Position numbers and translations under genes: made by a program. This document shows, piece by piece, positions 1 to 64,000 of a stretch of 64,000 bases of DNA. The DNA comes from Agapetus fuscipes (taxonomy: Eukaryota > Arthropoda > Insecta > Trichoptera > Glossosomatidae). The notes beneath the pieces are model-generated. The model ran no database searches and had not been told where the DNA came from. It saw nothing but the letters and a program-made list of their open reading frames with translations. Position 1 is the stretch's first letter; every line of letters starts with the position of its first letter. The stretch covers positions 19,087,659-19,151,658 of the forward strand of contig OX637341.1 in the NCBI GenBank assembly GCA_951799405.1, in the 5' to 3' direction.

Positions 1-168
1 GTTGCGTTGCAAAAGCGACACATGACAACTTTTTCGCACAATTTCTAACAAAAGTACGAAAATTCGCGATATTTTGCGTAAAACCTCAAATTTCGCGTTA
101 TTCGCGTAAAAACATCAAAATTCGCGAATAAATTCGTTTTATCGCGATCGCGAAATTTTCCAGTCCCT
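1..168. repeat. Possible end of a DNA transposon, rich in TTCGCG motifs
   Basis: AT-rich sequence with repeated TTCGCG words, ending in a run close to CGCGAAATTTTCCAGTCCCTA, directly abutting a LINE A fragment. Read on the minus strand the edge starts TAGGGACTGGAAAATTTCGCG, which looks like a hAT-type terminal repeat. The other end lies outside the window, so this is tentative. Confidence 0.3.
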
Positions 169-210
169 ACCTATAAGTCAAGGAACATACACAACAAATT
201 ACATTTACGT
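169..210 (-). repeat. LINE A 3' UTR fragment
   Basis: ACCTATAAGTCAAGGAACAT followed by ACAACAAATTACATT matches the start of the LINE A 3' UTR in other minus-strand copies (for example near 16160-16200). Confidence 0.5.
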
Positions 211-889
211 ATTATACGTAGACTTATTTTACGTTTTTCATGTTTTTTCATATATATATATTTTTAATTTTTTTTTTATTAATACAACACATTTTTTTTT
301 AAACTTATTTATATAACATAATAATATATATACGAGTATATTCTCCTTTCTATTCCAATATCAAATATTTTAGCTTCACATGTTTGTACAATGAATTCTC
401 TTCAATGAAATATTTCTCTAAATTTACAGTAAAATTTCTTGCCATGTTACAGATTCAAAAATTAGAAATTGTACCTTTTTCATCCCTTAGGGAAATATGC
501 CAGAAATTATTCGGATGTGTTCGTACAAGGGATGATTTTAAAATAAACATTAACTCCATGATATTCAGGCGTTTTTATTTTATTTTCAACAAACAGATCG
601 GTCCGCATCTTCAGACATTTTTTAATAAGCTTAAGAAACCAGTGAAAGGCATTTTTTTTTTCAGAAAATCGAAGGACACACTATTAAAAAACGATAAACC
701 TGATGTAAAAAATAAACCTAAGCCCCCTTATTCATTCAAATGTTTTCATATTTAAACCAGTTCAGTTTAATTTAGGTAACACCCATCTTATGAATAAGGC
801 TGAAATATTTGATCATTTTCGTGTGTTTATTGCATTTTTCTCATTAGCTATAAGAAAGTCATAAAGTTCAATATTTCTTAGGCATATCT

Positions 890-912
890 GTATATATATA
901 TATATATATATC
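890..912. repeat. (TA)n microsatellite
   Basis: A short uninterrupted TA dinucleotide run. Confidence 0.9.
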
Positions 913-943
913 AGGCTTATTTATTTTTAATTGCACATAATAA

Positions 944-1115
944 GAGAGCGCCTTTTTGTGTGTGTCACACCTCAAGGGCCCTCTCCGATCACGGATAAGT
1001 CTTTTTGAAAAGATGCGTCTTGAGAGCTCCGCGAAATATGCCCATAGATTTGGAGTTCTTCACTCCGGGTGGCAGTCTGTTCCACTCCACCGGACCCGCA
1101 ACACAGAAAGCACAT
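944..1115 (-). mobile_element. LINE C, 3'-terminal fragment
   Basis: Translated on the minus strand this gives the LINE C C-terminus (VAGPVEWNRLPPGVKNSKSM type) followed by the family's 3' end with CCCTTGAGGTGTGACACAC and GGCGCTCTC-like words. It is nearly the same as the plus-strand copy at 3560-3770. The copy is 5' truncated. Confidence 0.75.
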
Positions 1116-1164
1116 AAACTTAAACGTAACGCAACGCAAAAAAACGCAACTAAGCTTTACATAA

Positions 1165-1350
1165 TATAGAGCAATTTTTTTCGCGTTATCCCCGAAGGGA
1201 TCGCATGTGGTGAGTTGAACCTATTTATTTTTACAGGCAAGGGGGCCGGCCTTACGCCAACGACTTCATTTGAAGTGGGGGTTTCCCAGCTCCTGAGAGG
1301 GCTGGTTCTCATTTCTTGTGAAGGCTGAGTAAACCTTAACTTGAAATTGA
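1165..1350 (+). repeat. Composite repeat: unit R followed by a SINE2 body piece
   Basis: The first part (GCGTTATCCCCGAAGGG through ACCTATTTATTTTTACAGGC) recurs near 17478-17600, 33215-33345 and 48380-48465. The second part (CCTTACGCCAAC, CAGCTCCTGAG, GAAGGCTGAGTAA) matches the SINE2 body at 23920-24000. Function unknown. Confidence 0.5.
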
Positions 1351-1725
1351 GAAAATTTAATTTAAGGTTGTCTAAAAAAAGTTAGTTTTATTAAATATTA
1401 AAAATCACACTGCTAATATGCAAACTTTATAAAATAAAAAAATGTGTACAGGTTGTACAACTCAAATCTTTATCAAATCATTGAACATCGTAGGGTTAAC
1501 GTGACCCTTTACAAAGAAACCAAAGGGATTGAATTTGGATTTGGAAATTGTTTGCTTTTTGGGGTCAGGTATGTGTACGGCGTTTTAATGTGGGGTTGAC
1601 AGACTGATATTCAGATATAACAAGTAAAAACATTTTGTCAAATATATACGATTTTACTTTTGAATTATTTCGGTTCTATAAATGTTTCTTTAATATTTCA
1701 TATATTTTACAATAAATTTTATTTT

Positions 1726-1900
1726 GAAAGCTCGTATTTCATGCATGCACATGCTGCATGTGTTTTGTGAACAAACAACATAATACAAAACCTGACGTGA
1801 ATATAAAAATTGAAACTTCTGCCGTCTTTCCCGCAACAGGATGGCATTGGCAAAAGTGAACCAAGTTTGTACAGCACGATGGGTAGGCCTACATATTATA
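1726..1900 (-). repeat. LINE A 3' UTR, degraded copy
   Basis: Recognisable words on the minus strand are the GCATGCAC/ACATGC region, the CCGTCTTTCCCGCAACAGGATGGCATTGGCAAA segment (stem-loop region of the UTR) and a diverged GGTTCACTTTGCC block. Confidence 0.55.
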
Positions 1901-2454
1901 CTACTACAAACCAACATAATATAGATACTAATGTATTTTTAGCATGATAACCTATTGGAAAGCAATAAACATACTTTATGTAACAATCTTCCAACGAATA
2001 TTTCGTATCTTATTCAGTACTGAACGTTTCGTATAAACTCAACCAAAAATGTATACAAAATTAAATGCTCGCAAGAGATGCTGTTTTAGATTCCATGTGT
2101 TTTTGGTCAAATCTTCAGTTGAGTTTACACTCAATGTTGTATACTTGGAGCAGATACAGATATTTATTGTCATCGCGATAAATAGTAAACGGTTACGTTC
2201 CCGTAATTGGCTCCGTAAATTGCGCGGGAATTACCGAAACCGGATGACGGATTTTTCCACGTGAAATTGCGAAATTTATACGTGGATTACGAGTCGCACG
2301 TGATCTGAAACCAAAACCATAATGACAATATTACAATTCATCTTGTTTCAGTTCTATTCATATCGGAGATTACCAATCCTACAGTTTTTTTATTGCTGCG
2401 TAATAATAGCGTTTCAATCATAATAGCGTTTTTTTTCATAGATTTGTGAAGATT

Positions 2455-2508
2455 GAGGAGATTGTGAAAGAATGGGATATACAAAGCGAGCGTAAAAGAA
2501 GAAACCTG
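2455..2508 (+). repeat. LINE B ORF fragment, about 50 bp
   Basis: GATTGTGAAAGAATGGGATA and the following GCGTAAAAGAAGAA match the plus-strand LINE B copy at 29705-29750, which encodes EIVKEWDIQSERKRR. It is too short to be functional. Confidence 0.55.
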
Positions 2509-2694
2509 TTTTCCTGATGAGTCCCGAATTGTGTATCGGTGTTCTCTCAACAAACACATTTTGTCCAAAACCACATCCTTGATCTACTCCATCTCACTAT
2601 GTCCTCAATTTCACAGACTTTCTAGATGTGTTCATTGCAGACGCAACCTAGCAATGCTCTTTATTTTGTAATAATCTTTTTTTTTTGTCCGCAG

Positions 2695-2839
2695 GCTTTC
2701 GAGGAGCTGGAAGACTTGCTCTCCAAGCACAACATCTGCATCGCCATCAAGGAAAAGTTGGTGAAGGATTCAGGGGTGGCGGAGGAAATAGCTTACGACA
2801 ACCTGGTCATGAAGCTGATGACCAAACCAAGAGCCAGAG
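2695..2839 (+). CDS. Internal exon of a metabotropic glutamate receptor (extracellular ligand-binding domain)
   Basis: This 145-bp exon is preceded by a long T-rich tract and GCAG acceptor (AG at 2693-2694) and followed by the donor GTGAGC (GT at 2840-2841). It starts in phase 0 with AFEELEDLLSKHN, continues CIAIKEKLVKDSGV and ends near KPRARG, with one base left over (phase 1). The wording matches the Venus-flytrap amino-terminal domain of arthropod metabotropic glutamate receptors (class C G-protein-coupled receptors), in the part after lobe 1 where an 'IKAFEEL' helix leads to the 'CIA' strand. The receptor senses glutamate at the cell surface. Codon use is GC-richer than the flanks, as expected of a conserved exon. 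No other exon of the gene is visible in the window. Family assignment is from recall; the exact paralogue (mGluRA-like or mangetout-like) is undecided. Confidence 0.8.
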
Positions 2840-3000
2840 GTGAGCTAAGCCACGATCTATCCATCTAATTATGTTTTGTCAATATCCTGGTGTAATCAAC
2901 TGTTTTATATTAAAGCGTTGATAGTCTAGTGGTTGCAAATTCAGATTATGGATTAGAAGGTGCCAGCAGGCAATTGACTTTTCGCTTTGCTAGAAAATTG

Positions 3001-3055
3001 GTCCGCAACGGTTTTAGACGAGCGTGCTTTTGCAGTGGTAGCTCCAAAGGCATTT
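3001..3055 (+). repeat. LINE C-like C-terminal scrap
   Basis: GACGAGCGTGCTTTTGCAGT and the next bases encode DERAFAVVAPKA, the same motif as in the LINE C C-termini at 3587, 8352 and 56955. No flanking element structure is retained. Confidence 0.45.
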
Positions 3056-3495
3056 ATTTATTTACCAAGTATGTACAGGACTGACAGTGAGACACCAAAA
3101 CGTCACAATACATATAACATTGCAGACATAAGAGAACAATACACAGATACATAATTCTACGCATCCACACGTCGTTCTAATAAACATACAGACTCTGATA
3201 GTAAGCGATCCACACCAGTTGTAAATATATACAGGTGTGGGGCTGAGGAGGTCAGAGTATTGAGCAGCGACAGCGCACGCAGTACCCGAGACTGGCGGAG
3301 AACATTGGTTCGGCAGGCGGGGATCGCGAAAAGATCATGACTTCTTGCTCTGCTATAATTGCTAGGGGCGTAAAGCTGTAGAGTCCGTCCCAGCAGTGGC
3401 GAGCAATCAATTTTTCCACGAAGTACGTTAATTATAAATTTGAGTAGGGCCATATCTCGTCTCAACTCTAATGAATCGAATCCGAGATGACTCTG
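3056..3495 (-). mobile_element. LINE (CR1/Jockey-type) C-terminal fragment with 3' UTR
   Basis: The minus-strand frame between about 3490 and 3160 reads LGFDSLELRRDMALLKF, then INVLRGKIDCSPLLGR and SHDLFAIPACRTN. This is the region after the reverse transcriptase core in CR1/Jockey-type LINEs (SLExRRxxxxLxFxxKxLxGxID pattern). Its 3' end reaches the (AAATAAATA) tail at about 3056-3065. It abuts an oppositely oriented LINE C 3' end. Confidence 0.65.
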
Positions 3496-3499
3496 AAGA

Positions 3500-3790
3500 A
3501 TTTTTGTGGGGTATAGAAAGGGCATGGAACTGACTGCCATCTGTTCGCTGCCATCTGACTGCCGTCAGATTCGTACAAATTTCGGAGACCGCGCTTTCCG
3601 TGTTGCGGGTCCGGTGGAGTGGAACAGACTGCCACCCGGAGTGAAGAACTCCAAATCTATGGATGTATTTCGCGGAGCACTCAAGACACACCTTTTAAGA
3701 AAGTCTTATCCATGATCGGAGAGGGCCCTTGAGGTGTGACACACACAAAAACGGCGCTCTCTTATCATTTGTAATTTAAAATAAATTAGC
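3500..3790 (+). mobile_element. LINE C, 3'-terminal fragment
   Basis: The plus-strand frame ends in FGDRAFRVAGPVEWNRLPP, then VKNSKSMDVFRGALKTHLL and a stop near 3715. The pattern DRAFxVAGPxxWNxLP is the usual extreme C-terminus of CR1/L2-type LINE proteins. The stop is followed by the conserved LINE C 3' end (GGGCCCTTGAGGTGTGACAC ... AACGGCGCTCTC). The copy is 5' truncated. Confidence 0.75.
3725..3763 (+). repeat. LINE C 3'-terminal hairpin
   Basis: GAGGGCCC at the start and GGCGCTCTC at the end bracket a CA-rich loop. The same arrangement (AGCGCC ... GGCGCT) recurs at 8490-8515, 9481-9520 and 57100-57133. It is probably the RNA structure recognised by the LINE reverse transcriptase. Confidence 0.45.
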
Positions 3791-3964
3791 CTGATATTAT
3801 TATTATATTATTATTATCTGTGGTTTGAAAGTTTACCGACAGCAGTCACCACAACAGATGTCTCAATACCGATCTGTTCACACAGTCTTTTGGGACAACC
3901 TTTGAGTGACAGTGTCACGAAACGGTGAAAGAAAAAGTCTAATTTATCATTATCATCATTATAT

Positions 3965-4350
3965 TATTTATTTTTTAAATGGATTTGTAAAGAGGAATGC
4001 AATTCACCAACCTATTCTGTCTGGCCAGAAACAGGTATAAATATCATCAATTAGTAATTCATTATTGTTTATATTAATAAATGTGAATCCCTCACCACAC
4101 ACAAGAGCTTTGACTCTTTTTGGTGAAGTACAGCATATAAAACAATTGAATTATTATGTAGTAGAAATAAGTTTAAAAAAAATCAAAATGTACTAAAAAT
4201 GTCTTGTATTAATAAAAAAAAAAAAAAAAAAAAAATGACATCTGTTGAACCAGGGTCAAAGTTAAAGTCAAGTGACCCAAGCTGGGATAGAACCACGATA
4301 GAACCAACCTTATTCTATTCCAAATACGCTATAAAGATCGGCCACTTGGT
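3965..4350 (-). mobile_element. SINE3-like tRNA-derived element
   Basis: On the minus strand this reads a tRNA-like head (GATGGGACCAAGTGGCCGAT ... GGTTCTATCCC) followed by TTTGACCCTGGTTCAACAGA and a body ending in a TTGGTGAATTGC-like stretch. The plus-strand copy at 6975-7180 has the same order. A long A run sits at 4207-4233. Boundaries are approximate. Confidence 0.45.
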
Positions 4351-4399
4351 CCCATCCGCCAAAACACCGACAATCATCATAATATACTCATCACCTGCA

Positions 4400-4945
4400 C
4401 TTAATTAATGATAAACAACACATATATAGGTAGGTACATGAGATATACATATTAGGCACGAAAAGTTTATAAAACAACTATTAGCATAGCTTGAATACGC
4501 TTTAAATTTTGCCGAATTTTCTTAAATTTTACACGTAGTGGAATTTATTTAGGATTTAATTATTACTTAGACCTGCAACTACAATTTTGTTTTTATGAGA
4601 ACGCTCTCGATTTTACAATAATATTCCTGTTGAAAGCGTTTGTATTCCCTTAGCTTCCGGCCGCGATATAAAAGCATTGCAAACTTTCTGAACACCAATA
4701 ATCGCCTTTTTAAAGTTGCACCTCGGCCCGTTGCAACTTGTATACGATAGCGCTCCTTTTTGATATCGGGCCAACGTTAAAGTGGTCGTATACCAAGTTT
4801 TCCGGACAAGTTTGTCGCAACGATGTCGGACAAATTGATCCCAGCTGAGTAATAGTGATACGAAATTCCGCACTTATAAAGGACAATCTTAGAACTCAGA
4901 TTATACCCGGCAATTTAACCAAGGGTAACCAAGGGTAATTTAACA
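4400..4945. other. No gene seen
   Basis: Unique-looking DNA with a somewhat GC-richer island at 4650-4880. I see no conserved protein, RNA or repeat here. Confidence 0.4.
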
Positions 4946-5014
4946 CAAGGTAACCATCTGAAGTTGAATGCAAGTAAGACGAAAGTATAGATTTTTGAAA
5001 GAGATGATGAAAGT

Positions 5015-5683
5015 ATGAATTATGAATTTAAAATTAATGGAATGAATGTTGATGTCGTAAATGAGTTTGTATACCTGGGAAGTAAGTTTGAAAAAGATGG
5101 AAGAATGACCGGTGAATTTGAAAGAAGAGTAATGAAGGGCAGGTGTGTACTGGGTGCCACAGCTTGTATCGCCAAAAATCAAAACATATCTAAAAATGCT
5201 CGATTGGCGGTACGCAGTGGCATACTTTTACCCACCTTGATGTATGGAAGCGAGGCCTGGACGGTGAATGAAAGTGAAATTAGTAAAGTCCATACTGTTT
5301 AAATGGACTTTCTAAAAAGTATGATTGGGAAAAAACGGAGTGACAGGGTGAGGAATGATTTTGTAAGAGAAGAATGTGGTGCAAGAGAAAGTGTGAAAGT
5401 GAAGATTAAAAGAAGTTTGTTAAGATGGTTTGGGCATATGGAGAGAATGAATGAGGAAAGACTGACGAAGAAAGTATATGTTGGTAGAATAGATGGATGT
5501 CGTGGTAGAGGAAGACCGAGAAAGGTATGGATGGACCAAATATCCGAAATTGCGAATGAATGGAATATCCAGAGTCATAATAAAAGAAAAGCCTGTATGA
5601 AGAAAATTATGACTCTGGAGGAAATGAAAGAAGTATGTAAGGACAGAAAGAAATGGCGGTTGATCTGTAATGTTGGCGGCTAG
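5015..5683 (+). pseudogene. LINE A reverse transcriptase C-terminal region, one in-frame stop
   Basis: A single frame encodes NGMNVDVVNEFVYLGSKF, LPTLMYGSEAWTVNESEI, then after a TAA at 5300-5302 continues MDFLKSMIGKKRSDR, LLRWFGHMERMNEERLTKK, GCRGRGRPRKVWMDQISEI and the end RKKWRLICNVGG. Other copies have GAA (Glu) where this copy has TAA, so it is a simple nonsense mutation. The region is the thumb and C-terminal part of an RTE-like endonuclease-reverse transcriptase; the catalytic YADD lies upstream and is lost by truncation. Confidence 0.85.
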
Positions 5684-6040
5684 GGTTTATTAAATTGGAA
5701 TTTGTTTTATTTGTAAATGGATATTTTGTATTTGGATATTATTATTTAGTGATGTATAAAATGTAATTTGTCGTGTGTGTGTGTTCCTTGACTTATAGGT
5801 TGGTATGCGGCTGACCACCCATGCTGTAAAAATGGTTCACTTTGCCAATGTCACCCCTGTCTCAGGGAAGGACGGCAAGAGTTGCAGGGTGTATGTCCAT
5901 TTGAGATTTGGTTTTTATGTTGTAGGTTCACATGAGGCATGTGCAAGCGCGAACTTGTACGTGTCTGGTTGTGAGAATGCATGTAATGTGAATCTCCAAT
6001 GTAACATATCTTTGCAACTTAGATTAGATTAGATTAGAAT
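5684..6040 (+). repeat. LINE A 3' UTR (reference copy)
   Basis: Contains CCTTGACTTATAGGTTGG, GGCTGACCACCCATGCTG, the stem-loop region TTTGCCAATGTCACCCCTG ... CAGGGAAGGACGGCAA, the GGCATGTGCAAGCGCGAAC region and a (GATTA)n tail. More than twenty partial copies occur in the window in both orientations. Confidence 0.85.
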
Positions 6041-6055
6041 CATAATGTCTGGTTG

Positions 6056-6458
6056 ATAGTGTTACGATTTTTGGTTCGGATACTTTAAAATAAAACACTA
6101 CTCTTCTTTTTACTTATTTATTTTACGCGTTTATATTTATTTTTACAAATACACTTTCATTTATTTCATTACACTGGTTTTAGTTCACTGGTCAAATTTG
6201 TTCGATGTATTGGTGAAGCTCGCAGATGACTGACTGACTAGTGCAAGCAACTTGCACCCTTTTTATACTAAGAAGATAGAACTGTTGAGAACACATTTTT
6301 GCTAGACTGTTCTCGAAGCACATACATAATTAAAGTAATCTAGTGACTTCTCTATGTACACACAATTATAAATCCTACCCACCAATACAATAAAGAATTC
6401 CTATAGCTAATACTTATACATATTTTAATATTTACATTACCTATTTACATAACAATAG
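6056..6458 (-). mobile_element. Solo LTR of a gypsy-type element with ATAG target duplication
   Basis: The LTR is 6060-6454 (395 bp), flanked by ATAG at 6056-6059 and 6455-6458. On the minus strand it begins TGTTATGTAAATA and ends CGTAACA, the same ends as the intact gypsy LTRs at 49286 and 55976. It contains a TATAAAAAGG box and, about 30 bp on, a TCAGTCAGT initiator-like run, then AATAAA-type signals. It sits just after the tail of the LINE A copy. A solo LTR forms by recombination between the two LTRs of a full element. Confidence 0.85.
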
Positions 6459-6679
6459 AATAATAATGTTTTCAGAAATGTTTTTTTTTTGTTTTTGTGT
6501 TAATTTTGACCACAAAATCATAGTTTCAGGTAGGTGCCCTCTACCATCAATGAAATGAAGTTCAACTTTTTTGTGAACAGTAACTTACACATTGGCTGGT
6601 TTATTTACAATAATTATAACTACACAGTTATTTTTTTTATCGGATATTACACGAACCGTTATAAGAGAACTAACATTAT

Positions 6680-6721
6680 TCTCGACTTTTCGTTAGCGGC
6701 GTAGCTAACGTCTTCAGGAGA
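6680..6721 (-). ncRNA. Hammerhead ribozyme-like motif (minimal type I)
   Basis: On the minus strand: stem I TCTC, box CTGAAGA, stem II GTTAGC/GCTAAC with loop, box GAAAAGTC, stem I partner GAGA. The closing A-U pair with a 2-base loop would be a minimal stem III, as in Penelope-like element ribozymes. There is one extra base between CTGAAGA and stem II, so activity is uncertain. Confidence 0.5.
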
Positions 6722-6814
6722 CACCTTCTCTGCACGACGACTGATGTTGAACTCATGTTCATCCTCAGTATTCGTGGTCTGATGTTCATCCTCAGTCATC
6801 ATGCAGAGAGAGTG

Positions 6815-6856
6815 TCTCCTGAAGATGTTAGCTACGTCGCTAACGAAACGTCGAGA
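6815..6856 (+). ncRNA. Hammerhead ribozyme-like motif (minimal type I)
   Basis: Stem I TCTC (6815-6818), CTGAAGA (6819-6825), stem II GTTAGC/GCTAAC, GAAACGTC (6845-6852), stem I partner GAGA (6853-6856). Predicted cleavage is after the C of GTC at 6852. One extra base (T) lies between CTGAAGA and stem II. Confidence 0.5.
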
Positions 6857-6959
6857 TTAATGTAAGTTCTTATAACGGTTTATTAACGGTTAATATCCGA
6901 TAAAAAAAAATTAAGTGTGTAGTTATAATTATTATTGTAAAAATGTCGAACGACCGTTA

Positions 6960-7185
6960 TTCCAATCTGAAATGACCACTTGGGCATCAAGTCGCTAATC
7001 TTGCCTAGCGTATTAATAATTGGAAAAGAATAACGCTGGTTCGATTCCCGCCTGGCCGCCTGCGTATAACTTTGACCCTAGTTCAAAAGATGTGATTGAA
7101 TATTAATTAATATAAAATGATGATTTATTTATTGATACCTGTTTAAGGCTTGTAAAAATAGGTTAGTGAATTGCGATTCTCTACA
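6960..7185 (+). mobile_element. SINE3-like tRNA-derived element
   Basis: A tRNA-like head with box B GGTTCGATTCCC near 7031 is followed by TTTGACCCTAGTTCAAAAGA and a body ending in TAGGTTAGTGAATTGCGATT. The minus-strand copy at 3965-4350 shares this order. Confidence 0.5.
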
Positions 7186-7189
7186 AAAA

Positions 7190-7820
7190 ATATTTTTGAT
7201 GTTAAAATATTGGTTATTTTCACTAAATGCAGCCCATTCAGAGATAACGTTGGAAGAAGTGAAGCTGGTTTAACAAAACCACTGAAACCCTAACCAGAGC
7301 TGCATCATGTAAAGTAAAAATTTCACCTTTCAGTAAATAGCTGTACCTACTGTATGTATAGCACTACACAGTATGTATTTGTGTATGGAAGAGTCTAGCA
7401 ATTACTTGTGTGTGTGGAGTATTCTGGCGCAAACTTTACTATTTTCTATTTCTTGGCTAGTTAGGGACTAAGAGAGCATTTCCTTATAATAAATTCATAA
7501 ATTTTAACTTCTGAAAACTTCATCTCCGCTACTGCGCTGTCTAGGAGACTAAACTTCCTTCACTTATCATTTAAAATTTAAAACAAACTAGCGTAGAATT
7601 TTAACTACTTTTTTTAAAAATGTGATTCTTTTTTAAAGGCAAAAAAATACTTCCTTTCCTGTAGAGAAAGAACTCATTATGAAAGAAATATAAATGAGAA
7701 AAATGTAATACAGAATTTTACCTTCAAATAGATACTGTAAGATCTACGGACGCCCGTTGGGACATCAGACCATACCCTCGAGTAGAGATGTACATGGATA
7801 TGAAGTTTCAGATTTTATGA
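7190..7820. other. No gene seen
   Basis: AT-rich sequence. I see no coding motif, RNA gene or clear repeat. Confidence 0.35.
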
Positions 7821-7825
7821 ATATG

Positions 7826-8160
7826 GATACCGAAGTTCAGTCTAACACTTCGGACTCTGAATGGAAAGTTGTAGGTTTGAATCCCGGCAGAGTATAAGAT
7901 ATACAATAAAAAAAAAAACTATTTTCAAATATACGCGTTTTTCTGGGTTGAAAAATTCATAAACCTTTACCAAAGACCGGTCAATAAAGGTCCATCCAGC
8001 CTTTAAGTAACTGGATATTGCTAGAGTTCTGGCGCTTTATAGTGACGGACAACCTCATAAACACCTTTGCGGCACTTCAACAAGTGGCATATACTCCTAG
8101 AGTCTCTGAAATCTAGGGAGTCTCCCGCATAAGATTTCTTAAGAAAATCTCTACTCTCAA
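7826..8160 (+). mobile_element. SINE1, diverged copy
   Basis: Head (ACACTTCGGACTCTGAATGG, box B-like GGTTTGAATCCCGGC), body (CTGGGTTGAAAAATTCATAA, TTTACCAAAGACCGGTCAAT, CATCCAGCCT) and the second tail type ending CTAGGGAGTCTCCCGCATAA, GATTTCTTAAGAAAA. It lacks a clear box A. Confidence 0.7.
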
Positions 8161-8349
8161 ACTCATTATTGTGATAATGGTGACGACTAAGCTCATAGCC
8201 GGCTCTTGAGGTGTGATTTACGCAAAACAAATATAATTCGTAACGTCTACATTCACTAATCTTTGATTCCTCAGGGGAACAAACACTGAGATCAGCAGAG
8301 AACGGAGCGATAACCCTGCTAAATGAACCTAGAAGGAAAATTGCCACTG

Positions 8350-8540
8350 TTTTCGGAGACCGTGCTTTTGCGGTGGCCGGCCCTGCAACTTGGACTCACT
8401 GCCACCAGAAATCCGGAGGTCCAGGATGATTGAGGAGCTAAAGAGGAGGATGAAGACATACTTTTTTTTTAACTACTAAGCGCCCTTAAAGTGACATTGA
8501 GTCACGAAACGGCGCTGATAAAAGAAATCATTAAATATAA
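8350..8540 (+). mobile_element. LINE C, 3'-terminal fragment
   Basis: TTCGGAGACCGTGCTTTTGC and the following bases encode FGDRAFAVAGPAT, then a frame-broken remainder ends in AAGCGCCCTTAAAGTGACAT and CACGAAACGGCGCT, the LINE C terminal hairpin. Confidence 0.65.
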
Positions 8541-9045
8541 TTCCAAAAAAATTTACGTATTTTTTTACAAGGTTGAAAAACATCTTCATTGTTAATTTAT
8601 TGTTTAAATAAAAATTCCCTGGTTGGATATTTTAATAATTAAGTAACTTTGAGGGGCTCCATCCATTGTTAAGACGCTTTCCCTTCTTTGAAGAGAAACT
8701 CCCTCAAAGTGTTGGTTTGGAGGTCGGAGTTTGGTTCACCCAAGGAGCTGATAAATTATTTAATTAATTCTTGAAATATTCCCTGAGTAACTTTATTATT
8801 TCCCGCTTTAAAATGTTCAAAATGAATTCAAGTAGGACGGACGGCAGCCACTTTCTTTTCTTGTTATTTCCCGTTTTTGGTTTCGAATTGTTTTTTTTTT
8901 AATATTATTTTAAAGCCTTTGATCTTTTTGTGCAAAAACAAGTATTGAAAGTAAACAAATCGCAATTAAAAATAATGATGTAATTATTTTATACTTTTTG
9001 TTAAAAGCATCAACGTGAAAATTGAATAAAAATCACATTAAAAAT
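8541..9045. other. No gene seen
   Basis: AT-rich, with homopolymer runs. No supported feature. Confidence 0.35.
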
Positions 9046-9049
9046 TGGA

Positions 9050-9125
9050 TGAAACGGAATTTGAGACATTTTATCTCCAACGTTTCGTTGGTATCGTAAC
9101 CAACGTGCTCAGGAGACATATTCGT
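9050..9125 (-). repeat. Penelope/hammerhead-associated repeat fragment
   Basis: On the minus strand, TGTCTCCTGAGCACGTTGG ... ACCAACGAAACGTTGGAGA, followed by ATAAAATGTCTCAAATTCCG. It shares box order with the motifs at 6680, 6815 and 62383 but has its own stem sequence. Confidence 0.5.
9074..9116 (-). ncRNA. Hammerhead ribozyme-like motif, diverged
   Basis: Stem I TCTCC/GGAGA, box CTGAGCA (one change from CTGANGA), stem II GTTGGT/ACCAAC, box GAAACGTT. Stem II differs from the other copies but stays fully paired, which is covariation supporting a real fold. The changed core base may abolish cleavage. Confidence 0.4.
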
Positions 9126-9334
9126 CCCCTTAGTGCTTGTTTGTCTTATGTCTATGAGAGGTAATGTATCGATGTGTCTTATGAAAACTGAAAATTAATT
9201 TAAAACAACTCTCACATCATCCTGTTGCTCGTTTTTTTCTTAACTCAGATTGTGTAAAAATAACTTACAGATTATAGATTATTATCTATAATTTAAGTTG
9301 CCAAGATATATTCACATTCAAAACTCATGTCATG

Positions 9335-9525
9335 TGCATGCCCACAATGGCAATCGTGCGTTTGCTGTTGCGGGTCTCTCTTCGTGGAACCAACTGCCAC
9401 CGGAAGTTCGAGAATCAAAATCCAGGGAAAACCTCAAAAAAACCCTCAAGACACACTACTTCGCCGCGATAACACAAAAAGCGCCCTTGGAGTGACAATC
9501 TTCACGAAACGGCGCTTTACCAAGT
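9335..9525 (+). mobile_element. LINE C, 3'-terminal fragment
   Basis: Encodes NRAFAVAGLSSWNQLPPEVR, then KSRENLKKTLKTHYFA and a stop, followed by AAGCGCCCTTGGAGTGACAA and CACGAAACGGCGCT (terminal hairpin). Confidence 0.7.
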
Positions 9526-9529
9526 CGGC

Positions 9530-9860
9530 ATCATCATCACAAACAGACACGTGTAAGTTCGCGCTTACAAATGCTGAATGTGTACTTAAAAATTTAAATC
9601 CAAACCTCAAATGAACATACCTACACCCGTCAAATTTGCCGACCTTCCCTGAAGCATGGGGTGACATTGGTAGAGTGAACCATTTTTACAGTATGGGTAG
9701 TCAGTCTCATACCAACCTATAAATCAATAAATACAAATAAGAAATAACATTCGGGTATAAACAGGTAAACAAAAAAATCATTCTAATAAATCTATACAAA
9801 AAAAGCCAATTGGTCTACAAAAAAGAAAACATAAAATTATGAATAAATATGCCGCCAACT
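9530..9860 (-). mobile_element. LINE A 3' UTR copy, 5' truncated
   Basis: Reads on the minus strand from the distal UTR (AGTTGGCGGC near 9855) through GGTTGGTATGAGACTGACTAC, the stem-loop region and the GCGCGAACTTACACGTG block. It ends close to the LINE C copy. Confidence 0.65.
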
Positions 9861-9892
9861 AATAAAATAAATGTGGTATAATCTATAATATC

Positions 9893-9918
9893 TATAGTCA
9901 AAGTTGCAAGGATATATT
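9893..9918 (-). repeat. LINE A 3' tail, left part (split by LTR element)
   Basis: CAAAGTTGCAAGGATATAT continues at 15402 with TCATTGAGC. Together they restore the LINE A 3' end as seen at 18405-18435, so the LTR element inserted here. Confidence 0.75.
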
Positions 9919-10965
9919 GTCAGGTAGCTAGCATGTCAGATAGCTACCTGTGGGAAAAAAGAAGAAGAAGAAGACATGATCTGTCAAAACATTATACCTG
10001 CCACAGGAAAAATAATGTCATTACCAACTTGAAAGAAATTGAAGCGCATCTTTAGCCACAGAAATTGAACCGGATCCAAATGAGAGGAAGAAGACAGGCT
10101 GAGATTGTCAGTTAGGAGGGAAACACTTAAAATCCCCCGTTAAGCTCCGCATCGCGCTGGTAGGGAGTTTATAAAAGGCGTCGACCTCCCACAATCGACG
10201 ACACAAACTCTGAGGACACAAGCTCTTCAACACCTGAACCAATAACACCTACCAGGCGTGGCCAAGAACATCTATCGGAGAAGGCTTGAGTCGCCGTTGT
10301 TGCCTGCACTACACAGCCCCTGGCCGCGCCTGGGTCCCCCGTGGCGGATTCCTCGGAAGGAAGGAGCCCCTGCTTTCTACCCATCGCCAGCGCCCGCTTG
10401 GCTACTCCTTGATATCCGGAGCCCCGTGCCCACAGTTCCTCAGGAGGACGGAGCGCCTGCCCCGTCCAGCCGAGCGCTCCCGTCTTATCGCGGGCTGAGC
10501 CCCGTGCCGCAATTCCTCCGGAGTGTGGAGCCCGACATCCCGCCAAAAGCGTTGCCGTTGCCGGCGCCCCAGCATCGACTACCCGCATCCCAGCACCAAG
10601 ACTTCTCTCCATCCTCGTGAGCTAATCAAACCCTTTAAATACATTATCTAATTTCACCTAGAACCAGTCAGTCGTGCAGTTTAGCGTGGTGATGCTCTCA
10701 TTTCTCATAATTTAAAATAAATCCCGTCTTTCCTTTACCCGGTTTTTCTCTCCATCACCTATATTTTTTAACCTCTTTAGCATCAGTGGAAAGCGAGCAA
10801 GGTGTTGGGCCTGAACACCACCCTGAGGAGTCTTTGGCTAGCCGGGCAACTGCAAAAGCGCGCCACCTAACCTCAAAGGGCCCCCTTGTCAGTAGAACCC
10901 GTCCTAACCTCAAAATGGTCTGCCTTTCCAGGGAGGTTCAGTGGAGGTCAAAGCTGGTCATCACA
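9919..10965 (+). repeat. 5' LTR (1047 bp) of the decayed LTR element
   Basis: Starts TGTCAGG, ends TCATCACA. Contains an (AGA)n stretch, a TATAAAAGG box at 10170-10178, a GC-rich middle (10260-10620) and AATAAA at 10716-10721. It is nearly identical to the 3' LTR except for one replaced block near 10879-10947. Confidence 0.85.
10170..10178 (+). promoter_or_regulatory. TATA box in 5' LTR
   Basis: TATAAAAGG in the U3 region. The same box lies at 14627-14635 in the 3' LTR. Confidence 0.6.
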
Positions 10966-10985
10966 GTGGCGCCTTAACAAAAGAC
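10966..10985 (+). promoter_or_regulatory. Putative primer-binding site
   Basis: GTGGCGCCTTAACAAAAGAC directly follows the LTR. TGG plus GCGCC is the usual start of a tRNA-complementary site. A second candidate, TGGTGGCGCTCAAAAAGGG near 12460, makes the assignment uncertain. Confidence 0.4.
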
Positions 10986-11399
10986 ACCGTTGCTCGATCC
11001 ACATTGTATTTTCCCCATTAACAAATAAAGTTTTATTTCAGCAAATTGTGTTCCAACGGAAAAGTGTTGTTTTTGTGTTTCGGGTTTTGTGGTACTTTGA
11101 AGTCGTTTCCACCTGGGATATTTGTGTTTTTGGTGGTTATGCTTTATCATCTTGAGGATTGTTAACCGTTTTTCTTGGTTTGATGATATTTGGACGAATT
11201 CAAAATTTGAGTTACGTAATTCGAAAATGCAGACAAGCATTCTCAAACTTGCGTAAATATTTTGACAATTTTTTTTTTCTCTCTTCCCAATTTTTTTTTT
11301 GGGGGTCTCTATTTCCAGAGGCGTAACCATTCGTTAAATTTTCTCAACAAAAAATTTCAAGGGGTTCTCAACATTTTCAAAAAAAAAAAAAAATTTTTT

Positions 11400-11760
11400 T
11401 TTTGCAACAAGAACTCTCCGAAAGTTTCAAGGAGAGCCTTTTTGGGGTAGTGGATGTTTTCACGAAATATTTTTGGATATTTCTATTAAAGTATGCCACA
11501 AGTAGCAGCAATAATAAAGAAGCTTGGGTCAAGCATCTTTATTTCCCGGGGAATGCCGAGGTCCGTTGTTTGGGACAACGGTAAACAATCCATCGCCAAG
11601 GAATTCGAGGAATTTCTGGAGATGTACGGAGGGCAGACAGGCGGACGTGAAGGGCGAGAGAAAAGCTGTTTGGCTTTTCAGCTGGGAGAGTATCACATGG
11701 AGGATGTTCTCGGAGCTGGACCTGCTATGGCGGAAGAGTAAACTACTTTCCTACGAGCAA
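11400..11760 (+). pseudogene. Integrase remnant of the decayed LTR element
   Basis: One frame reads FGVVDVFTKYFWIFLLKYA (first catalytic Asp region). After a frameshift near 11490 another frame gives SRGMPRSVVWDNGKQSIAKE and FEEFLEMYGG, with the second catalytic Asp in WDNG. This matches the RNase H-fold core of Ty3/gypsy integrases. The rest of pol and all of gag are unrecognisable. Confidence 0.65.
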
Positions 11761-14374
11761 ACGAGAAGTAGATGCGTAAACTCATTTACAAACACCTAGA
11801 TGTCTGCAATGATCACGCATGACGTCTTATCTATAAACTAATTACTCCATATCTTATTTTTGCAAATTCCATTTTTGTCCTGAAATATGACTTTGACCGT
11901 TCCCCGTTGAATTGCGCCCTCAGCAGGGAGCACTGTTCGGAGTCATTCCGTTAATCTTTCTTAGCATCAAAATCTTTCTACATCAATACCTACGCGTTTG
12001 CTCCAGGGAGACCTGGTTGGTGTCCATATATTTTTTTTATTATTTAAATGAATGTTTCTTTTTCTTCTCATGTGTTCTTTCAACTCGCATATTCATTTAT
12101 GCTCAACTGCAGAAAACTGTCTGTTTTTGTCTCCGACCCACAGTATCAACTTCTTGCGAGTTGGATCAGGTAATTTGGCCAGGTCGTGAGTCAGAATCCA
12201 GCGGGTTCTCTTCGGAGAATGGATCTGTACTTTCTTTCTTGTTTACATGTTTTGGACGCGGGTTGTCTTTTGATTGCGGACTCAAAGTACACACTCTCAT
12301 GAGTGATGTCAGGTAATTTGGCCAGGTCACAATCCAAGGTCACCAGCTGTTTATCCAACACTGTACCTTCTTTAATTTGTTTCATTGTTTTGTATTTTGT
12401 TACTTTGTCTACGTTTATTGCCTGCATGATTTTTCAACTTTCCAAGTTTTGATAAAAACTTGGTGGCGCTCAAAAAGGGAACGAGAAGGAGAGCTGAGCT
12501 AGTCCAGATGTAGACATCAAGAGAACATCTGTGAACATCATAGGCAATACACCTTGACAAAGGTGGTATGCTGCCGAACGCTGTGAATGCGTGGGAAGAC
12601 GTAGCGAGCACGTCTTGGGAAAGGGTGGAGCCCTTGCCGGTAACGCTGGAGTGCGTTGGAGCAGTCAAAGGGGACTGGACACAATCTGGGATGATTGTGG
12701 GGCGCTTGGGAGAAGCGTGAGGAGTGGTTTGACGTAACCGGGATACTCCTGCAATCCAACGGGATTGGCAACGCCGGAGTGCGTTGGAAGTCTTACGAGA
12801 CTTGAAGTCCGACGGGACTTGGTACCAGTCTGACGAGACTTGGGGGAGTCTGCTGACTCATTTTTTGAAATCACCTTGGAGTGATGGGTACGCCAGGCTT
12901 GCATCTTCGGATGGCGCCAACGGATTGTATCCCTGTGTTTATTTATCATGTTATTTATTGACGGAAGGAAGGTTTTCGCCATGTGGGCAAAACCTGAGAA
13001 CACACTGGAACCCAAGGAGAAGAGTGGTATGAAGATTGACCACCTCCTGAAGCCAGGCCTAGACTACTAAAAGCATTGTTAGCTGGGACAGTCACCACGG
13101 CGTAGTGTTTGCCGGGGAGTTTAGTTATTGTCATGTACGTCGGCGTATACTGCACTCAGGCAGTATATACCGAATGTTGACTCACTCGAAACCCCTCAGA
13201 AGGGCTTGCTTCGGGGCGTACGCTAGTTACCACCCTATACCTGCCCGGGCAATGATCAACGCTTCTTCGTTGTTCATTGAAGCAAAAACCCTAGCACCCA
13301 ACTTTGTGACTAGGGCTAGAGTCCTAAATCGTCGCTGGTCGGAGCGGTCAAGAAATGCCGACAGAGTGTGGTCAGTACTGTGTCTTCAGACCGGTATTGT
13401 CACATCTCGAGCAGGAGATCTTCACCTCTACTTCAATACTACAACATCTGTCATATATTTTTGTATTTTCTCATGTACTTCATGTATGTAATATGTATAC
13501 CCTGTACTTCATGTATATAATATGTATAACCTGTACTTCCCAATCCCAGGATTACCTGTGTTGAATAGTGAGATCAGTGTGCCACGCCCTCTTGCGTTGC
13601 ACTGGCCAATGAACGGGCCACCTCATTGTTTTTCCATGGTGTTCCTACCTCCGTTCCGCCTCTCTTGGTTTCTTATCGGTTCTTCCAAAAGAGTGTGAAT
13701 CGAACCGAAGGATCATAAGTAGTTAGATCCTTTCCTTTTGTAACCCACATGTAACAGACAACTTGTTATTGTTTTGTATGAGAGCTCACCACGTTGTACT
13801 TATTGACTGCTTGCTGGATGATTTTGGTCTGTTAGGCAGGTAGATACCTAAAAATAAAATTCTGTGTACCAAGGCAAAATTTTTGTGTTTTCAAGAGCAA
13901 TAAGTGAAAAACGAGCTAGACTCGTTAGTGCTTAGGGTCCTGTACCCCAAATGTGAATTGTGTGCCACCATTTAAACTTAGAACAAAGACCAAATTCAAC
14001 TTAATAATCATGACTTAAATTTTTATTATTTTACAAGAACAAAACATCACTTTTACAATTTCATTTTATTTTGTCTTAACTATGTAATGTACAAATTTGT
14101 TTCTGTGTCAATTTGCTTTGTCTCATAATATTTTACACCATTTCTTATACATATTTTAAACCTGTTTCAGAGCTACCTGTGTACAATTCATGTCGTCTGC
14201 GTACGACCTCTTCTCTGTATGTCTTGTTCAACCACCGCCACCTACGCTTCGCACTGACTGGTATACTGTTAAACATATATTTTAAACTAACTTATGTCTG
14301 AACACAACGTCAAAAAGCTCACTTCGCTGGATTCTCTGCGCGAGGTGCGTTTTTGCCTCAGCGACGAGCGGGAA
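11761..14374. other. Degraded interior of the LTR element, no clear gene
   Basis: Contains a 20-bp direct repeat (TCAGGTAATTTGGCCAGGTC near 12167 and 12311), a GC-richer stretch at 12480-13400 with repeated ACGAGACTTG-like words, and AT-rich DNA to 14374. No conserved domain was recognised. The bases before the 3' LTR (GCGACGAGCGGGAA) could be a short polypurine tract. Confidence 0.45.
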
Positions 14375-15397
14375 TGTCAGGTAGCTAGCATGTCAGATAG
14401 CTACCTGTGGGAAAAAAGAAGAAGAAGAAGACATGATCTGTCAAAACATTATACCTGCCACAGGAAAAATAATGTCATTACCAACTTGAAAGAAATTGAA
14501 GCGCATCTTTAGCCACAGAAATTGAACCGGATCCAAATGAGAGGAAGAAGACAGGCTGAGATTGTCAGTTAGGAGGGAAACACTTAAAATCCCCCGTTAA
14601 GCTCCGCATCGCGCTGGTAGGGAGTTTATAAAAGGCGTCGACCTCCCACAATCGAGGACACAAACTCTGAGGACACAAGCTCTTCAACACCTGAACCAAT
14701 AACACCTACCAGGCGTGGCCAAGAACATCTATCGGAGAAGGCTTGAGTCGCCGTTGTTGCCTGCACTACACAGCCCCTGGCCGCGCCTGGGTCCCCCGTG
14801 GCGGATTCCTCGGAAGGAAGGAGCCCCTGCTTTCTACCCATCGCCAGCGCCCGCTTGGCTACTCCTTGATATCCGGAGCCCCGTGCCCACAGTTCCTCAG
14901 GAGGACGGAGCGCCTGCCCCGTCCAGCCGAGCGCTCCCGTCTTATCGCGGGCTGAGCCCCGTGCCGCAATTCCTCCGGAGTGTGGAGCCCGACATCCCGC
15001 CAAAAGCGTTGCCGTTGCCGGCGCCCCAGCATCGACTACCCGCATCCCAGCACCAAGACTTCTCTCCATCCTCGTGAGCTAATCAAACCCTTTAAATACA
15101 TTATCTAATTTCACCTAGAACCAGTCAGTCGTGCAGTTTAGCGTGGTGATGCTCTCATTTCTCATAATTTAAAATAAATCCCGTCTTTCCTTTACCCGGT
15201 TTTTCTCTCCATCACCTATATTTTTTAACCTCTTTAGCATCAGTGGAAAGCGAGCAAGGTGTTGGGCCTGAACACCACCCTGAGGAGTCTTTAGCTAGCC
15301 GGGCAACTGCAAAAGCGCGCAACCTAACCTCAAAGAGGTGACGGTTCGCGGCAGCGCGGGGGCCCAGCAGGGCCGCGCTTCAAAGCTGGTCATCACA
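14375..15397 (+). repeat. 3' LTR (1023 bp) of the decayed LTR element
   Basis: Direct copy of 9919-10965. About 950 bp are nearly identical; a block near 15336-15379 differs entirely from the corresponding 5' LTR block. Confidence 0.85.
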
Positions 15398-15401
15398 ATA
15401 T

Positions 15402-15625
15402 TCATTGAGCTTCTCAGATGTATGCCCACAAACAAACACGTGTAGTTCGCGCTTACATTTGTAATACATAATGTGTACTTACAAATAAAATCCAAACCTC
15501 AAATGAACATAAGCCCTACAACTTTTGCCGACCTTCACTGACACAGGGATGACATTGGCAAAGTGAACCATTTTTTACAGTGTGGGTGGTCAGCCTCATA
15601 CCAACCTATAAGTCCAAAGTCATAT
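15402..15625 (-). repeat. LINE A 3' UTR, right part (split by LTR element)
   Basis: Continues the piece at 9893-9918 and carries GTAGTTCGCGCTTACA, the stem-loop region (TTGCCGACCTTCACTGACAC ... GGCAAAG) and GGTTGGTATGAGGCTGACC, all on the minus strand. Confidence 0.75.
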
Positions 15626-15931
15626 GGGTTATTTATAATCTAAGTTGCAGAAAAAATAATTTCGTGGTTTCATTCATTGAATTCATTCTTCTGCACTGTT
15701 TATTTTGCAATGTCTGCTTCTGTTTGCGTGTTTTTCAGAAACTTCTCTCATTGTAAAGCCGCAGGAATATTGGGTTGCGTTATTATTCACAACTCTTGCA
15801 AGTAAAATGGGTTTTCTCAAGTAAAAGTGACAAGGCAATGCCAGCTCGGAACAGATTATTCCTAGAAAACAACATGATATGATATTGTTTACAGTTCCTG
15901 ACGGTGTAATAAGACATATTATAGTTTTGCT

Positions 15932-16460
15932 ATAATCTAATATAAGTTGCAAAGATATGTTACATTGGAAATTCACATAACATGCATTCTCACAATCAGA
16001 CACGTACAAGTTCGCGCTTGCACATGCCTCATGTGAACCTACAACATAAAAACCAAATCTCAAATGGACATACACCCTGCAACTACTGCCGTCCTTCCCT
16101 GTAACAGGGATGACATTGGCAAAGTGAACCATTTTTACAGCATGGGTGGTCAGCCGCATACCAACCTATAAGTCAAGGAACATACACGACAAATTACATT
16201 TTATAATTCAGTAAATAATAATATCAAAACTAAACAGTAAACAAATTCTAATTTAACAAACCCTAGCCGCCAATATTACAGATCAACCGCAATTTCTTTC
16301 TGTCCTTACATACTTCTTTCATTTCCTCCAGAGTCATAAGCTTTTTCACACAGGCTCTTCTTTTATTATGACTCTGGATATTCCATTCATTCGCAATTTA
16401 GGATATTTGGTCCATCCATACCTTTCTCGGTCTTCCGCTACCACGACATCCACGCCATCA
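15932..16460 (-). mobile_element. LINE A, 5'-truncated copy
   Basis: From 16460 to 16262 the minus strand encodes a decayed C-terminus (GSGRPRKVWMDQIS-like, then QSHNKRRACVKKL and KKLRLICNIGG-like). The 3' UTR follows to GCAAAGATATG-type sequence near 15935. The reading frame is interrupted. Confidence 0.75.
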
Positions 16461-16714
16461 TTATTTTCATTTTTGCTTTGAAAATCATAAATTACTACAT
16501 TACCTCATTGATCAACCACTGACAGATCATCAAAAAATAAATAGATGGAGAATCTGAAGCACTTTTTTCACCCAAAAAGAATTCGTGCACATGCCTAGGG
16601 CGCACGCTTTGCACAAAAAGAGGTCTTGCTGTAATCAGTTTCCAGGCAACCGTAATATTTTTGTGTCGTTTTGACGTTTCACGTTAATATTTTATATCCC
16701 GTTTTTTTTTCAAG

Positions 16715-16885
16715 ACTAATCAGCTGTTCACTTGCGGCCATTTTGGATTAGCAGGTCTTCATACAAATATTACCGATATTTGGTAGGTAAGAATAACCGT
16801 GGTGATGAAACTTCCAGCCCAGGCATCATTAGTTTGTCAAAGCGTGAGCTCATCGGACTAGCAAAATGTCTAAGAATAGCACCAA
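16715..16885 (+). repeat. MITE-like unit shared with 32945-33150
   Basis: AGACTAATCAGCTGTTCACTT, GCGGCCATTTTGGATTAGCA, GGTCTTCATACAAATATTAC and GCATCATTAGTTTGTCAAAG recur at 32945-33150, where part is present in inverted orientation. Looks like a foldback DNA element. Confidence 0.5.
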
Positions 16886-17470
16886 AACTAGAGATGAAAA
16901 TTCAGGTTTATATTATTATTTTGTTCCAAGTAAGATTTGAATGAATCCAGTTCTCAGAAATGTGAACATACCAGACCGCGAGTGGGAAGATATTGAGAAG
17001 GATGTAACCTTCTACGTCACGACTTTTACATTAACTATAACAAGGGCTGACTTACAAAAAGAACCTTGACATTTCTCATTTAAAGCAGACATTTCTAATG
17101 AACGGATACAAATTTAATGTCAAATGAATTTAGACTTTGTTGTTTACGTTTATTTCAAGATGTTAAACACTTATCCTTCTTCTGATTGCACTTCTTTCAA
17201 AGATAGGCAATCGTAATAACTATTTACACATTTAATACTGCTTCTACCATCAGAAGTTTTGTACATTGTTTTTTTTTTAATTTTCATAATTTTTGCAACC
17301 ACGATGTCTTTCTTAATCCTTTCATTTTCATTGTATAATACGATAGAGAAGGTGTTATTATTTGTTCCTTATAGCATGTCTGTCGAAAAAAAATCGAATT
17401 TACTGTTTTTGATAGTTGACAGAAGTTCTACAATGGTATTAATGCGTCGGATGGCGTCCCCCATTTCAAC
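16886..17470. other. No gene seen
   Basis: AT-rich. Nothing supported. Confidence 0.35.
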
Positions 17471-17477
17471 AGAAATA

Positions 17478-17605
17478 GGATGGTGTGAGGCCGGCCCCCT
17501 TACCCGTAAAAATAAATAGGTTCAGAATCGCCACAATATGTGACCCCTTCGGGAATAACGCAGGCAAGAAGATACACTACATGTGTAGCTTAGTTGCAGT
17601 TGCAG
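17478..17605 (-). repeat. Repeat unit R
   Basis: GGCCGGCCCCCTTACCCGTA, AAAATAAATAGGTTC and CCCCTTCGGGAATAACG are the reverse complement of the unit at 1168-1250. Related copies are at 33215-33345 and 48380-48465. Confidence 0.5.
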
Positions 17606-17675
17606 TGTGGCTTCCCTGTTGGCAACAATATCACTTCATGAGATCAGCAGCATATTCCGTCAGCATATTCCTTGA

Positions 17676-17905
17676 CTTAAAGGTTGGTATCAGGCTGACC
17701 ACCTATACTTTAAAAAAATATTCACTTTACCATTGTCACTCCTGTCACAGGAAAGGCCGGCAAAAGTCACAGCGTTTATGTTCATTTGAGGCTTAAATTT
17801 TAATTTGTAAATACACATTCAGAATTTGTAAACGCGAACTTACACGTGTTTGCTTGTGGGCATGCATTTGATATAAGCTTTGAATGTTAACATATCCTTG
17901 CTATT
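17676..17905 (+). repeat. LINE A 3' UTR copy
   Basis: CCTTGACTTAAAGGTTGGTA to AACATATCCTTGC. The stem-loop region is diverged (TCCTGTCACAGGAAAGGCCGGCAAA). Confidence 0.7.
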
Positions 17906-17907
17906 AT

Positions 17908-18275
17908 ATGTAGATTTTAGAGATGTGGTCGTATAGAAGACTTCTAGGAATTTCCTGGAAAGACCACACTACAAATGAGGAGGTTCTCCAAAGAATCGAA
18001 GGAGGAAGGCATCTGCTCAGGACCTTGTCCGAAAGACATGCAAGATGGATCGGCCATGTAATACGACAAGAAGGTTTCTTGCATGCCATAATGGAGGGAA
18101 TGACTGAGGAGACCAACTCTAGGGGACGCCCATGCCAAGAATACCTGGAGGACCTATTGGTGGACGTGCGCTGCTCATCATATGCAGACCTTAAAAGAGC
18201 CGCACAAGACAGGGAAGAATGGAGGAGAAGAATGAAAGAAATTGCTGCAAGACAATCCCAGGATTGGAACTAGAG
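17908..18275 (+). mobile_element. LINE D (RTE-like) C-terminal fragment
   Basis: The open frame from 17923 reads MWSYRRLLGISWKDHTTNEE, LLRTLSERHARWIGHVIRQE, EGMTEETNSRGRPCQEYLED and DREEWRRRMKEIAARQ. 'WSYRRLLxIxWxDxxTNEEVLxR ... GHVxR ... GRGRPxxxWL' is the standard C-terminal signature of RTE-type LINE proteins. It is truncated upstream of the catalytic core. A second copy is at 42725-42915. Confidence 0.75.
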
Positions 18276-18752
18276 AAGAAGAGATTATAGCCTCAAGCGC
18301 TTCTAACCTGCTTTTATATTATTATCTTGCTAAAATTATTTTTGAACTTTACTTTGTTACTATAATCTTCTTCGACTCTTTTAAGTCTATAATAATCTAT
18401 AATCTAAGTTGCAAGGATATATTCATTTAAAGCTCTCAGATGTATGCCCACAAACCAACAAGTGTAGTTCGCGCTTACAAATGCTGAATGTGTACTTACA
18501 AATAAAATCCAAACCTCAAATGAACATAAGCCCCACAACTTTTGCCGACCTTCCCTGAAACAGGGGTGACATTGGCAAAGTGAACCATTTTTTACAGTAT
18601 GGGTGGTCAGCCTCATACCAACCTATAAGTCAAGGAATATGAATAATAAATAACATTTAAATATAAAAAAGAACAAAACCTTACAAAGAAATCTATACAA
18701 AAAAAGTCAAAAATTTCCTATGCAAAAAATGTAGCAAATGAATACACCAACA

Positions 18753-19920
18753 TTAGAAATCAACATTGCAGATTAGCCGCCACTTCTTCCTGTCCTTGCA
18801 TACTTCTTTCATTTCATCCAGAGTCATAACCTTTTTCATACAAGTCCTCCTTTTATTATGACTCTGGATATCCCAGTCATTCGCTATTTCAGAGATTTGA
18901 TCCTTCCATACTTTTCTCGGTCTTCCTCTACCACGACATCCATCTATTGTAGCAACATATACTTTCTTCGTCAATCTTTCATCACTCATTCTCTCCAAAT
19001 GCCCGAACCATCTTAACATACTTCTTTTAATCTTCACTTTCACACTTTCCCTTACACCACATTCTTCTCTTACAAAATCATTTCTCACCCTGTCACTTCG
19101 TTTTTTCCCAATCATACTTCTTAGATAGTCCATTTCTACTGTATGGACTTTACTAATTTCCCTTTCACTCACCGTCCAGGCTTCACTTCCATACATCAAG
19201 GTTGGCACTAGTATACCACCGTGCACCGCCAATCTAACATTTTTTGAGAGATTTTGGTTCCTGGCGATGCAAGCGGTCGCACCCAGTACACACCTGCCTT
19301 TCATTATTCTTCTTTCAAATTCACCGGCCATTCTTCCATCTTTTTCAAACTTACTTCCCAAATATACAAACTCATTTACGACATCAACATTCATTCCATT
19401 AATTTTAAATTCATAATTCATATTTTCATCATCTCTTTCAAAAATCAAAACTTTCGTCTTTCTTGCATTCAACTTCAAATTATTACCTTTCAAAGCTTCG
19501 TTCAATCTAGAGAGCATCATTTGCAATTCCACTGCTGAATCAGATACAAGGACTGCATCATCCGCATACAGTAGAACGCTTACTTTGCTCTCTCCTATCA
19601 TTAATCCACAATCATCAAGTCTAGCATCTCGAACACACTTGTCCATGACTATGTTAAATAGCCATGGGCTCATCACACATCCTTGCCTTACACCCTTAAA
19701 AACTTCAAACCATTCACTATACTCACCATCAATACGAATGCAAGCCATACTATTCTCATAGTTCGCATGCACCGCATTGAGTAGAGCTCCATTCACTCCG
19801 TATGCTTTCAAAACATCCCACAACATACCTCTGTCCACTGAGTCAAAAGCCTTTTCCAGATCCACAAAGGCCGTGAATAGTTTCCCCCTCACCGACAATT
19901 GTTTTTCAACAAGTTGTCGT
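18753..19920 (-). pseudogene. LINE A reverse transcriptase, 3' half
   Basis: Open frame of about 389 codons from RQLVEKQL. Shows FTAFVDLEKAFDSVDRGMLW, GVRQGCVMSPWLFNIVMDK, the catalytic LLYADDAVLVSD (about 19558-19590), VNEFVYLGSKFEKDGR, LMYGSEAWTVSEREISK, LRWFGHLERMSDERLTKK and the end RKKWRLICNVDF. The frame is intact to its stop, so this half would encode an undamaged fragment; it lacks the endonuclease because of the inversion. Confidence 0.85.
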
Positions 19921-19922
19921 AG

Positions 19923-21785
19923 TTGTCATTTTGTTTTGTAGCAATGGCCACCAACAATAATTTTAAATCTGTACATTGTGGAAATGCCACCACTAATTTT
20001 CATAGAAAGAATGAATGGGTTTTTGGGACATGGAATGTAAGGAAGATGAATGATTGCAAGGAGAAAGAAATTATGAATGTAATGAAAGAGAAACGAATAA
20101 AAGTGATGGGTGTGACAGAAACAAAAATGAAAGGGAATGGTGAGAAAGTATTAGCGAATGGTGAATTGTATATTTGGTCAGGTGTGGAAGATGGGAATGA
20201 AAGGCAGGGTGTAGGTGTGATTGTGAGTGAGTGTGTGAAGGGATGCATAGCGGGTTACCAAAGAATTTCTCCCAGGATTTTGGTTGTTAAATTGAAAATT
20301 AACAGTTTGAAACTTTTCTTGGTGACCTGTTATGCTCCTGTTGATTCAGAGTGTATGGAGGTGAGAATGAGTTTTTGGAATGAGCTGAATGCGGTTGTGC
20401 ATGAAAGGAAGAATAATGAAAACATTGTAATTTTAGGTGATATGAATGGATGGATAGGTGCGCAGAGGGATGAATGTTTGAAAATTATTGGTCCTGGTGG
20501 GAGAGGTGTAGTCAATGATAATGGGCGACATCTGATTGCTTTGTGTGCGGAGCACAGTCTTTTTGCATCGAATACTTGGTTTCGGCATAAGGATGTGCAT
20601 CTGTACACGAGGCAGATTGTGGGAAGTCGCACAATCATTGACTACATCTGTGTGGATGAAAGACTGAGAGGAGCCGTAAGAGATAGCCGTGTCTACCGCG
20701 GGCCTGAAATAGGCAGTGATCACTATCTCTTATGTGCTAAAATAATGCTTGGTGAAGTAAGAAAGAAGAAACGCAAGAAGCAAGTAAGAATGACTAGAAT
20801 AAAAGTAGAAAGGCTGAATGAAGAAAATGTGAAAGAGAAGTATGTATCAGAGCTCCACAAAATTTTAAGTGTAAATGAACTTGAGAAGAATGTGTGTGGA
20901 AAAGATATTGAAAGCATGTGGAAAGATCTGAAGGAAGGAATGATTGAATGTGCTAAAAAAGTATGTGGGGTAACGAAAGGTGGAAAATTGAAAGGAGATG
21001 CCTGGTGGAATGATAGAGTGAAAGAAGCTGTGAAAGTTAAGAAAAAGTGTTATGAAAATTGGCTGAATGATAGAAATGATAGAAAGCTAGAAGACGAATA
21101 TAAGATAGCTAAGAGAATGGCAAAGACTATAATTTATGAAAGCAAGATGAATGAACAAAGAAAGATTGATGAAAGGATTAACAAAAGTTTCACCGACAGT
21201 AAGAAGGAATTTTGGAGGTGGATCAATGCGGATAGAAATAAATCTTCTGCATTGACCACTCCGGGAGTCAAAAGTGCTGCCGGTGAGATGGTATGGGAGA
21301 ATGAAGAAGTATGCAAGAGATGGAAGAACTATTTTCAAGAAATTTTTGGCCAGGGTGAAAGAAGAATTTATGAACAGACAGATGAAGAGAATGAATTGAA
21401 GATTTTGAAAGAAGAAATGAAAGTGTCTATTTCACGTCTGAAGAATGGGAAGTCTGCTGGGTTTGATGGTATAAATGGTGAAATGTTGAAAGCAGGAGGT
21501 GAATGTGTGATAGATTGGATGTTTGAATTATGTAAGCTTTGTGTGAATGCAGGAGTGGTACCGATGGATTGGAGGAAGGCAGTCATTGTTCCCATTTACA
21601 AAGGTAAAGGGGACAAAAAAGACTGTCAGAACTTCAGACCAATCAGTCTACTCAGTATACCAGGAAAAGTCTTCTGTAAGGTGATTATAAAAAATGTGAT
21701 TCTGACTACTAGCAAAAGGGTTTCCGATATACAGTCCGGCTTTATGGCCGGTAGAGGCTGTGTTGATCAGATTTTCACTCTGATT
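19923..21785 (+). pseudogene. LINE A endonuclease and N-terminal reverse transcriptase, inverted 5' half
   Basis: The open frame starts near MSFCFVAMATNNN and gives an APE-type endonuclease: GTWNVRKMND, VTETKM (catalytic Glu), GDMNGWIG (Asp/Asn), RTIIDYICVDE and SDHYLLCAKI (Asp-His). A linker follows, then the start of the reverse transcriptase: LKNGKSAGFDGINGEMLKAG, WRKAVIVPIYKGKGDKKDCQ, FRPISLLSIPGKVF, SGFMAGRGCVDQIFTL. A few unrelated codons precede the stop at 21800. All endonuclease motifs are present. Confidence 0.85.
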
Positions 21786-21839
21786 CAGTCAATTGATTAA
21801 AATTTTGAAATTTTTTAATTGATTTCAGTCAATTGATTA

Positions 21840-22150
21840 AAAAGACACTGTTGATGGTCACACTGAATATTGAATAGTAACCTAGCTGTATGTTACCTCA
21901 ATACATTTTTAAAGTTAATGGTGTTCATTTTATAATAGGCTCTTTATTCTTATCCTCCATTGGATCGCATGGCGTGATTGGCTGCCAGTCATGCCATCCA
22001 CCACGATTGGTTCTCCGACATTACATAATTCATACATTTCTCTTACAATGTTGCAGAAACATGATAACTTACTACCCTTATTAACAATAATTCCATGAAA
22101 AAAATTGTAGGCTCTATAATCTATATTCTAAGTTGCAGAGAATTTTTAAC
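21840..22150. other. No gene seen
   Basis: Begins with a short local duplication of TCAGTCAATTGATTAAAA (21786 and 21828) at the edge of the inverted LINE; otherwise no supported feature. Confidence 0.35.
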
Positions 22151-22154
22151 ATAA

Positions 22155-22408
22155 TTTGTTCCTTCACTTATACGTTGGTAGCGGCTGATCACCCATGCTG
22201 TAGATAATTTTCACTTTGCCAATGTCATCTCTGTTTCAGGGAAGATCGGCAGGAGTTGCAGGGTGTATGTTTATTTGAGATTCGGGTTTTTATATTGTAG
22301 GACTACATGTTTAAGGGTGAACTTAAACATGTCAGTTTTGTGAAAATGAATATAATGTGAATCTCTAATGTTACTTATATTTTGCAACTTAAATTAGATT
22401 AGATAAGG
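22155..22408 (+). repeat. LINE A 3' UTR copy
   Basis: TTCCTTCACTTATACGTTGG to CAACTTAAATTAGATTAGAT. Stem-loop region TTTGCCAATGTCATCTCTGT ... CAGGGAAGATCGGCA. Confidence 0.7.
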
Positions 22409-22616
22409 CTCTCAAATGCATGCCCACAAACAAACACGTGTCACCCCTGTTTTAGTGAAGGTCGCCTACAGTTGCAGGGCTTATGTTCATTTGAGGTTTG
22501 TATTTAATTTGTAAGTACACATTCAGCATTTGTAAGCGCGAACTACACGTGTCTGTTTGTGGTCATGCATTTGATATGAGCTTTAAATGTTAATGTATCT
22601 TTGCAACTTAGATTAA
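22409..22616 (+). repeat. Chimeric LINE A 3' UTR with inverted first 33 bp
   Basis: 22409-22441 is a minus-strand UTR end (CTCTCAAATGCATGCCCACA ... ACACGTG) joined at CACGTG to a plus-strand UTR starting TCACCCCTGTTTTAG and running to GCAACTTAGATTA. Confidence 0.65.
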
Positions 22617-22619
22617 AGA

Positions 22620-23130
22620 ATATATAATATAGATCTACGATGAAAATTCTCACGTTCAAAGCCAGAGGTTATCTAGGGTTTGATTAGTTTGATTCTGTCT
22701 ACATTTGTATGCAGTAAAAACCATCTGGCAGACGTCCTCCAAAGTTGGAAAGACAGCTTGGATTCAAAATCACAGCTCATAGATGAACCAATTACTTTTT
22801 TAAATTACAAATTTAGAGGCAGAGGCGTTGACCACTACACTTTTACCGGCTACCATAAGTAGGAGCAAATGGAAGGAATAATTCAAATTTACGAACTGCA
22901 TGCAACTTGCAGCTTTCGAATACGCAATAGAAAATTAAATGCATGCAATTTGAAATAGAAAACACATTCTTATGATAATTATATGTATTTTATTGCTTTG
23001 AAAAAAGGCCAAGTCCATGACATGGTACAGGTAGAAAATTGAATTTATTCATTAATGTGACCTACCGCAGTTCAACGGTTAACGTTCAAAGTTTTTGTAA
23101 AAAGTAAAAAATACAAATATGTATAATTAT
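22620..23130. other. No gene seen
   Basis: AT-rich DNA with no supported feature. Confidence 0.35.
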
Positions 23131-23149
23131 CTTAAAATGTAATTTGTTG

Positions 23150-23416
23150 TGTATGTTCCTGGACTTATAGGTTGGTATGCGGCTGACCACCCATGCTGTA
23201 GAAAATGGTTCACTTTGCAAATGTCACTCCTATTTCAGGGAAGGTTGGCAGGAGTTGCATTCATTTGAGATTCGGGTTTTTGTATTGTAGGACTACATGC
23301 GGCATGTTTAAGCGCGAACGTAAACATGTCTGTTTTGTGAAAATGTATATATAAATAATGCGAATCTCTAATGTTACTTATATTTTGCAACTTAGATTAG
23401 ATTAGATTAGATTGTA
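23150..23416 (+). repeat. LINE A 3' UTR copy with (GATTA)n tail
   Basis: TTCCTGGACTTATAGGTTGG to CAACTTAGATTAGATTAGAT; the middle lacks about 15 bp after GGAGTTGCA. Confidence 0.75.
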
Positions 23417-23480
23417 CTTCGTTGTTGTAGGAAGCCCTGGTTGTCAAAAACTGATGATAAATCTATAACTATAAAGAAGG

Positions 23481-23560
23481 ATGTATGTATGTATGTATGT
23501 ATGTATGTATGTATGTATGTATGTATGTATGTATGTATGTATGTATGTATGTATGTATGT
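23481..23560. repeat. (ATGT)n microsatellite, about 20 units
   Basis: Perfect tetranucleotide run inside the Helitron left end. Confidence 0.95.
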
Positions 23561-23756
23561 CCCCTATAGACTCATAAACCGCTCATCCGATTTTGACGAA
23601 ATTTTCAGGAAACATGTAACATATTCTTAGAACGAATCCTGTGAAGTTTGATGGTGATCAAATAAACAGTGGTTCTCAATTCTCGTTATTTCAGCAACGA
23701 GGTCGGTAAATTTTGAAACCACCCAATAGAAGAAGACCATTATATTCAACTACAAT

Positions 23757-24097
23757 ACATAATCTTAGTTGCAAATATACATTTACATTAAAGATTCATA
23801 TAAAATGCATGCTCACAAGTAGACACATGTAAGTTCACGCTTACAAATGCTGCATGTGTACCCACTCATAATTTAAATTCTAAATCTAAAATGAACAACC
23901 CAGAAACTTTTACTTTACGCCAACTTGAAATGGATGTTATTCAGCTCCTGAGTGGCTTGACACTCATTTCTTATGAAGGCTGAGTAAGCCTTGCCGGTAT
24001 TTTATTTTGGGTTTAAAATAAACACTGAAACGGGAAATAATTTCTGACAACTTCGGTGGGATTCTAACCCGAGATCTCGGCATGGAATGCAATCTAT
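23757..24097 (-). mobile_element. SINE2 with LINE A-type tail, head truncated
   Basis: On the minus strand: end of the tRNA head (TGCATTCCATGCCGAGATCT, CGGGTTAGAATCCCAC), body (TTTCCCGTTTCAGTGTTTAT, CCGGCAAGGCTTACTCAGCC), then a tail equal to the distal LINE A UTR (TTCATTTTAGATTTAGAAT ... AGCGTGAACTTACATGTGTC ... TTGCAACTAAGATTATG). Confidence 0.65.
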
Positions 24098-24121
24098 CTA
24101 TCTATATCTATAAAGAAGGAT

Positions 24122-24254
24122 GTGTGTATGTATGTATGTATGTATGTATGTATGTATGTATGTATGTATGTATGTATGTATGTATGTATGTATGTATGTA
24201 TGTATGTATGTATGTATGTATGTATGTATGTATGTATGTATGTATGTATGTATG

Positions 24255-24286
<32 letters not shown>

Positions 24287-24292
24287 CATGTT
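24122..24292. repeat. (ATGT)n microsatellite, about 42 units
   Basis: Near-perfect tetranucleotide run with one ATAT interruption near 24256 and one GCAT near 24286. Confidence 0.95.
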
Positions 24293-24477
24293 CCCTATAC
24301 TCATAAACCGCTCATCCGATTTTGACAAAATTTTCAGGAAACATGTAACATATTTTTAGAATGAATCCTGTGAAGTTTGATGGTGATCAAATAAACAATG
24401 GTTCTCAATTCTCAATATTTCAGCAACGAGGTCGGTAAATTTTGAAACCACCCAATAGAAGAAGACCATTATATTCA

Positions 24478-24858
24478 ACTACAATACATAATCTTAGTTG
24501 CAAATATACATTTACATTAAAGATTCATATAAAATGCATGCTCACAAGTAGACACATGTAAGTTCACGCTTACAAATGCTGCATGTGTACCTACTCATAA
24601 TTTAAAATCCAAATCTAAAATGAACAACCCAGTAACTTTTACTTTACGCCAACTTGAAATGGATGTTATTCAGCTCCTGAGTGGCTTGACACTCATTTCT
24701 TATGAAGGCTGAGTAAGCCTTGCCGGTATTTTATTTTGGGTTAGAAATAAACACTGAAACGAGAAATAATTTCTGACAACTTCAGTGGGATTCTAACTCG
24801 AGATCTCGGCATGGAATGCAGTTACTCTACCAACTAAGCTATAGACCGGACTTTTTAC
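24478..24858 (-). mobile_element. SINE2, near full-length, with LINE A-type tail
   Basis: On the minus strand: head GTCCGGTCTATAGCTTAGTT, GGTAGAGTAACTGCATTCC and a box B-like GAGTTAGAATCCCAC; body as in the 34310 copy; then the distal LINE A UTR to TTGCAACTAAGATTATG at about 24485. The box A region (TAGCTTAGTTGG) fits a tRNA promoter. Confidence 0.7.
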
Positions 24859-24885
24859 AAATATGGTGGATCGATATCGGTTTGG

Positions 24886-25437
24886 TTAGGGGTAAGCAAC
24901 CTGCGGCTCACCAGCCACATGCGGCTCTTTGGGTGTGAAGTTACGGCTCTTTAGCTTCATACGCAAATATAAAAAAAACACAGAATTATACTTCTGATCG
25001 AAAAAAACTAAATCGTTCTGAATCGATTAACGATCTCTCCGCTACTTGTACTCGCTTTTCACCCCCCACCCTCCCCCCGCCCCATCGACGCTATTTATTG
25101 TTGGCAAAAAAACATTTGTGGCTCTTTACAAATCCAAATCCAAAATAAGATATGTATCATTTGAGATTCACATCAAATGCATTCCCATAAGCAGACACGC
25201 ATAATTTCGCGCTCACACATACCGCATGTGGAACTACAATATAAAAACCCAATCTTAAATGAACATAAGCCCTGCAACTCTTGCCGACCTTCCCTGAAAC
25301 AGGGGCGACATTGGCAAAGTGAACCATTTTTTACAGTATGGGTGGTCAGCCTCATACCAACCTATAAGTCAAGGAAAAACTTTGAAATTTGTAAATTGTA
25401 ATTTTTGGCTCTTCCGACTCAAAAGGTTGCCGACCCC
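24886..25437. mobile_element. hAT-like MITE, interrupted by a LINE A tail
   Basis: The left edge TAGGGGTAAGCAACCTGCGGC and the complement of the right edge (CCAGGGGTCGGCAACCTTTTG) share AGGGGTnnGCAACCT, the common hAT terminal repeat. Inner GGCTCTTT/GGCTCTTCC words recur. Flanking 8-bp duplications are not evident. Confidence 0.5.
25145..25376 (-). repeat. LINE A 3' UTR copy nested in the hAT-like MITE
   Basis: AGATATGTATCATTTGAGAT to CAACCTATAAGTCAAGGAA; well conserved stem-loop region. Confidence 0.8.
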
Positions 25438-25439
25438 TG

Positions 25440-26425
25440 GCCTAGACAAAAGTTCCAAATTAAAAAATGTTATTCAAGTATTCCAAGTTGAATTTTAGAA
25501 ATGTAAGAAAGCTTTTATATTTTATTTTTATTTTTTTTATTTTTTTATTTTATTTTAATAGGACAACAAACAGCGTTACATAAGAAATATAATAGTAGCA
25601 ATTACAAAAAAAACATGGCCAATTATATGTTGCCACGGATATCAAATTTAGGAAGTTGGAAATAATTACAAGATGGTTATTACAAGTAACTAATTACAAG
25701 AAAAAAAATAAAAAATACTGCTCTCAAAACAGAATATGATGTAAATTTAAAAATAAAGAAAATATATCCCGCACTTATAAAAAATACGATAAACGAAAGT
25801 TCGTAGGTCACAACTAGAAGACCATATTGAAATATATTATTATTATTAAAACCTTTTATTGAAACATACTTTTAATTAAAATATACATAATATAGTTGTT
25901 TTTTCAAAAAACGCATTTCTGTAAAATTATATACTCACCACAAATTTAAAGATCGTTTTTTTCTCGGCGGTTAAACGTCTTTCTTCTATGTGACAATGGT
26001 CCAAAGCAACCAAGATAAACAAAATGTTTGCCTTTTACCTAACCCGGCCGTGCGACTTACAATTTTGTTGTCAATAGAAAATGTTCCGTGTGCACTACCT
26101 AAAACTGTCACTTATTGAAATAATGGATAGAGCACATTTTAAATGTGGGGAAAAAATGTGAATTCACTTGGCCGGGATAAAGACAGGACAGGGAGTCAAA
26201 AATTTAACATAAATTAACCACTTTTATGGAGATAGTTGAAAAAACACTTAAGTGCATCATATTGTATGAAGCATTTTCCCCAACTGCATACGTTTCACAG
26301 TGCGGTTACATTGAAAAATATTCCTGATTGTTTGGAATACATTTATTTCTTCACTTTGCTCAAAGAGTATAGTGAATTTTATAGATTAGTTCTTTAATTG
26401 TATGATTATAAAATTTAATTTATTG
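25440..26425. other. Helitron interior, no gene seen
   Basis: AT-rich with homopolymer runs (25520-25570). No recognisable protein. Confidence 0.35.
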
Positions 26426-26439
26426 TTTGTATTCTTTTC

Positions 26440-26692
26440 TTGTATAGGTCAATATGCATCTGACCAACTATAAATAGAAAATGGTTCACTCTGCCAATGT
26501 CACCCCTGTTTCAGGGAAGGTCAGCAAAGAGTTGCAGGGTGTATGTTCATTTGAGATTTGGGTTTTTATGTTGTAGGTTCACACGCAGAATGTGCAAGTG
26601 TGAACTTATACGTGTCTGCTTGTGGGCATGCACTTAATGTGAATTCCAAATGTAACAATTATATCCATGCAACATAGAATAGATTAGATGAG
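26440..26692 (+). repeat. LINE A 3' UTR copy inside the Helitron
   Basis: TTGTATAGGTCAATATGCAT to CATGCAACATAGAATAGATTA. Confidence 0.75.
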
Positions 26693-26927
26693 TGACGTTA
26701 CATAGCCGATTTTTTTATCTTAAATATAAATGGAGCACCGCAATCGATTTTCCCTATGCTTGGCTCTGCTGCTTAACAGTTGTACCTAGACCTTTTTTTT
26801 TAGAAAACGTGAAGATAAACCTAGAGATAAATTGTGTGAAGCTTGATTCCGATTAGCACACTTTTTTTTTTGATCCTGTTGTTTCCTCTTTTATCTGTAG
26901 AAAAAAATTGATACCACATGCCCAAAT

Positions 26928-26957
26928 GGCGTAGTGAAACACGCCGGGTACTGCTAG
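26928..26957 (+). repeat. Helitron 3'-terminal hairpin and CTAG end
   Basis: GGCGT and ACGCC pair around an 8-base loop; GGGTACTGCTAG follows. The hairpin would act as the rolling-circle terminator. Confidence 0.6.
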
Positions 26958-26984
26958 TATATAATAATATGAGTAATCAAATTT

Positions 26985-27200
26985 GCAAAGAAATAGGTAC
27001 TAACATTCAAAGCTCATATCACATGCATGCCCACAAACAGATACGTGCAGTTTGCTCTACAAAGGCTGAATGTGTACTTACAAATTAAAATCCAAACATC
27101 AAATAAACATAAGCTTTGAAAATTTTACCGACCTGACTTGAAACAGGGGTGAAATTGGCAAACTGAACAATATTTGTACAGCATGGGTGGTCAGCCAAGG
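26985..27200 (-). repeat. LINE A 3' UTR copy
   Basis: TTGCAAAGAAATAGGTACTA to CAGCATGGGTGGTCAGCC on the plus strand, in reverse orientation. Confidence 0.7.
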
Positions 27201-27855
27201 GATAAACACAAAAAGGTAAAAAAAAATGAAGGAATTCTTAAATTAATTTTCGCTTTCATTCATCAATAAAAGTTGAAAAAAAAAAAATGAAAATTCATAT
27301 TCAATTTTACACATTTTTCTTGAATAAAACATGAGTAAAGTAATGAATGTATTTAGTATGTGGAGCAGTGGGTAAAGGGACTGACTTATCACTCTATCAC
27401 TGTCAGGTTAAAAATGTGTGGAACTCTGTAACGCGCCGGCTGTACAAAATGTAAAGCAGGAAAATTAAAAGAAAATTAATTTTTAACGTTGTTGGAAAAA
27501 TTTAGAAAATCATCATCAATCAGAGAAATAAAAAGTAAGCAACCCACAGTCTTAGTCTCAAATATATGCTTACATGTAATATTTACACTTTAGTCGTATT
27601 GAATCAAAGGTATCGATTTTTTTCTCTTATTATATTGTATTTCTTGTTTCTTTTTTTTCTTTCTCTTTTTATATTTTTGTTTCTGTTTCTATTTCCCTGT
27701 GTGTAATTTTTGATCAATGTATTTTTTATATCGCTGGTCACGTATTGCACCCTCCGCGAGACTAGGATGAAATCAAGATTTATTATTATAATTATTAGTA
27801 AAGGCGGTAATATAGGACTTGTTTATGAAACAAAATAAATTCATGGAAACACCGA
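27200..27855. other. No gene seen
   Basis: AT-rich DNA with a T-rich stretch at 27600-27700. Nothing supported. Confidence 0.35.
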
Positions 27856-27861
27856 GAATGA

Positions 27862-28145
27862 TTTTCTTCTTCTTCTTCTTCTTCAGCCTGTATTGATCGT
27901 TCACTCCTGGCCGTAGGTCTCCTCTCGCATTTCCCATTCGTTTCTATCCTGAGCGATCCGCATCCAGGCAAGTCCCGCACTTCTCTGAACATCGTCGCGC
28001 CAACGCAACTGTGGGCGCCCAACTCCACGCTTTGCCGTCCTTGGGCACCAGCACAGCCGTCGCTTTGTCCACTTTTCATCTGGATCGCGAGCGACATGTC
28101 CCGCCCATCGCCACTTGAGGGTTGCGGCCATCTTGATGACATCGG
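27862..28145 (-). mobile_element. LINE E (RTE-like) C-terminal fragment with (GAA)n tail
   Basis: The minus-strand frame reads MAATLKWRWAGHVARDPDEK, WTKRRLCWCPRTAKRGVGRP, QLRWRDDVQRSAGLAWMRIA, QDRNEWEMREETYGQE and a stop. 'WxWAGHVAR ... WTKR ... GRPxxRWxDD ... W..xAQDRxxW' is a frequent C-terminus of insect RTE-like LINEs. Downstream is a short 3' UTR and a (GAA)n tail (27863-27884). Confidence 0.8.
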
Positions 28146-28390
28146 AAACCTTTGTCCTGACTCATGATTTTCTTAATTTCGAAAAACTCTTACACATCCA
28201 AAAGTGCTTCAACACGATTCACTTCATCAAAGTACGCAAAAAAGCACTTGTAAGTTTGTTTTGAGACATTTTACATGCGTTATTATGTTATTCCAAGAAA
28301 AAACTATTTAAAAAGCTTCAACTCTTACTACCTTTTCCTGGAACATAAATGATTTTTCTTAAAAAAAAAAATATGTAGATCAGAGAAATT
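28146..28390. other. No gene seen
   Basis: AT-rich, nothing supported. Confidence 0.3.
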
Positions 28391-28399
28391 TCCTTTACT

Positions 28400-28515
28400 A
28401 ACAGGTTGGTATAAACCTGACCACCGACACTGTAAAAAATTGTTCACTTTTCCGATTTCACTCCTGCTTAAGGGAAGGCTTATGTTAATTTGAGGGTTGG
28501 ATTTTATTTATGTTA
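28400..28515 (+). repeat. LINE A 3' UTR fragment
   Basis: AACAGGTTGGTATAAACCTG, ACCACCGACACTGTAAAAAA and a shortened stem-loop region before GAGGGTTGGATTTTATTTAT. Confidence 0.6.
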
Positions 28516-29040
28516 TAAAAAAAGTCAATTGGGGTACAAAAAATAAATAAATATATTAAATTAATGAACAATGGAGAGCTAATCATTAATTGATGAGACA
28601 TTCACTTTGTAACCTTTCATTTTTAAAATATAGAAAACAATTTGTATGTGGTTACGGGGCGAGTAAAATTTATTAATGTAAAGCTTGATTCAACTGAATT
28701 TTTGGAAATAAAAACAAACTAAATTACTTACTAAAAAGTTCATCTCAGAAGATTAATCGAATCATTGTTGTAACTTTAAGTTAGAGAGTCTATGTATTTG
28801 ACACCCAGCCAATGATAAAACGTTTTGCAGGATTTTTTCAGTTCACTTCCCTTTGATTAACAACAAGGAGTATCTAATGAATTCCTTGTCCCAGACCTAC
28901 ACCACTCTGTGCCCTGAAATACGATGTTTTGCGAAACTAGAAATTTCTATGCCATCTCCTAGTCTTATTATTAGACACACTGCCAAATCTTCTTTAAAAA
29001 ACTTGTATAGACAGTTAGAAAATATAATTTGTTTAAAATA
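28516..29040. other. No gene seen
   Basis: AT-rich. A 62-codon open frame near 28853 has no recognisable motif. Confidence 0.35.
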
Positions 29041-29042
29041 AC

Positions 29043-29360
29043 TTAACCGGTCCATAGTCCAGTGGCAGCACTTTGGACTCGTAAATGGAATGTTGTGGGC
29101 TTGAATCCCGGTGGAGCACAAAAAATAAATCATTTCTATTTTCAAATATGCTCTTTGCTGGGTTGAAAAATTTATAAAACCTTTACCTAAGAGAGTCACT
29201 ATAGGTTCATCCAGCCTTACAACAACTGGGTCTTGCTTGAGTATTGGCACTTTGTAGCGACGACGACCAAGCTCGTAGAGAACACACCTGCAGCGCTAGG
29301 TACACTAAGTGTCATGAAAGTGTCTGAAATCTAGGGAGTCTCCCGCACTGGATTTCTTAA
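29043..29360 (+). mobile_element. SINE1 with second tail type
   Basis: Head AACCGGTCCATAGTCCAGTGG, box B-like GGCTTGAATCCCGG, body CTGGGTTGAAAAATTTATAA, CATCCAGCCTTACAACAACT, ending CTAGGGAGTCTCCCGCACTG, GATTTCTTAA. Confidence 0.8.
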
Positions 29361-29375
29361 ACTTGATATTGTTAC

Positions 29376-29890
29376 TGTTATTGTTGTTACCGACTTTGAT
29401 GTATGGAAGTGAAGCATGGACAGTGAATGATAGCGAAATGAGTAAAGTATGTACGGTGGAAATGAAGAATTTGAGAAGTATGACAGGAAAAACTTTGAGG
29501 GATAGAGTTAGGAATGAATGGGTAAACAAAGAATGTAATTTGAAAGAGGATGTGAAAGTTAAAGTACAAAAGAATGTGATGAGATGGTTTGGTTTTGTGG
29601 AAAGAATGAAAGATGATAGACTGACGAAGTATGTATACAAAGAAAGTGTGAAAGGAAAAAGAGGGAAGGGACGACCGAGAAAAAAAAAGGAGTGATCAGA
29701 TTGTGGAGATTGTGAAAGAATGGGATATACAAAGTGAGCGTAAAAGAAGAAAATGCATGAAAAAGGTGATGGATATGAAGGAATTGAAAGAGGTATGTCA
29801 GGATAGTAAAAAATGGAGGCAAATCTGCAGAGGCTCTGGCTACCCCTAGCGGAATGGCGACAGAGTTACAGTTACAGTTACAGATAGAAA
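29376..29890 (+). mobile_element. LINE B, 5'-truncated copy with (GTTACA)n tail
   Basis: The frame encodes LPTLMYGSEAWTVNDSEMSK, GKTLRDRVRNEWVNKE, MRWFGFVERMKDDRLTKYVY and GKRGKGRPRKKK, then a 1-base shift, then EIVKEWDIQSERKRRKCMKK and RQICRGSGYP. After the stop is a short tail ending in three GTTACA units (29862-29880). The copy lies next to a SINE1 end. Confidence 0.8.
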
Positions 29891-30194
29891 TTGGAATTTT
29901 TAGAACTAAATTGTAACACTTGTTTTCAGCAGTATTTTTACTATGAGATATGTTATTCAATGAAATGTCTTTTATTCCCCTTTACCTGCTCAACCTTCAC
30001 AAGAAATTAAAACCTGTCCGCTCGGAAACAGAGATATGCCGACATCAAGATAATTGATTGGCGTAAGGCTATGAAGCGTGGGGTTTCAGTAAATGCTAAG
30101 AGTAGCATCTCCTGAACAGACACGTTTTTACATCGGACTTTAAAACAATTAGTTCACCTCAAGAGCCCTCTGCTAGTTGGGCCGTACACAAGCG

Positions 30195-30460
30195 CCAATT
30201 CTCAACAAAAGTGCAAAGATATGTAACATTGGGGATTCACATTATATGCATTTTCACAAACAGACACGTATGAGTTTACGCTTAAACGTGCCGCATGTGG
30301 ACTTACAATGTAAAAACCCAAACCCCAAATGAACATACACCCTGCAACTTTTCCCGACTTTCCTTGGAATAGAAGTGACATAGGCAAAGTGAACCATTTT
30401 CTACATGGCATGGGTGGTCAGCTGCATACCAACCTATAAGCAAGGAACATACACAACAAA
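30195..30460 (-). repeat. LINE A 3' UTR copy
   Basis: GCAAAGATATGTAACATTGG to CAACCTATAAGCAAGGAACA. Confidence 0.75.
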
Positions 30461-30579
30461 TTACATTTAAAAAAAAGACAAATAATAATGTGTTTAAACA
30501 TTACAACCCACATTACAGATCAACATTACAGATCAAACACTATTTCTTTCTGGATTCACATTTCAGAAATTTTTGATAA

Positions 30580-30720
30580 GTCTATATTCTATTTAAAGCT
30601 CATATCAAAGGCATGCCCACAAGCAAACACGTGTAGTTCGCGCTTACAAGTTCTGAATGTGTACTTACAAATAAAATCCAAACCTCAAATGAACATAAAC
30701 ATTACAACCTTTGCCATTTT
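30580..30720 (-). repeat. LINE A 3' UTR fragment, distal half
   Basis: TCATATCAAAGGCATGCCCA, GTAGTTCGCGCTTACAAG, then CCTCAAATGAACATAAAC. Breaks off before the stem-loop region. Confidence 0.65.
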
Positions 30721-31125
30721 CAAGTCATTTTATTTTAAGCAGTTGTGTATCGTATGCTATGACTACAGACTGTCCTCCATAAATCGTGTAGGCAGACCCG
30801 CTTGATAAAGGTCCTAGCTTTGCGTTAGAATGCCCGTCACCTCTCCGGGTCCCCGACCATCTGTTTTCTGGTGTTTCTTCAGGTCCTGGGCGCCCAGAGG
30901 TCCGCACACCCAGCACACAACTTGTGGACCTTTTTACCTTTGGCGATTTATGGAAGGAGCCATGCAAGAAGATGGACAAACTTTGTAGATAAAGCCACTG
31001 GAATGGTGTAGTACTGGGTAATTGTTGTGTGTGGAAAACATATGGTGGTACTTCATTTTGGCGTCCCCATTCATTTTCTGGTTTAATGTGTAATACGGCA
31101 TAGAAATTATTTATTCTCATCCAAT
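30721..31125. other. Unassigned GC-richer block
   Basis: An insertion-like block between two LINE A scraps. It has a 131-codon minus-strand open frame (30725-31120) with no motif I recognise; it could be part of an unknown mobile element. Confidence 0.35.
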
Positions 31126-31284
31126 CTAAGTTGTTAAGATATGTAACATTAAGGATTCAACATTATATCGAAGGTTAAAAGCAAGTAGGGCATGAGCGAC
31201 AAAAACTAAATTGTTCAGGAGAGCAGTTTAAAGTTTGAGATTGCACAAAAATGGCATTTTTTTATTTTTATTTTTTTAATATAT

Positions 31285-31440
31285 GTGGAAAGACTGATGA
31301 AGAAAGTATACGTTGCAAGAATAGATGGATGCAAGCGCGAACTTGTACGTGTCTGCTTGTGAGAATGCATATAATATAATAATAATAATAATGCGAATCT
31401 CCAATGTAACATATCTTTACAATTAGATTAGAGATTAGAT
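31285..31440 (+). repeat. LINE A with internal deletion
   Basis: GGAAAGACTGATGAAGAAAG, TATACGTTGCAAGAATAGAT (ERLMKKVYVARID) jumps directly to GCAAGCGCGAACTTGTACGT and the UTR end. About 500 bp of the C-terminus and proximal UTR are missing. Confidence 0.65.
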
Positions 31441-32525
31441 CAGAGATATCGTTAAACTCAGAACAGCTCTAAAATTAAAAAAAAAAATAAAGCATTTATT
31501 TGCATTCCTACTAATATGGTTGTATGATTTTTTTACGTCACAAGCGCCTTTAGGACAAAAAAGGCCAAATTTTTTTCGGTTACACCAAAACCATGCTTCG
31601 AAAACGCAGTTGTTCTTGGGCATAAACAACAACAAGAATCATTGTAAAGCTATGGAAGTTAGCGCATTAGAAAGAACGGAAAATTTCATGTAGGATAGCA
31701 TTCATAACTCATTTTTGACTAAAACGTCGCTTATTTTAACTTTACTTCTTATGAACCGTTGATATGCATTTTCATAAGCAGACACGTATGAGATTCCGCT
31801 TAAACATACTGCATATGGACTTACAATAAAAAACCTTTATCTATTCTAAATATATTCGATTAGATTTAATTTGCATTTAAAAGTGTATTAAATATGAACC
31901 TGAAATGTGAATAGGTCTTTATCACTTAATTTATAGAAAAGGTAAAATCTCTTTTCAATCAATGTAGGCGAACTCCAATATTTAGTGTCATGATATATCT
32001 TTCATAGAAAATACAAATAAAAATAAAATAGATTATATGACAAAGCGTCCTTGAAAGCGTTTTTCAAATCATTTCACGTGTACATTTCAGTACGACAAGA
32101 ATAAACCTTTACGTGTCGACACAATCGTAGCGTTTTCTTAAAAATGCTTATAAAACACAACGCGACGTTAGAGGCGGTGTCTCTAGTGTTCATACATTTT
32201 TGTGATAAAATGCTACGGTTGAGTTTTAACTTTAGTTTTTGTACTCGAGGTAGAGTTCTACAAAGCCGGAAAACGAAGAAAAATGTATCTCGCATTGTTA
32301 TTTTTGACATTCCAGATCATTATTCACGTATGAACGAAGCCCAAGCTCATAAAGGGAAACGTATAAGTGAAATTATATAGCGCTGGGTGGAGAAAAAATG
32401 CGGCTGATGGGGATTGATGGTTTTGGGGACTTTAAAAGACTGCTTTGTTATCCATTAAAATAGTACAAAGTAACAAGGGTTTTTGTGTGTTTTTTGAACA
32501 AAAAAGACTTCTTTTTATCTTTAAA
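31441..32525. other. No gene seen apart from a LINE A scrap
   Basis: 31760-31840 resembles the distal LINE A UTR (ATATGCATTTTCATAAGCAG, minus orientation). The rest, including overlapping 78-codon open frames at 32074-32380, shows no recognised motif. Confidence 0.35.
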
Positions 32526-32526
32526 C

Positions 32527-32785
32527 TATCGTTCCCCCAGTTCTTGTTAGCCGTAGAAACCAATTTTGTCAAATATGACTTTTTAATGCAGCTGTCTTAA
32601 AAATCAAGTTCTACACAATCTGAGCTAAGAAAAGACGTTAAAATCGATAATGTGAGAGTTGTTTTAAATATTTTTTAAATAAATTTCCAATTTTCAAAAG
32701 ACACATTGGTTCAGTACACATGCAAACATTGCTCATGTAAAATTAGCTTAATGGTCTATACGAGAAACAAGAACTAAGGCAGCGC
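32527..32785. mobile_element. MITE with about 30-bp terminal inverted repeats
   Basis: Left end CGTTCCCCCAGTTCTTGTTA, then GCCGTAGA; complement of the right end CGCTGCCTTAGTTCTTGTTT, then CTCGTATAGA. A second copy, interrupted by SINEs, runs from 63112 to the window end with the same order of internal words (TCAAATATGACTTTTTAATG, CGATAATGT, AAATATTTTTTAAATAAATT). Confidence 0.65.
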
Positions 32786-32890
32786 TATGTAAGTTGTAAA
32801 GATATAGGTATTAACATTTAAAATTCATATTAAATGCATGCCCACAAACAGACACGAGAATCTTTACTTACAGCATTTGAACTTATAGAG
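32786..32890 (-). repeat. LINE A 3' UTR end fragment
   Basis: AAGTTGTAAAGATATAGGTA to CCCACAAACAGACACGAG in reverse orientation. Confidence 0.55.
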
Positions 32891-32939
32891 GCATAGTTTA
32901 TTACGGGGCTATTTTTAAACATTTTAGTCGACGGTTGAG

Positions 32940-33150
32940 CCCTCGCTTTAACAAACTTATGATGCCTGGGCTGAAAGTCTCATCACCACGGTCATTCTTA
33001 CCTACCAAATTTTGGTAATATTTGTATGAAGACTAATCAGCTGTTGACTTGCGGCCATCTTGGATTGACAGGTCTTCATGCAAATGCATCATTAGTTTGT
33101 CAAAGCTTGGGCTCAACGGGGGACTAAAGCGTCTAAGAATAGCACTGTTG
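32940..33150. repeat. Foldback MITE, relative of 16715-16885
   Basis: Left arm CTTTAACAAACTTATGATGC ... ATTTGTATGAAGAC; right arm GTCTTCATGCAAAT then GCATCATTAGTTTGTCAAAG, separated by TAATCAGCTGTTGACTTGCG. The right arm lacks about 70 bp. Confidence 0.55.
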
Positions 33151-33214
33151 GACTTTACAATATATTATGAAAACCTGTACTATCGACTGCAGGGAAGCAT
33201 TTACTTGACAAAAG

Positions 33215-33348
33215 TGGTTGGCGTAGGACGTCCCCCTGACCTGTGAAAATAAAAAGGTTCCACCCACCACATGCAGCTTCTTCGGTGACAAGGCTGTAAG
33301 AAGTTTCACTATATTTACAGCTCAGTTGCATGGCGTTGCGAATACTCA
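33215..33348 (-). repeat. Repeat unit R
   Basis: GTCCCCCTGACCTGTGAAAA, TAAAAAGGTTCCACCC and AGCTTCTTCGGTGACAAG parallel the copy at 17478-17605. Confidence 0.45.
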
Positions 33349-33359
33349 TGATAAATATT

Positions 33360-33612
33360 ATACCTAATTGATTGGTATGAGGCTGACCACCCATACTGTA
33401 AAAAATGGTTCACTTTGCCAATGTCACCCCTGTTTCAGGGAAGGTCGGCAAGAGTTGCAGGGCTTATGTTCATTTTGAGATTGGGTTTTTATATTGTAGG
33501 TCCACATGCGGCATGTGTGAGCGTGAAATTATGCGTTTCTGCTTATGGGAATGCTTTTAATATGAATCTCAAATGATACATATCTTTGCAACTTATATTT
33601 AGATTTAGATGA
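33360..33612 (+). repeat. LINE A 3' UTR copy
   Basis: TAATTGATTGGTATGAGGCT to CTTTGCAACTTATATTTAGATT; well preserved stem-loop region. Confidence 0.8.
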
Positions 33613-34300
33613 GATTGATGAGAATCTTTTTTGGAGCAAAACAACTCTATTCACAGAACATTCGATGCATAACTGATCTACGGATCTTTTATTCAAATGA
33701 AAAATGTTGTGTAGGCTGCGGATGAGCCATGGCTTTGCTGTTTGAGAATAACATCGATTCTTTTTTTTTGTGAAAAAAATGGAAAACAGAAAGCAAACAG
33801 AAGCATGACAAATTGTGAATATTCTTCGACGTCACTTAGTAGATTTTTCAGTTTTATCAGATCCTGGCAGACTGATGACTCCACATATACAAAGAAAGAC
33901 TGTGTCCCCACTAATGGGTCTTATCGGGACGCCTCGATTTGGCTTTTACATTGGTAATAAGCTACAATGGAACTTTCTAGGTCAATCGACAGACAAGATG
34001 AATGGTGGATTTTTTTCATTCTTGATTTTAGCCCCTATGCAAATACTTAAAAGTAAAGAAACTAAATGTAGATTCCATTAAAGGTAGCTCTATACAAACA
34101 GGGACGTAGATAGAATTACCACCGTGGGTAGGCGGCAATGCGGGATTTTTTTCGGTTTCTGGAAAAGCTGATTATTTTCGGAAAAACTTTGCTAGTAAGT
34201 CCGTGGGAAAGTAATATTGTGTTTTTTTCATGTAATCTATACAGTACGGCAACAACTTGTCTCCTCTGTGTTTTTTTGGCTTATCTACCATTTTTTATGA
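33613..34300. other. No gene seen
   Basis: Overlapping 70-90 codon frames at 33693-34081 show no family motif. Treated as chance. Confidence 0.35.
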
Positions 34301-34307
34301 TTATTTT

Positions 34308-34436
34308 GTATTTTATTTTGGGGTTTGAAATAAACACCGAAACGGGAAATCATTTCTGACACCCTCGGTGGGATTCGAGCCCGAGCTCACGGCATGGAAT
34401 GCAAGTACTCTACCAACTGAGCTATCGACCGGATAT
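34308..34436 (-). mobile_element. SINE2 with intact tRNA-like promoter boxes
   Basis: On the minus strand: CCGGTCGATAGCTCAGTTGG (box A TAGCTCAGTTGG), GTAGAGTACTTGCATTCCAT, GGGCTCGAATCCCACC (box B), then GAAATGATTTCCCGTTTCGG. This is a Pol III type internal promoter, but the sequence joins a SINE body, so it is not a tRNA gene. Confidence 0.7.
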
Positions 34437-34559
34437 CGATTCTTAAAAACTGTATAAAAATGTAAAATTATCCCCAACTTTTTAAATTTAATTTATAAAC
34501 CTTTTCGCAACTAAAAGATTAATCTACGGCTCTAACGTCTTCGAGGGTGAGATGCCAAA

Positions 34560-34668
34560 AAAAACATGTAAACGGGAAATCATGTGTGACACCCTCAGTG
34601 GGAATCGAACTCTAGTATTCTGTTTTTTTACGCAAGCATTCTACCAACTGACTTAGTTGTCCATCGGA
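34560..34668 (-). repeat. SINE2-like tRNA-derived head, diverged
   Basis: On the minus strand CAGTTGGTAGAATGCTTGCG and GTTCGATTCCCACTGAGGG, then TGATTTCCCGTTTACATG. Confidence 0.5.
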
Positions 34669-34694
34669 CAAAAATTTAATACATTTTTATTTAA

Positions 34695-34815
34695 GCTGCT
34701 AAATTGTACATGTATTAACATTTAAGATTATTATTTTAAGCACGCTCAAAACACATGCAAGTTTGCGGATGCAAATTCTGAATGTGTTCTTGCAAAATAC
34801 TAACAAAAACTCAAG
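34695..34815 (-). repeat. LINE A distal UTR, strongly diverged
   Basis: Traces of the AACATTTAAGATT, ACACATGCAAGTTTGCGG and CAAATTCTGAATGTG words. Confidence 0.4.
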
Positions 34816-35229
34816 AGAACAAATAATAAAGCAAATAAATTGTTATTTAAATATTTGCAATAATAAAATCATGAAATGTTTGGTTTTAGTGTTTGGCCTT
34901 GTTTTCAGGAAATGTGATATTTTATTGAAGTAACCAGATACTGAAAGTTTCAATTTTCAAACGGAGCGTCATGGTGCTTCAATTTTTATCCATAGTACTA
35001 CGCCATGGACCATGTTCTATCGTTGGTCCTTCAGGCTGGAAACCACAAATCCCACGAGCGATAATTTGAAACTGTTGGTTAAGGAGTGTATTCAGAGAGC
35101 GCCAATTGAAATGTTTAAGTTTTGATCAAATTTCAATTCTGCAAGGCTTCTGTTATTCATAAATTAAAACTGTCCATCAGCTTTAAGGATCTGTTCTACT
35201 GAAGCATAAGTTAATGAAATAGGTATAAA

Positions 35230-35430
35230 AATTATTTTATCTTTGCCAATGTCACCCTTGTTTCAGGGAAGGTCGACAAGAGTTGCAGGGCTTATGTTCA
35301 TTTGAGATTGGGTTTCTATATTACAGGGCCACATGCAGCACGTCTGCTTTTGGAATTGCGTTAATATTATATGAGTTTTAAATGATAAATATCTTTGTAG
35401 CTTAGATTTAGATTTTAAATTTAGATTGCA
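35230..35430 (+). repeat. LINE A 3' UTR copy
   Basis: TTTGCCAATGTCACCCTTGT, CAGGGAAGGTCGACAAGAG, CATTTGAGATTGGGTTTC to GTAGCTTAGATTTAGATTTT. About 25 bp between the GGCCACATGCAGCA and CGTCTGC words are lost. Confidence 0.7.
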
Positions 35431-35464
35431 GTTAAAATGCGACGATTTAAATGATGATGATGAT

Positions 35465-35545
35465 GATGGATGATTTCTTTCCTGTGGCGCCATTTAATGG
35501 TCCAGGACCATCTCAAGGGCGCCATGGCTTCTGGAGATGATGGAA
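35465..35545. repeat. Short palindromic cluster
   Basis: GTGGCGCC, ATGGTCCAGGACCAT (7-bp arms) and GGGCGCCATGG lie within 60 bp and can form a cruciform. Possibly the end of an unrecognised LINE or SINE. Confidence 0.4.
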
Positions 35546-37250
35546 ATGATAATGATGTTGATAAACAAAATTAGGGATAGATAAAGCCTGTCTTTAATTT
35601 AAATTTTAACAAAACCTCACTCTAGACAAGGTGAATCATTGGTTTGAACCATTTGTTTGAGGGTTTCTGTAACAAACAAGATGGCTTTATAACATTTATG
35701 TAACCAGAGTATAAAATTCTACCTTTGAACTCAACACAAGCGTTAACCAGAAAATGCACTGTAATAGAAAAGCGCCTCTTGTGAGTGACTTAGCTCCCAT
35801 ATTTTTTTGTTTAAACGATATGGCCGAGTTATATCGTAGGTAAAGTTTGATACTAGGGGTTCTATTTACCCCATTCCACCTAATAGATTTCGGGGTTGTA
35901 GCGAATGAGATTTATTATAATACAAGTCAAACCCTCATCACAGAGACCTCTGATGGCGGTAGCAATTATATCTTTATTACAATACACGTGGAAAATCACA
36001 ATTGCAGGTAAAATATCGTTAAAACAGTATGAGTAAAATACCACTACGGGAATAATGGGATTCATGTTATAAATTCATTTTCATTTATTCATTTATTTGC
36101 AGGTAAAATTTCATCATTATTGATTATGTAAAATATCCTTAAAACGGTATGGGTAAAATATCACAACGGGAATAATGGGATAAATATCTTAATTGCATGT
36201 AAAATTTCATCATTATGAAACAGGTAAAATATTGTGTTTACATGTTGAATATTATGATATCAATAAAAATGCAAATTGCCGTACAGGTAATTAATATACG
36301 GGTAAAATATAAATGAAACAGTTAAGGTAGAAGATCACTTTTTTAAAAGATGTTCAATTTCTATGATTATGGAATAAGTATAATTTTACCACAGGTAAAC
36401 TTGAAAAGTTTTCGAGTTCCTTGAAAGAATAAAAAATCATAAACTAAAAAAGGCATTTATTTTGAAGCTTAGATACATCACCGGATTTCCAATGACGGCA
36501 AAATATTGCCACACTTCCCGAGCAACCCATCCCAGATCAAAAGGCGCAAGTATAAAACTTTACCCAGGCTTAAACGAGATCATAGAGTTTTACCCAAAAT
36601 GTACAGCAACTAAGACATCCACTTGAAACGTTGTGTTAGTTTTTTGTACATTTTTTGGTAAACTGTTTACAGGTAAATTTTTATACTTGGGATGCGGTAG
36701 GTATCACCAAACGTGAAAGGCAATTGTTTTTCGTTGTTCAACCGACAAGAGTTGATAAGTCGTGAGTTATAACAGCACCAAGGTGATATATTAGAAGTAT
36801 ACACGGCCTAGCTGCCAATTTATGTTTGGGAATATATATTTCCTCTTTCCCGAAAAAAAAACGAAATCGGTAACGTGGATTTATGTGAAATGTTTGGGGC
36901 GGATAAATATTTTATACATTTTTTTTGGCGCGTTGTTATTGCGTCAATAATTGGAGGCAAAATCCTCTTTTCCCTCTCTCGCTAAAATACAACTGTGTCA
37001 AAGGATTTAGTAGTTTTATTTGCGCCCATTTTTTTTTTCACGAAAGGTGATTAGTGAGTTGGTAATACATAACTACAAAAATAATTATTATTTCATTTAA
37101 GGTCGGAATTTTTCATAGAAAATTAAACAATGATTACTTATTTAATAACAGTTGATAATATTTGAAAAATCACTATTTTCAAGCTATAGAAAAATTGACA
37201 CCTAAAGTATCGATACCATGAAAAAAAAAATTAGGCTGATTTATTTGGTG
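35546..37250. other. No gene; local imperfect tandem repeats at 36005-36240
   Basis: GTAAAATATC-TTAAAAC-GTATG-GTAAAATA followed by CGGGAATAATGGGAT occurs at 36007-36062 and 36127-36182, with further GTAAAAT-type words to 36320. No coding motif. Confidence 0.45.
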
Positions 37251-37254
37251 AGTG

Positions 37255-37668
37255 CTGTTTTTGTGTACATCACAACTCAAGAGCCATCTGCGAGCTTGGT
37301 CGTCGCTGTGGAAAGCGCCAATGCTCAAGCAAGACTCAGTTGCTGTAAGGCTGGATGGACCTTTTAATGACCGGTCTATGGTAAAGGTTTATGAATTTTG
37401 TAACCCAGCAAAGAGCTTACTTACTTACTTTACTTTACTTTCTTCGGCTCATAAGCCTTGAAGGCTCAGGGCCTCCCGCACCACAATCCTCCAGGACTCT
37501 CTGTCTTGTGCTGCTTCCCTCCATGGTCCCCTCACTCCCAGAAAAAGCAAAGAACAAATTTGAAAATATAAATGGTATATTTTTTGTGCTCCGCCGGGAT
37601 TTGAACCCACAACCTTCCATTTACGAGCCCGAAGTGCTACCACTGGACTACGAACCGATCATATTGCA
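37255..37668 (-). mobile_element. SINE1 with LINE C-type tail, split by a LINE F end
   Basis: On the minus strand: head (GATCGGTTCGTAGTCCAGTG, GGGTTCAAATCCCGG), body to AGCGACGACCAAGCTCGCAG, then tail ATGGCTCTTGAGTTGTGATG with ACACAAAAACAGCAC, which equals the LINE C 3' end. An insertion at about 37418-37546 interrupts the body. Confidence 0.75.
37418..37546 (-). mobile_element. LINE F (RTE-like) 3' end inserted in SINE1
   Basis: The minus-strand frame reads QDRESWRIVVREALSLQGL and a stop, followed by a tail of TAAAG/TAAG units. 'DRxxWRxxVREAL' is the end of many RTE-like LINE proteins. AGCAAAGAGC/AGCAAAGAAC flanking words look like a target duplication. Confidence 0.65.
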
Positions 37669-38150
37669 ATTATTCATATTGCGAGTATTGCAATTATCTA
37701 GAAATTTCCGATAATCACAATTTCTTAAATATAATTATTTTATTAATTATTTTTTAATCACAATATTTTTACAAAAACTCAAGTAAATTTTTGTTATGCT
37801 TTATTATTTTATTCATGCAGTTTGGACTGTTTATTGAAAACTTGAAAGCGACAAAAATACGCAAGAAAAACTTCAGTCGTCTCAATTTCTAAGTATTTGA
37901 ATCTAGCAAAGATTTCCATGATTTTCGGCTGGATTCTGAGAAATGTTTCTGGAATTTGTTGGTGATATTTTTGGTCGGTCTTTTTCCCCGTTGTTTTTCA
38001 TAAACACATCGTCGTGTGTTATTTATGCGGCGGGGAATGATATAAAGTAAGACAAAAACTGTCCGCGCTACAGGCCTGCCCGTGTCATGCTTTGTTTATG
38101 TTATAAATTGACGGAAAACAACAGCGAGACACAACCCAGCCAGCTTTCAT
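37669..38150. other. No gene seen
   Basis: AT-rich, nothing supported. Confidence 0.35.
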
Positions 38151-38156
38151 ATAAAC

Positions 38157-38475
38157 TTGGACCGGTCCGTAGTCCAATAGCAACACTTCGGACTCTTAAA
38201 TGGAAGGTTGTGGATTTGGATCTCGGCGGAGCACAAAAATATACCATTTATATTTCCAAACATGCTCTTCGCTGGGTTGAAAAAAATCCTAAAAGCCTTA
38301 ACCAAAGATCGGTCACTAAAAGTCCATCCAGCCTTACAGCAACTGGGTCTTGCTTGAGTATTGGCGCTTTGTAGCGACGACCAAGCTCGTACACCTCTGC
38401 GGCACTACAAGTGTCATAGACCCCAAGAGTCTCTAGAATCTAGGGAATATCCCGCACAGGATCTCTTAAAAAAAA
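38157..38475 (+). mobile_element. SINE1 with second tail type
   Basis: TGGACCGGTCCGTAGTCCAA through CTGGGTTGAAAAAAATCCTA, CATCCAGCCTTACAGCAACT, CGACGACCAAGCTCGTACAC, ending GGGAATATCCCGCACAGGAT, CTCTTAAAAAAA. Confidence 0.8.
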
Positions 38476-38654
38476 TAAACAAACCAAAAATATCTTAAAT
38501 ATTTGTAATTTGCTAATTTTGGTCACACCACTTAGTTACTGATACGCTACTAGACTTTCAAAGTTAAATAACCTGTCGAATAATGCAGCGTAGCGACTAG
38601 CGCGTCCTGATTGGTTGACAGCAAGATGCAACGAAAGCCGAGTGGAGAAATGAG

Positions 38655-38692
38655 TATAAAAAGGAACGCTGAGTATCGTAGCGTCAGTCGCA
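38655..38692 (+). promoter_or_regulatory. Core-promoter-like TATA/initiator pair
   Basis: TATAAAAAGG at 38655-38664 and TCAGTCGC at 38684-38691 are about 30 bp apart, the normal spacing of insect TATA and initiator elements. The solo LTR at 6060-6454 has the same pair, so this may be part of another old LTR (about 38560-38830), but I cannot define its ends. Confidence 0.4.
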
Positions 38693-38830
38693 GATGAGCG
38701 TTCAAGAGATCAACAACTGAATATAAATGTTGAATTGTAAAGTGCCGTTGAAAATGCAGTAAAATAAAAAAAAATGATTATTCAAAAAACTGTATTGAAG
38801 TTTTTAGTATTATGACGCTGAGAATATTTG

Positions 38831-39335
38831 AATTATAATTTTGATGGTTTAACTGCAAAGAAACGCTTGCCTTGGAATATCATAAGATCTCACATTATTT
38901 CATAATTGGTTAAAAATAAAAGTGTGAACCGTGTTCCACTTTGAAAATTCGCTTCAAGAGAATGAACAAAATAATATCATTCACACTTTTCAATTTCACA
39001 CTTTCTACCTTCATCTACATAAAATAAAATAACTGCTTTTAAATCAAGATAAGGTTTTCCGTTGGTAACCGCTGAAATGTGCCGCAATTGCTGGAAACCC
39101 CGCAGCATGAGGGAGACGGGGTGGTTTTCTCTGTCCCACCTCATCGCTCTTATGGCCGCCCTGCATTTGATGTCGCTCTTTTTATTTTCACTAAAAGAAT
39201 TTACTATTTACAGAGGTCCTATTTACCCGCTGCGGATGACTGACTCCGAAAAAAGTCGGACGAATCTTTCGGGTAAAAAACTATATCACAAATGTAGTCA
39301 GCGTTATTCAGTTTCAGTTGTGGAATATACAATCT
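38831..39335. other. No gene seen
   Basis: A 92-codon frame at 39062-39340 has no recognised motif. Confidence 0.35.
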
Positions 39336-39344
39336 TTTGAATGA

Positions 39345-39515
39345 AAAAAACGAATGTTACTGACCGTGGAAAGAGAAAAATTATTTTCTCTACGTTTCGA
39401 CAGAAACATATGCGACGTCTTCAGGAAGCGTGTGTCTTCTACAGAAAAGAAACACGAACTGTTTAATTATTTCTCTTTTATTTAATTATCTTTCCACGGT
39501 CAGCAACATCCTTTT
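39345..39515. repeat. Foldback element with a hammerhead-like motif
   Basis: Arms GAATGTTACTGACCGTGGAAAG and CTTTCCACGGTCAGCAACATCC enclose about 125 bp. Confidence 0.55.
39385..39428 (-). ncRNA. Hammerhead-like motif, degenerate
   Basis: On the minus strand TTCCTGAAGACGTCGCATAT then CTGTCGAAACGTAGAGAA. Both core boxes (CTGAAGA and GAAACGTA) are present with a different stem II (short GAC/GTC pairing). Stem I is weak. Probably a decayed relative. Confidence 0.35.
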
Positions 39516-39519
39516 TTTT

Positions 39520-40815
39520 CATCCCAAAAATGTCTAACGACCGTAATCATTATTGAATTTTTTTAATATACGATCTCTTTTTCCATGCAGCTTCTGGTTA
39601 GTTGATTTATAAAAACGACACAAAATCTTCATAATATTTAATTAAGTTATAATTATAATTTTTTTTTTGAGAAAGGTTTTTACTTGTATGTTAATAGTTA
39701 CAAGTAAAATGGAAATGTCACGAACAGCAAAACTTAAAAAAATTCAGAATGTTTATCATGAAATAAAGATTCCATAACAATTAAGCTGCTGACAAGAACA
39801 CCGTGTCAGAAGAGGCTGATGTTGCGTTTTATTTATGTATGTAAAATAATTTTCAATAACGAATTGTATCTACCTAAGCTCCCAGCTGCAGCTCAAATCT
39901 TGGCTTTCACGTGACATTAAATACAGATATTATTTAATTTGAAATTTACTGGAAAAAAGTCAATAAAACATTATTAATAACATGATTGAGAAAAAAATTC
40001 TGAAAAAGTTCATTATTTTAAATTACTTTTATTTAACATCAAATCATTAATAAAAATACCATGCAATTTATTTACAAAAAACCCTTGGTTTGCTTTTAAT
40101 AAAAAGGCGTCATTATTTCCTTTTGCTGTCGTGGCACACGTGACTTCTTATGTGCCATTACGTTTTATTTTCCCACCATAAAAATAAATAATTAATGTCC
40201 ACGACCCCGCAAGCCTTTTGACGTTAACTGTTTGTTTATGTTCTTATTACGTTATTAAATAGATTTACTGTAAATTGACATGTCGAAGGTGATATTAATT
40301 TTAAAAGAAAAACAAAAAATTGACAATTTATGTACAACGATTTATTTTCCACAAACATATTTAAATGTGTCGGTCGCTGGAATGGTAGACCGTTTGCGCT
40401 TAGAACTGCAGGCTTGAATTCGAATCAGAACTTCTCTGGCAAGATTTTCTGTTACAGAGTTTCCTTCAACACAAATCCATGAATTGTTGATTGATAATAT
40501 TAATACCTTTTTCAGGCTAAGAAATAATGTGATTCTGAATTGCATTCTTCTTCGCGGATTTATTTTTCAATAAGAAATCATGTGAATGTCAAAAATTAAT
40601 TAGTTTTATTAAATAATAATTGCTCTTTCAAGAAGCCAGTTAATAAAGGGTAAAATTGAGAAATGAAGAACTCAAAGGTGTCGAAGGAAATCAGGGCTGA
40701 AAAACTTACGACAATGGTTCAACAAGAGCATCAAGTACCTATTTTGAGCCGCAGCATCTAAAGTAAAAATATCCATGATGATTGCTGATTTTGATAGAAG
40801 CGACACTATATATAT
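39520..40815. other. No gene seen
   Basis: AT-rich. Nothing supported. Confidence 0.35.
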
Positions 40816-40822
40816 ATGTATA

Positions 40823-41291
40823 CGGTGGTATACTAGTGCCCACTCTGATATATGGAAGTGAAGCATGGACGGTGAGTGAAAGTGAGATTAGTAAAGTCCA
40901 TACAGTAGAAATGGACTACTTAAGAAGTATGATTGGGAAAAGACGGAGTGATAGGGTAAGGAATGATTTTGTTAGAGAGGAATGTGGTGTAAGAGAAAGT
41001 GTGAAAGTAAGGATTAAAAGAAGTATGCTTAGATTGTTTGGACATTTGGAGAGAATGAATGAGGAAAGACTGACGAAGAAAGTATATGCTGCGAGAATTG
41101 ATGGATGTCGTGGAAGAGGAAGACCGAGAAAGGTATGGATGGACCAAATTTTCGAAATAGCGAATGAATGGGATATCCAGAGTCATAATAAAAGGAGAGC
41201 TTGTATGAAAAAGGTTATGGCTCTGGATGAAATGAAAGAAGTATGCAAGGATCGAAAGAAATGGCGGTTGATCTGTAATGCTGGCGGTTAA
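40823..41291 (+). pseudogene. LINE A reverse transcriptase C-terminal fragment
   Basis: Open frame: GGILVPTLIYGSEAWTVSES, EMDYLRSMIGKRRSDRVR, LRLFGHLERMNEERLTKKVY, GCRGRGRPRKVWMDQIFEIA, QSHNKRRACMKKVMALDEMK, RKKWRLICNAGG. No stop or shift, but the catalytic core is missing, so it is not functional alone. Confidence 0.85.
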
Positions 41292-41675
41292 AGCTAAGGC
41301 TTTTAAATTAAAAAAATATGTGTTGTAGTTTTTTTTTTTTTTTTTTACTGTTTAATTGCTTAGAATTTATTTGTTTTATATATTATTTGATTGTATTAAT
41401 TGCTTGTACTCCTTGACTGATAGGTTGGTATGCGGCTGACCACCCATACTGTAAAAAATGGTTCACTTTGCCGATGTCACCCCTGCTTCAGGGAAGGTCG
41501 GCAAGAGTTGCAGGGCTTATGTTCATTTGAGATTGGGGTTTTTATATTGTAGGTCCACATGCAGCATGTGTAAGCGCGAAATTATGCATGTCTGCTTGTA
41601 GGAATGCATTTAATATGAATCTCAAATGATACATATCTTTGCAGCTTAGATTTAGATTTAGATTTAGACACCAAA
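40823..41675 (+). mobile_element. LINE A, 5'-truncated copy with open C-terminal frame
   Basis: Begins at GGTGGTATACTAGTGCCC and ends in TTAGATTTAGATTTAGATTTAGA. The frame to 41291 is uninterrupted (see the next entry) and the 3' UTR is complete. Truncation near a (TA)n-like run suggests microhomology. Confidence 0.85.
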
Positions 41676-42720
41676 AGAAGAACGCTAGTACTTGCTTAAC
41701 ATTTCATCTAAAATTGTTAATGTTTTAAGAATCTTTTTTTACGTTTTACCTACAATCACATTACTTTCTGCCCTTTAAAATATCCTCATATCAAAGCTTT
41801 TTCTTGATTGAGACATAATTTCATAGCAAATTCTACCTTTCGTTAAAATATTTGTAACATTAGTTAGAATTGAAATCCAAGGTTTCAGTAGATAATTTTG
41901 AAAACAGAAAATAATTTTGCTCTTTGATTTGAAGCTACCTACATTAAGGGCTGAAGATTTCTAGGAATTTCACTTTACGAAAAGTGAAAGAGAAATTTTT
42001 TGTGATATCGCAAAATGTGTAAACTCATTCTCGAAATATCACAAATAAATACCTTCACGTTTTTTTTTATCAGAGTCATTCATTGATCTATCACTCCGTT
42101 CAAAAAGCATGAACTTGCAGAAAAAGGAGTGCAAAAAAGAGTGAACCGCTCGCAGGAAGGAAAGACCGGATCTCCACTTGTGTGACTCCTGCTAGAAAGA
42201 GAGCAAGAGAAATAGCATACTGTGCTCGTGATATCGTATAGCTAACCTTTCAAATAACCCTCTCAACCGTGAACTTTCCATTTTTCGATATAATCCCTCG
42301 CAGAAAGTAGTCAGCCGGGGGAATTTTTATATTTCATTTTTGTAAGTGTATATTTCAGAGACAGTTATTGAGTCTGTAAAAATTGAAAAAAAAAAAACAA
42401 GTAATGGAATGCTAGAGAAATAGTCTCAAAGATGATGTTGTTTTTTAAAGGAATGCATTGAAAAGTAACATTAAGAGGTTATGACAGTAAATTGCAGTCA
42501 ATACTACAATTTTCTGAAACTAGATTTTATAGACGACAATCTCATTTTGACATTTGAAGATACAAAAATAATTTTGCAGGAATAACCTATGAAAAAAAAT
42601 GTTTAAAAAAACGTAACGAGGCTATTCGTTTATTTTTCTAAATACACTAAAAATAAAGAAGACGATCAAATGAAAGTATTTCCATATTACAAACTTAACG
42701 CCCTTGGGGTGGCTGTGCCA
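41676..42720. other. No gene seen
   Basis: AT-rich, nothing supported. Confidence 0.35.
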
Positions 42721-42724
42721 CTTC

Positions 42725-42915
42725 TTCTTCTCTAGTTTAAATCCTGGGATTGGCTTGCAGCAATTTCTTTCACTCTTCTCCTCCATTCTTCCCTGTCTTG
42801 TGCGACTTTTAAAGGTCTGCATATGATGAGCAGCGCACGTCTACCAACAGGTCCTCCAGGTATTCTTGGTGGGGGCGTCCCCTAGAGTTAGTCCCCTCGG
42901 TCATCCCCTCCACGG
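42725..42915 (-). mobile_element. LINE D (RTE-like) C-terminal fragment
   Basis: The minus strand encodes EGMTEGTNSRGRPHQEYLED, LLVDVRCSSYADL, then shifted frame to EEWRRRVKEIAASQSQDLN-like sequence. It matches the plus-strand copy at 17908-18275, with one frameshift and a shorter upstream part. Confidence 0.75.
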
Positions 42916-43196
42916 CGCTATATGTAATTGGCCAATTATTATTATTTTTAAGTATCACATGAAAAGCCCTGAGAGATGATGGCGATGAAAGTAAGCTAGG
43001 AGTAAGTTTTTTTTCAGTATATGAAAAACAACAGCACACATAATAGCATGTACAGAATGAAAGTTTACGATATTTAAAGCCAATTATAGTTTTTTAATTG
43101 TAAAAACAAGTAATACATATCATAGGTACATTGCCAGGTACCCCTCGATATTAAACATAACATGCTCTGTTAAATCATTTAAAAGATGGATAAATT

Positions 43197-43285
43197 GGAA
43201 AGAAAAAAGTGGAGGCGCATCTGCGGAGGTACCGGCCACCCCTAGTGGAACGGCGGCAGGATACAGTAACAGTAACAGTAACTTA
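43197..43285 (+). repeat. LINE B 3' end with (CAGTAA)n tail
   Basis: KKWRRICGGTGHP-like codons, a stop (TAG), GGAACGGCGGCAGGATA and then ACAGTAACAGTAACAGTAAC. Confidence 0.7.
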
Positions 43286-43377
43286 ATCTCCATCGACTTT
43301 ATTTATTAGATTGGTTTAACCTAAAATTAGAGTTTAACCCACTTTTCAGTATGGGAAAATTTACTTTCTAAATCTTA

Positions 43378-43628
43378 ATCTAAATCTAAGGTGCAAAGAT
43401 AAATATCATTTAAGATTCATATTAAACGCATTCCCACAAGCAGGCATGTTTAAGTTCACGCTAACACATGCCGCATGTGGATCTAAAAAATAAAAACCCA
43501 ATCTCAAAAGAACATAATCCCTGCAACTCTTGCCGACCTTCCCTGAAACAGGGGTGACATTGGCAAAGTGAACCATTTTTTACAGTATGGGTGGTCAGGC
43601 TCATAACAGCCCATAAGTCAAGGAATAT
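43378..43628 (-). repeat. LINE A 3' UTR copy
   Basis: TCTAAATCTAAGGTGCAAAG to CCATAAGTCAAGGAATATAC; the stem-loop region is intact. Confidence 0.75.
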
Positions 43629-43639
43629 ACTTTACACTG

Positions 43640-44045
43640 GTTTAAAAGTTAAATCGTTTTTTAGAAAGGATTATGTTTATGACAACCGCTTCCAAGACTA
43701 AAAAATATATACAAAACGCTCACAAGAGGCGCTATTTTAATTACCATACATTTTCTTGTAAAATGATATGTTTGAGTTTATACGTAATGCTATTTAAGAT
43801 ACAGCGTTCTTCATAATTTTAGGCCTAAGTCGTATTCAGCATCTTCTAACAGTATGAACCCCTCAAGCAAAAAGGGGCTTCTATTTAAAGGGTGTGGTAT
43901 GAAATAGTTAGGGCGGAATCTCATGCTCGCTCATATTACAGCTTCCTGAAATTCTTCGCTGAAACGAGTCACGGTCTTCTAGCAAAAACACAATGATTAA
44001 TTGCTATTGTACTTGTGAATCGTCTTCACTTGTATGTGTTATATC
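43640..44045. other. No gene seen
   Basis: Nothing supported. Confidence 0.35.
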
Positions 44046-44051
44046 TACATT

Positions 44052-44160
44052 ATATAATCTCTATAATCTAAGTCGCAAAGATATACTAATATTTAATGTT
44101 CATTTTAAATAGATGCCCACAAGTAAAAGCGTGTAAATTCGCGCGTACAAGTGTGCTGCA
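44052..44160 (-). repeat. LINE A distal UTR fragment
   Basis: CTATAATCTAAGTCGCAAAG to TGTAAATTCGCGCGTACAAG; interrupted by the next copy. Confidence 0.6.
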
Positions 44161-44162
44161 TG

Positions 44163-44420
44163 TCTATAATCTAAATTTAAATCTAAGTTGCAAAGATATG
44201 TATCATTTGAGATTCATATTAAATGCATTCCTACAAGCAGACATGCATAATTTCGCGCTCACACATGCCGCATGTGGACCTACAATATAAAAACCCAATC
44301 TCAAATGAACATAAGCCCTGCAACTCTTGCCGACCTTCCCTGAAACAGGGGTGACATTGTCAAAGTGAACCATTTTTTACAGTATGGGTGGTCAGCCTCA
44401 TACCACCCTATAAGTCATGG
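44163..44420 (-). repeat. LINE A 3' UTR copy
   Basis: TATAATCTAAATTTAAATCT to CACCCTATAAGTCATGGAA. Sits at the point where the previous copy breaks off. Confidence 0.75.
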
Positions 44421-44729
44421 AATAAGCTCATCTAAGATTTTCATTGGATATGTAATAAATATAATGAAACATGGTCCATTCCATGTCATGTTAAGTCCCA
44501 TCTTTAAATCAAACGGTAGATAAGCCAAACAAGCGCTGGAGGGACGATGTAAAAACGTTAAAGGAAAGAAAATAAGCTAATGTGAAATAAGAAAAAAATA
44601 AAGTAAGTGATGTAGCTGAGAGGTCAGCAGTGTGTCAATCAGAAGAGGCTGGGAAAGCGTGTCGCTAGATTCTCAGATAACAGATGGACGAACAAAGTAT
44701 TCAGGAGACAGTTCAGAACAGGCCGAACG

Positions 44730-44755
44730 AGTCTTGTCTTGTCTTGTCTTGTATC
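44730..44755 (-). repeat. (ACAAG)n tail of LINE B
   Basis: Four to five CTTGT units on the plus strand. Other LINE B copies have GTTACA or CAGTAA units instead. Confidence 0.8.
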
Positions 44756-44769
44756 CTGCCGCCATTCCT

Positions 44770-45261
44770 CTAGGGAAGGCCAGTACCTCCACATAAGTGC
44801 CTCCACTTGACTCTGTCCCTGCATACTTCTTTCATCTCATCTAATTTCATCACTCTTTTCATGCATGCTCTTCTCTTGTTTCCACTCTGTAAATTCCATT
44901 CATTCGCAATCTCACTTATCTGATCAATCCATTCTTTTCTAGGTCTTCCCCTTCCACGCTTACCTATTACATTCCCTTTATACACTCTTTTTGTCAGTCG
45001 GTCTTCATTCATCCTTTCAATATGTCCAAACCATCGCATCACACTTCTTTGAACTTTCACTTTCACGCTTTCTTTTACTCCGCATTCATTCAGAACCCAT
45101 TCGTTTCTCACTCTATCTTTCAGTGTTTTTCCTGTCATACTTCTTAAATGAGCCATTTCTACGGTGCATACCTTATTTACTTCTCTTTCATTCACCGTCC
45201 ATGACTCGCTTCCATACATCAGGGTCGGCAATAATATACAATTGTGTACCGCCATTTTCAT
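44770..45261 (-). pseudogene. LINE B C-terminal region
   Basis: Continues after the second frameshift: NCILLPTLMYGSESWTVNER, EMAHLRSMTGKTLKDRVR, MRWFGHIERMNEDRLTKRVY, GKRGRGRPRKEWIDQISEIA, SGNKRRACMKRVMKLDEMKE, then RVKWRHLCGGTGLP and stop. This tail domain is about 60 percent similar to that of LINE A by eye. Confidence 0.8.
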
Positions 45262-47252
45262 TTTCTTTGGTATCCTTTTTTCTTCGCTATTCTACCAAAC
45301 GCTCCTATCACGCATCTTCCTTTGCTGGCACGCTTCTCTAATTCCTTCGTCATCTTACCATTCGCCTCAAACTTGCTTCCTAAATAGTCAAACTCATTCA
45401 CTACTTCAACTTTTTTTCCATTCAAATTAACTGTAAGTTCCTCACATACTTCATTCCTGTCAAAAACTAATATTTTTGTCTTATTCGCATTCACTTTCAA
45501 GCTATTTTTACAAAATGCATCATTCAGTTTGGTTAACATCGCTTGGAGTTCCTCCGCCGAGTCAGCTAAAACTATAGCATCATCAGCATAAAGAAGTACT
45601 CCAACTCTTGTTTCACCCACTTTCACTCCGCTCTCTGATATTCCAGCTTCTTTTATGCAACTGTCCATGATTATATTAAACAACCATGGACTCATCACGC
45701 AGCCTTGCCTCACTCCCTTATAAACATCATACCAGTCACTATATCTCCCATCCACTCTTACACATGCCGAACTATTTTCATAGATGGCACGTATCACATT
45801 CAGAAGGTTGTCATTCACACCGTACTTCCTGAGAACATTCCACAACATACATCTGTCCACCGAGTCAAAGGCCCTCTCGAGATCCACGAAGGCTGCGTAG
45901 ACCACCCTCCCCACAGCCAGATGTTTTTCAACAATCTGTCTGAGAGTAAAGATTTGGTCCACACAACCTCGTCCTGGCATAAAACCAGATTGAATATCAG
46001 AGACCCTGTGATCGGTGGCCATTCTCATTTTTTTTATGACAATTTTGCATAAGACTTTCCCAGGTATACTAAGGAGACTAATGGGCCTAAAGTTACGGCA
46101 GTCTTTCTTGTCCCCTTTACCCTTGTAAATAGGGACAATGACCGCCTTTCTCCAGTCCATCGGTACTACCCTGTCTTTCATACACATCTTGCATAATTCA
46201 AACATCCACTCTACCACACATTCTCCTCCTGCCTTTAACATCTCGGCATTCAATCCATCCATACTTGCAGCCTTTCCATTCTTCAGCTCTTTTATGCTTG
46301 CTTTTATTTCCTCTTTCAAAATATCCTCATTACTTTCATTTGTAGGGTCACATTCATATAAATTTCTTTCGCCCTGTCCTAATATTTCTTCAAAGTATTC
46401 TTTCCATCTGTTACATACATCGTCTTCATCCCACAGCAAGACTCCCTGCGCATTCTTTATGCCCGGAGTTGTTGCTCCCACACTTTCGTTATTATTCCGA
46501 ACCCAACTCCAGAACATTTTTTTGTTGGTGTGGAAGTCCTGCTGTGCCCTTTCATTATTTTTCTTCTCTAATTCCATCTTACTTTCATACACAAGCTTTT
46601 TAGTATTCATTTTTGCCCTTATATACATCATTTCCAAATTCAAATTACCTTTACCTTTCAACCATTTCTTATACGCTTCCTTCTTTTGCTCTACTGCTTC
46701 TTTCACTCCATCGTTCCACCAGGCATCACCTTTTTTCTTACCAACATTTGTTTCTCCGCATGTCATTCTAGCAGATTCGGTCAGTTCTTTCTTCATCATT
46801 TGCCACACTTTTTCCACACATCCTTCATCTTTCATTTTTTGTAGTTCATCCATATTTAATCTTTTGGCAATCTCACTTTGATATTCATGTTGCACCTTGT
46901 CATCTTTCAAATTTTCCACTTTTATTCTTTTCATTCTTAACAATAATTTTTTCTTTCCTTTTTTACAATCCCCTACCATTATTCTCGCGCATAGCAAATA
47001 GTGGTCTGTGCTGAGTTCAGCTCCACGGTACACTCTTGCATCTCTCACACATCCTCTCATTCTTTCATCCACGCATATATAATCAATAATTGTTCGATTG
47101 CCTGCCCTATTTTGCCATGTATAGAGATGCAAGTCTTGGTGTTTAAACCAGGTGTTTGTTGCAAAAAGTCTGTGTTCTATACATGTGTTGACAAGCTTTC
47201 GTTCATTATTATTGATCATTCCTCTACCACTCGGTCCCACAACCTTCCGCAA
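45258..47252 (-). pseudogene. LINE B endonuclease C-terminus and reverse transcriptase
   Basis: A 664-codon frame: RTIIDYICVDERM and STDHYLLCARI close the endonuclease; KNGKAASMDGLNAEMLKAG, WRKAVIVPIYKGKGDKKDCR, FRPISLLSIPGKVL, FVDLERAFDSVDRCMLW, GVRQGCVMSPWLFNIIMD and the catalytic LLYADDAIVLADSAEE form the reverse transcriptase. All catalytic motifs are intact. It shifts out of frame near RIAKKKG, at an A-rich run. Confidence 0.85.
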
Positions 47253-47932
47253 TCATCTCGTTTCATACCAATCCATCCGTTCATATCTCCTAATAGAATA
47301 ATTCGTTCATTCTCTTCTTTCATTCTTAGTACATTATTTACACTCTCCCAAAATTCATCTCTTTCTTCTCTGCTATCAGATTCTACTGGAGCATAACAAG
47401 CTACCAGTAGGATTTTCATACGTCCTAATCTCATTCTTACCAACAGAATCCTAGGACATATTCTTTCATAATTACTTACACATATTTTAGCCCGTTCGCT
47501 CAAAATTACTCCCACGCCTTGTCTCTTATATCCATCCTTAATTCCACTCCAAATAAAATACTCCTCATTCTTCAATACCTTTTCTCCATCCCCGATCATT
47601 TTTATTTCAGTCACGCACATCACTTGTATTCCTCTCTTTTCCATAATATCAGAAATTTCATTGTCTTTACAGTCATTCCATTCTCTAACATTCCATGTCG
47701 CAAACTTCCATTCTTCTTGTTTCACATACTTCCTTTTACACACACTTCCATTCCTGACAGAATTGTCAGCTTCGACACCTCCGCAGAGGCCATTTGACAC
47801 TTCCTTCGATTCCGGGCGGTGGACATTGTCAGCTTCCACGGGCCCCTCCTTGTCTGCAGCTGTCCCCGGGTTTCTGCGGTCATTGCGGCCGCCTCGTCTG
47901 CCTCTCGGTCTTCGTTTAATTCCTCTGCACAA
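47216..47932 (-). pseudogene. LINE B endonuclease, N-terminal part
   Basis: After a basic, low-complexity N-terminus (RRPRGRRGGRNDRR), the frame shows KFATWNVREWNDCKDNE, VTEIKM (Glu of the APE site), GVGVILSERAKICVSN, LLVACYAPVES and GDMNGWIG. It runs out of frame just after KRDDCG. The upstream start is not certain because the frame extends beyond the chosen Met. Confidence 0.8.
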
Positions 47933-48284
47933 GTTATTCTCAGGGATATTTTTAAGAGTCGAATCACTTATTAAATATGTTGAGTCTTTTAGTGCAGAGA
48001 GTTCCTTTATCGAGTAAATTTCGATCGTAATTTGTTATATTTGATTTTAAACAAAATGTCACTTATTATTATTTTTATGTTCAGTGGGTAGTTTAAAATG
48101 GAATAACTTTTGGTCACTCGGTACTCGACACTATATTATTTTATTTAATAAAACTAACACGTAATTCATTTAAAAATTAAAACACTACAATGATCTTCGA
48201 AATTCAAAAAATAAAATGAAACACAGGATTAACAATAGTCCGCCTGCAGATATTATTTAAATTAATTTTAAAGCGCGGAGCTCT

Positions 48285-48470
48285 GGTGATACAGCGCGTC
48301 GCCATTGGCGCCAGCGACAAGACGAAATCTATATATATCATGGCCAAATCTAAAACACAACTCGCAAATAAGCTACACACATACAGTAACTTCTTGCCAC
48401 GTTATCCCCGAAGAGTTTGGCACACGGCGAGTGGAACCTATTTATTTTTACAGGTAAGAGCCACTTCAGT
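48285..48470 (+). repeat. Repeat unit R, longest copy
   Basis: GATACAGCGCGTCGCCATTG, CACGTTATCCCCGAAGAG, GCGAGTGGAACCTATTTATT, TTTACAGGTAAGAGCC. Shared core with 1168-1250 and its complements near 17478 and 33215. Confidence 0.5.
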
Positions 48471-48477
48471 TGAACTT

Positions 48478-48742
48478 CAGTGTATTATACCTCAAGAACT
48501 CTCTGCGAGCTTGGTCGTCGCTGTAGAAAGCGCCAATTCTCAAACAAGACCCAGTTGTTGTAAGGTTGGATGGACCTTTCAGTGGCCGGTCTTTGGTAAA
48601 GGTTCATGAATTTTTCAACCCAGCGAAAAGCACATTTGGAAATATAAACGGTATATCTTGCGCTCGGCCAGGATTCGAATCCATAGCCTTCCATTTACGA
48701 GTCCGAAGTGTTGCCACTGGACTACGGACCGGTCCAATAATG
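48478..48742 (-). mobile_element. SINE1 with LINE C-type tail start
   Basis: On the minus strand: GGACCGGTCCGTAGTCCAGT, GGATTCGAATCCTGG (box B), body to CAGCGACGACCAAGCTCGCA and GAGAGTTCTTGAGGTATAATACAC. Confidence 0.8.
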
Positions 48743-49280
48743 TCAGAAGATATGTCACCTGTTTATTTTTTTGTTTGTTTGTTTTTTCTAGGCGCTTATT
48801 TTTTATTATTTTATTATAGTACTCGTATGCATTATTTTCATTCCTCCTATGTACTCTTGGGTATGAGTGCTTCTTGCTTCATGAAACCACCCATGTATTT
48901 TATTTCTTTTTTCACTGTTATACTCCTGAAAATATGTGACCCACCCTAGTGCCATCGTTAAAACCTGTCAACCACCATTTTATGTCTCGTATAGAAACAA
49001 AGACGGTAATCTAGGATATATTTTTTGCAATAAAATGTGGTACTAAAATACAGGAAATTATTTGCTCTTCGTATCTTTATTTTTTGTAATTTTTCTTTAA
49101 AATCCTAGGTTTCCGCCTTTGATTCCATGTAAACATATATTGAGCTCGTTTTTGAAACGTCTTCCAGTAAACTTTTAGTAGCTAACGCAATGGTAGTAAA
49201 AAGGTCTTTCTTTCTAGTTGTGTTTATATGTTTTTTAAGGGTTATTTCACACATTTGAAACAAACAGCTGTCCTTAAGAG
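48743..49280. other. No gene seen
   Basis: AT-rich flank of the gypsy insertion. Nothing supported. Confidence 0.4.
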
Positions 49281-49285
49281 AGTAT

Positions 49286-49756
49286 TGTTATGTAAATATA
49301 AATATTGAAATAAGTATGGGTAGTTATAGTTATAAGAATCCTCAAAAGTATTAGTAGGTAAGATCGATAATTATGTATAAGTGTAGAATTCTCTAGGCTA
49401 AGTAGGTATTTGCTATAATTATAGGAATACTGTATTGCATTGGTAGGTAGGATTTTGGTTGTGTCTAGGTAGTACGTGAAACATCGAGAAGTAATAATTA
49501 CTCTGGAACCGTCTGGCGACTTTAGTTCTGGATCATACTGCTCTGAAGAGTATAAAGGTGCGAATGGCCTGCAGAGCGGGGCAGTATCATAGCGACTAAC
49601 AAACACATCGAAGCCATCTGATCAGTGAACCGAAACCAATGGAATAATCGAGAAAGTAGTGTGAAAATAAATTTTGTAACAGTGTAAAATAAATAACTAT
49701 TGAAGAAGACCTGTGTATTTTTAATTTGAAGACAATTGAACCCTAATTTCGTAACA
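49286..49756 (+). repeat. 5' LTR of the intact gypsy element (471 bp)
   Basis: Begins TGTTATGTAAATATAAATAT, ends CTAATTTCGTAACA. Contains TATAAAGG at 49551-49558 and AATAAATAA near 49688. Same ends as the solo LTR at 6060-6454. Confidence 0.95.
49551..49558 (+). promoter_or_regulatory. TATA box of the gypsy 5' LTR
   Basis: TATAAAGG in U3, followed about 30 bp later by a CAGTATCATAG initiator-like stretch. Confidence 0.6.
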
Positions 49757-49758
49757 AT

Positions 49759-49776
49759 TGGCGTCAGGTGCGGAAT
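49759..49776 (+). promoter_or_regulatory. tRNA primer-binding site
   Basis: TGGCGTCAGGTGCGGAAT starts two bases after the LTR, with the TGG expected opposite a tRNA CCA end. I cannot name the tRNA without a search. Confidence 0.7.
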
Positions 49777-50438
49777 TGTCAAGAAAAATTAAGATCTTCT
49801 GTCTAAAAATAAATAAAATAAATTAAATAGTGTTAAAATGAACTTTATTCAAATTGAACTTTGTGTGAACTGACTTTTGTGAAAACAAGTGTTTAAATAA
49901 ATTTTTGTTAAAAGAAAAGACGCAAAAGCAAGTTGCTTATAAATTCTGGAACATCATATGGAACATAATTCTGGACATAATTCTGGACATAACATAATGA
50001 CTATTTTACCGCATTGAGAAAGTCATCAAATTGGACCATAGTTTTTTTATTATTGTGTGTGATTAAAAAAATAAAAAAAATAAAAAAAAAATCTTGAAAA
50101 ATATTACAAAAGAACGTTCCAGATTCATCGAGAAAAAGTTTTTGAATAACTATCCTTTGTTTACAAGTGTGTGAATGTACATTAAGTACCTACCTGTGTG
50201 TTTGAAAGACTTGAGACGAAATAAATAATTATGTACTATCAGACATTATTATGTTAAAAATATTGGTGAATTAAAAATAAATATTAAAAGACAGTACCTA
50301 CCTACCAATCAGTGTAATCAGACAAATTATTATTTTTGCTAAAGTACGTATTCAAAATAACTTTATATATAAAACTCATAACTTGTATTAAATAAATTTG
50401 AAAATATTTTTGTTTTGACGTAAATTTTGAAAAAAAAA
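49777..50438 (+). other. Gypsy leader, untranslated
   Basis: About 660 bp, AT-rich, with several short ATG frames and no conserved protein. Confidence 0.7.
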
Positions 50439-51758
50439 ATGGCAACTAAAGTGAACGTCAAGGACCTCAAAGTCACTGAGCTTAAAAATGAGCTTCTGGA
50501 GAGGGACCTGGAGACCTCAGGAGGAAAGGCAGCCTTACAAGCACGCCTCATAGAGGCCTTGGAACAGTCAGGCGAAGACCCGGCATATTTTGTCATGGCG
50601 TCTGGAGGGGACCGCGCCCTTGAGGAGCTGAACATCAGCATCACAAAATCCATGAAGGAGGAGCTCACGGGAAACTTCACTGCCATGGAGGAGAAGATGG
50701 CTGACAACGCCAAGACCCTGAAGGAGGACCTGACCGGGCTGGAGGAGAAGATGACCACCAACCTGAAGGAAGTGGTGACCGACCTGAAGGTGGAAATGGC
50801 TGACAACGCCAGGAATCTGGAGGAAAAGGTGTCCCGAAATCTCACAACCCTGAAAGGAGAAATGGAAGAGAAGATGACAGCCCTGAAGGGGGAAATGGAG
50901 ACTCGTATATCAAGCCTGGAGGACCGTCTGCGTGCCGAGCTGGCTGACAAGTGCCAGATGGAGTCCACCAGAATATCCCCCAAAGACGGCCTTCACGACG
51001 AGACCGACCAGGGATGCTCAACTCCAACCAGGGTCACTAGAGGGGATGACGACCCTTCGCTGTCGAAGCACAACCTTCCGACCTTCGACGGGAAGACGTC
51101 GTGGGAGGAGTATTTGACCCTCTTTGAGACGGCTGCCATGATGGGAGCCTGGAGCCAGCAGAAGAAGGCTTCGGTTCTCAGCCTGTCGCTCCGAGGAGAC
51201 GCTCTCAGGGTTCTGCAGGCCATACCCCTGGACAACCGTGGTGACTTTGGGCAGCTGAAGCAGCGCTTGGATATGCGCTATGGCCACAAGTGCCTGGAGC
51301 AGCTGTACAAGTCGCAGCTGAACACAAGGGTGCAGAAGCCCAACGAGAGCCTCCAGGAGTTTGAAATGGACATCGCCCGCCTGGTACGAGACGCTTACCC
51401 GACAGCCTCCGACGACATCTGTGAGAGCTTGGCAGTGGACAAGTTCCTAAATGGATTGCGGGAATGGGAGACGCAACAAGCCGTAAAACTGGCCCATCCC
51501 AAGGCTTTGAACGAGGCGCTCAGCCAAGCTCTCGAGTTTGAGGCTGTCAAACAGTCCATCAGGGGCCACGCCAGGGTTCGTGCAGTCGAGGCAGAGGAGG
51601 TCAAGCTACCTACAACCGAGGAGCTAATTGAAAAAGTGCTGGAACGTCTGAGACCTCGAAGACGAGACCCACGCTGCTGGAACTGCGGACAGCTGGGCCA
51701 CCTTAGCACCAAGTGTCCCAAGCCTCAGAAACCCAGAAAACAGGCTGCGGAAAACTAG
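50439..51758 (+). CDS. gag: Gag polyprotein with N-terminal SAP-like motif
   Basis: Starts at the ATG at 50439 (MATKVNVKDL), after a run of A. Residues 5-40 (VKDLKVTELKNELLERDL ... GGKAALQARLIEAL) fit the helix-extended-loop-helix SAP motif, a DNA/chromatin-binding fold. A long charged, Glu/Lys-rich region with MEEKM and LKGEME repeats (about 60-165) looks like coiled coil. The capsid-like region follows (YLTLFETAAMMGAWSQQ, YKSQLNTRVQKPNESLQEF), as in retrotransposon Gag. Near residue 413 is one CCHC zinc knuckle, CWNCGQLGHLSTKC. Gag packages the element RNA and forms the particle. It ends with TAG at 51756-51758, overlapping pol. 439 residues; no damage seen. Confidence 0.93.
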   Translation: MATKVNVKDLKVTELKNELLERDLETSGGKAALQARLIEALEQSGEDPAYFVMASGGDRALEELNISITKSMKEELTGNFTAMEEKMADNAKTLKEDLTGLEEKMTTNLKEVVTDLKVEMADNARNLEEKVSRNLTTLKGEMEEKMTALKGEMETRISSLEDRLRAELADKCQMESTRISPKDGLHDETDQGCSTPTRVTRGDDDPSLSKHNLPTFDGKTSWEEYLTLFETAAMMGAWSQQKKASVLSLSLRGDALRVLQAIPLDNRGDFGQLKQRLDMRYGHKCLEQLYKSQLNTRVQKPNESLQEFEMDIARLVRDAYPTASDDICESLAVDKFLNGLREWETQQAVKLAHPKALNEALSQALEFEAVKQSIRGHARVRAVEAEEVKLPTTEELIEKVLERLRPRRRDPRCWNCGQLGHLSTKCPKPQKPRKQAAEN

Positions 51759-54700
51759 AAAGGGTTAATGGGAAGGGGCAACCGTTGACCCACGCTGGAG
51801 AGGCCCTGAAATCTGCTGCTACTGTCGCAACCGTGAGAGGAAAAGCCAGCAGCATTTTTATCAATGGCATAATAGATGGAGTAACTCGTGAACTACTGGT
51901 GGACACGGGAGCAACCAGGACAATTCTGAGACGCGACATAGTGGCACGAGGTAAGCAGATTGCACCAACAAAGTGGTCTCTGCACACCGCCACGGGAGAG
52001 TCAGCACAGGTGTATGGGGAGACGATTGCCACCTTCCAAATTGGCAGCACCACTTTTGATCATCGGACGTTGGTGGCCAACATTGAAGAAGACGTTATAT
52101 TGGGAATGGACATACTGGACAGATTTGGGTGCAGTTTAAATTTAAAGAAAGGGTCCATTAAAATTGGAAATGAAGAAGTCATCCTGCAAAGACGGAAAGA
52201 ACTGGCTGCACGTGTTATCCTAGCCAAGAATACCGAAGTGAAGGGGCGATCCGAGATGATAGTGAGTGCCCGCCTGGATTCCAGTAGTACAAATGACCAA
52301 ATCTGTATGATAGAACCGGAGAACATGGACAATGTTAACAAAGGAGTCATGGTGGCAAGAACAGTGATTCGCGCAAAGGAGACCATTCCTGTCAAGATCA
52401 TGAATGTGAACAGCTACCCAGTTAAAATGAATGAAGGTTTTGTTTTGGGCAGATGTGAGAGGATAACTTCCATTGTGCAACAGATGACAAACATGTCATG
52501 CGAAGGAAACAAATTGTCAACACAATTGGAAGCCCTGGTCCACGACGCTTCCCAAGGTCTAACCGAGGAAAACAAACGGAGAGTGAGGAGTTTGATCTGC
52601 CGCTACCAGAACATTTTCGAGGACTCTAATGGCCGTCTGGGAAGAACCAAGGTAGTGCGACATAGCATAGACACCGGAGAAGCGAGACCAATAAAACAGG
52701 CTCCAAGAAGACTACCCTTTGCAAAGCGGGAAGAAGCTGACAAGATCATCAAAGACATGAGCAAGGATGGCATCATAGAACCATCAAGTAGCCCTTGGAC
52801 ATCCCCGGTGGTACTGGTGAAAAAGAAGGATGGTACCACGAGATTTTGTGTGGACTACAGACTGCTCAACGATGTTACGAAAAAGGATAGTTACCCTCTG
52901 CCAAGGATTGACGACACCTTGGACACATTGGCAGGATGCACCATTTTTTCCACATTGGACCTGAAAAGTGGCTACTGGCAAGTTGAATTGGATGCCAAAG
53001 ATAAGGAGAAAACTGCATTCTCGACTGGATCTGGACTTTGGCAGTTCACCGTGATGCCATTTGGCTTATGCAATGCCCCCGCCACGTTTGAAAGGCTGAT
53101 GGAGAATGTGCTGCGAGGACTGTCATGGGAAACCTGCCTGGTATACTTGGATGACATAATCATCCTGGGAAAGGACTTCAACCATCAGTTGAGAAATCTG
53201 GAGCAAGTTTTCGGGCGACTACAAGACGCTGGACTGAAGCTCAACCCGAAAAAGTGTAACCTGTTCAAGAAACAAGTAAATTACCTGGGACACATAGTTT
53301 CTCAACGTGGAGTTGAAGTTGACCCTGCCAAAATCAAGGCAGTAAGAGACTGGCCCGTGCTGAAGGACAAACATGAAACTAGGAGTTTCCTGGGGCTGTG
53401 CACTTATTACAGGAGGTTTGTGCCAAGATTTGCGGACATTGCAAAACCGCTCACCAAGCTTACGGAAGAAAACACTCGCTTCCATTGGAGTGATTCCTGC
53501 GCACAAGCATTTGAAGAGCTTAAGGGAAGATTAACAAGTGCCCCCATCTTGAGCTACCCACGAAAAGATGGAAAGTTCATCCTGGATACCGACGCTAGTA
53601 ATGTGGGGATAGGAGGCGTCCTTTCCCAAATACAGGATGGGCATGAGACTGTTCTGGGTTACTTCAGTAAAGTGCTTTCCAAGCCAGAACGAAATTATTG
53701 CGTGACCAGACGAGAGCTTCTTGCCGTGATAAAATCAGTGGAACACTTCCGCAAATACTTGTACGGGAGAAAATTCACACTACGGACTGATCATGCTGCA
53801 CTGGTTTGGCTTCTGAAATTCAAAAACCCAGAAGGGCAAGTGGCTAGATGGATTGAAAGGCTCCAGGAGTATGATTATGACTCCGAACATAGACCTGGTA
53901 CGCTTCATCGAAATGCGGATGCATTATCCAGACGACCATGCGCCAGTGACTGCAAACATTGCAGCAAGATGGAGGACAAGGTAGCAATTGTCCAAAGGAC
54001 GACCACCGAAGATGAGGACTGGCAAGATGAAAAATTGGCGCAAGACCAACTGAATGATCCGGACTTGAAGTATGTGATGGAATGGGCGCGAGAAGGAGAA
54101 AGGCCAACCTGGGAAAAACTCGCCCCCTTATCACCAACTGTCAAGGCTTATTGGGCTCAATGGGGATCCATAGTGATAGAAGGAGGGTTTCTGAAACGAA
54201 AGATCGAGAAGGAAGACGGCACACTTAGAAGAAAGCAAACCCTCGTTCCGAGGAGCCGAGTACCGGAAATCCTTGGACTACTGCATGGAGGAACTTCTGG
54301 AGGACATCTAGGCGTTAAGAAGACGCTGGAGAAAGTGAAAGAGCGATTTTACTGGATCAACTGCAGCGAAGACGTCAAAGATTGGTGTCGAAAATGTGTA
54401 ACCTGTGCAACGGCCAATGGACCGCAAAGGAAAAGGCGAGCACCAATGCGTCAGTACAATGTTGGCAGCCCCTTTGAAAGAATTGCCATCGACATAGCTG
54501 GCCCATTTCCTACAACTGAGAAGGGTAACAAGTACATCATGGTGGTGATGGATTACTTCAGCAAGTGGGTGGAAGCTTACTCAATCCTTAACCAAGAGGC
54601 CGTAACCGTGACTGAAGTTCTAGTTACCGAATTTATCAGCAGGTTTGGCGTACCCCTGGAATTACATTCTGATCAGGGAAGGAACTTTGAAGCTGCTATC

Positions 54701-55975
54701 TTCCAGCAAATGTGTGAGCGGCTAGGGATCTACAAGACCAGGACCACTGCGCTACATCCACAGTCTGATGGAATGGTGGAAAGGATGAACCGTACCGTGG
54801 GGAGGTACTTAGCCAAAGTAGTGTCCAGCCATCAGCGGGACTGGGACCGACATCTGCCTTTGTTCTTATTGGCTTACCGGTCGGCTGTTCAGGAAACGAC
54901 GAAGAAGACTCCCAGCAGCATACTGTTTGGGCGAGAAATGCGACTTCCTTGTGATCTCACATTTGGCTGCAAACCAGGTGAAGACCTAGCCGGAGAAGAC
55001 TATGTGACAGACCTTCGCAGGAGGCTGGATGACATCCATGATCAGGTCCGCATGAACATCGGGGAAGCCAGCGATCAAATGAAGGAGCGCTATGACACCA
55101 GAGCTGACAGCATGGGGTACAAAGCTGGTGACTGGGTGTGGCTTTTTGACCCCAAGAGGCGCCAAGGATACTGTCCGAAACTTCAGCGTTCCTGGGACGG
55201 GCCGTACGAGATCTTGGAGCGCATCAACGATGTGGTCTACCGCATAAAAAAGAGACCAAACGGAAAACCAAGGGTCGTGCACTACAATCGCCTCTCACCA
55301 TACCTAGGCGATAATGATGACCAACCAGCCCAAAAAGTACGACAGTGCGTCGCATCCAAAAGATCACCAGCCTTTGAGACGTTTTGGGAGAACGCGAAGG
55401 CAGGGCAGAAGTTTCGCCATGGAGTGACCACAGAAGTCCACAAGGACTTATTTGAGGTCACTAGGGACCACACACTGGCATGCAGTGTACCGGAAGATCT
55501 AGATATGTCTAGAGGAATTGCACGGGTCTTCCGATACAAATTCGGAGAACCGCAACCCTCGAGCAGCCCGCAAGGAAGAGCTCTGAGACTACCGAAGGGG
55601 CGTCAACAAGCATACTGCCTGGTTGTCCCGGATTCCAGCAACCTGGAAGAGGACTACAAGGCATTGTGGGACGGCCTTGTTGAGCTGCGTGACTACATGT
55701 TGGAGGATCAGCAGGCGCGTCTGGCAATACCGAAGATGGGTGGCGGCCGCGCTAATCGAGACTGGCGGATAATCCGGAGTATGATTGAAGCAGTGTTCTC
55801 GGGAGTCGGCATCAGCGTCATGGTGTGCTGCGAGCAAGCGCAGCCGAGAGCCAGTGGGGAGAAATCCGTGGACTGCCACTTCTTCCTGACCACAGGGTGT
55901 CGACGTGGATCAGCATGCCCCTACCTACACAGAGTCAAGACTGTTCCGGGACGAAACAGTCTAGGTGGGGGGTAG
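51713..55975 (+). CDS. pol: Pol polyprotein: protease, RT, RNase H, integrase, macrodomain, CCCH finger
   Basis: The open frame overlaps the 3' end of gag by 46 bp and lies in the -1 frame. It has no convincing ATG near its start, so expression by -1 frameshifting as Gag-Pol is likely. Numbering from 51713: protease LLVDTGATRTIL (active site near 64-66); RT with CVDYRLLN and YLDD (478-481); RNase H with LDTDAS (Asp 625); integrase zinc-binding LLHGGTSGGHLG and CRKC (His 858 onward), catalytic Asp 927, Asp 987 and Glu 1023 (35 residues apart), and GPY/F module (WDGPYEILERI near 1163). Then a macrodomain (about 1238-1375) and CCCH finger (1388-1406). The stop TAG (55973-55975) abuts the 3' LTR. 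Usual gypsy Pol ends soon after GPY/F; here about 230 residues follow. All catalytic residues of the mobilisation enzymes are present, so the element looks competent. Confidence 0.95.
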   Translation: MSQASETQKTGCGKLERVNGKGQPLTHAGEALKSAATVATVRGKASSIFINGIIDGVTRELLVDTGATRTILRRDIVARGKQIAPTKWSLHTATGESAQVYGETIATFQIGSTTFDHRTLVANIEEDVILGMDILDRFGCSLNLKKGSIKIGNEEVILQRRKELAARVILAKNTEVKGRSEMIVSARLDSSSTNDQICMIEPENMDNVNKGVMVARTVIRAKETIPVKIMNVNSYPVKMNEGFVLGRCERITSIVQQMTNMSCEGNKLSTQLEALVHDASQGLTEENKRRVRSLICRYQNIFEDSNGRLGRTKVVRHSIDTGEARPIKQAPRRLPFAKREEADKIIKDMSKDGIIEPSSSPWTSPVVLVKKKDGTTRFCVDYRLLNDVTKKDSYPLPRIDDTLDTLAGCTIFSTLDLKSGYWQVELDAKDKEKTAFSTGSGLWQFTVMPFGLCNAPATFERLMENVLRGLSWETCLVYLDDIIILGKDFNHQLRNLEQVFGRLQDAGLKLNPKKCNLFKKQVNYLGHIVSQRGVEVDPAKIKAVRDWPVLKDKHETRSFLGLCTYYRRFVPRFADIAKPLTKLTEENTRFHWSDSCAQAFEELKGRLTSAPILSYPRKDGKFILDTDASNVGIGGVLSQIQDGHETVLGYFSKVLSKPERNYCVTRRELLAVIKSVEHFRKYLYGRKFTLRTDHAALVWLLKFKNPEGQVARWIERLQEYDYDSEHRPGTLHRNADALSRRPCASDCKHCSKMEDKVAIVQRTTTEDEDWQDEKLAQDQLNDPDLKYVMEWAREGERPTWEKLAPLSPTVKAYWAQWGSIVIEGGFLKRKIEKEDGTLRRKQTLVPRSRVPEILGLLHGGTSGGHLGVKKTLEKVKERFYWINCSEDVKDWCRKCVTCATANGPQRKRRAPMRQYNVGSPFERIAIDIAGPFPTTEKGNKYIMVVMDYFSKWVEAYSILNQEAVTVTEVLVTEFISRFGVPLELHSDQGRNFEAAIFQQMCERLGIYKTRTTALHPQSDGMVERMNRTVGRYLAKVVSSHQRDWDRHLPLFLLAYRSAVQETTKKTPSSILFGREMRLPCDLTFGCKPGEDLAGEDYVTDLRRRLDDIHDQVRMNIGEASDQMKERYDTRADSMGYKAGDWVWLFDPKRRQGYCPKLQRSWDGPYEILERINDVVYRIKKRPNGKPRVVHYNRLSPYLGDNDDQPAQKVRQCVASKRSPAFETFWENAKAGQKFRHGVTTEVHKDLFEVTRDHTLACSVPEDLDMSRGIARVFRYKFGEPQPSSSPQGRALRLPKGRQQAYCLVVPDSSNLEEDYKALWDGLVELRDYMLEDQQARLAIPKMGGGRANRDWRIIRSMIEAVFSGVGISVMVCCEQAQPRASGEKSVDCHFFLTTGCRRGSACPYLHRVKTVPGRNSLGGG
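51741..51758 (+). promoter_or_regulatory. Presumed gag-pol frameshift region
   Basis: The last gag codons are CAG GCT GCG GAA AAC TAG. GGAAAAC at 51749-51755 is the nearest thing to a slippery heptamer but is not of the XXXYYYZ form. No obvious pseudoknot was identified by eye. The mechanism remains open. Confidence 0.35.
55424..55840 (+). other. Macrodomain (TARG1/ALC1-like) encoded in Pol
   Basis: Pol residues about 1238-1375. HKDLFEVTRDHTLACSVPED (1243 on), then MSRGIARVFRYKFG, align without gaps, from memory, to the first ADP-ribose-binding segment of TARG1/OARD1-type macrodomains ('GDLF', 'LAHC-SED-RMGAGIA-LFK-KFG'). LAIPKMGGGRANRDW (1337-1351) aligns to the phosphate-binding 'MPRIGCGLDxxxW' loop, and IRSMIEAVFSGVGISVMVC to the last helix and strand. 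Where TARG1 has its catalytic Lys and Asp, this protein has Pro1306 and Ala1347. So binding of ADP-ribose is plausible, and TARG1-type hydrolysis unlikely. The domain is in frame with integrase and shows no damage. Function in the element is unknown. Confidence 0.8.
55874..55930 (+). other. CCCH zinc finger at the Pol C-terminus
   Basis: CHFFLTTGCRRGSACPYLH gives Cys1388-X7-Cys1396-X5-Cys1402-X3-His1406, close to the C-X7/8-C-X5-C-X3-H zinc fingers of RNA-binding proteins. 'CxFF..G.CRRGxxCPYxH' is the usual wording of this family. Only about 14 residues follow, up to the stop codon. Confidence 0.8.
55963..55975 (+). promoter_or_regulatory. Polypurine tract
   Basis: AGGTGGGGGGTAG lies directly before the 3' LTR, as expected for the plus-strand primer. 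It doubles as the last codons and stop of pol. Confidence 0.7.
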
Positions 55976-56446
55976 TGTTATGTAAATATAAATATTGAAA
56001 TAAGTATGGGTAGTTATAGTTATAAGAATCCTCAAAAGTATTGGTAGGTAAGATCGATAATTATGTATAAGTGTAGAATTCTCTAGGCTAAGTAGGTATT
56101 TGCTATAATTATAGGAATACTGTATTGCATTGGTAGGTAGGATTTTGGTTGTGTCTAGGTAGTACGTGAAACATCGAGAAGTAATAATTACTCTGGAACC
56201 GTCTGGCGACTTTAGTTCTGGATCATACTGCTCTGAAGAGTATAAAGGTGCGAATGGCCTGCAGAGCGGGGCAGTATCATAGCGACTAACAAACACATCG
56301 AAGCCATCTGATCAGTGAACCGAAACCAATGGAATAATCGAGAAAGTAGTGTGAAAATAAATTTTGTAACAGTGTAAAATAAATAACTATTGAAGAAGAC
56401 CTGTGTATTTTTAATTTGAAGACAATTGAACCCTAATTTCGTAACA
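55976..56446 (+). repeat. 3' LTR of the intact gypsy element (471 bp)
   Basis: Same length as the 5' LTR with one difference (56043 G versus 49353 A). Confidence 0.95.
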
Positions 56447-56514
56447 GTATGTTATAAATTGCGTCTCAATCATTTTTAGAATCAGCCATTTTCAAAAGAA
56501 ATAAAATTAAAACA

Positions 56515-56765
56515 TCCTTTTTTTTTTTTAAGAAATCCTGTGCGGGAGACTCCCTAGATTCTAAAGACTCTTGGAGTCTATGACACTTGTTGTAGTGCCG
56601 CAGAGATGTACAGGCTTGGTCATCGCTACAAAGCGCCAATTCTCAAGCAAGATCCAATTGTTGTAAGGCTGTGTGGATTTTTTTATGACCGGTCTTTGGT
56701 AAAGGTGTATGAATTTTCCATTCATGAGTCCGAAATGTTACCGATGGACTACGGACCGGTCTTAT
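56515..56765 (-). mobile_element. SINE1 with second tail type, internal deletion
   Basis: On the minus strand: GACCGGTCCGTAGTCCATCG, ACATTTCGGACTCATGAATG, then a jump past box B to AATTCATACACCTTTACC and onward to CTAGGGAGTCTCCCGCACAG, GATTTCTTAAAAAAA. About 70 bp of head/body are missing. Confidence 0.75.
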
Positions 56766-56944
56766 TCAAAAATCAAACGGTCTTATTCCCACATAGCACA
56801 CCCATGGCTTATCTGCCGCCTAAGCTGAATTCCACGTACAAAAAAACGATGATCCATCGGCCATCTATAAATTAAATATTTGGTGAATAACGCTGATAGT
56901 CTGAGCTGAAAGGAGATAATTCATTGACAAATCTAGAACAATAC

Positions 56945-57145
56945 TAGACAAGTTAACATACTGTTTGGACAGCGTGCATTTGCAGTTGTTGGTCCTCTGG
57001 CCTGGAACCGCCTGCCTCATTATGTGAGAGAGCTAGAGGACCATGGAAAAATCCGAAATGCACTGAAGACAAGCAAATTTCTCGCATCGTATGTACAAGC
57101 GCCCTTGAAGTGACTACATCACAAAACGGCGCTATAGAAAACATC
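56945..57145 (+). mobile_element. LINE C, 3'-terminal fragment
   Basis: Encodes FGQRAFAVVGPLAWNRLPHY, VRELEDHGKIRNALKTSKFL, then CAAGCGCCCTTGAAGTGACT and AACGGCGCT (terminal hairpin). Confidence 0.7.
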
Positions 57146-57685
57146 ACAAATTCTTTCATCTATTTTTTAATTTCAAAAGATGTGCGTTTTCTATGTGTTT
57201 CTTTTTTAGGCATACTCTCCGCATCACAGTTGTGAATCTCTTCACCACTCCGCTTAAAAATAATGGCCTCCTGTAGGCCGCCTGGCCACATAGATTGGCC
57301 ACATTGATGTGAATGGGTGCGCAAGGCCGGCCAGGGCGCGAAAGACAATTTCCCGCTGAAGTGGGCCCGCAAATTGGATTTTTCGCGGTAGCACGTTCAG
57401 TGTAAAACGTCGCGTAAATCTCACCTCGATCGCGTAAATCAGAAATGTATGGAATTTACGATGGCACTCCTAGAGAGACGTTAAGTTATCATATACTTTT
57501 ATGCAATTCTTTATACTCGGGGTACAGAAGCTGTCGCCAACCCGGCTTGTTCTCATACTAGCGATATGTTTGTATAAAGGAATAATTATATATTATATAT
57601 CTCGTATAAACTATGACATGATTATGGTATATACTAAAACAGCATATTGGTGAGACGTATATAAAAAAAATAGGCTAATTTATTT
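57146..57685. other. No gene seen
   Basis: Contains a GC-richer stretch (57260-57370) and CGCG-containing words near 57380-57440. Nothing identifiable. Confidence 0.35.
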
Positions 57686-57689
57686 GGTG

Positions 57690-57868
57690 AGCTCTGTTTT
57701 TGTGTGTATAAAGCACCAATTCTCAAGCAAGACCCAGTTGCTGTATGACCAGTCTTTGGTAAAGGTTTATGAATTTTTCAACCCACCGAAGAGCAAATTT
57801 GAAAATATAAATGGTATGTTTTTTGTTCTCCGCCGGGACTCGAACCCACAACCTTCCATTTGCATATA
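57690..57868 (-). mobile_element. SINE1, truncated at the head
   Basis: On the minus strand AATGGAAGGTTGTGGGTTCG, AGTCCCGGCGGAGAAC, body to CAGCAACTGGGTCTTGCTTG; an internal deletion removes the CATCCAGCC segment. Confidence 0.7.
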
Positions 57869-57984
57869 ATTATGATAGTGTATTTTTTTATATAGTAAAA
57901 ATTACGCACAAGTGTTAAGTTAAATCTTGTCGGTAAGTGCTTGTACCTACATGTCGTGTTTGTAACACATTTGTTTCACAAATA

Positions 57985-58168
57985 AGAAGGCTGGTATTAC
58001 GCCAACCACTTCACAGCATTTTTCAAACTCACGTATGTAAAGACTGAGTAAGCCTTGCCGGTATTTTTTCATTTTGGATTTAAAATAAATACAGAAACGG
58101 GGAATCATTAGAGACAAGCGTGATGATGATTTTTTTTGTGTAGACGAAAACATTCTACCAACTTTGAA
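57985..58168 (-). repeat. SINE2 body and part of head
   Basis: AAGGCTGGTATTACGCCAAC, GACTGAGTAAGCCTTGCCGG, AAATACAGAAACGGGGAATC on the plus strand in reverse orientation, with a degraded head (TTCTACCAACTTTGAAAG). Confidence 0.6.
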
Positions 58169-58514
58169 AGTTCATGAATATCAAAGATGAAGGAATCAAA
58201 AGCTACTTATTAAAATTCCACAAACTTAATACTAAATACAATATACATAATACTCTGAATTGACAGTATATAATTTGTATATTTGGATCCATTTGTAAAC
58301 CAGCCAATAAATTGCTCACTCTCATAGACATGCAATATATCAATGTCTAAACATGCACATCCCGTATTCCTTCAATTTGTATGCACAAGCGGACACATAT
58401 CTCACCCGATAACAGACTACAGGAGGCAATAGTTGCTGTTTATGACCCACCCCCCTCCGCCTCCCCGAACCTTCGACCTCTGACCTTTCCTTCCATACTG
58501 ATTTCGACTGATCT

Positions 58515-58645
58515 TGTGCCTTGATTAATAGGTTGTTTTGAAGCTGACCATTCAAACTGTTAAAAGTTCACTTTTATCAATAACACCCTCGTCTCAAGGA
58601 AAAGCGGTAGGAGTTTCAGAGTTTGTATTCATTCGATGCCAACAA
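58515..58645 (+). repeat. LINE A 3' UTR, strongly diverged
   Basis: TTGATTAATAGGTTGTTTTG, AAGCTGACCATTCAAACTGT, CACCCTCGTCTCAAGGAAAA. Confidence 0.5.
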
Positions 58646-58779
58646 CTGACGATCTTGAGAAAATCTTCAAAAGTAAAAAAAACGGATCTGTACACATAAG
58701 CACTCGTAACTCGAGTGTTCGTCAAAAGGTACTGCATTTTATTTTCAGTTCAATCGTACAACGCATCATGTTATCTCAT

Positions 58780-58955
58780 CTAATCTAAGCTGCAAAATAT
58801 AAGTAACATTAGAGATTCACATTATATGCATTTTCACAAAACAAACATGTTTAAGTTCGCCCTTAAACATGCCGCATGTAGTCCTATAATATAAAAACCC
58901 TAATCTCAAATTAACATACACCCTGCAACTCTTGCCGACCTTCCCTGAACAGTCA
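58780..58955 (-). repeat. LINE A 3' UTR fragment
   Basis: CTAAGCTGCAAAATATAAGT to CTTGCCGACCTTCCCTGAAC; stops inside the stem-loop region. Confidence 0.7.
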
Positions 58956-59009
58956 TAATCTAATCTAATGTTATCTAAGCTAGTACCTATTTGAATTTTT
59001 AACTAATTA

Positions 59010-59243
59010 TCTAAGCAACATTGCAAATATATGTAACATTATGGATTCACATTATAATAAGCAGGCACGAAAAAGTTCGCGGTAGCACATGCCGCATGTG
59101 AACCTACAATATAACAACCAAAACTCAAATTGACATACACCCTGCAACTCTTGCCGTCCTGTAACAGGGGTGACATTGGCAAAGTGAATCATTTTCTACA
59201 GCATGGGTGGTCAGCCGCATACCAACCTATAAGTCAAGGATCA
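59010..59243 (-). repeat. LINE A 3' UTR copy
   Basis: ATCTAAGCAACATTGCAAAT to CAACCTATAAGTCAAGGATC. The stem-loop lost the CCTTCCCTG strand on one side. Confidence 0.7.
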
Positions 59244-59494
59244 ATGCATATTTTCTTTTAAAACAATAATTTGAGAATACAACGTGTAATTTTATTTTGC
59301 GTCTATCTCTTTTGAACGTAATTTCAATATTAATCTAACTGTTTAAATACACACTTTGAAATCCGGACCAAAAAAAATCAACACAGCAGACTTTAAACTA
59401 ACGTGTTTTCATCGGCACTGCTGCATTTAAGATTAAAAATGATCCTTACATAAAAGTGTTATGTTATATAATATGTATCTATCTATAACCAGTT

Positions 59495-59742
59495 ATCTAA
59501 GTTGTAAAGATATGTTTACATTTAAGATTCATATTAAATACATTCCCATAATCAGACCCGTATAAGTTCGCGCCACACATACCGTATATGGACTGACAAC
59601 ACAAACCCCCAATCTCAAATGAACATAAGCCCTACAACTCTTAGCGACCTTCCTTGAAACAGGGGTGGCATTGGCAAAAGTGAACCGAATTTTTACAGCA
59701 TCTGGGGACAGCCTCATACCAACCTATAAGTCAGGGAATTAC
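59495..59742 (-). repeat. LINE A 3' UTR copy
   Basis: TCTAAGTTGTAAAGATATGT to CAACCTATAAGTCAGGGAAT. Confidence 0.7.
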
Positions 59743-60061
59743 ATAATGATAATATATCGAATACTTGATGGAAAAGAAAGTTGAGTTAATCTCGGCGTAC
59801 TGTCCATTGATTGATGTCCTGATCCCATCAGATCTTGATTGATGTAGCTGTTTCTGTTATAGTTACACTGTGTACAAAATGTAACCCTCACTAACTCCAC
59901 CGGGTAAACTGTCTCATGTAATGAATGACCCGATCTGTCTTGCTTGTAAGCCGTGTTGCTAACTAAATACTAGAAGACAACTCAGCTGACAAATCACCAG
60001 TTTATGTACAAATGAATATTGACAAGTTTCTGTCGTAGTTTTTTATTTATTAAAATAACAT

Positions 60062-60335
60062 TTCGGCCCGTAGTTCAGTGGTAACACTTCGGACTCGTGA
60101 ATGGAAGATTGTGGATTTGAATCCCGGCGGAGCACAAAAAAATGCCATTTATATTTTCAAATTTGCTCTTCGCTGGGTTGAACAATTCATAAGCCTTTAC
60201 CAAAGATCGGTCATCAAAAGTGCCATCCAAACTTACAGCAACTGGGCCTTGCTTGAGAATTGGCGCTTTCTAGAGCGACGACCTAGTTCGCAGAGGGCTC
60301 TTGAGGTGTGATACACACAATAACCGCGCTCACCA
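60062..60335 (+). mobile_element. SINE1 with LINE C-type tail
   Basis: TTCGGCCCGTAGTTCAGTGG, GGATTTGAATCCCGGCGGAG, CTGGGTTGAACAATTCATAA, GGCGCTTTCTAGAGCGACGA, then GAGGGCTCTTGAGGTGTGAT, ACACACAATAACCGCGCTC, matching the LINE C 3' end at 3725-3763. It directly abuts LINE A coding sequence. Confidence 0.8.
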
Positions 60336-60862
60336 AAGTATGGATGGATCAAATTTCTGAAATAGCGAATGAATGGGATATCCAGAGTCATAATAAAAGG
60401 AGGACTTGCATGAAAAAGGTTATGACTCTGGATGAAATGAAAGAAGTGTGCAAGGACAGGAAGAAGTGGCGGCTAATCTGCAATGGTGATTTCTAATGTT
60501 GGTGTATTAATTTGCTACATTTTTTGCATAGGAAATTTCTGACTTTTTTTGTATAGATTTCTTTGTAAGGTTTTGTTCTTTTATATATTTAAATGTAATT
60601 TTTTATTCATATTCCTTGACTTATAGGTTGGTATGAGGCTGACCACCCATACTGTAAAAAATGGTTCACTTTGCCAATGTTACCCCTGTTTCAGGGAAGG
60701 TCGGCAAAAGTTGTGGGGCTTATGTTCATTTGAGGTTTGGATTTTATTTGTAAGTACACATTCAGCATTTGTAAGCGCGAACTACACTTGTTGGTTTGTG
60801 GGCTTACATCTGAGAGCTTTAAATGAATATATCCTTGCAACTTAGATTATAGATTATAGATA
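60335..60862 (+). mobile_element. LINE A, 5'-truncated copy
   Basis: KVWMDQISEIANEWDIQSHN, KRRTCMKKVMTLDEMKEVCK, RKKWRLICNGDF and stop at 60496, then a complete 3' UTR ending CAACTTAGATTATAGATTAT. Closely resembles the 3' half at 18404-18930. Confidence 0.85.
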
Positions 60863-61590
60863 TAGACCAAACAAATCAGCCTAATTTAATTGAACATTTG
60901 CTTAAATGGTGGACTTTAAGTCAGACTCATGAAAGCCTTAGGCGTGAAACCGCCAATACAGAAGTTAAAGAGTGAACCATATGTTATCAATTCGTTAAAA
61001 ATGGAGACTTTTAAAAAAAGTTAACTGTGACTTTATTAAAATCGTAATAATCATAAAACCGTAATAAATCATAATAAAATAATAAATGATAAAAGTTTTT
61101 TACTATTTTCTTTGAATTTGTCTTATTTTTATTTTTCTACTCAAAAGATGGAAAAACAGCTGGGTGTCAGCATCACAGGAGAAAGGCAACTTGTAACAAA
61201 CAGACCAGAAGGTCTACAATAATAAAATGGAAGAGAATCTGAAAAAGATCAAAAAGGAATCAAAGGTCCTAACCAAAGTAAAAAGTTCTGACAAGAATGA
61301 TATATTTTTTCACGAAAAAGCAATCACCATGCGTGTAACCTTTGACATTTCCATCGCTTCTTTATTTAAAATAAGCTCCAGTGACTTGGCTTTTCAACCC
61401 TCTTACAATAGAATCTTTCTCATACATACTTTCATCCACCGAAACATCACCTACCTTCATTTTCATTAACCCTACGATATTTATTCGTTTTTATTTATAA
61501 AAGTGTCGTCTGCGTCTGTGTGGAAAATCATACGTTTGAAATGGGACTGCGATTAACAGAGATTTTTTTTTTTCATCAAATCAAAAGGCA
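60863..61590. other. No gene seen
   Basis: AT-rich; an 80-codon frame at 61227 has no motif. Confidence 0.35.
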
Positions 61591-61594
61591 CATT

Positions 61595-61762
61595 ATTAAT
61601 AACTGTAACTGTAAATGTAACTCTGTCGCCATTCCGCTAGGGGTGGCTAGAGCCTCTGCAGAGTTGCCTCCATTTTTTCCTTTCCTGACATACCTCTTTC
61701 AATTCCTTCATATCCATCACCTTTTTCATGCATTTTCTTCTTTTACGCTCACTTTGTAATAA
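61595..61762 (-). mobile_element. LINE B, 3' end with (GTTACA)-like tail
   Basis: On the minus strand: SERKRRKCMKKVMDMKELKE, VCQERKKWRQLCRGSSHP, stop, GCGGAATGGCGACAGAGTTA, then ACATTTACAGTTACAGTTA. Confidence 0.75.
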
Positions 61763-61769
61763 CATTATT

Positions 61770-62285
61770 TGATGATTTGTAGGGTAGACATTTGTTACCA
61801 TAAATCCCCCTAAAGTTGTAACCGCCCTAAGATGAAGTGTTTTATCATTATGCAACTTAAATATTGTATACACATATTACTGTGTTTTTGTTACAGATTT
61901 AAAACTTTAAGGAAGATAAAGGTTTTTCTTTTACAAGTCGTCAACTAATTGATTTTTGTTTTACCTCACACAAAAGCGATTTCTTATGAGCGATGTTTGT
62001 ATGTGTACTGGGAAAAATGTGTCTTGTAGAAACTGGAAATTTATTTTGAAGATATAGAAAACAACTTTCACATTTACGTATTTTTATCAACTCAGATTGT
62101 AGGTAAAGAACGTGATTCTGCAGGCAAATCTATTGAAAGGTCATCCTTAAAAACAAGGTAGATTAGTCAAATAAGCACTGCAGGGGAAATAGTTCCATTC
62201 TAAGCAGATTTTTAATATCATTTTATGTCAATCTTTGAACCCAATTAAAACCTATTAACGAACATACAAATACTTTATTTTTGTA
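61770..62285. other. No gene seen
   Basis: AT-rich, nothing supported. Confidence 0.35.
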
Positions 62286-62299
62286 CACAGTTAAAATTT

Positions 62300-62515
62300 A
62301 TTTCTCGGATATTAGACGAACCGTTATATGTTTAAGAGTATGAACTGTGAAGTTCATCCTCAGTAGTCGTGTATAGAAGGTGTCTCTTGAAGACGTTAGC
62401 TACGTTGCTAACGAAACGTCGAGAATAATGTAAGTTCTCTTATAACGGTTTGTCTAGTATCCGATAAATATTTTTTAACTGTTTAGTTATTATTATTGTA
62501 AATATGTCAAACGAC
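62300..62515 (+). repeat. Relative of the 6590-6935 foldback element
   Basis: TCTCGGATATTAGACGAACC, GTTCATCCTCAGTAGTCGTG, TCTTATAACGGTTTGTCTAG and TATCCGATAAATATTTTTTA; the left arm is shortened, so only one hammerhead-like motif remains. Confidence 0.6.
62383..62424 (+). ncRNA. Hammerhead ribozyme-like motif with one core change
   Basis: Stem I TCTC/GAGA, box TTGAAGA (C3 changed to T), stem II GTTAGC/GCTAAC, box GAAACGTC. The core change probably reduces or abolishes cleavage. Confidence 0.4.
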
Positions 62516-63108
62516 CATAATTTTAACCAAGACCTAATTTTTTGTTTGCTTTCTGAATTAGTCACAATGAATAAGTCAAAGAAAGATTTAATTATCATTA
62601 CGTGAAAAGTAATCCCTTTTTATTGTTGCCAAAAGTTTGTGCGTGCTTGACTATCATTGTGTTAACTTTTCATTCAAATTTTCACACACCCAGCGTTCTA
62701 TTCTTCTTTTTATTATTATTTGCGACACAAAAAAATATCTTAACAAAAGAATAATTTACCTTTATTTTGTAGCTGATTAAATTATCCAGGGAATAGACAT
62801 TTTTTTTTACCTGTGTTAGTTATTTGCTCTTTGAAAAATCTGGAAATACATGTAAATGTCACACGTAAGCTTCTATGGAGAAATGTTGGAAAAATGCCAA
62901 CATTTTTTTTTCTTTTTAATGTTAACAACAGATAATAATTATTTATTTGAACTTTTTTTACAGCTTATTATTTTTTACTGGTCGACTAACAACAGTTTTT
63001 GGCGGCCTGTATAATGAATAAAGGTAAATTTTTAATATTGTTGACATGAGACAAAGAAAACGAAAATGTCACATTTTTTTTAGTTAGCAACTAAAATAAA
63101 TGTTAAAT
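62516..63108. other. No gene seen
   Basis: AT-rich with homopolymers, nothing supported. Confidence 0.35.
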
Positions 63109-63240
63109 TGCTCCCCCAGTTCTTGTTTGCCGTATGGACCAAGGCTGTCAAATATGACTTTTTAATGCAGTTTGATGCAGCAATTAATTATAATAATGCA
63201 GCAATCTGAACTAATAAAAACCGTAAAACTCGATAATGTC

Positions 63241-63486
63241 TCGACCGATCCGTAGCTCAGTGGTAACACTGCGGACTCTGAATGGGAAGGTTATGGGTTC
63301 GAATCCCGGCGGAGCACAAAAAATATACCATTTATATTTTCAAATTTGCTCTTCGCTGGGTTGAAAAATTCATAAATGTTTACCATTGACCGGTCACCAA
63401 AGGTACATCCAGCCTTACAGCAACTGGGTCTTGTTTGAGAATTGGCGCTTTGAAGCGACGACCAAGCTCGTAAAAAGTCCGGTCTA
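63241..63486 (+). mobile_element. SINE1, tail replaced by a SINE2 head scrap
   Basis: CTCGACCGATCCGTAGCTCA (box A TAGCTCAGTGG), GGGTTCGAATCCCGG (box B), body to GCGACGACCAAGCTCGTAAA, followed by AAGTCCGGTCTATAGCTTAG from the SINE2 head, then a repeat of AAAACCGTAAAACTCGATAA. Confidence 0.75.
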
Positions 63487-63524
63487 TAGCTTAGTTGAAA
63501 AACCGTAAAACTCGATAATGTCTC

Positions 63525-63852
63525 GACCGGTCCGTAGCTCAGTGGTAACACTGCGGACTCTGAATGGGAAGATTGTGGGTTCGAATCCCGGCGGAACACA
63601 AAAAAATACCATTTATATTTTCAAATTTGCTTTTCGCTGGGTTGAAAAATTCATAAAACCTTTACCAATGACCGGTCACCGAAAGGTCCATCCAGCCTTA
63701 CAGCAACTGGGTCTTGCTTGAGTATTGGCGCTTTGTAGCGACGACCAAGCTCGTTCACCTCTGCGGCACTACAACAAGTGTCATAGACCCCTAGAGTCTC
63801 TAGAATCTAGGGAGTCTCCCGCACAGGATTTCTTAAAAAAAAAAAAATGTTA
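63525..63852 (+). mobile_element. SINE1, best full-length copy
   Basis: ACCGGTCCGTAGCTCAGTGG (box A), GGGTTCGAATCCCGGCGGAA (box B), CTGGGTTGAAAAATTCATAA, CATCCAGCCTTACAGCAACT, CGACGACCAAGCTCGTTCAC, CTCTGCGGCACTACAACAAG, CTAGGGAGTCTCCCGCACAG, then GATTTCTTAAAAAAAAAAAA. tRNA-like Pol III promoter, unique body, conserved tail and poly-A: a standard SINE. Confidence 0.85.
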
Positions 63853-64000
63853 GAGTTGATTTAAATATTTTTTAAATAAATTTCCTGTTTTAATAAGGCA
63901 GTTTCTACGTTTATTAAGGCTGGTCCAGTACACAGGCAAACATTGTTCATGTAAAATTAGCTTAATGGTGTATACGGCAAACAAGAACTAAGGCAGCGAA

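Follow-up and report, generated by a model that had tools for sequence, protein, structure and literature searches.

Why does the Pol reading frame of a Ty3/Gypsy retrotransposon in the trichopteran Agapetus fuscipes stay open beyond its integrase, and what does the additional stretch encode? The window, by which we mean the whole 64,000-nt stretch of contig OX637341.1 that was analyzed, holds one complete Ty3/Gypsy element with an LTR pair, a target duplication, Gag, and a Pol in the order PR-RT-RH-IN. The 471-bp 5′ LTR (TG...CA; 49286..49756, + strand, as are all features of the element given below) differs from the 3′ LTR (55976..56446) by one mismatch in 471, and a 4-bp target duplication, GTAT, flanks both LTRs (49282-49285 and 56447-56450), in keeping with the earlier note's description of the element as young and intact. 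A putative primer binding site (TGG...; 49759..49773), to which no tRNA was matched, lies directly 3′ of the 5′ LTR. Gag (50427..51758) has Pfam matches to SAP (3.7e-08), Retrotrans_gag (1.8e-05) and a CCHC knuckle (zf-CCHC, 1.6e-05), together with a coiled-coil-like stretch deduced from an apolipoprotein-type match that scored below the cut-off. The SAP domain sits at the Gag N-terminus (50457-50564) and is also listed for many relatives from Aromia. By its coordinates, the Pol frame is -1 relative to Gag; the two overlap at 51707-51758, where the Gag stop adjoins a GGAAAAC motif, a possible slip site, and folding of the overlap gave no significant RNA structure (z 0.21).

Pol is an intact single ORF (51713..55975) that encodes protease, reverse transcriptase (RT), RNase H, integrase, macrodomain and CCCH finger. 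The RT domain covers residues 369-529 (52817..53299; RVT_1 at 1.2e-26 in one of the pieces searched, running into the next), and the integrase, comprising H2C2, the rve core and a p58/SH3-like C-terminal module (2.1e-18, 1e-14 and 7.6e-13), covers residues 845-1196 (54245..55300). The p58 match stops at residue 1196 and 224 further residues follow before the TAG, so that the extension seen earlier is real: a fast-evolving linker (residues 1197-1238; 55301..55426), a macrodomain (residues 1239-1373; 55427..55831) and a CCCH finger (55874..55930). The last Pol residues and the stop are encoded by a putative polypurine tract (55963..55975) that adjoins the 3′ LTR. Because the Pol stop abuts this LTR, the coding sequence of the tail reaches and includes the putative polypurine tract, and there is no space for an env frame.

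The motifs by which a macrodomain had been proposed are where they were placed (DLF at residues 1245-1247, SRGIARVFRYKFG at 1266-1278 and AIPKMGGG at 1338-1345), and the assignment itself holds despite the absence of any Pfam Macro match at E<=10 for the window protein. Five PDB sequences of human TARG1 (OARD1, C6orf130) match at 7.5e-11 to 9.2e-11 with phmmer, and TARG1 entries occupy the top six VIA rows and the first eight Foldseek rows for the predicted model. The model lies 2.3-2.6 Å from TARG1 crystal structures, against 1.0-1.4 Å for that of the dyad-intact database relative P0104. Alphavirus and other viral macrodomains, which represent the macro fold in viruses, score below TARG1 in both fold lists. 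The tail thus has in common with TARG1 homologous sequence, a predicted fold, loop 1 (SRGIA) and the Asp of DLF, which we take to have an adenine-side role in TARG1; the glycine-rich loop 2 is also retained. It differs from TARG1 in being fused to an integrase and a CCCH finger, and in the catalytic residues: as the earlier note reported, P1306 occupies the position of Lys84 and A1347 that of Asp125, and the His32 position has changed too in the window lineage. These comparisons support a TARG1-class macrodomain homologous to the cellular domain. Chance resemblance or an assembly chimera, which the missing Pfam match would favour, is ruled out by the agreement of sequence, predicted fold, phylogeny and many copies, and we give it a negligible probability.

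The proposed CCCH finger is likewise present, with ligands C1388, C1396, C1402 and H1406 in a C-X7/8-C-X5-C-X3-H arrangement. The zf-CCCH profile scores 21.3 bits in a 251-residue piece and 19.5 in a 391-residue piece, on either side of the curated cut-off of 20.5. Weak finger matches in the PDB are to CPSF30 (phmmer, 0.0035 and weaker) and RBM22, both RNA-binding proteins. All four ligands are CCCH in 101 of the 107 database relatives with every ligand column filled, a count that leaves out 39 of 146 rows lacking at least one such column because they are fragments or, like P0086, fingerless.

Our search of the 618-Mb genome showed that the window element belongs to a young, high-copy family, A. 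At first look 1412 candidates came up. Each of the 150 that were scored has an identity rounding to 100% and no internal stop, and about 122 of them, by eye count, lie within open frames of at least 1400 residues. Two further families carry the tail: family C, with 2 loci and a tail 70% identical to the window's, and family B, in which all 30 tails read have Arg and Ala at the dyad positions and 2 of the 30 contain a stop. Families A and C have Pro at the Lys84 position where family B has Arg, and the copies read from all three are without the dyad and the His32 equivalent; loop and finger are common to them. The same genome contains a cellular TARG1-like gene with the dyad, apparently in at least two exons. 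An exon of this kind (L058, L059, L060, L076, L077) occurs at two places on contig C31 and at one on contig C52, possibly through duplication or unresolved haplotypes.

Protein searches returned 2, 98 and 62 matches, of which 146 were counted as relatives after dropping nine cellular proteins and five with the macrodomain elsewhere. The macro-CCCH tail architecture is common to a family of these. Source names include Aromia, Callosobruchus, Acanthoscelides, Exocentrus, Molorchus, Gonioctena, Brassicogethes, Pyrocoelia and Aquatica, all of them beetles; Erysiphe and Klebsiella also occur as labels, probably through contamination. Both Lys84 and Asp125 are kept in 126 of the 135 relatives with both dyad columns aligned (11 of 146 rows are left out as lacking them), although the relatives are not independent, since many are near-copies from one species. 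This retention makes it probable that the module was a hydrolase ancestrally. The nine exceptions are P0112, which is 99% identical to the window, P0120, P0114, P0117, P0124 and four poor or partial rows. In P0120, whose 356-residue frame lies on a contig of 1442 bases, the protease is joined straight to the macro-CCCH tail, without the region from RT to integrase; either a deletion or the splicing of a transcript could have produced it.

In the macrodomain tree, from which we left out 14 named rows, any row shorter than 118 residues and any row at least 90% identical to one kept, families A, B and C form one clade with P0120 (support 100/99). We infer that the dyad was lost once, in the ancestor of this clade, although P0114, P0117 and P0124 (R/D, R/G and K/S variants at the dyad positions) also lack part of it. 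Records from Macrosteles labelled 'OARD1-like' cluster with the element tails in a first tree.

Macrodomains occupy other places in retroelements as well. The genome also contains another Gypsy lineage (L068, L069, L070, L074), with a dyad-intact macrodomain between RNase H and integrase. Three of its four stretches include RT, which there shares 42-47% identity with the RT of the window; in L074 the frame changes between macrodomain and integrase. Among database entries, P0097 and P0099 have the macrodomain in this same position, and P0096 and P0100 have it before the protease. A single capture for all retroelement macrodomains is disfavoured (one-clade constraint, AU p 0.022), in a test where the four rows with the RNase H-macro-integrase order sit on a long branch and are odd in composition, and where the group was named after the first tree had been seen. 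This result suggests, from sequence comparison, that Gypsy elements captured the domain more than once, and the direction of capture appears to have been from the cellular domain to the element.

Selection had been invoked for the module on the strength of the element's youth, and the comparison of families bears this out. In the A-C comparison, 134 codons of the macrodomain give a Nei-Gojobori dN/dS of 0.187 (bootstrap 0.098-0.312), and 380 codons of an integrase piece give 0.050; without a recombined 3′ end the macrodomain values are 0.153-0.187 (L052) and 0.142-0.176 (L053). Across these A-C estimates, dN/dS is thus 0.14-0.19, with every bootstrap interval below 1. The A-B (0.230) and C-B (0.261) values both have near-saturated dS, and upstream comparisons of L054 and L055 were left out because they show 23-28% identity and look out of frame. 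The macrodomain has therefore been under purifying selection after dyad loss, less strictly than the integrase, whose dN/dS it exceeds three- to fourfold. These figures bear on the proposal that the domain is a neutral passenger, drifting since dyad loss and kept open solely because it precedes the polypurine tract. Macrodomain and linker do evolve fast, and private changes within 19 family A copies are 6 nonsynonymous and 6 synonymous, with no clear constraint at this young scale; against drift stand the A-C values and the loop and finger common to A, B and C, and we consider it very unlikely. The 20 family A loci sampled are biased, having been ranked by protein score, and one, L090, was left out because its 480 differences mark it as out of register or another sequence. 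K1216E appears in 19 of the 19 copies, so the odd residue is the window copy's.

A local change in divergence was seen at the end of the tail. From about codon 1350 to the stop (55760-55975), synonymous divergence between the window and L052 is down to 0.1-0.2, against about 1 or more before that point, and the LTRs of the two match over only the first 12 or so of about 160 bases compared. The CCCH end was apparently exchanged between families A and C by recombination or template switch.

What the module does is a matter of weighing readings. The earlier note took the missing dyad to indicate a binder rather than a hydrolase, and that step fails: SCO6735, a bacterial ALC1-like hydrolase, cleaves although it lacks both residues, according to passages of PMC9411070, so the missing dyad alone does not imply a binder. 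The window domain could accordingly still be an ADP-ribosyl hydrolase by other chemistry, acting on the element's ADP-ribosylated nucleic acid or protein. The same passages have SCO6735 cleaving thymidine-linked ADP-ribose and needing a Gln at the Lys84 position (PMC9411070), and family B has an Arg there; in A and C this residue is Pro, there are changes at the His32 and Asp125 positions as well, and we identified no candidate catalytic residue in the window domain, which makes this reading improbable. DarG, another ALC1-like hydrolase, which acts as an antitoxin, lacks part of the dyad and keeps the Lys, as given in excerpts of PMC7050489.

We tentatively favour, at somewhat less than an even chance, a tail that is an ADP-ribose module converted from an eraser to a non-hydrolysing reader or shield on the integrase complex. 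The ancestral module would have stripped ADP-ribose from the integrase, capsid or nucleic-acid ends of the element itself and so have opposed the ADP-ribosyltransferases of the host; for TARG1, portions of PMC7050489 describe Asp/Glu-linked ADP-ribose and ADP-ribose at nucleic-acid ends as substrates. With the dyad gone, the window lineage would read ADP-ribosylated chromatin proteins or nucleic acid while the CCCH finger gripped RNA, and the integration complex might be tethered to, or shielded at, ADP-ribosylated sites. Several results count against a reader. With the His32 position changed and a model 2.3-2.6 Å from TARG1, the pocket may no longer take ADP-ribose; the eight relatives with a full RT are 74-81% identical to the window in RT and 38-46% in the macrodomain, a contrast that could also reflect relaxed constraint or a new role; and location on the integrase is not in itself evidence of integration targeting. 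Reuse of macrodomain and finger for RNA/DNA binding or assembly (packaging, integrase multimerisation), with no ADP-ribose function, would agree with the conserved finger ligands, the CPSF30 and RBM22 matches and the altered pocket residues. The window's retention of loop 1 and the glycine-rich loop 2, and the dyad kept by the 126 aligned relatives, point the other way, and we judge such reuse unlikely.

Chromoviruses are Ty3/Gypsy elements with a chromodomain at the integrase C-terminus, and the window tail occupies that place with a macrodomain and CCCH finger instead; no chromodomain family matched the Pol C-terminal pieces at E<=10 in Pfam. A broader version of the reader, which we hold to be credible if doubtful, is that Gypsy elements repeatedly captured a host ADP-ribose eraser as a counter-defence in Pol and that one lineage turned it into a reader steering integration, a counterpart of the chromodomain. 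If true, this account would link retrotransposon biology to ADP-ribosylation, a pathway familiar chiefly from DNA repair and from defence against RNA viruses. One genome offers a natural series of cellular TARG1-like gene, dyad-intact element and dyad-less elements in which eraser-to-reader conversion and counter-defence are testable, and the young high-copy family supplies many natural insertions for asking if the macrodomain influences integration sites. An accessory domain in a Gypsy Pol is a known kind of feature; no description of a Gypsy element with a macrodomain was found in the portions consulted of the open-licence PMC literature, a corpus with subscription papers mostly outside its scope. 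Fish epsilon-like endogenous retroviruses have a macro domain too, but in additional ORFs of vertebrate retroviruses, as stated in part of PMC4977317 (citing Basta et al. 2009).

Two scans of viral contigs found no relative. TARG1-like macrodomains were also seen in other protein settings. P0098 is a 2180-residue RNA-virus polyprotein, with methyltransferase, helicase and RdRP matches, that contains a dyad-intact TARG1-like macrodomain. Leaf beetle and weevil cellular proteins of 816-1296 residues (P0087, P0090-P0095) carry one towards the C-terminal end of a long low-complexity region.
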